DNA from: Candidatus Kaiserbacteria bacterium
Lineage (GTDB): Bacteria > Patescibacteriota > Minisyncoccia > Phycocordibacterales > UBA918
Length of the DNA: 32,879 nt
Assembly (NCBI GenBank): GCA_020428815.1
Contig: JAGQMC010000032.1
Location: 1-32,879, forward strand
Direction of reading: 5' to 3'
Shown here: one piece after another, positions 1 to 32,879 of the stretch
How positions within the stretch are numbered: the first letter of the stretch is position 1
Layout: each line of letters opens with the position of its first letter
The notes under the pieces: generated by a model
Told to the model about the DNA's origin: nothing
Database searches by the model: none
Seen by the model: only the letters and a program-made list of their open reading frames with translations
Program-made: the position numbers and the translations under genes

Positions 1-2
1 AA

Positions 3-140
3 CCTTGGCATTATAAGGCGAGGAATGATATGAAGCTCAGCCAGCTTAGTCAAGGTGAAAGGGAGGCGGTGCGAGTAGCTAAAGAACATAACGATAAGGA
101 AACCTTACAAACAATTTTTAAGAACGCCGGCCTAGATTAA
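3..140 (+). CDS. 3' end of an unrecognised gene (5' end outside window)
   Basis: The frame is open from the first complete codon to TAA at 138-140 and gives about 45 residues, ending LQTIFKNAGLD. An internal ATG at 30 with a GAGGA-like stretch at 19-24 could start a 36-residue protein, but the frame continues upstream, so a truncated longer gene is equally likely. The segment is charged and probably helical, with no membrane span. No family is recognised. A long imperfect hairpin follows at 151-194 and separates it from the next gene. Confidence 0.45.
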   Translation, partial: PWHYKARNDMKLSQLSQGEREAVRVAKEHNDKETLQTIFKNAGLD

Positions 141-150
141 TTTACCCAAG

Positions 151-194
151 TTAGCAACAACCTGACTGCTGGCGCAGTTTGGTTGTTTTGCTAA
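151..194 (+). terminator. Long bipartite hairpin, possible transcript end
   Basis: The outer stem pairs 151-162 with 181-194, with a two-base TT bulge at 188-189. The inner stem ACTGC/GCAGT (165-169 with 174-178) closes a TGGC loop. The two stems are separated by a small TG/TT internal loop. There is no clean T-tract, so it may be a factor-dependent or processing hairpin rather than a standard intrinsic terminator. It lies directly before the GTG/ATG of the next gene. Confidence 0.45.
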
Positions 195-203
195 TATTAG
201 GTG

Positions 204-854
204 ATGAAAATAGTTTTTTGTTTGTTTTTGTTTTTTGTCACCTGCATGACGGTGGAGGCTAATGAGATTATAGTGACACAAACTACTGCTCCTTACGAAG
301 TGGTTGAGTTGAGCAATATATCAGATAAGCAAACTTATCTAGGTGAGTTGAGTAAGTACCCAATTATGTATGGATTTACTTTAACCGAGACTGATGTGTT
401 GGAAACTCAGTTGCGTCAGGTTAATAATGTTGGTGAACCGGTCCCATTTAGACTCTTGTTGATAAAGGAAAATGCGCAAGGTCGTGGAGTCGAAGAAATT
501 TTCAGATTTAATCCCACTAGTGATGATTGGGTAAAAACAAAAGATAAGTCCTTAGGCTTAACATTTTGGGAGTCAGAATCAGTTAGCTACAGTCTCGAGC
601 CGGGGGTGTATAGGATGGAGGTAAGTACACCTGAAAATATTGGCAAGTACGCTTTATTGCTAGGTGATACGGAAAAATCTGTTGGTTATTTTACTAGCCT
701 AAAGCAAGCGAGGTTCACACAGGATTTTTTTGGCTACTCAGTCTTCAGAATGCTAGCCGTTGCACCTGTATATTACACACTAGGTATCATCTTTTTATTG
801 ATGCTTATCTACAAAACTAGAAAATATAGTAGCTTAATCACCAAAAATGCTTAA
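204..854 (+). CDS. Secreted/membrane-anchored protein of unknown function, single C-terminal span
   Basis: This is a 216-residue protein. It has an N-terminal signal sequence (hydrophobic FCLFLFFVTCM, ending near VEA), about 150 extracytoplasmic residues predicted to be mostly beta, a hydrophobic span near residues 187-205 and a short basic tail KTRKYSS. The beta region has a pattern (YGFTL..., PFRLLL, LEPGVYRMEV, GKYALLLGD) reminiscent of pre-peptidase-C-like jelly-roll domains, but this is a loose resemblance. The frame also has GTG at 201. ATG 204 is preferred because a weak -10-like TAATAT (192-197) sits six bases upstream. The stop overlaps the start of the next small ORF by 8 bases, suggesting coupled translation. 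No catalytic motif is seen. Confidence 0.7.
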   Translation: MKIVFCLFLFFVTCMTVEANEIIVTQTTAPYEVVELSNISDKQTYLGELSKYPIMYGFTLTETDVLETQLRQVNNVGEPVPFRLLLIKENAQGRGVEEIFRFNPTSDDWVKTKDKSLGLTFWESESVSYSLEPGVYRMEVSTPENIGKYALLLGDTEKSVGYFTSLKQARFTQDFFGYSVFRMLAVAPVYYTLGIIFLLMLIYKTRKYSSLITKNA

Positions 855-960
855 ATTCATAATCATTAGTATCTGTGCAGTAATTCTATTTTATTTTGCC
901 AATCAAGCTTTTCAGGGTGAAATGAGTTCGGGACGAGCTATTAAAGAATTTTTCTTATAA
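847..960 (+). CDS. 37-residue single-span microprotein
   Basis: ATG 847 lies inside the 3' end of the preceding gene in another frame (8-base overlap) and TAA ends at 960. The product starts MLKFIIISICAVILFYFANQ, a transmembrane helix or signal-anchor, then a short polar tail rich in G, S, R and K. The overlap implies translational coupling, and the shared membrane location suggests that it works with the upstream protein. No family is recognised. Its reality rests on the tight overlap, the hydrophobic bias and the terminator hairpin just after the stop. Confidence 0.55.
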   Translation: MLKFIIISICAVILFYFANQAFQGEMSSGRAIKEFFL

Positions 961-964
961 AAAT

Positions 965-986
965 CCCGACATTCAAGAATGTCGGG
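965..986 (-). terminator. Intrinsic terminator shared by convergent genes
   Basis: A perfect 10-bp stem CCCGACATTC/GAATGTCGGG encloses an AA spacer (effectively a 4-nt loop). Read on the minus strand it is followed by ATTTTTAT, a good T-tract, so it mainly terminates the minus gene. On the plus strand only GGGTTTC follows, which is weaker. The minus gene's stop codon (973-975) lies inside the stem, so the last codons of that gene double as terminator. Confidence 0.75.
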
Positions 987-1668
987 TTTCAGGATTGCAT
1001 ACTACTGCAAAACGGCTACGTCTCCACCTAGCGTTCAGGTCTTTGATTAAATCGTCTGAAACTTTGTAGCTTGGAGGCATATTATTTAACGGCAGTTTTC
1101 TCATACAGGCCACAGCATCAGAAGGAGTGAATACTTTGTCACCTTCTCGAGTGGCCAGACATGGTTTAGTGAGACTGGTTTTTAAAGGACCGGTTTTAAT
1201 GTGGTTTTTTTTAATTATATTGTAGCCTAAATATAATCTATCCCCTCTTTTCACTTCCATGTAGTAGAAGAAATTTGGTTCAACTGGCAAAATGATTTTC
1301 TGGTTTTGCACGTCAAACGTAACTTCACCTTCTCTGGTTCTGGCTAGAGATATACAGCGCAATGCATGACGTTTGTCATTAAGTATGAAGTACGATACCT
1401 GGATTACTGCAATCTCCAGGCCAGGGGACTTGGTTAATTGAATCAGTTCATGGTACTCGCTCATTTGTTCCGGTTCAGCCGTAGAGTGTGCGACTATAAC
1501 AAAATCTTGCATGTCGTCACCACTAGATTCACCATTTATAATGCAAGAAATGATGTCTTCCTCGAGGGTGTCCCGATGAAATTGTAGTTCATCAATTTTA
1601 TTTTGCATGTCACTCAGTGCGCTGAATTTATTAGCCAAAGTGTCGGAAATAAATAATGTCTCGTCCAT
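973..1668 (-). CDS. Orphan cytoplasmic protein, 231 aa
   Basis: The family is not recognised. The first 50 or so residues are predicted helical and coiled-coil-like (LANKFSALSDMQNKIDELQF...). A mixed alpha/beta region follows, and then a basic C-terminus (ARWRRSRFAVVCN). There is no signal peptide or membrane span. The start is well supported: AGGAGAG lies about 5 bases before ATG on the minus strand, and a TTGACA-16-TATTCT promoter sits upstream. It is the only gene of its transcript and ends in its own terminator. Promoter strength, Shine-Dalgarno and terminator all resemble those of the other orphan units at 5.5, 6.1, 8.5, 12.8 and 13.4 kb. The function is unknown. Confidence 0.72.
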   Translation of the reverse strand: MDETLFISDTLANKFSALSDMQNKIDELQFHRDTLEEDIISCIINGESSGDDMQDFVIVAHSTAEPEQMSEYHELIQLTKSPGLEIAVIQVSYFILNDKRHALRCISLARTREGEVTFDVQNQKIILPVEPNFFYYMEVKRGDRLYLGYNIIKKNHIKTGPLKTSLTKPCLATREGDKVFTPSDAVACMRKLPLNNMPPSYKVSDDLIKDLNARWRRSRFAVVCNPETRHS

Positions 1669-1704
1669 TTTTCTCTCCTGATATTTTGTGTACTACTGTG
1701 TGCA

Positions 1705-1732
1705 AGAATATTTATTTATACTTATCTGTCAA
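1705..1732 (-). promoter_or_regulatory. Sigma70-type promoter of the minus-strand orphan gene
   Basis: On the minus strand, TTGACA (1727-1732) and TATTCT (1705-1710) are separated by 16 bases. The transcript would start near 1698 and carry a roughly 30-base leader with an AGGAGAG ribosome site. Confidence 0.65.
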
Positions 1733-1747
1733 TACAAAAGCTAAATA

Positions 1748-1776
1748 TAGACAAAATAGCAAAAAATAAGTATTAT
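1748..1776 (+). promoter_or_regulatory. Promoter of putative structured RNA
   Basis: TAGACA (1748-1753) and TATTAT (1771-1776) are spaced by exactly 17 bases. The predicted start, near 1781-1784, falls at the 5' edge of the strongly structured gene-free stretch. Confidence 0.6.
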
Positions 1777-1777
1777 A

Positions 1778-1985
1778 GCGGGCGTTCGTGGGCTAAAAGC
1801 GTCTAGGAAAATCATCCCTGCGGATGATTTTATAGCTTTTAGAGGCAGAGCGATGTATTTTGCTCCTCTCCTAGAGCAAACTACGATGCGAGCCCGGGGA
1901 GGAAGCACTTAGTAGAATCAGAGCGAAGCGAATGATTATACTTAGTGACTTGACCCAAGGCCCCTTCGGGGCCGCCTGCCTTTCT
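1778..1985 (+). ncRNA. Candidate structured non-coding RNA (no known family recognised)
   Basis: This gene-free stretch of about 200 bases has nested complementarity. An end-closing helix GCGGGCG (1778-1784) pairs with CGCCTGC (1973-1979, one G-U). GGGCT (1790-1794) pairs with AGCCC (1891-1895). CTAAAAGC (1793-1800) pairs with GCTTTTAG and encloses the perfect 10-bp hairpin AAAATCATCC-CTGC-GGATGATTTT. A 15-base arm (1906-1920 with 1933-1947, 13 of 15 paired) closes a GAGCGAAGCGAA loop. GGCCCC-TTC-GGGGCC (1959-1973) is followed by a pyrimidine tail. TCTAGGA (1802-1808) can pair with TCCTAGA (1869-1875), a possible pseudoknot. The helices overlap at a few positions, so not all can form at once. 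It does not match the conserved cores I know for RNase P, tmRNA, 4.5S or 6S RNA. It could be an independent RNA or a long typA leader. Confidence 0.5.
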
Positions 1986-2080
1986 CAACTAAAGCACAAA
2001 AGCCACGAAGAATTATTAATACCCTGCCCAGACGTTCATAAATTCGCTCTTGGACAGGATAAATTTTTATTAAAAAGTTT

Positions 2081-3865
2081 ATGTCACAGGAGATTAGAAA
2101 TATTGCGATTATCGCACACGTAGACCACGGAAAAACCACCTTGACGGATGGTTTGATGGAATTTACTGGTGCCCGAGAAGGTGACGCTTCAATGGACAAT
2201 AACGCGCTAGAACAAGAGCGTGGTATTACCATTTACGCTAAGAACACCTCTGTTGAATACAAAGGTACCAAAATCAACATCGTGGATACTCCTGGTCACG
2301 CAGACTTTGGTTCTGAAGTAGAGCGGGTACTCCGCAGCATCGACTGTGTACTTTTGGTGGTAGATGCTCAAGAAGGGCCGATGCCCCAGACGCGTTTTGT
2401 GCTTAAGAAGTCCCTCGAGTTGGGGCATCGGCCCATCGTCGTAATCAATAAAATCGATAAGCCAGCGGCTGATGTAGACCGTTGTGCTGACCAAGTGCTA
2501 GAACTCTTCTGGGAACTTGGCGCATCTGATGAGCAGTCAGAATTTCCAGTTGTGTATGCTATTGGTCGTGATGGAGTAGCAAAGCGAAATAAGGACGACG
2601 AAATGAAAGATTTGGCTCCAGTTCTAGATCTTGTACTAGAACACGTACCAGCGGCTAAGACATACACCGAAGGTGATCCACTACGAGCGCAAGTATTCAA
2701 TCTTGGCTATGACAACTTCCTAGGTCGACTAGCAGTAGCTCGTATTTACGATGGAAAGGTAACTAAAGGTCAGCAGGTGATTATCAAGCACAAGGATGCT
2801 GAAACTTGGAAAGGGAAAGTGGTTAAACTTTCTGGTTACGAAGGAGTGCGCCAAAGAGAAATTGATGAAGCTTTTGCGGGCGACATTGTCCTAATTGCTG
2901 GACTAGAAGATATTAATATTGGAGACACTATTTGTGACAGCGAAAACGCTGAACTACTTCCAGCTATCAACGTAGATGAACCGACTGTTAGTATGCAGTT
3001 CTCAGTAAACTCATCTCCTTTTGCTGGACGCGAAGGGAAGTATGTTACCTCTCGTCAAATTGGCGAACGCTTAGAAAAAGAGATGGAAATTAATGTTGGT
3101 CTACAGGTAGAATCAGCTGGCGGTGATGCTTATGATGTGCGTGGACGTGGTGAAATGCACATTGCGATTTTGTTAGAAAACATGCGTCGTGAAGGTTACG
3201 AACTATCGGTTTCTCAACCAAAGGTAATTATTAAGGAAGAAAATGGTCAAAAACTAGAACCATTTGAAGAAGTGACAGTAGATATTCCATCTGAATTTCA
3301 GGGTCCAGTCATTGAACGTCTATCAAACCGTGGCTTCATAATGCAAAACATGATTCCACACGAAAACCAGGTGCGATTATTATTTGAGGGTCCAACTCGT
3401 GGATTACTTGGTTATAAAAACCAGTTCATTATTGATACTAAGGGTGAAGGTATTTTGGCGTCACGATTTATTGAATTTCGTCCGTACGCTGGCGAGATCA
3501 AGAAACGTCAACTTGGCTCAATGATTTCTATGGAAAACGGAAAAGCGCTTGGTTTCTCACTCTGGAATCTTCAGGATCGTGGTGAACTTTACATCGGCGC
3601 TGGTACTGAAGTGTATGAAGGGATGGTAATCGGAAACACTTCTAAGGGAGAAGAGATGACAGTAAACCCAACAAAAGGAAAGGCGCTCACTAACGTTCGC
3701 GCCTCAGGAAGCGACGACGCGATTACACTAACACCGCACCGACCACTATCTATCGAGCTCGGTCTCGAAATCATGGCCGAAGACGAATTCCTAGAAGTTT
3801 GTCCAGAATCTATCCGTTTGCGTAAGCAAAAGTTGAAGGAGTCTGATAGAAAGCGGGCGAAGTAA
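2081..3865 (+). CDS. typA: GTP-binding protein TypA/BipA
   Basis: A 594-residue translational GTPase of the EF-G/LepA superfamily that acts on the ribosome, with a role in 50S assembly and stress adaptation in characterised bacteria. Residues 12-20 (AHVDHGKTT) are the P-loop, RGIT at 48-51 lies in switch I, VDTPGH at 68-73 is G3 and NKID at 123-126 is G4. Domain II, the EF-G-like domains III/V and the family C-terminal region follow in order. Length is normal for the family (about 600). The start matches the usual N-terminus (IRNIAIIAHVDHGKT) but has no Shine-Dalgarno. The gene appears monocistronic, lying between the putative RNA and the toxin-antitoxin pair. Confidence 0.97.
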   Translation: MSQEIRNIAIIAHVDHGKTTLTDGLMEFTGAREGDASMDNNALEQERGITIYAKNTSVEYKGTKINIVDTPGHADFGSEVERVLRSIDCVLLVVDAQEGPMPQTRFVLKKSLELGHRPIVVINKIDKPAADVDRCADQVLELFWELGASDEQSEFPVVYAIGRDGVAKRNKDDEMKDLAPVLDLVLEHVPAAKTYTEGDPLRAQVFNLGYDNFLGRLAVARIYDGKVTKGQQVIIKHKDAETWKGKVVKLSGYEGVRQREIDEAFAGDIVLIAGLEDINIGDTICDSENAELLPAINVDEPTVSMQFSVNSSPFAGREGKYVTSRQIGERLEKEMEINVGLQVESAGGDAYDVRGRGEMHIAILLENMRREGYELSVSQPKVIIKEENGQKLEPFEEVTVDIPSEFQGPVIERLSNRGFIMQNMIPHENQVRLLFEGPTRGLLGYKNQFIIDTKGEGILASRFIEFRPYAGEIKKRQLGSMISMENGKALGFSLWNLQDRGELYIGAGTEVYEGMVIGNTSKGEEMTVNPTKGKALTNVRASGSDDAITLTPHRPLSIELGLEIMAEDEFLEVCPESIRLRKQKLKESDRKRAK

Positions 3866-3879
3866 ACTACAGTCAACTA

Positions 3880-3907
3880 TTGAAATAATAAATTTTAGTA
3901 ATATACT
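3880..3907 (+). promoter_or_regulatory. Promoter of the toxin-antitoxin operon, predicted leaderless
   Basis: TTGAAA (3880-3885) and TATACT (3902-3907) are 16 bases apart. Only six bases separate the -10 box from ATG 3914, so transcription should begin at or next to the start codon. Confidence 0.6.
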
Positions 3908-3913
3908 GAAATT

Positions 3914-4066
3914 ATGAAAAAGTTGTCGCAAATTAGAGGGGCTTTTGTGAAAAAAAATAATAACTCCAAGAACATGGAGGCTATTAGAAAGCGAAAAATT
4001 CAAAAGGGTGCAGAAGATTTTGCTGTGCGTTTTGAAGGTGTGATGAAGGATCTGGCTAAAGGATAA
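3914..4066 (+). CDS. Small antitoxin-like protein (50 aa) of a Doc module
   Basis: ATG 3914 to TAA 4066 gives 50 residues. There is a very basic N-terminal half (MKKLSQIRG..., then EAIRKRKIQ), which could contact DNA or RNA, and an amphipathic C-terminal tail (AEDFAVRFEGVMKDLAKG) of the type that wraps a toxin. It ends 2 bases before the toxin start, and its last codons carry AAAGGA, which can serve as the toxin's ribosome site. It is much shorter than classic Phd (about 73 aa) and lacks a full recognisable Phd fold, so the antitoxin role is inferred mainly from position and size. Confidence 0.65.
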   Translation: MKKLSQIRGAFVKKNNNSKNMEAIRKRKIQKGAEDFAVRFEGVMKDLAKG

Positions 4067-4068
4067 TC

Positions 4069-4491
4069 ATGCAATATCCATCTGAAGAAGACTTCAGAGG
4101 TTTTGTGAAGGTTATACAAAAAGAAGAGTTTACTATTACAAAATATTTACCAGCAATAAGTGATGACTGGTATATTTCTGTTGCGGAGTGTATTAAATAT
4201 GCTGAAAGTACAAATCCCTATCTCAATTTAGATGTGGTACAAGAAGCCGCACGAATTTTATATAAAATAGTTAAAAAGCATGATTTAGCAGATTCAAATA
4301 AAAGATCTGCCGTTATTGGAGTGTTTCTGTTCCTACTTTTAAATGACCATGCCGTATTAGATCCAGAAAGGCTAAAGTCTGAAGCAAAAAGAATAGCTAA
4401 AACAAAGGGAAGAAAAAATGAAGATTTAATTATAAATAGAGTCACTGAGTCATTGTCTGAATTTGTTGTACATATATCCATTGACGATTAG
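4069..4491 (+). CDS. Fic/Doc-family toxin (death-on-curing type)
   Basis: A 140-residue all-alpha protein. The Fic/Doc signature is HDLADSNKR at residues 71-79, which fits the Doc variant HxxxDxNKR (H71, D75, N77, K78, R79). Phage P1 Doc has lysine where AMPylating Fic proteins have the first glycine of GNGR, and P1 Doc phosphorylates EF-Tu, so a kinase-type toxin is the better guess. The N-terminal part (YPSEEDFRGFVKVIQ...) and the helix before the motif (VVQEAARILYKIVK) match small Doc proteins. It is the second gene of a two-gene operon with a 2-base gap. The base composition is somewhat more AT-rich than typA, which may indicate transfer. Confidence 0.88.
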   Translation: MQYPSEEDFRGFVKVIQKEEFTITKYLPAISDDWYISVAECIKYAESTNPYLNLDVVQEAARILYKIVKKHDLADSNKRSAVIGVFLFLLLNDHAVLDPERLKSEAKRIAKTKGRKNEDLIINRVTESLSEFVVHISIDD

Positions 4492-4518
4492 CCATTAATT
4501 AAATAAATGTAATTTCCC

Positions 4519-4536
4519 ACTACGCCGCTGCGTAGT
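4519..4536 (+). terminator. Hairpin after the toxin gene
   Basis: The 7-bp perfect stem ACTACGC/GCGTAGT has a CGCT loop. It is followed by AAAAAG rather than a T-tract on the plus strand, so it is a weak or unusual terminator. It lies 28 bases after the toxin stop. Confidence 0.35.
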
Positions 4537-4569
4537 AAAAAGTGTAGAAGTAAATGAGGTAAAATAAAA

Positions 4570-5406
4570 TTGAATATGACACAAGCAATAATTGCAGGAT
4601 TGATTGGCCTATTGGCAGGATTTGGAATTGGGAATTGGAATGATGACGAATCAATCGAATACGGTTACCGAAACCGTGTAGATATGCAGGAGAAAATGGA
4701 AGAAATGATGGGTGGAGACACAACACCGTTGGCGGAAGATTATGTTTCAATGCGTCCAGGTGTGATGTCTCTAGCAAGTGAAACACTTTCAACCGAAGAA
4801 CAAAACGGGCTGGTTTTTATGCGAGAAGAAGAGAAGTTGGCGCGTGATGTCTACTTAAAGCTTTACGAAAAGTGGGGTATACCTATCTTCAATAACATTG
4901 CCCAAAGTGAGCAAACTCACACCGAGGCAGTAAAGGATTTGCTCGATAAATACAACCTAACCGACCCTGTAGCAGACGACACAGTTGGGGTGTTTGCTAA
5001 TGCAGATTTGGCAGATTTATATGATGAATTAGTCGCCCTGGGTGAGCAATCAAAAGAAGACGCTCTTAGAGTAGGGGCGACGATTGAAGACTTAGATATC
5101 GCAGATCTCGAGGAACAATTGGCTCTGACAGACAACGCTGATATCGCTTTGGTTTACAAAAACTTACAAAGAGGTTCACGAAATCACTTACGTTCATTTG
5201 TCGGACAGTTAGAAAATATGGGTGAAAGTTATGCTCCTGAATATATCAGTCAAAGCGAATACGACAGCATTACCGGTAGTAACCGAGAGACTGGAAATGA
5301 TGTACAGAGAGGTTGGGGAGGTAACGGAGGAAGAAGTGGTGGTAACGGTATGATGGATGGAAATGGAGGAGGAATGATGGGAGGTCAAGGAGGCGGAAGG
5401 AATTAA
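4570..5406 (+). CDS. DUF2202 ferritin-like protein, membrane-anchored or secreted
   Basis: A 278-residue protein. Residues 3-21 (MTQAIIAGLIGLLAGFGIG) form a signal-anchor helix. The DUF2202 domain covers about 75-225 and carries ferritin-like metal-ligand motifs: EEEKLARDVY, SEQTHTEAV, the DLEEQLA helix and RGSRNHLRSF. A flexible Gly/Met/Asn-rich tail follows (GGNGGRSGGNGMMDG...), which may bind metal. The family is predicted to hold a di-metal centre, but its role is not settled. The start is TTG 4570 because GAGG (4557-4560) lies 9 bases upstream. The in-frame ATG 4576 would leave 15. It is a single gene with a strong terminator. Confidence 0.88.
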   Translation: MNMTQAIIAGLIGLLAGFGIGNWNDDESIEYGYRNRVDMQEKMEEMMGGDTTPLAEDYVSMRPGVMSLASETLSTEEQNGLVFMREEEKLARDVYLKLYEKWGIPIFNNIAQSEQTHTEAVKDLLDKYNLTDPVADDTVGVFANADLADLYDELVALGEQSKEDALRVGATIEDLDIADLEEQLALTDNADIALVYKNLQRGSRNHLRSFVGQLENMGESYAPEYISQSEYDSITGSNRETGNDVQRGWGGNGGRSGGNGMMDGNGGGMMGGQGGGRN

Positions 5407-5428
5407 TTTATAAAATTCAATGCGGAAG

Positions 5429-5458
5429 GCCGGCGCCCGGAGGACGCCGGCTTTTTTT
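5429..5458 (+). terminator. Intrinsic terminator (GCCGGCG type)
   Basis: GCCGGCG (5429-5435) pairs with CGCCGGC (5445-5451) across a 9-base loop and is followed by seven T. The T-tract runs into the -35 box of the next gene. Similar cores recur at 6039 and 6683. Confidence 0.9.
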
Positions 5459-5459
5459 G

Positions 5460-5488
5460 TTGACTAATTGCAAGTGATTAAGTAGTTT
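5460..5488 (+). promoter_or_regulatory. Promoter of orphan gene at 5.5 kb
   Basis: TTGACT (5460-5465), 17 bases, then TAGTTT (5483-5488). The -35 is strong and the -10 poor. The -35 begins immediately after the preceding terminator's T-tract. Confidence 0.45.
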
Positions 5489-5524
5489 AGATTTGTTCAA
5501 CTACGCGACCGCGAGGAGTTAGAA

Positions 5525-6022
5525 ATGTTCAACGAAAAAGAAAATTCAGGCTTAGCTGTGCAGGCTGTTTATGAATATACCAAAGACGCTGATGCGCTTT
5601 GCAGGCAAGCGATGGAGCAAATTGGTGCTGTGGCAACTAGTTTGAGGTACCAAGGAAGAGTGGTTGTAAATATCACTGTTATTCACCCCTCATTTACGGT
5701 CTATGGCTCAAATGATGTTACGGAGGTTGGAGTTCATATTAATTTTGAAGATGAAATGTCAACTGAAGATGAATCTCAGTTTGCTTTGGAATTTTCATTG
5801 ATCAGTAATGAGTATCCAGAGCCAGATGCAATGAAGCTATATAATTGTGGTAATACTTATTCAATCATTCATCCAATTAATAGTGATTTCGGTAACTCTG
5901 ATTGTTGTATCGTGTTCTGCGTTTGGGCCCCAGATAAGGATGCTGATAAGTTCCTTGGTGCACTGATTCAGTCAGCAGAAATAATTTGGAGCACCTTTTT
6001 GGGTAGTCCAGTTTCATCCTGA
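5525..6022 (+). CDS. Orphan cytoplasmic protein, 165 aa
   Basis: Not recognised. The start is firm, since AGGAG (5514-5518) lies 6 bases before ATG. It is an alpha/beta protein with an N-terminal helix (AVQAVYEYTKDADALCRQAMEQIG), central strands (GRVVVNITVIHPSFTVYG, TEVGVHINFEDE) and a C-terminal helix (ADKFLGALIQSAEIIWSTFLG). There are five cysteines (C26, C122 and the cluster DCCIVFC). No signal peptide or span is seen. It has its own promoter and an 11-bp terminator, so it is a self-contained single-gene unit. Confidence 0.7.
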   Translation: MFNEKENSGLAVQAVYEYTKDADALCRQAMEQIGAVATSLRYQGRVVVNITVIHPSFTVYGSNDVTEVGVHINFEDEMSTEDESQFALEFSLISNEYPEPDAMKLYNCGNTYSIIHPINSDFGNSDCCIVFCVWAPDKDADKFLGALIQSAEIIWSTFLGSPVSS

Positions 6023-6038
6023 TATTAAGTTCTGAAGT

Positions 6039-6067
6039 GGCCGGCGAGTTTTACTCGCCGGCCTTTT
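6039..6067 (+). terminator. Intrinsic terminator (GCCGGCG type)
   Basis: A perfect 11-bp stem (6039-6049 with 6053-6063) closes a TTT loop and is followed by TTTTGTTT. The tail merges with the next gene's TTGACA. Confidence 0.92.
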
Positions 6068-6069
6068 GT

Positions 6070-6098
6070 TTGACAAAAACCACTAAAATTCATACTTT
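6070..6098 (+). promoter_or_regulatory. Promoter of orphan gene at 6.1 kb
   Basis: A perfect TTGACA (6070-6075), 17 bases, then TACTTT (6093-6098). The layout copies that of the neighbour at 5460: terminator T-tract, GT, then the -35 box. Confidence 0.5.
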
Positions 6099-6132
6099 AA
6101 AATACTGACAGTTCTTTAAAGAGGATGTGACT

Positions 6133-6666
6133 ATGAAACAAAGGATTTTTGTCCATGATGTCGGACTAAAACCACAGTTGCTGTATTTCCTTGAAGGCCT
6201 GATGAGAAAGAACCGCACACTGCCTGATAGTTGGTTTTGTCGGCTATGTTTACGAGCTCAGGTTGGGGTGATAGGTAATGATTTACCGGTTTCATATATA
6301 AACTCTGGGTGCGTACAAGGACCAGTGAGTTATTTTCGTCCGAGAAAAGTTAGGCTTTATGCCCAGGAAGTCATTAAGGTCCATGGAAAAAGTCCTCGGA
6401 TGACCGGTAAATTTTCTCGAACAAGAAATTCATGGGGATTCTTCGTTCACTTAAATTCAATTCACGGAGTTAGCTTATATTTTATTTTGTGTTCATACGG
6501 TGATGCCAATTTGGGTCCCATAGTGGAAGGTTTATTTAATGATCATGAGCAATTGATGAGTGTGGTAGTAAAACAAGTCGCTAGGCGCATTGGCTCCACA
6601 TCAATATCGGAAGCTTATGAGCAGAATGAGAAGAATGTTGAATTTTCATCGTTTTATCAGTTATGA
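6133..6666 (+). CDS. Orphan basic protein, 177 aa
   Basis: Not recognised. AGAGGA (6120-6125) is about 7 bases from ATG 6133 but only one base from the in-frame GTG 6127, so ATG 6133 is the start. The protein is basic and aromatic (SWFCRLCLRAQVGV, YFRPRKVRLYAQEV, SPRMTGKFSRTRN), with a beta-like core (GFFVHLNSIHGVSLYFILCSYGD) and a C-terminal helix. It has no signal peptide. The many Arg/Lys residues could mean nucleic-acid contact, but this is inference. It is a single-gene unit with its own promoter and terminator. Confidence 0.68.
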   Translation: MKQRIFVHDVGLKPQLLYFLEGLMRKNRTLPDSWFCRLCLRAQVGVIGNDLPVSYINSGCVQGPVSYFRPRKVRLYAQEVIKVHGKSPRMTGKFSRTRNSWGFFVHLNSIHGVSLYFILCSYGDANLGPIVEGLFNDHEQLMSVVVKQVARRIGSTSISEAYEQNEKNVEFSSFYQL

Positions 6667-6682
6667 AAAACTGATATTCATG

Positions 6683-6705
6683 GCCGGCGCGAAGCGCCGG
6701 CTTTT
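6683..6705 (+). terminator. Intrinsic terminator (GCCGGCG type)
   Basis: The 8-bp GC stem GCCGGCGC/GCGCCGGC has a GAA loop and is followed by TTTT. This is the third copy of this terminator core within 1.3 kb. Confidence 0.9.
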
Positions 6706-6742
6706 CCTTAACTTTAGCATAACTATGTTAGGATACTGCGAT

Positions 6743-7969
6743 ATGAAAAGAATCACAGGGTTTTTGTTGGTGGCATGTTTATTTCTGAATATTCCCATAG
6801 CTAAGGCTAAGACAACCGAAGATGAACTAAGGTTGCAATTGTCAGCCATTTCGGATTATTTAAACAGCATAAATTCCAAAGCGGTTCTCAGTGAAGAGCA
6901 ACTGCGTGAAATTATTAATGATGGAGTAATGTGGACTTTAAGAGCTCAAGCTGCTGACGGAAGCTTTAACTATGAGTACAGACCTTTTGCCGGAGACTAC
7001 ATTAATGATAATGGAATGGTTCGCCAAGCTGGAACACTTTTTATGTTAACCGAAGTGCATAAAACGCGGACTGAAAAGCCGAAGGAAGAAGTTGAAGTTA
7101 TTGAAAACGCTATTCGTTATTTTGCTGAGATTAGCCTTAAAGGTAATCCCGACGATGGTGAGTTTGCTTGTATAAAAAATGCTACTAAGGTGGAGCGCTG
7201 TGATTTAGGTAGTACAGCACTCGCTCTAATCGGAATTATTAACTTTGTCACTGCTCACCCTGATAAAAATGCTGATTATCAAGAGCTGTTAGATTTGTAT
7301 AGCTCGTACCTTCTAAAAGCCAAATTTCCAAATAAAGGTTTTAGTAAACGTTATGAATACAATACCGGTTTTTCTGATACCGAATCACCGTTTTACAACG
7401 GGGAAGCTATGCTGGCTCTTGTCCGCTTCTATCAGTATGAACCACAAGAAGAATTAAAAACCTTACTGCATAACACTTTTTTCTATTTAAAGGACAAAGA
7501 ATATGAAAGCCCGCTCTACCTTTGGATAACAGCGGCCTTAAAGGAGATGCAAGCTTTGTGGCCGAACGATGAATTTTTGACATACACTTTTGATTTTACG
7601 AAGGAGAGACTAGTGTATTCTTATCGTCGCCACCATACTAAAAATAACTACTGTGCTCCACTTGAGGGTCTCACAAGTGCTTATAGTATTTTAGAGGGTG
7701 GAGTATCGACTGAATTTTTGCGACAACTGAAAAACGAAATTAACTATTGGCAAAGTAAAACCACAGCTTTACAACTCAAAGAGAATCGACCCTATCGCTT
7801 GGTCTTAGATGAAACTGGCCCGGTGTTGCTTAAAGTGGCAAATCCTTACTTGAGCCACGGAGGTTTTTTAACCAGCGAAGAGGTCCTTACCCAACGGATT
7901 GATTTTACGCAACATTGCGTTAGTTCCTACCTACAAAAGCTAGTTGATATTGACGGAGTAGAGTTATAA
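6743..7969 (+). CDS. Secreted alpha/alpha-toroid-like protein, 408 aa
   Basis: The signal peptide is MKRITGFLLVACLFLNIPIAKA. The mature part is nearly all helical, with motifs typical of alpha/alpha-toroid (six-hairpin) proteins: MWTLRAQAADGSFNYEY, NGMVRQAGTLFML, ERCDLGSTALALIGI, SPFYNGEAMLALVRFY and CAPLEGLTSAYSILE. These resemble repeats in glycoside hydrolases, terpene-cyclase-like and epimerase-like folds, so a carbohydrate-active role at the envelope is plausible but unproven. ATG 6743 is chosen because it begins the signal peptide and lies 5 bases after GATACT (-10-like, with TTAACT 18 bases upstream). An open frame reaching back to 6590 would run through the terminator and is not credible. 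Confidence 0.72.
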   Translation: MKRITGFLLVACLFLNIPIAKAKTTEDELRLQLSAISDYLNSINSKAVLSEEQLREIINDGVMWTLRAQAADGSFNYEYRPFAGDYINDNGMVRQAGTLFMLTEVHKTRTEKPKEEVEVIENAIRYFAEISLKGNPDDGEFACIKNATKVERCDLGSTALALIGIINFVTAHPDKNADYQELLDLYSSYLLKAKFPNKGFSKRYEYNTGFSDTESPFYNGEAMLALVRFYQYEPQEELKTLLHNTFFYLKDKEYESPLYLWITAALKEMQALWPNDEFLTYTFDFTKERLVYSYRRHHTKNNYCAPLEGLTSAYSILEGGVSTEFLRQLKNEINYWQSKTTALQLKENRPYRLVLDETGPVLLKVANPYLSHGGFLTSEEVLTQRIDFTQHCVSSYLQKLVDIDGVEL

Positions 7970-7998
7970 TTAATTATTACTACTCTTACTTTTTTTGT

Positions 7999-8382
7999 AT
8001 GGAAACATTTCTTACTCAAATAGAGTGGATACCAGTTATAATCTCAACTATTATAGCCTTCGTGCTTGGATGGGTATGGTATTCACCCGTGTTATTTGTT
8101 GAAAAGTGGCAGACTGGTTTACCGATGCCACCAAAGTGGAAGGCTCCAATGTGGATGCCGATGACAGCACAGCTCGGCGCAACACTGTTGTTGGCTGTGA
8201 TTTTTAACTTATCCCATCAAGATGGTCATCTTGGTCACGCTGTGTTAGTAGTGTTTACCATAATGGGCTTCGTCAAAGCTAATGGAATGTATAGTGGTAA
8301 AACCAAAATGAGCCTATCGATAGAGGTGCTGTATATATTAGCAATGGCGCTTGTTATGTACGCAGTTAATCTAATCGTGTAA
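7999..8382 (+). CDS. DUF1761 family membrane protein
   Basis: A 127-residue protein with four predicted transmembrane helices. The DUF1761 signature lies at the N-terminus: IIAFVLGWVWYSPVLFVEKW (the WYSP motif near residues 27-30). The remaining spans are at about 55-71, 78-96 and 108-126. The family's function is unknown. It lies 29 bases after the toroid-like gene with no terminator between, so the two may share a transcript. No clear ribosome site is seen. Confidence 0.85.
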   Translation: METFLTQIEWIPVIISTIIAFVLGWVWYSPVLFVEKWQTGLPMPPKWKAPMWMPMTAQLGATLLLAVIFNLSHQDGHLGHAVLVVFTIMGFVKANGMYSGKTKMSLSIEVLYILAMALVMYAVNLIV

Positions 8383-8402
8383 AAACAGGCTGGGGATATT
8401 AC

Positions 8403-8431
8403 TTGACAATACACTAAAAAAGTGATATTAT
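8403..8431 (+). promoter_or_regulatory. Strong sigma70-type promoter
   Basis: A perfect TTGACA (8403-8408), exactly 17 bases, then TATTAT (8426-8431). This is the best-matched promoter in the window. It drives the orphan gene at 8471. Confidence 0.8.
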
Positions 8432-8470
8432 TTAAGCTTCTGCAATTACCAAACAATGGAGGTGATGGTG

Positions 8471-8932
8471 ATGAGTATCGTTAGTCAGTTCTTTCAGAAT
8501 AAAAGATCAGCTTGGCGACGCGCGTGGGCCCTAGACGCAGTAATGCAGTTATTGTTTGAATACGGGGTCTATGATGACTCCTATTTGCACTTGTCAGTCA
8601 GAACTAGTAATCATGATGGAGACTGTATTGCTAGTACAGAAAGGGTCATTTTTAGTCATTCTGAATTGGCCGGTCGGAAGTGTGAGATTTCAGATCAAGC
8701 ACTCGAAGATTTAAAGACACTTCGCTCGCAAGTCATTGATCAAGGACGTCGACTGGGTTTTTCAAGTGACGTCTGGTTGGGTAATAACTGTGCTTATTTA
8801 GCACGACCTCAATACAGCTTTGAAGATAAAATCCTGTCCGTGATGGAGGGGCAATTATGGTTACCCAAGCCACACACCAGATTAGTTTCTCTGATGGAGA
8901 GGATAGGAGAACAATCTCGTTTACTCTGGTAA
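8471..8932 (+). CDS. Orphan cytoplasmic protein, 153 aa
   Basis: Not recognised. Three in-frame ATGs lie at 8456, 8465 and 8471. The strong ribosome site GGAGGTGA (8458-8465) overlaps the first two and sits 5 bases before ATG 8471, which is therefore the start. The N-terminus is basic and helical (SIVSQFFQNKRSAWRRAWALDAVMQLLFEYG), followed by a beta-rich middle (SYLHLSVRTSNHDGDCIAS) and a helical C-terminus (LVSLMERIGEQSRLLW). No signal or span is seen. It is a single-gene unit with a near-consensus promoter and a modest terminator at 8960. Confidence 0.72.
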   Translation: MSIVSQFFQNKRSAWRRAWALDAVMQLLFEYGVYDDSYLHLSVRTSNHDGDCIASTERVIFSHSELAGRKCEISDQALEDLKTLRSQVIDQGRRLGFSSDVWLGNNCAYLARPQYSFEDKILSVMEGQLWLPKPHTRLVSLMERIGEQSRLLW

Positions 8933-8959
8933 ATTGAGCTTAACCAGCTATTACCACTT

Positions 8960-8985
8960 AGGCTTTGCTACGGCAGGCCTTTTTC
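8960..8985 (+). terminator. Intrinsic terminator, modest stem
   Basis: AGGC/GCCT and TGC/GCA stems are separated by a TT/G internal loop, with a TACG apical loop, and are followed by TTTTTCTTT. Confidence 0.55.
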
Positions 8986-9017
8986 TTTAGTTAATAAATT
9001 TATGATATGAGTTGCGG

Positions 9018-9023
9018 TATAAT
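9018..9023 (+). promoter_or_regulatory. -10 box giving a leaderless LRR mRNA
   Basis: A perfect TATAAT lies six bases before ATG 9030. No good -35 box is seen at the usual distance. The expected start of transcription coincides with the start codon. Confidence 0.55.
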
Positions 9024-9029
9024 GAATAG

Positions 9030-9548
9030 ATGCAAATTTTTAGTTTGGTTTCACTGCTTATTGTAGCAGGTTTAATCATGATGATTTTTCTTAGCAAAGA
9101 ACCAGAAGAGTACGTTGTAGAACGGGAAAGTTATAATCAGGCTATTGATCAAGCAGAATCTGCGGTAGGCAAATTGGAATATGTACCATCTTTGTCTAGT
9201 AAGGCAGTTTTTATCTATGATGGTATTTCAGTACCAAACGATGTTTTAGTCGTAGATTTATCAAATCAAGGATTATCTGGCTCACTCAAAGCCGAGATTC
9301 GTCAGCTGTCAAACCTAAAAGAGTTAAATCTAAGTAACAACCAGTTCACCGGTTTACCGGCTGAAGTAGGGCAGCTTTCGCAGTTAGAAAAACTTAATTT
9401 AGCAAATAATCCCTTGTCTGGTTTACCGCACGAGTTGGGCAATTTACAAAAACTAAAATTACTAGATTTGCGTGGTGTTAAGTATTCTGCTTACGATTTG
9501 GAAGTAATAAAAACTTCTTTACCAGCCACAACAGAAATAAAAATCTAG
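9030..9548 (+). CDS. Membrane-anchored leucine-rich-repeat protein
   Basis: A 172-residue protein with an N-terminal signal-anchor (residues 3-21, FSLVSLLIVAGLIMMIFL), a charged helical region, and about three leucine-rich repeats of the LxxLxLxxNxxxxLPxxxxxL type (LKELNLSNNQFTGLPAEVGQ, LEKLNLANNPLSGLPHELGN, LKLLDLRG). LRRs are protein-binding scaffolds, and here they would face outside. It is the first gene of a tight operon with the DUF1059 protein (1-base gap) and the M23 endopeptidase (4-base gap), so it may help position that enzyme or bind a partner surface. Predicted leaderless. Confidence 0.83.
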   Translation: MQIFSLVSLLIVAGLIMMIFLSKEPEEYVVERESYNQAIDQAESAVGKLEYVPSLSSKAVFIYDGISVPNDVLVVDLSNQGLSGSLKAEIRQLSNLKELNLSNNQFTGLPAEVGQLSQLEKLNLANNPLSGLPHELGNLQKLKLLDLRGVKYSAYDLEVIKTSLPATTEIKI

Positions 9549-9549
9549 T

Positions 9550-9738
9550 ATGAAGGCAATTAAGTGTTACGAATGCGACATCGTTTTTAAATCAGAAACT
9601 AGAGACGATATCTTGAACCAACTCTACTCTCATTACATGGAGAAACATCATGCCATTATTACAGGTGCTAGTGAGCAAGTAAAAAAAGACTGGATGCAGC
9701 GCTTTCAAAACGATTGGTTGCAAGCGGTGAATCAATAA
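9550..9738 (+). CDS. DUF1059 small protein
   Basis: A 62-residue protein that fits the DUF1059 pattern along its full length: MKAIKCYECDIVFKSETRDD, a conserved HYMEKHHAIITG core, and an aromatic C-terminus (DWMQRFQNDWLQAV). The CxxC pair (C6, C9) and histidines (H53-type cluster HYMEKHH) could bind a metal, giving a zinc-finger-like fold, but this is inference. The function is unknown. It sits between the LRR and M23 genes in the same operon and depends on coupled translation, since no ribosome site is visible. Confidence 0.8.
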   Translation: MKAIKCYECDIVFKSETRDDILNQLYSHYMEKHHAIITGASEQVKKDWMQRFQNDWLQAVNQ

Positions 9739-9742
9739 AACT

Positions 9743-10750
9743 ATGTTTTTTCTAAGATTGGTTATATATATTTTAATTATTAGTTTACCGCTGACTACTT
9801 TTGCGCGCTACGAACGAATCGATAGGGGTAATCTGGGTGACGATATGGTTGAAGAGTTCTCAATACCTGTCTTGTTTGGTGTTGAGTTTGACGATTTGGT
9901 GCCTGATTTTGGTGACTCACGTGGTGGTGGCACCAGAACTCATGAGGGACAAGATATGCGAGCTCTTAAAGGGGCACCTATTGTGTCACCAACCGAAGCA
10001 GTTGTAATTAAGACTGGTACTGGATCTAGTGCTGGAAAATACGTTTATACGGCCAACCCCGGAGGTGAAACTTTCCGCTATATGCATCTCGATTACATTG
10101 CTGACTTATCTCCTGGAGATAGGCTTGATGTCGGAGACTTTATTGGTACAGTTGGTGACACTGGTAATGCTCCAGATGGAATTTATCACCTACATTTTGA
10201 GGTTAGAGATGAAAATAATAAGCCAACTGACCCTTATGAAAGATTTGACCCAACTGGTTTCACAACCAAGCAAAAAATGTTGTTTCTTAAAGATATCTTT
10301 AGCGATATCAGTGATGATGAAGAATACGCAGAGTTTTTAGTGGAAAACTTCACTGATGAATTTATGATGGCGTTGGATAAAAAATATAAACTACCAAACG
10401 CGTTAGAGGAGGTGCTAGATGACTCAGGGGTGGTAAATCAAGTGGAGGCATTAGCCGAGTTAACTAAACTGATTACCACCTTGCCACAAGCAATTTCTGT
10501 ACAGCTTGAAAGTGGTGATCAAGGTCCATTGGTGGCCTTGTTGCAACTATATCTCATCTACACTGGAGAAGGAGCTGCTCGTGATCGTTTGTTACAGGTC
10601 GGTCCAACTGGATATTTTGGTTCTCTTACTGAAGAAGCATTAATTGAGTATCAAGCTGAATATTTAAAAATAAACAATAAAGGTGTTTTTGATGCAAAAA
10701 CTAAGCAAGCGATGCTGAAGAGAAAGCTTGATAAGCTGTATTTAAATTAG
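9743..10750 (+). CDS. Secreted M23 (LytM-type) endopeptidase with peptidoglycan-binding domain
   Basis: A 335-residue protein. The signal peptide covers about 1-21 (ending TTFA). The M23 domain covers about 60-165, with the zinc-ligand motifs HEGQD (H67, D71) and HLHFE (H149 and H151), and a conserved RYMHLD segment. A helical linker follows. The C-terminal PG_binding_1-like domain (about 255-332) contains QGPLVALLQLYL and GYFGSLTEEALIEYQ. It would cut peptide cross-links in peptidoglycan, of the cell itself or of a neighbour. Third gene of the LRR operon. Its TAG stop overlaps the stop of the convergent aminotransferase gene. Confidence 0.92.
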   Translation: MFFLRLVIYILIISLPLTTFARYERIDRGNLGDDMVEEFSIPVLFGVEFDDLVPDFGDSRGGGTRTHEGQDMRALKGAPIVSPTEAVVIKTGTGSSAGKYVYTANPGGETFRYMHLDYIADLSPGDRLDVGDFIGTVGDTGNAPDGIYHLHFEVRDENNKPTDPYERFDPTGFTTKQKMLFLKDIFSDISDDEEYAEFLVENFTDEFMMALDKKYKLPNALEEVLDDSGVVNQVEALAELTKLITTLPQAISVQLESGDQGPLVALLQLYLIYTGEGAARDRLLQVGPTGYFGSLTEEALIEYQAEYLKINNKGVFDAKTKQAMLKRKLDKLYLN

Positions 10751-11655
10751 AGTAGGGTGGTCCAGATGCTTTCTTTGGAAGATTGAGCGTTAGCTAGTTT
10801 TTCTCGTAGTTCCATAGTCATTTCTCCCGGGCGACCAGTGTTTATTTTTCGATTATCAATCTCTAAAATTGGAGAAACGAAAGCTGAGGTGCCGCAAGCA
10901 AAGACTTCGTCGGCGGTATACATTTCGGTCAAGGCCACTTTTCTTTCAGTCACTTTGATATTGGATTCCTCAGCAATTTCAATAATACTGCGACGAGTAA
11001 TACCTTCTAAAATGTCTGACGAAGCATCTGGAGTGATTAGTTCTCCCCGTTTAATCATAAAAATATTGGCGGCACTTAATTCACTAACATGACCACTTTG
11101 GTTTAGGAACAGGCAGTCATCACAACCGGCGTCGATGGCATCTTGTTTGGCTAGTGCTGAATTCACGTAAGCCCCATTAACTTTGGCTCTGGCTGGGATG
11201 GCAGCATCTGCCGTGCGTCGCCAGAGACTAGTTTTAAGGGTGGCGCCACTTTGAGGCAAAATGTTTTTTGCTTCGTACATGAATATGCTTGTCGCTAACT
11301 CTAAATCCGAAGTTCTTACCCCTGGTACGAGTTGAGTGGCGTGTACAGTGAGGCGAAAAAATTGATCTTTGTTGACGTTATTTGCCTTAATGAGTTCACT
11401 AATTTTATCTAGTTTAAAGTCTTTTTCTAACTCGGCTTCAACGTTGGTTAGACCAATCATCATGGCGGACTGTTTTAGGCGCTTCAAATGTTCAGGTAGT
11501 CTAAAACAAAGCATGCCATCAGCGGTATGTTGCCCATAAAATACCGAGTACACACTTAAGCCGTATAAAACAGCCGAGCTAGCTACTGAAACATTGGCTT
11601 CTTCAGTGGGTATGATTTCATTATTGAAGAGCGTGTACTTACCTAGATTAGCCAT
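10747..11655 (-). CDS. ilvE: Branched-chain amino acid aminotransferase (class IV PLP enzyme)
   Basis: A 302-residue fold-type IV aminotransferase. Marks include SAVLYGLSVYSVFYGQ near the N-terminus, the PLP lysine K158 in IPARAKVNGAYVNS, E192 in HVSELSAANIFM, the cofactor-binding ILEGITRRSIIEIAEE, and the late CGTSAFVSPI loop. It would swap amino groups between branched-chain amino acids and 2-oxoglutarate. A D-amino-acid aminotransferase or aminodeoxychorismate lyase of the same fold is possible, but the motifs favour IlvE. It is the only amino-acid metabolism gene in the window. Its stop codon overlaps the stop of the M23 gene (4-base convergent overlap). Two tandem copies of AAAGTATAAC lie upstream. 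Confidence 0.9.
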   Translation of the reverse strand: MANLGKYTLFNNEIIPTEEANVSVASSAVLYGLSVYSVFYGQHTADGMLCFRLPEHLKRLKQSAMMIGLTNVEAELEKDFKLDKISELIKANNVNKDQFFRLTVHATQLVPGVRTSDLELATSIFMYEAKNILPQSGATLKTSLWRRTADAAIPARAKVNGAYVNSALAKQDAIDAGCDDCLFLNQSGHVSELSAANIFMIKRGELITPDASSDILEGITRRSIIEIAEESNIKVTERKVALTEMYTADEVFACGTSAFVSPILEIDNRKINTGRPGEMTMELREKLANAQSSKESIWTTLL

Positions 11656-11681
11656 AAAGCTGAGTTTATTTATTAATGCCT

Positions 11682-11701
11682 AAAGTATAACAAAGTATAA
11701 C
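11682..11701 (-). repeat. Exact tandem 10-bp repeat in the ilvE/CNNM divergent region
   Basis: AAAGTATAAC occurs twice head-to-tail. On the minus strand each copy holds TATACT, a -10-like sequence. The 10-base period is close to one helical turn, so the copies could be tandem operator half-sites or two staggered promoters for ilvE. Confidence 0.5.
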
Positions 11702-11775
11702 TAAGAAAAGATTTTAATATGGTATTGTTAAAGTATATAAGCTGTGTTTAAATGCTCAGTCAAAGATAAATATAA

Positions 11776-12741
11776 ATGGAATACTTAATATCCTTAGTCC
11801 TTGTGCTTTTATCAGGGCTCTTCTCGGGCTTAACACTCGGACTACTCTCACTAGACACTCAATCTTTAGCTAGGCGCGCTAAGCGTGGAGACAAAGCGGC
11901 CGAGGTTATATATCCTGTCCGAGAAAAAGGCAATTTATTACTCACGACGCTGCTTCTCGGTAACGTAGCTGTAAACACCACTTTGTCTATATTTTTAGGT
12001 AGTATCGCCTCTGGTTTAGTGGCAGGCATTACCGCCACCGCATTAATCGTAGTTTTTGGTGAAATTATTCCTCAGGCTGTTATTTCACGTTATGCATTGT
12101 GGTTTGGAGCAAAAACAATTTTGTTCACTAAGTTTGCCTTGATTCTCTTTTACCCAATATCTTTCCCGATTGCAAAAGTACTTGATTATTTCTTAGGTGA
12201 TGAACTACCAACCACATATTCAAAAAGTGAGTTAATGGATATTATTTCTGAACATGAGGAATCAGATTTGAGTGATTTGGATGCTGACGAGGAAAGAATC
12301 ATGCATGGTGCTTTGCAGTTCTCTCATATGCGAGTGCGAGAAGTGATGACCCCTGCTGACAAAGTGGTGTCGTATGATGAAAATCAAAAGCTGACAAATG
12401 ACTTCTTCACGGCAGTAAATGAAGCGGGGTTTTCTCGTCTGCCAGTTTATAGCGGTGAGCCAACCAATATCGTTGGTATACTCTACGTAAAGGATTTAAT
12501 TATTGAAGATGATAATATCTCCATTAAAGAAACTGAAGAGGCCTTTGAACGAAAATTAATGATCGTAAAGAGTGGCCACTTGCTTGATTCAGTTTTGGCT
12601 CGGATGCTTAAGAATCGCTGGCATTTAGCAATTGTACACAATCGAAACGGACAGTTTGTGGGGGTGATTTCCCTTGAAGATATTATCGAAGAAATTATTC
12701 AGCAAGAAATAGTTGATGAGGATGACGAAGTGGACGAGTAG
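11776..12741 (+). CDS. CNNM/CorC-type membrane protein (DUF21 plus CBS pair)
   Basis: A 321-residue protein. The DUF21 transmembrane domain covers about 1-150, with LVLLSGLFSGLTLGLLSLD and the GEIIPQAV motif conserved in the family. A CBS pair covers about 195-315 (VREVMTPADKVVSY, FSRLPVYSG, IVGILYVKDLI, GVISLEDIIEEIIQQEIVDE). Such proteins are predicted Mg2+/Co2+ transporters, and some were named hemolysins. The usual C-terminal CorC_HlyC domain is absent and the protein ends in an acidic tail, as in shorter family members. The start follows the AT-rich GATAAATATAA, compatible with a very short leader. No terminator is visible before the next promoter. Confidence 0.93.
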   Translation: MEYLISLVLVLLSGLFSGLTLGLLSLDTQSLARRAKRGDKAAEVIYPVREKGNLLLTTLLLGNVAVNTTLSIFLGSIASGLVAGITATALIVVFGEIIPQAVISRYALWFGAKTILFTKFALILFYPISFPIAKVLDYFLGDELPTTYSKSELMDIISEHEESDLSDLDADEERIMHGALQFSHMRVREVMTPADKVVSYDENQKLTNDFFTAVNEAGFSRLPVYSGEPTNIVGILYVKDLIIEDDNISIKETEEAFERKLMIVKSGHLLDSVLARMLKNRWHLAIVHNRNGQFVGVISLEDIIEEIIQQEIVDEDDEVDE

Positions 12742-12754
12742 ACACAGTAGGTTA

Positions 12755-12784
12755 TTGACAGGTTTTTTGGTTTAGAGTTATAGT
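12755..12784 (+). promoter_or_regulatory. Promoter of orphan gene at 12.8 kb
   Basis: TTGACA (12755-12760), 18 bases, then TATAGT (12779-12784). It gives a leader of about 58 bases before ATG 12849. Confidence 0.65.
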
Positions 12785-12848
12785 GAAATTTCGAGTCAAG
12801 CATTGGGTTTGGTTCGTCAAAATTGGTCTTTCAAAAGGGGAAATAAAG

Positions 12849-13199
12849 ATGACAAGAGTTTTAATGGCGGGAGACTTAGTTCCGCCTGCAGTCGGTCAGA
12901 TTCTTCATATGGGCACAATCTATGAGTCAGTCGTGGTTTGTCCTTGCGGTTGTGAGCCGACTCAATTTGTAACCAGTCTCGAGAACGGAACGCGGGTGCA
13001 GATTGATAATTTGCCTTATGACATCTGTGAAGTGCGAGGGTTACCACGCAGCTTCCAGGCTGTCAGAGTCGGGGACTGTAATCATCCAGCTTTCCAAGTT
13101 GTTCACAGCACCGGGCACCTTGGTTGTACTCTTAGTTATGAAGAACTTTTTCACGCGGCTGATTCTGAGCATATTCAGATTCAAGTCGTGTCCGTTTAG
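12849..13199 (+). CDS. Orphan cysteine-rich protein, 116 aa
   Basis: Not recognised. ATG 12849 is chosen because AAGGGG (12835-12840) lies 8 bases upstream. An in-frame GTG at 12783 lies inside the -10 box and cannot be in the transcript. The sequence has a CPCGC cluster and further cysteines in YDICEVRG, GDCNHP and GHLGCTLS, plus histidines nearby, a pattern compatible with metal binding. The fold looks mainly beta, with no signal or span. It is a single-gene unit with a strong promoter and terminator. Confidence 0.7.
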   Translation: MTRVLMAGDLVPPAVGQILHMGTIYESVVVCPCGCEPTQFVTSLENGTRVQIDNLPYDICEVRGLPRSFQAVRVGDCNHPAFQVVHSTGHLGCTLSYEELFHAADSEHIQIQVVSV

Positions 13200-13220
13200 G
13201 GCTGGCCTGGGAGCCGTGTT

Positions 13221-13248
13221 AGGGTCTGTATCTCGGACCCTTTTTTTT
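13221..13248 (+). terminator. Intrinsic terminator
   Basis: AGGGTC (13221-13226) pairs with GACCCT (13236-13241), followed by eight T. Confidence 0.9.
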
Positions 13249-13274
13249 GTTTACACTTATCCCGTAGTAATTGG

Positions 13275-13304
13275 TTGTCGACAAAACAACTAAAGGTTAT
13301 ATTC
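13275..13304 (+). promoter_or_regulatory. Likely promoter of orphan gene at 13.4 kb
   Basis: TTGTCG (13275-13280), 18 bases, then TATATT (13299-13304). An alternative reading is TCGACA (13278-13283) with TATTCA 16 bases later. Confidence 0.4.
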
Positions 13305-13358
13305 AGGTTGATTGAACGTTAGGTTTAATCAAAAAAAACGTAGAAAAGGAGTACAAAG

Positions 13359-13694
13359 TTGCAAAATAGCGCACAGCTTAACGATTCCTCTCCGAGGAGA
13401 GTTAAATCAACTGATAAAATTCGTCTCGTACGTACGGGACATAGATCTTTTTACTGCCAGATTTTTGATGGTAAACGTTGGCTGGAGGGTAAGATTGAGC
13501 AGAACGATAGACTGTTTGTCTCGGAGTTACCCGAAACGATTAGTCTTGATTACCGACTGCCATCCAGTTTTTCTTGTCGAGTATTGCAGGGAAGTCAGGC
13601 GAGGTATCAGTGTCCACATAGGGGTGATATTATATTTCCTCTCCATGAGTTAGCTGACACCGCAACTGCTATTCTGGTTTTACCAGCTAAGTAA
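13359..13694 (+). CDS. Orphan small basic protein, 111 aa
   Basis: Not recognised. It starts at TTG 13359, supported by AAGGAG (13346-13351) 7 bases upstream. A competing frame from 13312 has no ribosome site and an unnatural composition. The product is beta-rich (KIRLVRTGHRSFYCQIFDG, WLEGKIEQNDRLFVSELP, SFSCRVLQGSQARYQCP) with a hydrophobic end (TATAILVLPAK) and three cysteines. It resembles a small barrel domain, but this is only an impression. It is a self-contained unit with its own terminator. Confidence 0.65.
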   Translation: MQNSAQLNDSSPRRVKSTDKIRLVRTGHRSFYCQIFDGKRWLEGKIEQNDRLFVSELPETISLDYRLPSSFSCRVLQGSQARYQCPHRGDIIFPLHELADTATAILVLPAK

Positions 13695-13714
13695 TTACAC
13701 CCTTGTCTTTCATT

Positions 13715-13741
13715 AAGTCCACGACCCACGTGGACTTTTTT
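13715..13741 (+). terminator. Intrinsic terminator
   Basis: A perfect 9-bp stem AAGTCCACG/CGTGGACTT (13715-13723 with 13729-13737) has an ACCCA loop and is followed by a T-tract. Confidence 0.92.
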
Positions 13742-13797
13742 CTTTTAATAATTGACGATTGTGCACATTTTAAACCGTGCAGATTTGGCTGAGTGAC

Positions 13798-14505
13798 TTA
13801 AAGTCCGAGTGCTTTAAGAAATATTCGTAATTCTTCACCCTGAAGCTTGCGATACTGATTTGGTTTTAGTTTACCAATGGTGATGTTCATAATTCGGGTG
13901 CGTCTCAGAGTCTGGATTTGGTAGCCAAGGGCGGCGCACATGCGTCTGATTTGATGTTTTTTACCTTCAGTGATAATCAATGAAAAACGCTGGTCGTTTT
14001 TAGGGTGGGTTTTAAGCGTGGCTGGTTTAGTGCGGTAGCCTTCAATATCAACCCCTGCTTCCATCGCTCGTTTAAACATGCCAGTAATTGGTTTGTCTAC
14101 TAGGATATCGTACTCCTTTTCGTGGTTTGCTTCTGGGTCTAACATTGGTCCAGTAATCCGACCGTCGTTAGATAAAATCATTAGTCCCTCCGAATCCTTA
14201 TCCAGACGTCCAACTGGTGATACATTAACAATGCTAAAATCCTTTGCTAGTCTGGTGGCGATATCAATTTCACCGGCAGCGGGAGAGTGGGTAATAATAC
14301 CTCGACCTTTGTAATAGGCTAAGTAAGTTTTAGTTTTTGTTTTACCTATGACTTCCACTTTGTCACCTGTCTGCACTTGTTGACCGGTTTCAGCTTTGAC
14401 ACCGTTAACAATCACCTGACCATTAGCTATCAGTTCATCTGCCTCACGGCGAGAGGCGATGCCTGTGTGAGCAAGGTATTTATTAATGCGCATGGGGAAT
14501 TCCAT
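13798..14505 (-). CDS. 16S/23S rRNA pseudouridine synthase, RsuA/RluB/RluF family
   Basis: A 235-residue protein. An N-terminal S4 RNA-binding domain (about 5-55, MRINKYLAHTGIASRREADE) is followed by the RsuA-type catalytic domain with the nucleophile D102 in PVGRLDKDSEGLMI, and by the family motif KKHQIRRMCAALGY. It isomerises specific uridines in rRNA. The C-terminal order and the LRRTRIMNI segment resemble RluF/RluB more than RsuA, but the target cannot be fixed from sequence. ATG 14505 is preferred over TTG 14526 because TTGAAA-17-CATAAT ends only 9 bases upstream, which puts the longer start outside the transcript. Confidence 0.92.
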   Translation of the reverse strand: MEFPMRINKYLAHTGIASRREADELIANGQVIVNGVKAETGQQVQTGDKVEVIGKTKTKTYLAYYKGRGIITHSPAAGEIDIATRLAKDFSIVNVSPVGRLDKDSEGLMILSNDGRITGPMLDPEANHEKEYDILVDKPITGMFKRAMEAGVDIEGYRTKPATLKTHPKNDQRFSLIITEGKKHQIRRMCAALGYQIQTLRRTRIMNITIGKLKPNQYRKLQGEELRIFLKALGL

Positions 14506-14514
14506 AGGTTCGTG

Positions 14515-14543
14515 ATTATGCCACAAAAAAATAAAATTTTCAA
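14515..14543 (-). promoter_or_regulatory. Promoter of the pseudouridine synthase gene, near-leaderless
   Basis: On the minus strand, TTGAAA (14538-14543) and CATAAT (14515-14520) have a 17-base spacer. The expected start is 0-3 bases before ATG 14505. Confidence 0.6.
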
Positions 14544-14619
14544 TGTAAACTGGAACTTCTTAATTTACGGATAAAAACAATACTGAACTGAATTTTTTAA
14601 TTTACTATAAATTACGATT

Positions 14620-14637
14620 CTTATCATATATGATAAG
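14620..14637. promoter_or_regulatory. 18-bp perfect palindrome, candidate operator
   Basis: CTTATCATATATGATAAG is fully self-complementary. It lies 86 bases before the ECF sigma gene and 114 bases from the divergent pseudouridine synthase start. A -10-like TATAAA occurs at about 14605-14610, just upstream. It could be the binding site of a dimeric regulator controlling the sigma factor. Apart from this, nothing recognisable lies between 14544 and 14722. Confidence 0.55.
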
Positions 14638-14722
14638 GGTTGGTATTTAATCAAATTTAAAATAAGCGCTCTAGATACTCCCGTGTTTATTTTTGGTTAA
14701 TTTCGTGTCACTATGCTAGAAC

Positions 14723-15316
14723 ATGCCTACTAGTGACGGTCTATTAAAACTACCACCGAGCGATGAAGAGTTGGTCAAATTAACCTTAGATAATAAGAGT
14801 TATTTTGGCGATATTGTGGATCGTTATGAGGCTAAGCTGAAGCGATATATTACACGTTTGGGAGTACGTAATCCAGATGATCAGCTAGATGTTTTGCAGG
14901 AAATCTTTTTAAAGGTATACCGGAACCTTAACGGTTTTGATACTAGTCTTAAGTTTTCTTCTTGGATTTATCGTATCGCACACAATGAAGCTGTCAGTTG
15001 GTACCGGAAACGCAATGTGCGACCAGAAGGACACTTAATCGCTGATAGTGAAGAAATCATTTCTTTTCTAGGGTCTAAGGACGAAGGAGCTGACGTGGTG
15101 TTTGATAAGGATATAAACTCTAAGGTGCTCAATGAAGCTTTGCATAATATTGATGAAAAGTACCGTGAGGCGCTGATTCTGCGTTTCTTTGAACATAAGG
15201 AATATGAGGAAATCTCCGATATTTTAAAAATTCCAGTTGGTTCGGTTGGGACTTTACTACATCGCGGTAAGAAACAATTACAGAGTGTACTAAATCAAGC
15301 AAAGATACGTATATAA
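14723..15316 (+). CDS. ECF (RpoE-type) RNA polymerase sigma factor
   Basis: A 197-residue protein. Sigma region 2 lies at about 30-97 (DVLQEIFLKVYRNLNGFD, then SSWIYRIAHNEAVSWYRKR) and region 4 at about 142-190 (YREALILRFFEHKEYEEISD, then a helix-turn-helix with SVGTLLHRGKKQL). It redirects RNA polymerase to a special promoter class. Its neighbour 14 bases downstream is a three-span membrane protein, the usual place for an anti-sigma factor, and the next gene is the giant surface protein, so an envelope-related regulon is plausible. TATGCT ends 5 bases before the ATG, again suggesting a leaderless mRNA. Confidence 0.94.
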   Translation: MPTSDGLLKLPPSDEELVKLTLDNKSYFGDIVDRYEAKLKRYITRLGVRNPDDQLDVLQEIFLKVYRNLNGFDTSLKFSSWIYRIAHNEAVSWYRKRNVRPEGHLIADSEEIISFLGSKDEGADVVFDKDINSKVLNEALHNIDEKYREALILRFFEHKEYEEISDILKIPVGSVGTLLHRGKKQLQSVLNQAKIRI

Positions 15317-15330
15317 ATAAGTCAAAGGAT

Positions 15331-16233
15331 ATGAATAAGATAGAGAATCAAAAATGCTTAAAAGATTGCTTATATGACCGCATAGAAGACGAGGCGGTTT
15401 GCCCACGACCTCGTTTATTTTTTCATAGTCGAGAGTGCTTGGTGTGGTTTTTGTGGCTTATTTCAGTTCTAATCGGATCAATCGCCGTAGCGGTATCACT
15501 GTTTGTGGTAATGCACCGGCAGTATGACTTTTACGAAGCTACTCATGATAATTTTCTTACCTTCTTAGTAGATTATCTACCTTACTTATGGTTTTTTGTC
15601 TTTATAGCTATGATTGGCGTGGCAATTTATAATCTTCGTCATACAGCTAGAGGTTATCGGTATTCGTTAGGAACTATCTTGCTAAGTAGCTTAGTTCTGA
15701 GTTTTGCTGGTGGTTCGGCTCTGCAGCTATTTGGGGTTGGTTACAAAATTGACGATATACTCGGTAATCATATGAATAATTATTTGTCACAGGAGAAAAT
15801 AGAAAAAAATATGTGGCAGTCACCAACAGAAGGACGACTACTTGGTCGACAAAGCTACAGTACGGTACAACCCACCACAACTATAATATTCAAAGATACA
15901 ACTGGCAGGGGCTGGACACTAGATGTCAGAGAACTTAATGATAAGGAAAAGAGAATTCTGGCTTCAGGACAAGAGGTGAAAATTTTAGGTAAATGTTTAG
16001 ATGAAGATAGAGGCAGTTTCTATGCCTGTGGTGTTTTTCCGGTAATGATGGATAAGGATATGCCGATGAAGGACAGAAGTCACGAAAGAGAAATCTTTAT
16101 AGAGCGCTTATATGAGTATAAAAATCGGGTAAAGACGGCCATTTATGCTACAACCACTGAGTTTGATAAAGCTGACAAAGTGATTAATGAAAGACATTGT
16201 GAAGATATGAAGCCGGTATTAAAAATGCCTTAA
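15331..16233 (+). CDS. Membrane protein paired with the ECF sigma factor (possible anti-sigma)
   Basis: A 300-residue protein. A short cytoplasmic N-terminus carries three cysteines (C9, C13, C24). Three predicted spans follow, at about 36-61, 82-104 and 112-135, and then a soluble domain of about 165 residues that is beta-rich at first (TTTIIFKDTTGRGWTLDVRE, GQEVKILGKCLDEDRG) and helical and charged at the end. It is 14 bases after the sigma gene, so co-transcribed. No standard zinc anti-sigma (ZAS) motif HxxxCxxC is seen. The anti-sigma role is inferred from gene order alone. Confidence 0.72.
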   Translation: MNKIENQKCLKDCLYDRIEDEAVCPRPRLFFHSRECLVWFLWLISVLIGSIAVAVSLFVVMHRQYDFYEATHDNFLTFLVDYLPYLWFFVFIAMIGVAIYNLRHTARGYRYSLGTILLSSLVLSFAGGSALQLFGVGYKIDDILGNHMNNYLSQEKIEKNMWQSPTEGRLLGRQSYSTVQPTTTIIFKDTTGRGWTLDVRELNDKEKRILASGQEVKILGKCLDEDRGSFYACGVFPVMMDKDMPMKDRSHEREIFIERLYEYKNRVKTAIYATTTEFDKADKVINERHCEDMKPVLKMP

Positions 16234-16508
16234 CGCAAAAGGCAAAATTGCTAATACTACTATAATTTATCAAGGTAGATTTCTTGTGGCAAAAAATTTG
16301 CCTCTACACCATATTTTAAGTTGCACTTCGTGCGCAGTTCCAGGTAAGGTCTATAACATAAAATATGTTGTGCGAGCTTGCTTTTTCCGGCAACAGGAGT
16401 AGGATTTAGTTGCACGACAGAAGTAGGGGTATGCCGTGGGATTGATAAAGCTAAATTACTTAATTTACAAGTTAATGTGGATAATTTATTAGCATTAACA
16501 GTACGCGT
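16234..16508 (+). promoter_or_regulatory. Long untranslated leader region of the giant surface gene
   Basis: A perfect TATAAT lies at 16261-16266, implying a leader of about 235 bases. The leader contains GTAGA/TCTAC stacked on GGCAAA-AAA-TTTGCC (16288-16302), GCAC-TTC-GTGC at about 16322, and AACATA-AAA-TATGTT at about 16355. AGTTGCAC occurs twice, near 16319 and 16411. There is no plus-strand gene in it. A 90-codon minus-strand frame (16260-16532) has no ribosome site and overlaps the giant gene's start, so it is rejected. Confidence 0.45.
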
Positions 16509-19500
16509 ATGAATATTATAACTATAACTCAACGCAATCTAACTGCGCAGTTTCTTGCAGCTGTTACGATTGTGTCTATGATTTTAAGCGCCTTTCCGGT
16601 GGCTTTTTTTGTGGCTGATGCACAAGCACCAAATGTGGATATTTGTCACTGGAATGGTTCCACCTTTAATTATCAGTCCGTTAACGCTAATTCACTGGGA
16701 TCAGCTCATGGTTCACAGGGTGTTAACGATGGAGATATTATTCCAGTAGTGCCTGGTTTCTATGATGGTCAAAATCTAAATGTTGTTTATGACGGAAAGA
16801 CTGGTGCTGAATGGCTAGGTCTAGGAGCTTGCCCTGGTTGGTCAGGTTCAATTTCTGGAATGAAATTTGGCGACACTGATGGTAATGGTAAATCTAAAGA
16901 AGATGGTGAATTGGGGCTATCTGGTTGGACAATTAGACTATATGCCGTAGGTACACCTTGGACATTGGTAGATTCAGATGTTACTGACGGAGATGGAAAA
17001 TATGAGTTTAGCGATGTACCATTTGGTGAGTACAAGGTGTGTGAAGTAATGCAGGACGATTGGACACAAACCTTTGTTACAGCTGGTGTAAATAACGAAT
17101 CGCCAAATTTTTCAGAGGAGGGAGAAAAGTGTCAAACTGTAAATATTGATGATGATGGTGAAAAGAATACGAAAAATTTTGGAAATCACTATGAAGAGCC
17201 GGTTGATTTTTGTGACCCTTTACAAAAGCCAAACGGAATGAGTATTGCAAAATGGCATGAAGATAATGATTTCGATGGAACTGACTGTTTTGATTACGAA
17301 GTAAATCAGCAGTGTGGCTCGTTAGATGTTGAGTTTACAGAAAATCTAACAGGACTTGGTTTTGGGTTTAATTACGTAATTGGAACTGAGGTTCCTGCAA
17401 ATTGGCAAGACGGAATGTCATTTCCTGCCACCTTCGCTGAAGATGAAAACGGTGGTTCAGTTGACGTGACCTACTATGTAGTAGGAGCAGAAAGTGACTA
17501 TTTTGTTGGTTCTGACGTTCCTAATTTTTGGGATGGAGAAGGTGTGACTGTTACAGTAAACACTGACTGTCAAAAACCAGAACCAGAACGATGTGAAAAC
17601 CTACTACTTAATGGTTCATTTGAGTATGGTGAGGATGAAGTGGATATTGTGACCAATGGCTCCAAGTGGCAAAAGTTTTCTACTGTAACTGGTTGGTTAA
17701 TCGAAAAAGTATCTGACGACTCAGCTACCACGCTTGAGATAATGCGGGGTTGGAGTGGCAACGAAGCCGCTTACGGTGATCAGTACGCTGAATTAGACGG
17801 CGATCATTCAACCAAGGTCACTCAGACCGTAGCTACAATCCCTGGAGGCGAATACGAACTTAAGTGGGCATTTGCTCCACGACATGGCATCGCAGCGGAA
17901 CAGAACCAGCTATCTGTTCAAGTTGACGGTGTAGAAGTAGCGACCGAAGGTCCTGATACAGCAGCAGCTGGTTTGCTAGCTGGCGACTGGACTCGCGGAA
18001 GTTACCCATTTACAGCCGATGATTCAACTGACATTACTTTTGCTGACGCTGGCCCAAGTAACTCATTTGGTACATTTCTAGATGACGTACAACTTTGCTT
18101 GGTACGTGAACCAGAGCCAGTAGCCAATCTACACACAACTAAGATTGTCTGTACTGATGAAGCTGATTTACCAAATTGGGGAACCGGTGGCCCAAACATA
18201 AATGAAAATACAGCTATCGATTGGATTGGAGATGAACATCCATCATGTCAGATTGTTGAAGGATGGGAGTTTGAATGGGCACCTCATGATGCTGCTGACC
18301 CTGGTGATACTTTAATCGGTACTGCTGGAGAAGATTGGACAACATTCACAGGTTCAACTCAAGTGCCAGAATCTGCGTTTGAAAACGGAAAGTTCTGGGT
18401 GCGAGAGTTGTTGCAAGAAGATTATATTCCATTCACTCACGAAACCGAGGGTAATAAAAATACCAACAATGTTTCAGCTGAGATTTATTGCCATACTGAC
18501 GTATTAAACTACGATAACTATGATCGAGTGGATGGAGTCAAGGTTGATAATGATTACTATTGTGTCGCATGGAATGTGCCAGTCGAAGTCGAGCCAGAAG
18601 TCTGTGAAATGACTATTGTTAGCGATGACACAAACTTTGTAGTAGAAAAGGATGATGATGCTGTTGAATTAAGTTTTGTGCACGATAATTGGGTGGATTC
18701 ACTGTTAAACTCAGCTTGGATCTGGGGTGATGACGGTCCAGTTGATCCTTCAGCGGAAGAAACACAAACCTTCGTGAAAAAGTTTGGTATTAACCCAGCG
18801 ATTACAATTACCAACGCTACTCTTAAAATTGCTGCTGACAATCAATTTGACGCTAATCTTAACGATAGCTTCATGTTGGATGATAATGATGGAAATAATT
18901 TCTCTGCACTACAAACTTATGATGTGACTTCTGATGTGCAGTCTGGAAACAATGAGTTGGCAGTAGCTGTTACTAATCTTGAGTACAACACCAATAATCC
19001 AGAAGTTAATCCAGCAGGTCTGTATTACGAGTTAGTGATTACTGGTGAAGGAGCCAAGGATTGTGCGGTGCCGTATGAACCAGAACCAGAAGAGCCAGAA
19101 TATGGTCCATACTGTGGTGATGGAGAACAGAACCAAGAATGGGAACAGTGTGATGGTGGAGAAGGTTGTACAGATTACTGTACGCTAGATAATCAATGTA
19201 CTGATTTACGTCTGGTTAATATTACCCTTGATGAAAACGCTCCAGAATCAAAATCATTTGATGGCACCATTCATCTTGGTGGCGCTGGAAACGAAATTCC
19301 AAATGGCACATGGTTTAACTTTGATGAGGTGGGCGATGATACTTATGTAAATGTTGCTAACTCAGTAGATGGCCTTGCTGTACAACGTGATACCGTTAAC
19401 GGTAAATTAGGGTTAGCTTTTGTTGGCGGTAACAACTCTAAGATGTTAGATATTGTGGCTGGCTCTATTATGACTATGGGTATTGAGTTTGGGTCAGTAG

Positions 19501-21116
19501 ATAGAAAGCCAAATCCGCAGTTTAAACTAGAAGACGGTTCAAATAATTCGTTTGATGATGTCTTTAGTAAGAATTCTGGCGATACTGCTATAGAGTTTGA
19601 TTTAAGAGCTGACACTGGAAACGACGGAGTAACTGTAGAGGTTATGACTGGTGATGAATACAACTGTCCTGATTGTATGGCTGAAGTTGAAGCTCGAGTG
19701 GTAATTCGTGATGAAGACGGAGCTGAAATTGCTAACGGTGGGCAGGGAAACTTGCTGCCACAAGTAATCCTCGGTGATGGTTCGACAGTTGATTTTGGAG
19801 AATGGTTCAAAGTGTCAGAGGCACCAGCTCCCAACCAATCAGCTGAGTGGATTGATGACCCACAAACTGTTACTAACTACCCTAATCCAGGTGATCTAGA
19901 CGGCTTGTTCGTTAGTCGTGAAGGAAACGGTCAAGTTAAGGTAGCACTTTATGGGTATCATAATCCTGGTGGAGATCGAAATTACGAGTCATTACGAGCC
20001 ACAATTGAATTCAACGATGCAAAAATACTAGGAGGAGCAACATCTAAAATTCCTGGTGACTTCAAACTAGAAAATCACTCTGAGACCGACCCAGTTGTCT
20101 CAAATGATAACTTTGACAGTTTCAAGGAAGCAGGTGATTTAAGGTCAGTAGATTTCGACTTTTGGGTAGACACCAAGGCTGACGGTATCACCATCACTCT
20201 AGACTCAGAAGAAATTGATTATTGTGAAGACGATGATGAGCCAGGCTATGAAGAACCAAACTTGGTAGAAATCAGTGGTACAAAGTACGAATTAGTAAAT
20301 GATGATATGGTCGTTAAATCAGACTGGCCAATCTATCTTTTCGATTCTGAAGGAGTTGAAATTGACTCTACCACTACAGATACGTATGGTAACTACTCAT
20401 TCTTGGTAGAAGAGGGAGAGTCATATGAAGTGCATGAAGGTATGTTGAGTGATTGGGAGCAGGTAAATGTTGAAGCGACTGGAGAAGGGGTTGTGATGTC
20501 AGATTCAGAACTTGATTACTGTGAGTTTGATTTCACCCCAGCACAAACACTTGATATACCACTCTATCAATTAGCAATTGATGTTCTGGTGCAACAAGTA
20601 GAAGAAGCTAACGAATGTGACTTCTATAATGAATATATCGAAACTGACGATGGCAATGGGGAAGGTGAGTTGGACGACTCAAACCGAAGAAGTAGTCGAT
20701 CAACCGGAACTAGAATTGATGGACGAGGCGGTGCTTTCCCACAAGTCTTGGGTGCGTCTACCCAGTGTCCATTCTTGCTAGACTACATGCAGATTGGTTG
20801 GCAAAATGATCCTTGGGAAGTAACTAAGTTGCAATTATTCTTAAATATCTTCAAAGATACATTTGGAGGTACAGCCAACCCAGTAACTGGTGAGTTTGAC
20901 CGGGTAACCGACTCAAATGTAAAGGCTTTCCAACGTCATTACCAAACCGAAATTCTTGATCCATGGTACCTACGTGGAATCGTACCGCACTTTGAAGCGA
21001 CTGGTTTTGTTTACAAAACCACTCTCTGGAAGATTAATGACATAATTTGTCCAGACTACGCCGTGCTACCAGATTATACGGGGGAAGATTTGACCAAAAA
21101 CGTAGATATTGACTAG
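16509..21116 (+). CDS. Giant mosaic surface protein (1535 aa) with C-terminal peptidoglycan-binding-like domain
   Basis: The signal peptide covers about 1-40 (ending ADAQA). Modules in order are: a DICHW-containing domain (42-110); an SdrD B-like domain (114-225) with the Ca-binding-like DTDGNGKSKEDGE; a beta module (265-355); a DUF642/CBM-like jelly roll (362-538, NLLLNGSFEYG, FLDDVQLCL); an NLHTTKIVC module (540-700); a further beta module (700-850); a myxococcal Cys-rich-type repeat (about 867-895, YCGDGEQNQEWEQCD); two homologous 165-residue modules (about 898-1062 and 1063-1238); an SdrD/CNA-B-like domain (1245-1345); an RRSSRSTGT linker; and a PG-binding-like domain (about 1416-1518) with NDPWEVTKLQLFL and VTGEFDRVTDSNVKAFQRHY. 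It is very acidic. Probably a cell-surface adhesin or fibre anchored through the last domain. It follows the ECF pair. Confidence 0.88.
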   Translation: MNIITITQRNLTAQFLAAVTIVSMILSAFPVAFFVADAQAPNVDICHWNGSTFNYQSVNANSLGSAHGSQGVNDGDIIPVVPGFYDGQNLNVVYDGKTGAEWLGLGACPGWSGSISGMKFGDTDGNGKSKEDGELGLSGWTIRLYAVGTPWTLVDSDVTDGDGKYEFSDVPFGEYKVCEVMQDDWTQTFVTAGVNNESPNFSEEGEKCQTVNIDDDGEKNTKNFGNHYEEPVDFCDPLQKPNGMSIAKWHEDNDFDGTDCFDYEVNQQCGSLDVEFTENLTGLGFGFNYVIGTEVPANWQDGMSFPATFAEDENGGSVDVTYYVVGAESDYFVGSDVPNFWDGEGVTVTVNTDCQKPEPERCENLLLNGSFEYGEDEVDIVTNGSKWQKFSTVTGWLIEKVSDDSATTLEIMRGWSGNEAAYGDQYAELDGDHSTKVTQTVATIPGGEYELKWAFAPRHGIAAEQNQLSVQVDGVEVATEGPDTAAAGLLAGDWTRGSYPFTADDSTDITFADAGPSNSFGTFLDDVQLCLVREPEPVANLHTTKIVCTDEADLPNWGTGGPNINENTAIDWIGDEHPSCQIVEGWEFEWAPHDAADPGDTLIGTAGEDWTTFTGSTQVPESAFENGKFWVRELLQEDYIPFTHETEGNKNTNNVSAEIYCHTDVLNYDNYDRVDGVKVDNDYYCVAWNVPVEVEPEVCEMTIVSDDTNFVVEKDDDAVELSFVHDNWVDSLLNSAWIWGDDGPVDPSAEETQTFVKKFGINPAITITNATLKIAADNQFDANLNDSFMLDDNDGNNFSALQTYDVTSDVQSGNNELAVAVTNLEYNTNNPEVNPAGLYYELVITGEGAKDCAVPYEPEPEEPEYGPYCGDGEQNQEWEQCDGGEGCTDYCTLDNQCTDLRLVNITLDENAPESKSFDGTIHLGGAGNEIPNGTWFNFDEVGDDTYVNVANSVDGLAVQRDTVNGKLGLAFVGGNNSKMLDIVAGSIMTMGIEFGSVDRKPNPQFKLEDGSNNSFDDVFSKNSGDTAIEFDLRADTGNDGVTVEVMTGDEYNCPDCMAEVEARVVIRDEDGAEIANGGQGNLLPQVILGDGSTVDFGEWFKVSEAPAPNQSAEWIDDPQTVTNYPNPGDLDGLFVSREGNGQVKVALYGYHNPGGDRNYESLRATIEFNDAKILGGATSKIPGDFKLENHSETDPVVSNDNFDSFKEAGDLRSVDFDFWVDTKADGITITLDSEEIDYCEDDDEPGYEEPNLVEISGTKYELVNDDMVVKSDWPIYLFDSEGVEIDSTTTDTYGNYSFLVEEGESYEVHEGMLSDWEQVNVEATGEGVVMSDSELDYCEFDFTPAQTLDIPLYQLAIDVLVQQVEEANECDFYNEYIETDDGNGEGELDDSNRRSSRSTGTRIDGRGGAFPQVLGASTQCPFLLDYMQIGWQNDPWEVTKLQLFLNIFKDTFGGTANPVTGEFDRVTDSNVKAFQRHYQTEILDPWYLRGIVPHFEATGFVYKTTLWKINDIICPDYAVLPDYTGEDLTKNVDID

Positions 21117-21131
21117 CTAGAATAATATTGC

Positions 21132-21166
21132 AAAAAAGACCCTATGCACAGGGTCTTTTTTGTTTA
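21132..21166 (+). terminator. Strong, probably bidirectional intrinsic terminator
   Basis: A 12-bp stem AAAAAAGACCCT/AGGGTCTTTTTT (21132-21143 with 21150-21161) has an ATGCAC loop. The T-tract continues into TGTTT just before the next promoter's TTGACA. Confidence 0.92.
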
Positions 21167-21168
21167 TA

Positions 21169-21198
21169 TTGACAAAATATATATTTATGTCGTAAAAT
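21169..21198 (+). promoter_or_regulatory. Promoter of the CAP-domain gene, leaderless
   Basis: TTGACA (21169-21174), 18 bases, then TAAAAT (21193-21198). Only six bases separate it from ATG 21205. Confidence 0.7.
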
Positions 21199-21204
21199 AT
21201 ACAG

Positions 21205-22350
21205 ATGCAGACCAGCTCACATGGCTTTAATAAACTACAAAAAGTTTCCATGTCGCTAATGGCGATACTGGTATTTATAACTTTTATTGGTTCTAATCTA
21301 CACGCAATATTATGGCAATCGTCTGACTGGTTGATTTCTACAGTCCTGCCAGCAGTTGTGGTTGATTTGACTAATGAAGAACGCGACGATAACGCTAAAG
21401 CACCCTTGGTTAGAAATAGTGTCTTGGATCAAGCTGCGCAAATGAAAGCTGAACATATGGCTAAAGAGGGCTATTTTTCACACTATAGTCCAGACGGCGT
21501 TTCACCATGGTATTGGTTTAATGAAGCTGGATATGTTTATGCTCATGCTGGTGAAAATTTAGCTGTACACTTTACTGACTCTGCAGAAGTGGTTGAGGCT
21601 TGGATGAAGTCACCGACACACCGACAAAATATTGTAAATGGTGTTTATACTGAAATTGGTGTTGGAACCGCTAAAGGAAAATATGAAGGTTATAATACAG
21701 TTTTTGTTGTACAGTTGTTTGGAACGCCGGCTGTTAAACCAGTGATTGAATCTACAGTCAGTGTGCCAGAAATAGAGCCTGAACCAGACCAAGTCAAATC
21801 AGTTGCAGATCAAATTGAATTAGCCTCAGCTGCGATTAATGATCTGCAAACGCAATTAAGACAGTCTATGGAACCAGAACCTGAGCCAGCAGCTGTGCTG
21901 GCGTTAGAATCTTCAAAAGAACCTGAGGAAGTTGCTGTAATTGTCGATAAGGAAGCACAAGTTACTGAAGCTTTATCAAACCAGATTGAAGAGTTTGTTG
22001 AGACACCTGAAGTTATTGAAATAAATCATGAAAGTATTAAAGATGTGGTCGTGATTGAGTCACCGGTTATAGCTACTTCTTCAGGTTTGGCGGTTGCTCA
22101 AATTTCTCATCCAGAACCAACTCATGCAGGTCAAACCTTGTTGTCGGCTGCTACTCAGCCAAACTCTTTACTGCAGATGGTTTACGCAACTCTTTCTTTG
22201 ATAGTCATATCACTTTTGGCTGCTTCTATCGTCATGGAAACAAGACGGTATCGTTTTGAACAAGTAGCCTACAGTTTGTTACTTCTATTTGGTATGGGCG
22301 GACTGCTGTTTGTTCATCAATTTCTGACCTACGGAGCAGTGATAGCTTAG
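21205..22350 (+). CDS. CAP/SCP-domain (PR-1-like) envelope protein
   Basis: A 381-residue protein. A signal-anchor covers about 15-38. The CAP domain covers about 52-173 and has the classic tetrad: H93 (FSHYSPDG), E117 (HAGENLA), E131 (VVEAW) and H139 (SPTHRQNI), with the late YTEIGVG motif. A Glu/Pro/Val-rich stalk (about 185-310, repeated PEPEP and EVIE-type segments) leads to two C-terminal hydrophobic spans (about 327-346 and 352-373). Bacterial CAP proteins (YkwD-like) are extracellular, and their biochemical role is mostly unknown. The stalk plus membrane spans suggest a domain held away from the membrane. Confidence 0.9.
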   Translation: MQTSSHGFNKLQKVSMSLMAILVFITFIGSNLHAILWQSSDWLISTVLPAVVVDLTNEERDDNAKAPLVRNSVLDQAAQMKAEHMAKEGYFSHYSPDGVSPWYWFNEAGYVYAHAGENLAVHFTDSAEVVEAWMKSPTHRQNIVNGVYTEIGVGTAKGKYEGYNTVFVVQLFGTPAVKPVIESTVSVPEIEPEPDQVKSVADQIELASAAINDLQTQLRQSMEPEPEPAAVLALESSKEPEEVAVIVDKEAQVTEALSNQIEEFVETPEVIEINHESIKDVVVIESPVIATSSGLAVAQISHPEPTHAGQTLLSAATQPNSLLQMVYATLSLIVISLLAASIVMETRRYRFEQVAYSLLLLFGMGGLLFVHQFLTYGAVIA

Positions 22351-22377
22351 TGACTTTCTATAAAGAAGGATTGCTCG

Positions 22378-22383
22378 TATACT
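22378..22383 (+). promoter_or_regulatory. -10 box of umuD, leaderless start at 22391
   Basis: TATACT ends 7 bases before ATG 22391 and 4 before ATG 22388. No convincing -35 or SOS-box palindrome was found. Confidence 0.45.
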
Positions 22384-22390
22384 ATTTATG

Positions 22391-22837
22391 ATGAAGAATG
22401 AAATTTTAAAAGTTAGTTCAATTTCACCTCCACGACAGGACGACAACACTACCCAGACTCCCCTCTATGCCAGTCAACCAGCAGCTGGCTTCCCTGCGCC
22501 GGGCGATGATTTAGTGGAACAACCACTAAATATTAATGATTTATTAGTAAAGAACGAATCTTCAACCTTTTTTGTACGGGTTTCCGGTGATTCGATGGAA
22601 GGAGCGCGGATATTCGATGGAGATGTTTTGGTGGTTGATAGAGCGGTTGAACCGAAAGACGGCTTGATTGTGGTGGCTGCGATATATGGTGAGTTGGTGG
22701 TAAAAAGATTGAAACAACAAGCTGACAGATTGCTGCTAGTGTCTGAAAATAGTAAATACCAACCAATTGTAGTAAATGATGTTGAGGGCTGTTATGTATG
22801 GGGGGTGGTGGTTGGAAGCGCTCGAGTTTTTAAATAA
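22391..22837 (+). CDS. umuD: UmuD-like S24 autoprotease (translesion polymerase accessory)
   Basis: A 148-residue protein. The S24 fold carries the serine in VSGDSM (S68) and the lysine in ELVVKRLK (K105). The self-cleavage site lies in QPAAGFPAPGDD (A32-G33), matching the UmuD pattern AGFPSP. It has no N-terminal helix-turn-helix, so it is UmuD rather than LexA. After RecA-stimulated cleavage, UmuD' dimers join UmuC to form DNA polymerase V. The GH18 gene is the next gene (14-base gap) and umuC comes after it. Either ATG 22388 or 22391 is possible, and spacing to the -10 favours 22391. Confidence 0.92.
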   Translation: MKNEILKVSSISPPRQDDNTTQTPLYASQPAAGFPAPGDDLVEQPLNINDLLVKNESSTFFVRVSGDSMEGARIFDGDVLVVDRAVEPKDGLIVVAAIYGELVVKRLKQQADRLLLVSENSKYQPIVVNDVEGCYVWGVVVGSARVFK

Positions 22838-22851
22838 TAAGTTTGTAAGAT

Positions 22852-24066
22852 ATGTACTACTCTAACGTCTCATGCAGTATGATAAATACTGTTAGATACT
22901 TTTATATATTGCTAATCATGGCTGGTTTCTTGCTAGTGCCAGTAGCAGCCCATGCTGCCAGCCAAACAGAGGTGGGGGTGTGGATACCGTGGTGGTCTGA
23001 AGAGTTAGGAGCCAAAAGTGCTTTGAAAAACATTAGAGATATTGATGTCGTATATCCTTTTGTTTTTGAGGTGTCACCCAATGGTGATTTAATCAACAGG
23101 GTAGATTTTTCCGATAGGCACTGGGATAAATTGTTAGATAAAGCTGAATCTAGACGAGTTTCTGTCATTCCTACAGTAGCTTGGTTTGAAGGAGATGAAA
23201 TACATACGGTTTTGAGTAATACTAAGGCCAGAAAAGAGCATATCAAGAACATCGTTGAGATGGTAGAAGATAATGACTTTGATGGTGTGAATATTGACTA
23301 TGAATCGAAGTTGGGTGAGACCATTGATTATTATTCAAAGTTTCTAGAGGAGTTATCTAAAGCTTTGGGTAGACGTGATCTAACTTGCACTATTGAAGCT
23401 CGAACTCCCCCAGCTTCTCGTTGGAAAGTTGTGCCTGATAATATCCAATATGCTAATGATTATAAAGCAATGAACAGATACTGTGACTGGGTGGAAATTA
23501 TGGCCTATGATCAACAACGAGCTGACTTAAAACTAAACGATGAGCGACGTGGGGTACCATATATGCCAGTGGCTGATATTGACTGGGTAGATAAGGTGGT
23601 GGATTTAGCGGTTCAGGATATTGATGAAGATAAAATTATGCTCGGGGTAGCTACTTATGGTCGGGCTTGGGATGTGACAGTAGCGGCTGATTGGTACAAA
23701 GATTACACCAAGGTAGCCACCCTAAATCAACCAAGAATTCTAGAACTGGTAGATGAGTATGACTTGCAGATTGGTCGGACAGCGGGTGGCGAAGCGGTGA
23801 TTACTTACTTCCCTGAAACGTCTCCTTGGAAGATATTCAATGCTCTACCAACTCCCAAAGGCACTCCTAAGGGCTATGAAGCAGCCGCCAAGGCTTTACT
23901 AGTAGCCACTTACGCTGATATTGAAATACCAGTCAGGTTTTTAACATGGAGCGACTCTGATGCGATTGAGCAAAAAATTGAGTTGGTAGAAGACTATGAT
24001 TTGCGTGGTGTAGCAGTATTTAAAGTTGATGGAGAAGAGGATCCAAAGATTTGGAAATTGTTTTAA
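22852..24066 (+). CDS. Secreted glycoside hydrolase family 18 protein (YaaH/chitinase-like)
   Basis: A 404-residue protein with a signal peptide ending near AAHA (residues 12-35) and a GH18 TIM barrel. The active-site strand FDGVNIDYE (residues 143-151) matches DxxDxDxE, except that the second aspartate is asparagine (N147). The catalytic E151 and D149 are present. Other GH18 marks are VGVWIPWW at the first strand, VSVIPTVAW, WVEIMAYDQ and IMLGVATYGRAWD. Likely substrate: N-acetylglucosamine polymers, namely peptidoglycan (as in spore cortex YaaH-type enzymes) or chitin. ATG 22852 or 22879 could be the start. It lies between umuD and umuC, an unusual place. Confidence 0.9.
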   Translation: MYYSNVSCSMINTVRYFYILLIMAGFLLVPVAAHAASQTEVGVWIPWWSEELGAKSALKNIRDIDVVYPFVFEVSPNGDLINRVDFSDRHWDKLLDKAESRRVSVIPTVAWFEGDEIHTVLSNTKARKEHIKNIVEMVEDNDFDGVNIDYESKLGETIDYYSKFLEELSKALGRRDLTCTIEARTPPASRWKVVPDNIQYANDYKAMNRYCDWVEIMAYDQQRADLKLNDERRGVPYMPVADIDWVDKVVDLAVQDIDEDKIMLGVATYGRAWDVTVAADWYKDYTKVATLNQPRILELVDEYDLQIGRTAGGEAVITYFPETSPWKIFNALPTPKGTPKGYEAAAKALLVATYADIEIPVRFLTWSDSDAIEQKIELVEDYDLRGVAVFKVDGEEDPKIWKLF

Positions 24067-24084
24067 TAGATGAAATTCTAAAGA

Positions 24085-24112
24085 CCTCTGAGAGCTCTGA
24101 TCTCAGGGGCCT
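24085..24112 (+). terminator. Hairpin between the GH18 gene and umuC
   Basis: The 9-bp stem CCTCTGAGA/TCTCAGGGG (one T-G pair, 24085-24093 with 24101-24109) has a 7-base loop and is followed by a short CCTTTC tail. It is a moderate terminator that also overlaps the place where umuC's -35 box would lie. Confidence 0.6.
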
Positions 24113-24118
24113 TTCAGT

Positions 24119-24124
24119 TATAAT
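24119..24124 (+). promoter_or_regulatory. -10 box of umuC, leaderless
   Basis: A perfect TATAAT lies six bases before ATG 24131. The -35 position falls inside the preceding hairpin and does not match consensus, so activation or read-through may be needed. Confidence 0.55.
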
Positions 24125-24130
24125 AAACAG

Positions 24131-25384
24131 ATGAGCAATAAGTGGGTTGGTTTGTTAGACTGCAACAACTTCTTCGTGTCGTGTGAACGGCTATTTAGGC
24201 CCGAACTGGAAGGGAAGCCGGTTTTAGTTTTATCTAGTAACGATGGTTGTGTAGTCGCCAGGTCACAAGAAGTAAAGGACATTGGTGTCCCTATGGGTGT
24301 CCCTTACTTTCAGATAAAGGACATTATAAAAAATGAAGGAATTACTGCTTTTTCTTCGCATTTTGCTTTATATCGTGATGTGTCGAGGAGGGTGTTCTCG
24401 GTTATGTCAGAGGAGTTGGGAGGCATACAACAATACTCTATTGACGAAGCCTTTTTTCTGCTCGACTGCCACCCTGAAGAAATAGCCAGTCACCTTAGAA
24501 AAATCATAGCTAAGAAGGTGGGAATACCGGTTTCTATTGGCTTGTCCCAGACTAGAACTAGAGCGAAATACGCCAATATGTTGGCCAAAAAAGCCAAAGG
24601 GATAAAACTGTTATCTGAACAAGAGTGGTCATTTTTAGCGCCTAAGATCCCCTTAGCTCAAATCTGGGGGGTCGGTGGTAAAATGGAAATTAAGTATAAA
24701 AATCATAACCTACTAACGGCGTATGATCTTATGTCAGCAGATCCGCAGCAGGTTAGGACATTGTTTGGTTTAATGGGGCTTAGGCTCAGGGATGAATTAA
24801 AGGGAGTGCCAGTTTCAACTGGGGTTAAAAAAAGTGATACCCAGCATACTATTCTAAACTCTCGCTCGTTTAAAAAACCAACAGAAGAACTAGCGGTCTT
24901 AGCGGATGCAATAGCTTATCATTTGCGACACGCCGCAGCTAGTATGCGTGCAAAAAGCTTAGAAACAAGGTCTATACGTGTTTTTATACGGCCAAGTAGG
25001 CATAGCGATTTTGTCTTACAAGGGGGTTCTAAAGAGATTGTTCTGACCCAGTATACAAGGGACACTGTGGAGCTTTCCCGGTTGGCAAAAAGGGCTCTAG
25101 AACAAGTTTACCGACCCAGAGTACCCTATAAGCAAGCGGGGGTGGTACTAGGAAACTTGCGCCCAGTTGGTGTGAATCAACCAGACTTATTTTCATTACC
25201 AAAGGATAAAAATAGCGATAGATTGATGAAGGTATTGGATAACATAAATGCTGGTAAAGAAGGAAAGGATTTACTAACCGTCGGTAGTCGTCTTAAACAG
25301 AGTGAGTGGCAAGCTAAATCAGACAATCGTTCTCCAGCTTATACGACCAAATGGTCAGATATTCTGACTGTAAAGTCCCAGTGA
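24131..25384 (+). CDS. umuC: UmuC-like Y-family DNA polymerase (Pol V catalytic subunit)
   Basis: A 417-residue protein, normal for UmuC (about 420). The catalytic acidic residues are D10 (LLDCNNFFVSCERLFRP) and D105-E106 (QYSIDEAFF). Conserved palm and finger segments SSNDGCVVARSQEVK and SIGLSQTRTRAKYANMLAKK are present, followed by the little finger region and the UmuC-specific C-terminal DUF4113-like part (PYKQAGVVLGNLRPVG...DLFSLP). It copies past DNA lesions together with UmuD'. It has its own -10 box behind a hairpin, so it may be expressed apart from umuD. Confidence 0.96.
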   Translation: MSNKWVGLLDCNNFFVSCERLFRPELEGKPVLVLSSNDGCVVARSQEVKDIGVPMGVPYFQIKDIIKNEGITAFSSHFALYRDVSRRVFSVMSEELGGIQQYSIDEAFFLLDCHPEEIASHLRKIIAKKVGIPVSIGLSQTRTRAKYANMLAKKAKGIKLLSEQEWSFLAPKIPLAQIWGVGGKMEIKYKNHNLLTAYDLMSADPQQVRTLFGLMGLRLRDELKGVPVSTGVKKSDTQHTILNSRSFKKPTEELAVLADAIAYHLRHAAASMRAKSLETRSIRVFIRPSRHSDFVLQGGSKEIVLTQYTRDTVELSRLAKRALEQVYRPRVPYKQAGVVLGNLRPVGVNQPDLFSLPKDKNSDRLMKVLDNINAGKEGKDLLTVGSRLKQSEWQAKSDNRSPAYTTKWSDILTVKSQ

Positions 25385-25511
25385 AACTCATAGACATTTG
25401 TTCTTAAGTTAATATAAAAAACATGTCTTTCCTTAATCGGTAGCAGTACTATAAATAAGCTTTTTCTAAAGCATAAAAAGTCAGACAAATCAAGTTATCA
25501 ACAGCAGCTAT

Positions 25512-25540
25512 CAGACAAAGACAAAAAGACTGTGTAAAAT
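25512..25540 (+). promoter_or_regulatory. Promoter of the structured surface-gene leader
   Basis: CAGACA (25512-25517), 17 bases, then TAAAAT preceded by TG (25535-25540). The expected start is about 25547, just before the first helix. A second -10-like TATATT lies at 25542-25547. Confidence 0.45.
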
Positions 25541-25547
25541 ATATATT

Positions 25548-25702
25548 AGGTTAATTGAAGCAATACGTTCCATTAAGGCTGAGCCTTTCAAAATATTTGG
25601 AACCTCTATGATCTCCACGTTTCAATTAACAACTGGGGAAGAATCTTGGGGAAAGATTCAACTACAGAAATTATTAAATTTTAAAGTATAAATAAATAGA
25701 AC
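25548..25702 (+). ncRNA. Structured 5' leader of the S-layer-like gene
   Basis: P1 GTTAATTGAA (25550-25559) pairs perfectly with TTCAATTAAC (25621-25630) and encloses GTTCCA (25567-25572) with TGGAAC (25598-25603) and the apical hairpin AAGGC-TGA-GCCTT (25575-25587). A second hairpin, GAATCTT (25641-25647) with AAGATTC (25653-25659), closes a GGGGA loop, and the motif TGGGGAA occurs on both sides of its 5' strand. No known riboswitch core is recognised. It may stabilise the mRNA or control translation. Between umuC and this element (25385-25511) nothing else is recognisable except AT-rich sequence. Confidence 0.5.
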
Positions 25703-26848
25703 ATGTTCGCAAAAGCAACTTTACAAGTTAGTTTTGCGCAACGAGTGGTCGCGACACTTGTTGCTAGCGCACTGGTCCTGCTATCCATTGGGTATCAAAA
25801 CTTTGCGCAGGCAGCTAACTTAACAAATGTCAGTGACACACTCAGTAACTCTGACCTCAGTGTTACTTCAAGTCACACAATTGAATTTACCGTCCCAGCT
25901 GGAAGCAGTATCGTGGACGGAAACAATATCGTGATTACTTTCGATAGCCAAGACGATGGTCCAGGAGGACAGGACTTTGCTGGTATTGCCGCAACAGTAA
26001 TTGGAAACCTAACTGTAAACGTGACTGGTGGTGGTGATGCAGCCGACCTCGCGTTTGGAGGTGCAACTGCTGATACAATTACTATTAGCGGTGTTGATGC
26101 TAGTGCGGGGGACGTTGTAGAAATAGTAGTCGCGGATGGAGTTATTACTAACCCTGGTACTACAGGTTCATATGAAATCGAGGTTGCTGTAAGTAACGGA
26201 TCAAGTGACATTGGACGCACTCGAGTAGCCATCATCGATAACGTAGATGTTAGTGCTGTGGTAGACACTACTTTCAGCTTCACAATTACTGGTATGGCGA
26301 CCTCAACTGCAGTTAATGGTGAAACTACCACAGGTTCAACTTCTCCAACAGTAATTGACTTTGGTCAACTAACAGCAGGCCCTGGTGGAGCAGAAGTCCT
26401 TTCACAACGACTAAATGTGTCAACTAATGCCAATAACGGATTCGTAGTAACTGTAAATACTGACGGAGACCTTGCTTCAGCTAATGGAGCTATCATTGAT
26501 AACTTCGATGAAGGTTCTGACGTAGCAGACACTGGTACTGCTTGGAACTCACCAGTTCCGACCATTAATGATGAAACATCATGGGGTCACTGGGGTATGA
26601 CCACTAGCGATAGTGATATTCAGTCAAACAACCCAGGTAGTGCCTATTCAGGAGATTTTGGAGCCAATGATTTCATCGCTGCCTCTACTACACCACGTGA
26701 AGTATTTCATCACGATGGTCCAGCAGATGGTCTAACAGCAGACATTGGTTCAACTACTGTAGGTTATAAGATAGAAATCACTGCCTTGCAGGAAGCGGCT
26801 GATGACTACAGTACAACTCTAACTTACGTAGCCACCCCTACTTTCTAG
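25703..26848 (+). CDS. Abundant-type surface protein (S-layer/WxL-like), 381 aa
   Basis: The signal peptide covers about 1-38 (ending NFAQA). The mature protein is all beta, very rich in T, S, D, G, A and V, poor in lysine and free of cysteine, as S-layer subunits often are. An N-terminal beta domain (NLTNVSDTLSNSDLSVTSSH..., about 38-165) has a counterpart in the dockerin protein downstream. The C-terminal domain (about 185-381, TFSFTITG, then SQRLNVSTNANNGFVVTVNT, TSWGHWGMTT, DYSTTLTYVATPTF) resembles the WxL class of wall-attached domains in layout, without the strict WxL motif. It is a monocistronic gene with a long structured leader and a 15-bp terminator, features of a highly expressed gene. 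The DUF916-like gene follows. Confidence 0.75.
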   Translation: MFAKATLQVSFAQRVVATLVASALVLLSIGYQNFAQAANLTNVSDTLSNSDLSVTSSHTIEFTVPAGSSIVDGNNIVITFDSQDDGPGGQDFAGIAATVIGNLTVNVTGGGDAADLAFGGATADTITISGVDASAGDVVEIVVADGVITNPGTTGSYEIEVAVSNGSSDIGRTRVAIIDNVDVSAVVDTTFSFTITGMATSTAVNGETTTGSTSPTVIDFGQLTAGPGGAEVLSQRLNVSTNANNGFVVTVNTDGDLASANGAIIDNFDEGSDVADTGTAWNSPVPTINDETSWGHWGMTTSDSDIQSNNPGSAYSGDFGANDFIAASTTPREVFHHDGPADGLTADIGSTTVGYKIEITALQEAADDYSTTLTYVATPTF

Positions 26849-26873
26849 TTTCTAGTGAAAAATTAGAGTAGAT

Positions 26874-26907
26874 TACACAAAAACTCCCGTTAGGGAGTTT
26901 TTGTGTA
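26874..26907 (+). terminator. Very strong, probably bidirectional intrinsic terminator
   Basis: A perfect 15-bp stem (26874-26888 with 26893-26907) has a GTTA loop. The 3' arm contains TTTTT. Confidence 0.93.
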
Positions 26908-26977
26908 TTATTAACAAATTACAAAAAGATTAAGTGTTAAAATACTAGGATTAACGTATTAATGAATTTTATTGTAT

Positions 26978-28099
26978 ATGTCGACCTATCACTCTGTGTG
27001 TCACCGTTTTTTCAGGCTAATCTTACTTCTGTTGACAGTCACTTTTATATTTTGCTGTTTGACGGTAAAGATGGCTGGAGCTCAGAGTGTGGGTTTGGGA
27101 ATCAAGCCGGCCAAGTTTGATGAAGTGTATGACCCGTCTACCACAAATAGTCATAGTGTGACTATTACTAACTTAGATGGGACTGATAAAAAACTTTATG
27201 TATTTGCTAAAAACGTAGCTAGTGTTGGAGCTGGTGGGGTGCCGGTTTTTGCAAATAGTAATGACGAAGTGACAGGTTATGAGGTGGCTGATTGGATTAA
27301 AATTCCTTACACTGAAATTGATGTACCTGGAGACGGAAAGTTCACAGTAGATTTTACAATTGATGTGCCTGAGAATGCCACTCCAGGAAGTCACCTAGGA
27401 GGACTTTTCTTTTCAGTTGAACCCCCAGATCTGTCGGGTAGTGGAGCAGCTGTTGGATACCAGGTTGCTAGTATTGTCAGTATCATAATCAGTGGAGACG
27501 TAAATGAAGCTGCAAATATTCGACAGTTTTCAACCTCCAAGTTTATTTATGGCTCACAAAATATTGATTTTTCAGTGAAGATTGAAAACACTGGAAACGT
27601 AGTGGTGCGTCCAGTTGGACCGTTAGAAATCTTTAACATGCTTGGTAACAAAGTTGGGAGTGTGATGTTTAATTCTGATCGAGCGACAGTAGTACCAAGA
27701 TTTGTAGATGGAGCTGGAAATGTAAAAAGTGACGGAACTAGAATTTTCAATGACATTGTTTGGGAAGGAAATTCTGTTGGTTTTGGTCGCTATGAAGCAA
27801 TTGTGAGTCCTGCCTATGGAGAACTGGGAGCGAAAAAAACCATGTCTAGTACTGTTACGTTTTGGATTTTACCAATGCATATTATTGGTCCAGCCTTGGG
27901 AGTATTGGCAGTACTACTATTATTAGTATTCATATTTGTTCGTCTTTATATTAAACGTTCTCTAGCACACTTAAACCAAGGTAGACGAATTGTGTCTCGA
28001 CGTCGTAAAAATGGTTCCTCGGCCTTTCTTTTAGTCACTGTAATTTCCCTGACCGTAACAGCTTTGTTCCTAATAGTATTACTAGCACTATTTGCTTAA
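26978..28099 (+). CDS. DUF916-like (WxL-interacting-type) membrane protein
   Basis: 373 residues from ATG 26978 (an in-frame TTG lies at 26972). The signal peptide covers about 10-36 (ending MAGAQ). A DUF916-like first Ig domain covers about 37-150: VGLGIKPAKFDEVYD, SVTITNLDGTDKKLYVFAKN, and VDFTIDVPENATPGSHLGGLFF, which matches the family's P-xx-A-xPG-xxxGxLxF pattern. A second Ig-like domain (about 175-290) follows, then a span (about 303-326), a basic segment (KRSLAHLNQGRRIVSRRRK) and a last span (about 350-372). In Gram-positive csc loci, such proteins bind WxL surface proteins. Here the S-layer-like gene is directly upstream, so it may be its anchor or chaperone. Confidence 0.78.
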   Translation: MSTYHSVCHRFFRLILLLLTVTFIFCCLTVKMAGAQSVGLGIKPAKFDEVYDPSTTNSHSVTITNLDGTDKKLYVFAKNVASVGAGGVPVFANSNDEVTGYEVADWIKIPYTEIDVPGDGKFTVDFTIDVPENATPGSHLGGLFFSVEPPDLSGSGAAVGYQVASIVSIIISGDVNEAANIRQFSTSKFIYGSQNIDFSVKIENTGNVVVRPVGPLEIFNMLGNKVGSVMFNSDRATVVPRFVDGAGNVKSDGTRIFNDIVWEGNSVGFGRYEAIVSPAYGELGAKKTMSSTVTFWILPMHIIGPALGVLAVLLLLVFIFVRLYIKRSLAHLNQGRRIVSRRRKNGSSAFLLVTVISLTVTALFLIVLLALFA

Positions 28100-28119
28100 A
28101 CTGGTTAAAATTGTTTGTA

Positions 28120-28527
28120 ATGAGACAACATTCCGTCTATCACAAAATCTTAAGAGTGGCCGCTTTGGTTTGCGCATTTATTTTAGTGTTTCAAAGTGGT
28201 TTGATTAATGAATATACAGAAAATCTTACTACTGACACACAAAACTATCTTGCAAATGCAGTAGGTATGTCTGCCTCAGTGCAGCCAACTGAACTTAATC
28301 AGTATACTGCCGCTTTGACCGAACGTGAAAGAGAACTTGATGCTAGAGAACTTGCTCTTAGTCAACGGGAAATTGCTGTTAACGTAGCGGGACAAACGGG
28401 ATCTACAACTGATGTTACTACCTATATATTAGCCAGTATTCTATTTGTTCTACTGATTCTAATTGTGTTGAATTACGCGCTTGATTATTTACGAACTAGA
28501 GAGTCTGTAGCAGTCAAAACTGTGTAA
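28120..28527 (+). CDS. Small membrane protein with coiled coil, 135 aa
   Basis: Not recognised. An N-terminal hydrophobic segment (about 8-27, ILRVAALVCAFILVFQSG) is followed by a polar stretch, a heptad-rich coiled coil (about 62-92, ALTERERELDARELALSQRE), a second span (about 100-123) and a short cytoplasmic tail. ATG 28120 is preferred over TTG 28111. TAAAAT (28106-28111) ends 8 bases upstream. It sits between the DUF916-like and dockerin genes with short gaps (20 and 44 bases), so it is probably part of the same surface-assembly cluster. Confidence 0.65.
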   Translation: MRQHSVYHKILRVAALVCAFILVFQSGLINEYTENLTTDTQNYLANAVGMSASVQPTELNQYTAALTERERELDARELALSQREIAVNVAGQTGSTTDVTTYILASILFVLLILIVLNYALDYLRTRESVAVKTV

Positions 28528-28571
28528 TTTGTCCAATTTTTACTACTTAGCAGGTTACAATTAAATAGTAT

Positions 28572-30476
28572 ATGAGTCTTACGTCCCAGTATCGGATGTT
28601 AGTTTTTAGTTGGCTGTTCTTTTTGTTCAGTCTATTCTTCGTTGCTTTTACACCAGTGGTAGAAGCAGTAAATATAATTAATTATAAAGATGTGATATCA
28701 GACTCAGCTCCGTCAGTTTTTTCAAATCATACTATTTCTTTTATTTTAGATACTGATTTGTCTGCTGGTGGTCAGATAGAGATAACACCTCCAGCTGGCT
28801 TTACGGTTTTGGCCACCAGTACTTTTGCTGAAAGAAATGTAGAGTTGTTGGTTGATGGAGTAGAAAGAACTGCTGGTCCAGCGGTGGCAGCGGGGGTTGA
28901 TATGGTTGAGATTACGGCTGGTACACCTGGTTTGTTGCGCTATACACTGGCACCCGATTTTAGTATTACTGCTGGTAGTGAACTTGTATTTAAAATTGGT
29001 AATCATACATCTAATTCACAAGTGTACTCGGTCAGTCACAGCACCTCCACTGGTACCACTACTACAGCAAGTGATATTGAGCCGATTTTAAACTCTTCGA
29101 CCCTAGGACGGCATGATTTACAGGTGCGAGTATATGATGGCGGACTGATTGCAAACGCCGACCCGGTGATTTTCCTAATTGAAAAGGTTTCAATACCAAA
29201 TCTTGATACTACAGAAACGATTCCACCGTTTCGTTTTAATCCTGCACCTACCAGCTCGGTTGGAGGTACAACCTTAAATGTAGAAATATCGCTAGAAACT
29301 GATGAGTTCGCTTGGTGTAATTATGACACCGTGGCGGGGACTGATTACTTTTTGATGCCACACACATTTTCTAATACTGGTTTAATTTACCACTCTACAG
29401 TAGTGGCGGTGGTACCCGATTCAGTTCAACAATTTTTTGTTCGATGTATTGATGATGAAGGAAACTTTAATATTGATGACTTTGAAATCATCTTTACTGT
29501 TAATGAAATTCCAACTGGACAATCAAATACTGAAGGAAGCACTGATGGTGATGGAACCGGTACTGGTGACGAAGGGACGGGAGATGGTTCTGGTTCAGGT
29601 GGAACCACCGGAGAATCTGACGGACAAGAGCCTCTTCAAGGAGGGTCAACTGGAACTGGAGGTTCTGGCGGCGGCGGTGGTGGTGGTCGCGGAGAAGACA
29701 CAGGCTCGACTGGCGGCGGTGGTTTTGAATCCAGTGATGGTCTGTATCGTAGCGGGGATGGTCGAGTGATTATTTCTGGCTATGCGTTTCCAGATAGCAA
29801 AGTTAGTTTTTTGATCGATGGTCAATATTTTGATAATGAAAGAAGTGGAAGAGACGGATCTTACTCAGTCACCTTAGATGAAATCGCACGTGGTGTTTAT
29901 ACCTTTGGAGTGTATGCTGAAGGGCCAGATGGAACAAAATCATCCACCTTCAGTACTTCTTTTACTGTAACTGGGGCACGTACCACTGCCCTTAGTAATA
30001 TTAACGTTGTGCCGTCAATTCTGGTTGAACCTGACCCAGTTAATCCTGGTCAAAACCTAACCTTTTCAGGCTATGCTTTACCTAACTCAACAGTGACCAT
30101 TGAGAATGGGGTTATTAATGCGCCATCGGTTAAGACTTTGACTGCTACAGCTGATGGTGATGGTGAATGGTCTCTTGAAGTTGATACTAGTAGGTTTTCT
30201 AGGGGAACTTACCAAGTAAGAGCGAAGTCGCAGCAAGAAGGAGGAAGGTCAACACATTTTTCTGACTACACTTTTTATGGTGTCGGACAGGAAGCTGATG
30301 TGCCAATTAATGCTGATTTGAATCGTGATGGAAGAGTAAATCTAGTTGACTTCTCAATCTTACTTTTTTGGTGGGCGAGTGATGGTGGTGACTCAGACCC
30401 TCCAGCAGATATTAACCTTGATGGTACTGTTAGTTTAACTGACTTTTCTATCATGCTCTTCAACTGGACTGGATAA
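28572..30476 (+). CDS. Secreted surface protein with C-terminal type-I-like dockerin, 634 aa
   Basis: The signal peptide covers about 1-33. An N-terminal beta domain (about 36-165, INYKDVISDSAPSVFSNHTI...) resembles the first domain of the S-layer-like protein. A second beta region (about 190-315) and a Gly/Ser/Thr-rich flexible linker (about 320-390, with a GGSGGGGGGGRGED run) follow, then two bacterial Ig-like repeats (about 393-475 and 480-572) marked by ISGYAFPDSKVSFLIDG and FSGYALPNSTVTIENG. The dockerin (about 576-634) has two calcium-loop repeats, DLNRDGRVNLVDFSILLFWW and DINLDGTVSLTDFSIMLFNW, each with the DxNxDGxVxxxD ligands and duplicated F-hand symmetry. It would bind a cohesin such as that encoded at 31.1 kb. 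No catalytic domain is seen. Confidence 0.9.
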   Translation: MSLTSQYRMLVFSWLFFLFSLFFVAFTPVVEAVNIINYKDVISDSAPSVFSNHTISFILDTDLSAGGQIEITPPAGFTVLATSTFAERNVELLVDGVERTAGPAVAAGVDMVEITAGTPGLLRYTLAPDFSITAGSELVFKIGNHTSNSQVYSVSHSTSTGTTTTASDIEPILNSSTLGRHDLQVRVYDGGLIANADPVIFLIEKVSIPNLDTTETIPPFRFNPAPTSSVGGTTLNVEISLETDEFAWCNYDTVAGTDYFLMPHTFSNTGLIYHSTVVAVVPDSVQQFFVRCIDDEGNFNIDDFEIIFTVNEIPTGQSNTEGSTDGDGTGTGDEGTGDGSGSGGTTGESDGQEPLQGGSTGTGGSGGGGGGGRGEDTGSTGGGGFESSDGLYRSGDGRVIISGYAFPDSKVSFLIDGQYFDNERSGRDGSYSVTLDEIARGVYTFGVYAEGPDGTKSSTFSTSFTVTGARTTALSNINVVPSILVEPDPVNPGQNLTFSGYALPNSTVTIENGVINAPSVKTLTATADGDGEWSLEVDTSRFSRGTYQVRAKSQQEGGRSTHFSDYTFYGVGQEADVPINADLNRDGRVNLVDFSILLFWWASDGGDSDPPADINLDGTVSLTDFSIMLFNWTG

Positions 30477-30499
30477 AAAGCAACTTAAAGTTGCTTTTT
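30475..30499 (+). terminator. Strong intrinsic terminator
   Basis: An 11-bp stem AAAAAGCAACT/AGTTGCTTTTT has a TAA loop. It begins inside the TAA stop of the dockerin gene. Confidence 0.92.
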
Positions 30500-30578
30500 A
30501 TTCACTCATGGTGAAAATGTCATATAAATTAAATACAATACTGTGAATAAGTAAAAATTATTTTCTGGGTAGTACCTA

Positions 30579-30584
30579 TATAAT
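30579..30584 (+). promoter_or_regulatory. -10 box of hsp20, near-leaderless
   Basis: A perfect TATAAT lies 8 bases before ATG 30593. No clear -35 box is seen. Confidence 0.5.
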
Positions 30585-30592
30585 ATATTCGT

Positions 30593-31066
30593 ATGTCCTT
30601 TCTGCAGAGACTAAAGGGTCACGGGATTAGAAGTGGAGAGAAGTCTTTACTTTCAGAAACTGAAGAGACAGCTGTCGATAAGGTGGCTCAACTTCACGTT
30701 GATGTATTCCAAACCGAAAGAATGATAGTGGTCTACGCTCAATCAGCGGGAGCTGATATGAATGATGTGCACGTATCAATTGAGGGCGATGCTGACATCG
30801 TTCTAATTGAAGGTAAGCGAGTAAGACCAGAGTATATAGTATTCCCAAAGAAAAAAGTCAAAGGGTCATACGTAGCAGAGGAGTGTGTTTGGGGAGATTT
30901 TTACCGTAGAATTATCTTGCCTGAGAGCGTCAATATTGACAAAGCAGAAGCAAAAATTAAAAACGGTGTTTTAATATTAGTGCTACCGCTTCTTAAGCCA
31001 AACGAGAAAGAAAAAGTCCAGCTTCGAGTGAAAGGGGGTCGAAGTATTGGTAAGACGAAACCTTAA
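30593..31066 (+). CDS. Hsp20/alpha-crystallin family small heat shock protein
   Basis: A 157-residue protein. The alpha-crystallin domain covers about 35-140, with beta strands QLHVDVFQTERMIVVYAQ and MNDVHVSIEGDADIVLIEG. The late conserved segment is GDFYRRIILPESVNIDKAEA followed by KIKNGVLILVLP, the A-x-x-x-n-GVL-x-x-x-xP signature. The tail is basic (KGGRSIGKTKP). It would hold unfolded proteins in the cytoplasm. The gap to the membrane cohesin gene is 26 bases with no terminator, so both are probably on one transcript. It may help newly made exported proteins, but that is inference. Confidence 0.9.
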   Translation: MSFLQRLKGHGIRSGEKSLLSETEETAVDKVAQLHVDVFQTERMIVVYAQSAGADMNDVHVSIEGDADIVLIEGKRVRPEYIVFPKKKVKGSYVAEECVWGDFYRRIILPESVNIDKAEAKIKNGVLILVLPLLKPNEKEKVQLRVKGGRSIGKTKP

Positions 31067-31092
31067 AAAGCGTTAAGAGTTGTTCCTAGTTC

Positions 31093-32622
31093 ATGTTCCA
31101 TATTTATAAAAAAACTGTACATTCACTCAAGCTCACCCTACTGGTAGCAAGCTGTTTTTTTGCTTTAGCAACCTTAGCGCAAGCAGCTGATTTGAGTATT
31201 TCTCCCAGTACAGGTACCTATTCAGCGGGGCAGACTTTTACTGCTACAGTAAGAGCGGTACCTAATGGCGACAGTATTAATGCTGTCGAAACTACGATTA
31301 ATTATAATTCTGATGTTTTGTCTGTAGTTAGTGTTAGTAAAACCGGCTCAGCTTTTTCACTATGGACTACCGAACCAACTTTTTCTAACGCGGCAGGCAC
31401 GATTGAGTTTGGTGGCGGTAGCCCAACTCCTTTTACTTCAACTTCAAATTTACTATCCATTACCTTTAGGGCGGTAGCAGCCGGAACGGGCAATGTAACT
31501 TTTTCTGGGTCTTCTATTCTAGCGGCCGATGGGCGGGGCACAGATGTGTTTCAAAATGCCACCCCAGCTACTTTTACAGTTGGCGCAGCGGCAACTCCTG
31601 AGCCAACACCGACTCCTACTCAAACTCCAACTGAAAATACTCAACCGGAATCAAATCAAGAAGCAATTATTTATGGAGATCCTCCACGGCCACCAGAAAT
31701 TGGCTCACAAACATTCCTAGATCCAGAATTATGGTATAACGAAACAAACGGTGTCTTCACTTGGACATTACCTTTCGATGTCACAGCAGTAGCGGTTGAG
31801 GTTGCAGAAAATGCTGAAAATAGACCTGAATTAAATGAGGACGCAGTGATTGATCCTCCGGTAGAAGAGTTTGTTGTTTCTTCTGAAATTCTTAAAGACG
31901 GAGTGCAGTATGTTAGCGTTAACTTTGAAAATCAAGTTGGTTGGGGTGCGGTCACTAACCGTAAATTACAAATTGACACTACCCCACCTGAACCGTTCGC
32001 AATCAATGTTCAAGCTGGTAATACACCAACTGCTTTCCCGCTTTTAAGGTTTGAAGCAAACGACAAAACCTCGGGGGTTGAGTATTATGATATGACTGTG
32101 GCTAATAATGAGCCACTAAGAATAACTCCTGATGAGGCTCGTCTTGGTTATATGCTCAAAGAGCTAGAGGATGGTACATATACAGTCAAAGTGGTGGCAA
32201 CAGATAAAGCGGGTAATACACGAGAAAGTAGCGTGGCTGTACTGATTACCGCTGGATGGGTAAAGCCACTAGAAGTTGAAGAAGAAACTTCTTTCTGGGA
32301 TTTCTTAACCCCAGTCAATCTCTTTATCTTCTTCCTAATTGTCATCATTATTCTGCAGATAATTTACTTCTGGTACGAACATAAAAAGTTGAAAGAACGG
32401 GAAGAAAAATTGCGACGCGAAACTAGAGAAATTCAAGACCAAATGGAGAAAATTTTCTCGGCTTTGCGTGATGAAATTTACGATCAAATTAACACTATAA
32501 CGAAACGTAAGCGATTGTCAGCCAAAGAAAAAGAAGCTGTAGAGGGTCTGACTCAAGCTCTAGAAGTATCGGAAACCTTGATTGAAAAAGAAATCAATGA
32601 TGTAAAAACGATTCTTAAATAG
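31093..32622 (+). CDS. Membrane-anchored cohesin-domain protein, 509 aa
   Basis: The signal peptide covers about 1-32 (ending AQAA). The cohesin domain covers about 33-165: LSISPSTGTYSAGQTFTATV, INAVETTINYNSDVLSVVSV, LLSITFRAVAAGTGNVTFSG. This is the nine-strand cohesin pattern with the typical G-Q/D-xF-x-VxV first strands and late LxxITFxA strand. A Pro/Thr linker (about 166-190) leads to two Ig/FN3-like domains (about 195-295 and 297-392, ending VKVVATDKAGNTRESSVAVL). A single span (about 406-427) and a charged cytoplasmic coiled coil of about 80 residues follow. The cohesin should face outward and receive dockerin proteins, with the coiled coil inside as a possible oligomerising or signalling part. 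Confidence 0.9.
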   Translation: MFHIYKKTVHSLKLTLLVASCFFALATLAQAADLSISPSTGTYSAGQTFTATVRAVPNGDSINAVETTINYNSDVLSVVSVSKTGSAFSLWTTEPTFSNAAGTIEFGGGSPTPFTSTSNLLSITFRAVAAGTGNVTFSGSSILAADGRGTDVFQNATPATFTVGAAATPEPTPTPTQTPTENTQPESNQEAIIYGDPPRPPEIGSQTFLDPELWYNETNGVFTWTLPFDVTAVAVEVAENAENRPELNEDAVIDPPVEEFVVSSEILKDGVQYVSVNFENQVGWGAVTNRKLQIDTTPPEPFAINVQAGNTPTAFPLLRFEANDKTSGVEYYDMTVANNEPLRITPDEARLGYMLKELEDGTYTVKVVATDKAGNTRESSVAVLITAGWVKPLEVEEETSFWDFLTPVNLFIFFLIVIIILQIIYFWYEHKKLKEREEKLRRETREIQDQMEKIFSALRDEIYDQINTITKRKRLSAKEKEAVEGLTQALEVSETLIEKEINDVKTILK

Positions 32623-32644
32623 AATTCCACATATTATGTAGAAA

Positions 32645-32673
32645 ACCGCGCGATTCCATCTGGGTCGCGCGGT
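32645..32673 (+). terminator. GC-rich hairpin after the cohesin gene
   Basis: A perfect 9-bp stem ACCGCGCGA/TCGCGCGGT has an 11-base loop TTCCATCTGGG. It is followed by ATAATTATATT rather than a pure T-tract. Confidence 0.6.
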
Positions 32674-32678
32674 ATAAT
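32673..32678 (+). promoter_or_regulatory. -10 box for the last gene
   Basis: A perfect TATAAT lies directly at the end of the preceding hairpin. The transcript would begin near 32685, at the base of the next hairpin. Confidence 0.4.
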
Positions 32679-32685
32679 TATATTG

Positions 32686-32709
32686 AGCCCAACTCTATCT
32701 GGGTGGGTT
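32686..32709 (+). promoter_or_regulatory. 5'-leader hairpin with a loop shared with the previous hairpin
   Basis: AGCCCA (32686-32691) pairs with TGGGTT (32704-32709, one G-U). The 12-base loop ends in TATCTGGG, and the upstream hairpin's loop ends in CATCTGGG. It lies 9 bases before the GTG start. Confidence 0.45.
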
Positions 32710-32718
32710 ACTTAATTA

Positions 32719-32879
32719 GTGAAAAAATATTCTTATCACAAATTAAGAGTAAATAGAATAATAACCTTATTTAAAGCGACAAAACTAGGATTCGTGCTGT
32801 TTTCTAGTGCACTTTTGTTATCTGCTTATGCGTTGGTGTCAGCTCAACTCACAGCTGATAATTTTGAGGTTAAGACAAT
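32719..32879 (+). CDS. 5' part of a secreted protein gene (runs off the window)
   Basis: GTG 32719 opens a frame that stays open to the end (53 codons seen). The product begins MKKYSYHKLRVNRI, then a hydrophobic core (LGFVLFSSALLLSAYALVSA) and a likely cleavage near SAQ-LTAD, a standard Sec signal peptide. The first mature residues (LTADNFEVKT) look like the start of a surface or beta domain. It follows the cohesin gene and probably belongs to the same surface locus. The family cannot be told from what is present. Confidence 0.6.
   Translation, partial: MKKYSYHKLRVNRIITLFKATKLGFVLFSSALLLSAYALVSAQLTADNFEVKT

What the first reader, a model, noticed from the sequence alone, without database searches (positions are those of the whole stretch)
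1748..1985. Strong candidate for an undescribed structured RNA upstream of typA
A 17-base-spaced promoter leads into about 200 gene-free bases with at least five helices: a 7-bp closing helix joining both ends, a perfect 10-bp hairpin nested in an 8-bp helix, a 15-base arm with a GAGCGAAGCGAA loop, a GC hairpin at the end, and a possible 7-bp pseudoknot. Base-paired ends and a promoter at the 5' edge fit an independent RNA. I do not recognise the conserved cores of RNase P, tmRNA, SRP or 6S RNA.
Basis: partly seen in the sequence, partly recalled or inferred. Interest (0 to 1): 0.72.

Follow-up and report, generated by a model that had tools for sequence, protein, structure and literature searches.

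The report
Mobile hairpin element carrying target-matching guide
The folded stretch upstream of typA is one of hundreds of copies of a small, protein-free mobile element in Kaiserbacteria that inserts at the 3' ends of tRNA and essential genes and carries a short sequence that base-pairs with each insertion site, which looks like a new kind of base-pair-guided mobile element.

Summary
The structure is real, but it is not a typA leader or a single-copy ncRNA. Window 1793-1956 is one copy of a dispersed element: 358 matches in 35 of 38 genus genomes, 11 in this genome. Of 30 typA loci examined, only this one carries it. Rfam has no match. The ~113-nt core covaries very strongly: 27 of 29 pairs show two-sided changes, 0/500 shuffles match.

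Copies sit 3' of tRNA genes (58 same strand, 0 opposite) and at the 3' ends of ftsZ, rplB, rplE, rpsI and clpP. The same ftsZ and tRNA-Trp sites are empty in sister genomes. Most copies carry, usually one nucleotide 5' of the core, a guide complementary to their own insertion site; in rplB the guide tracks synonymous codon differences. The 3' flank restarts with the target's own end. One ftsZ element is 93% identical between two species whose ftsZ is 80% identical, indicating horizontal transfer.

Best reading: a non-autonomous mobile element whose guide splints the two flanks during insertion or excision. The enzyme, and whether the active form is ssDNA or RNA, are unknown.

The parts
1844..1956 (+). 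Constant core of the element (model R1): domain P2 (about 1844-1894) and domain P3 (about 1896-1956)
   Evidence: cmsearch 104.3 bits, E 1.9e-23 in this genome; 27 of 29 pairs with two-sided changes on 114 copies
1793..1843 (+). 5' module (P1): helix CTAAAAGC 1793-1800 with GCTTTTAG 1835-1842, then one unpaired A at 1843
   Evidence: sequence; same architecture in the other copies
1808..1831 (+). hp1, perfect 10-bp terminator-like hairpin inside P1
   Evidence: terminator scan; terminator-like hairpin in 62% of 5' modules vs 0.4% in shuffles
1835..1842 (+). Guide position (T'): in other copies this segment is complementary to the host gene end; here only to the element's own 5' strand, the original target being unclear
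   Evidence: guide statistics (other copies); no tRNA or same-strand gene end found 5' of this copy
1905..1945 (+). P3 arm with the GAGCGAAGCGAA loop; conserved stem CTTAGTAGAAT..ATTATACTTAG with fixed U.U and G.A mismatches
   Evidence: columns 108-218 of A2: helices 4-6, 87-99% of cells paired
1778..1784 (+). 5' half of a hairpin in the flanking DNA (GCGGGCG), outside the element
   Evidence: flanks joined fold at -21.2 kcal/mol
1957..1976 (+). 3' flank: GC hairpin GGCCCCTTCGGGGCC and CGCCTGC (1970-1976), the 3' half of the flanking hairpin
   Evidence: flanks joined
1748..1776 (+). Promoter-like TAGACA-17-TATTAT; not above chance

Best explanation
It is one copy of a small (about 165-250 bp), non-coding, non-autonomous mobile element of Kaiserbacteria and relatives. 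Shown by comparison: the element has a constant folded core (P2-P3) and a variable 5' module that, in most copies, holds a guide complementary to the insertion site. The guide covers a few nucleotides of the left flank plus the first nucleotides of the right side. The right flank starts again with the target's last ~3 nt (tRNA ends) or with the displaced native gene end (T-arm, ftsZ, rplB). The element supplies a replacement gene 3' end, usually followed by a terminator-like hairpin, so the host gene can still work. Sites are polymorphic between species and at least one unit moved horizontally. Inferred: the guide acts as a splint that aligns left and right flank side by side, so that a trans-acting recombinase binding the constant core can excise or insert the element at any matching site. 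I think the folded plus strand acting as single-stranded DNA is slightly more likely than RNA.
For: Dispersed copies. Covariation. Empty and filled ftsZ and tRNA-Trp sites. ftsZ element 93% identical over 184 nt against 80% for ftsZ itself, with sharp borders. Exact direct repeats, 25 nt in L038 of this genome. Guide pairs with own tRNA 3' end: mean 7.3 vs 4.7 for other tRNAs, permutation maximum 5.5. Exactly 1 nt between guide and core in 38 of 42; first 3 nt of T2 found in own tRNA end in 33 of 42, permuted mean 18.4, maximum 28. rplB guides follow codon differences in four genomes. Strict orientation, 58 to 0. DNA form favoured by the terminator-like hairpin before the core and lack of promoters and by no RT match in this genome.
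Against: No enzyme identified: Y1 transposase and IS110 are not found in this genome, and the Xer-type integrase is near-universal, including two genomes without copies. New insertion with a guide that matched beforehand was not observed; guide matching could be built up after insertion. Core and guide modules separate in L111. 19 of 110 copies, the window copy among the unclear ones, show weak or no guide-target match.
Confidence: 0.55

Rival explanations
1. RNA-level version: the transcribed element is an intron-like or guide RNA. T' pairs with both flanks like an internal guide sequence, and the RNA splices out, or is inserted, with a protein or by itself.
For: RNA-like internal loops and mismatches conserved in the core; G.T exceeds A.C, 42 to 17, so the sense strand folds; precise removal would restore the native gene.
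Against: Terminator-like hairpin ahead of the core; no promoter signal; RT found in only 9 of 38 genomes and not in this one; no group I intron match in Rfam.
Confidence: 0.25
2. Ordinary small repeat (MITE/REP-like) moved by a conventional transposase or integrase. The guide is only a stabilising hairpin selected after insertion to protect or terminate the host gene's transcript.
For: Gene 3' ends and T-arms are classic integration sites (general knowledge); hp1 is terminator-like; Y1 transposases occur in 23 of 38 genomes and one Xer-type integrase in most.
Against: Very regular 1-nt spacing and target-specific guide reaching into the host gene; the same core with many different targets; no tested transposase follows copy number; no inverted-repeat ends seen.
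Confidence: 0.25
3. Copies spread only by homologous recombination or gene conversion after DNA uptake; there is no dedicated mobility mechanism.
For: Two cores 984 bp apart are 98% identical with different guides; cores do not obviously cluster by target.
Against: Sharp borders at ftsZ without co-conversion of neighbouring codons; exact long duplications in recent copies; empty orthologous sites.
Confidence: 0.1
4. One reading: a discrete structured RNA or leader of typA.
For: Strong fold and position upstream of typA.
Against: Absent from 29 of 30 typA loci; hundreds of copies elsewhere; promoter at chance level.
Confidence: 0.03

Closest known systems
IS200/IS605 elements and REP/RAYT palindromes (single-strand, guide-paired transposition)
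   Same: Folded sub-terminal hairpins; target chosen by a short internal sequence pairing with the cleavage site (IS608, from memory); REPs lie mostly downstream of coding regions (PMC3733652).
   Different: Guide differs from copy to copy with the target; element carries a replacement gene end; ~3-nt or longer duplication; no Y1 match in this genome or in G002, which has 14 copies.
IS110/IS1111 bridge or seek RNAs
   Same: A structured non-coding segment whose loops pair with both sides of the target and can change target (PMC11208160, PMC11187229).
   Different: No IS110 transposase in this genome and only 3 of 38 genomes have one; a single contiguous guide; no donor loop seen.
Group I introns (internal guide sequence)
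   Same: A guide that pairs with both flanks so that removal restores the gene.
   Different: No Rfam group I match; direct duplication of the target end; element-borne replacement gene end; no G.U seen at the junction in the copies read.
Integrase-borne genomic islands at tRNA and gene 3' ends
   Same: Same target sites, replacement 3' end carried by the element, direct repeats of the gene end (general knowledge).
   Different: About 200 bp, no integrase gene of its own, one core used at dozens of unrelated sites, target-complementary guide.
Small palindromic mobile repeats of unknown enzyme (Rickettsia palindromic elements, mitochondrial double-hairpin elements)
   Same: Small, hairpin-rich, protein-free.
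   Different: None known to me carries a target-matched guide or a replacement gene end (from memory; not tested here).

Membership tests
Known RNA family (Rfam 15) | Match at the curated gathering score | tested here: not met
typA leader or cis-regulator | Conserved position upstream of typA | tested here: not met
   1 of 30 typA loci
IS200/IS605 or REP/RAYT | Y1 (HUH) transposase in carrier genomes | tested here: not met
   No match in G000 or in G002 (14 copies); 23 of 38 genomes overall. An enzyme acting in other cells, or too diverged for PF01797, is not excluded
IS110/IS1111 bridge RNA | DEDD recombinase encoded with or near the RNA | tested here: not met
   3 of 38 genomes
Retroelement or group II intron | Reverse transcriptase available | tested here: not met
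   PF00078 in 9 of 38 genomes, none in this genome
Group I intron | Conserved group I core | tested here: not met
   No Rfam match
Group I intron | Self-splicing in vitro | not testable with these tools
   needs biochemistry
Tyrosine-recombinase element at gene 3' ends | Target end duplicated and gene end restored by the element | tested here: met
Tyrosine-recombinase element at gene 3' ends | Own or dedicated integrase | tested here: inconclusive
   Usually a single Xer-type gene per genome, also in two genomes without copies
Mobile genetic element (general) | Polymorphic occupancy of orthologous sites and horizontal transfer | tested here: met
TIGR-Tas | Tandem dual-spacer arrays with box C/D and a Nop-domain protein | not tested
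   Nop domain not searched; no dual-spacer array seen in the copies read (PMC12045711)

The most novel reading that the evidence does not exclude
A new class of base-pair-guided mobile element: a constant folded core plus a short, evolvable guide that splints both sides of the target, letting protein-free ~200-bp elements home to the 3' ends of tRNA and essential genes across a bacterial genus. A single unknown recombinase, or the folded nucleic acid itself, would serve all targets.
Probability: 0.4. Interest if true: 0.95.

Novelty: categorically new. Interest (0 to 1): 0.8.

Why it matters
It would add a compact guide-matched insertion system to the few known programmable ones, in the poorly understood Candidate Phyla Radiation, where the 3' ends of tRNA, ftsZ and ribosomal protein genes are remodelled by a protein-free element. 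The guide-target rule can be tested directly. Even under the plainer readings it is a large, unannotated repeat family that shapes tRNA and essential gene ends in these genomes.

Tried and rejected
Rfam at gathering and permissive thresholds: nothing. typA association: rejected. Promoter: chance level. Viral carriage: three exact-pattern scans of viral contigs found none. An exact-pattern scan of the genome collection gave one other hit, Candidatus Kaiserbacteria. Candidate enzymes RT, Y1, tyrosine integrase, IS110: none follows the element; RAYT-like proteins seen at some PF01797 hits were not pursued. Core tree: no obvious clustering by target or by genome, weakly supported. Literature searches for CPR structured RNAs, palindromic tRNA-end elements and guide-carrying mini-elements found no description (open-licence papers only). 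One search was a failed script, redone.

Full report
What was checked. The stretch folds well beyond chance, and no Rfam family matches it. The promoter is at chance level and the pseudoknot was not tested.

It is a dispersed element. A DNA search found similar DNA in 33 of 59 relatives, often several copies per genome and on both strands. A covariance model of the core (R1, window 1844-1956) finds 11 copies at E below 0.01 in this genome, 358 matches in 35 of 38 genus genomes (sum of its table), and few in the wider phylum (7 of 192 genomes, with stricter filters). The only other exact-pattern hit in the named genome collection is a Candidatus Kaiserbacteria genome. Of 30 typA loci, only this one carries it.

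The fold is under selection. On 114 copies, 86% of cells pair, 27 of 29 pairs have two-sided changes, and covariation is 0.457 versus 0.136 in shuffles, with slid versions at 0.04-0.08. In well-paired columns G.T outnumbers A.C 42 to 17, so the plus strand is the one that folds, as RNA or as single-stranded DNA. That alignment was fitted to the model, but the 16-copy alignment made without it shows the same.

Anatomy. From 5' to 3': left flank L; T1 (the gene's 3' end, element-borne from the junction on); a terminator-like hairpin hp1; often a small second hairpin; the guide T', complementary to the T1 strand and reaching into L; one unpaired nucleotide; the core P2 and P3; then T2, which restarts with the target's own end. 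In 42 tRNA 3'-end copies the spacer between guide and core is exactly 1 nt in 38. The first three T2 nucleotides occur in that tRNA's own end in 33, versus a permuted mean of 18.4 and a maximum of 28 in 5000. In T-arm insertions and at ftsZ, T2 is the displaced native gene end, with direct repeats of 21-36 nt in fresh copies, for example 25 exact nt in this genome's L038. Guides match their own host tRNA better than other tRNAs. At rplB the guide follows codon differences in four genomes (read by eye).

Mobility. ftsZ 3' ends carry the element in about half of 30 genomes and are empty in 13 (read by eye, with model hits). tRNA-Trp shows the same pattern, with other structured families at some of the sites. 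Between this genome and G002 the ftsZ element is 93% identical over 184 nt although ftsZ is 80% identical; the recoded T1 is shared, while the flanking codons and T2 differ. This points to transfer as a unit with sharp borders. Targets include tRNAs of at least 24 anticodons, ftsZ, clpP, rplB, rplE and rpsI. Orientation relative to neighbouring tRNA is 58 to 0. Two neighbouring copies share 98% of the core but have unrelated guides and targets, so core and guide modules can separate, by transposition or by gene conversion.

The window copy is a member with a generic P1 helix and no recognisable host gene end. Its flanks form a hairpin when joined, as do those of L002, L005, L006 and, more weakly, L124.

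Mechanism. The guide reads as the reverse complement of left flank plus right flank, so it can hold both flanks in one helix beside the right boundary at the end of P3. That is the geometry of a splint for joining or opening the target (inference). What performs the chemistry is unknown: RT, Y1 and IS110 proteins were not found in this genome, and usually a single Xer-type integrase is present. Terminator-like hairpins ahead of the core (62% vs 0.4%), absence of a promoter signal and absence of RT lean towards a DNA form; the conserved internal loops lean towards RNA. I hold the mobile, guide-matched element to be well supported (about 0.8) and the splint mechanism to be likely but unproven (about 0.55).

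Limits. Occupancy at ftsZ and tRNA-Trp was read by eye. Copies analysed are mainly the best-scoring ones. Permutation controls do not remove relatedness. Selection for a stable hairpin after insertion could create part of the guide matching. Literature coverage is limited to open-licence papers. Several statements about known families (IS608, group I introns, palindromic repeats) rest on general knowledge.

Noticed in passing
L083, L106, L108, L111, L118, L130, L203, L230 (ftsZ and tRNA-Trp sites): Other families of folded elements sit at the same sites with the same T1-T'-core-T2 plan, for example one ending in a hairpin NNNNCTGTAAGNNNN just before T2 and one with GGACTC..GAGTGGAC. They have no model yet.
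   Followed up: partly
L111 (G010 contig 42), two copies 984 bp apart: Cores 98% identical but guides, 5' modules and targets entirely different: core and guide are separable modules.
   Followed up: partly
38 genus genomes: Xer-type integrases fall into two score classes; genomes with the lower-scoring class tend to have more element copies, but phylogeny was not controlled and G007 (such an integrase, no copies) does not fit.
   Followed up: no
L002, L005, L006, window 1766-1990: Copies without a host gene end lie inside what is a hairpin when the flanks are joined: terminators or other palindromes may be a second target type.
   Followed up: partly
window 4069-4491 (+): A 140-aa protein with a weak, sub-threshold Fic/DOC match, directly after a short ORF; possibly a toxin-antitoxin-like pair.
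   Followed up: no
window 973-1668 (-): A 231-aa ORF divergent from typA without any Pfam or NCBIfam match.
   Followed up: no
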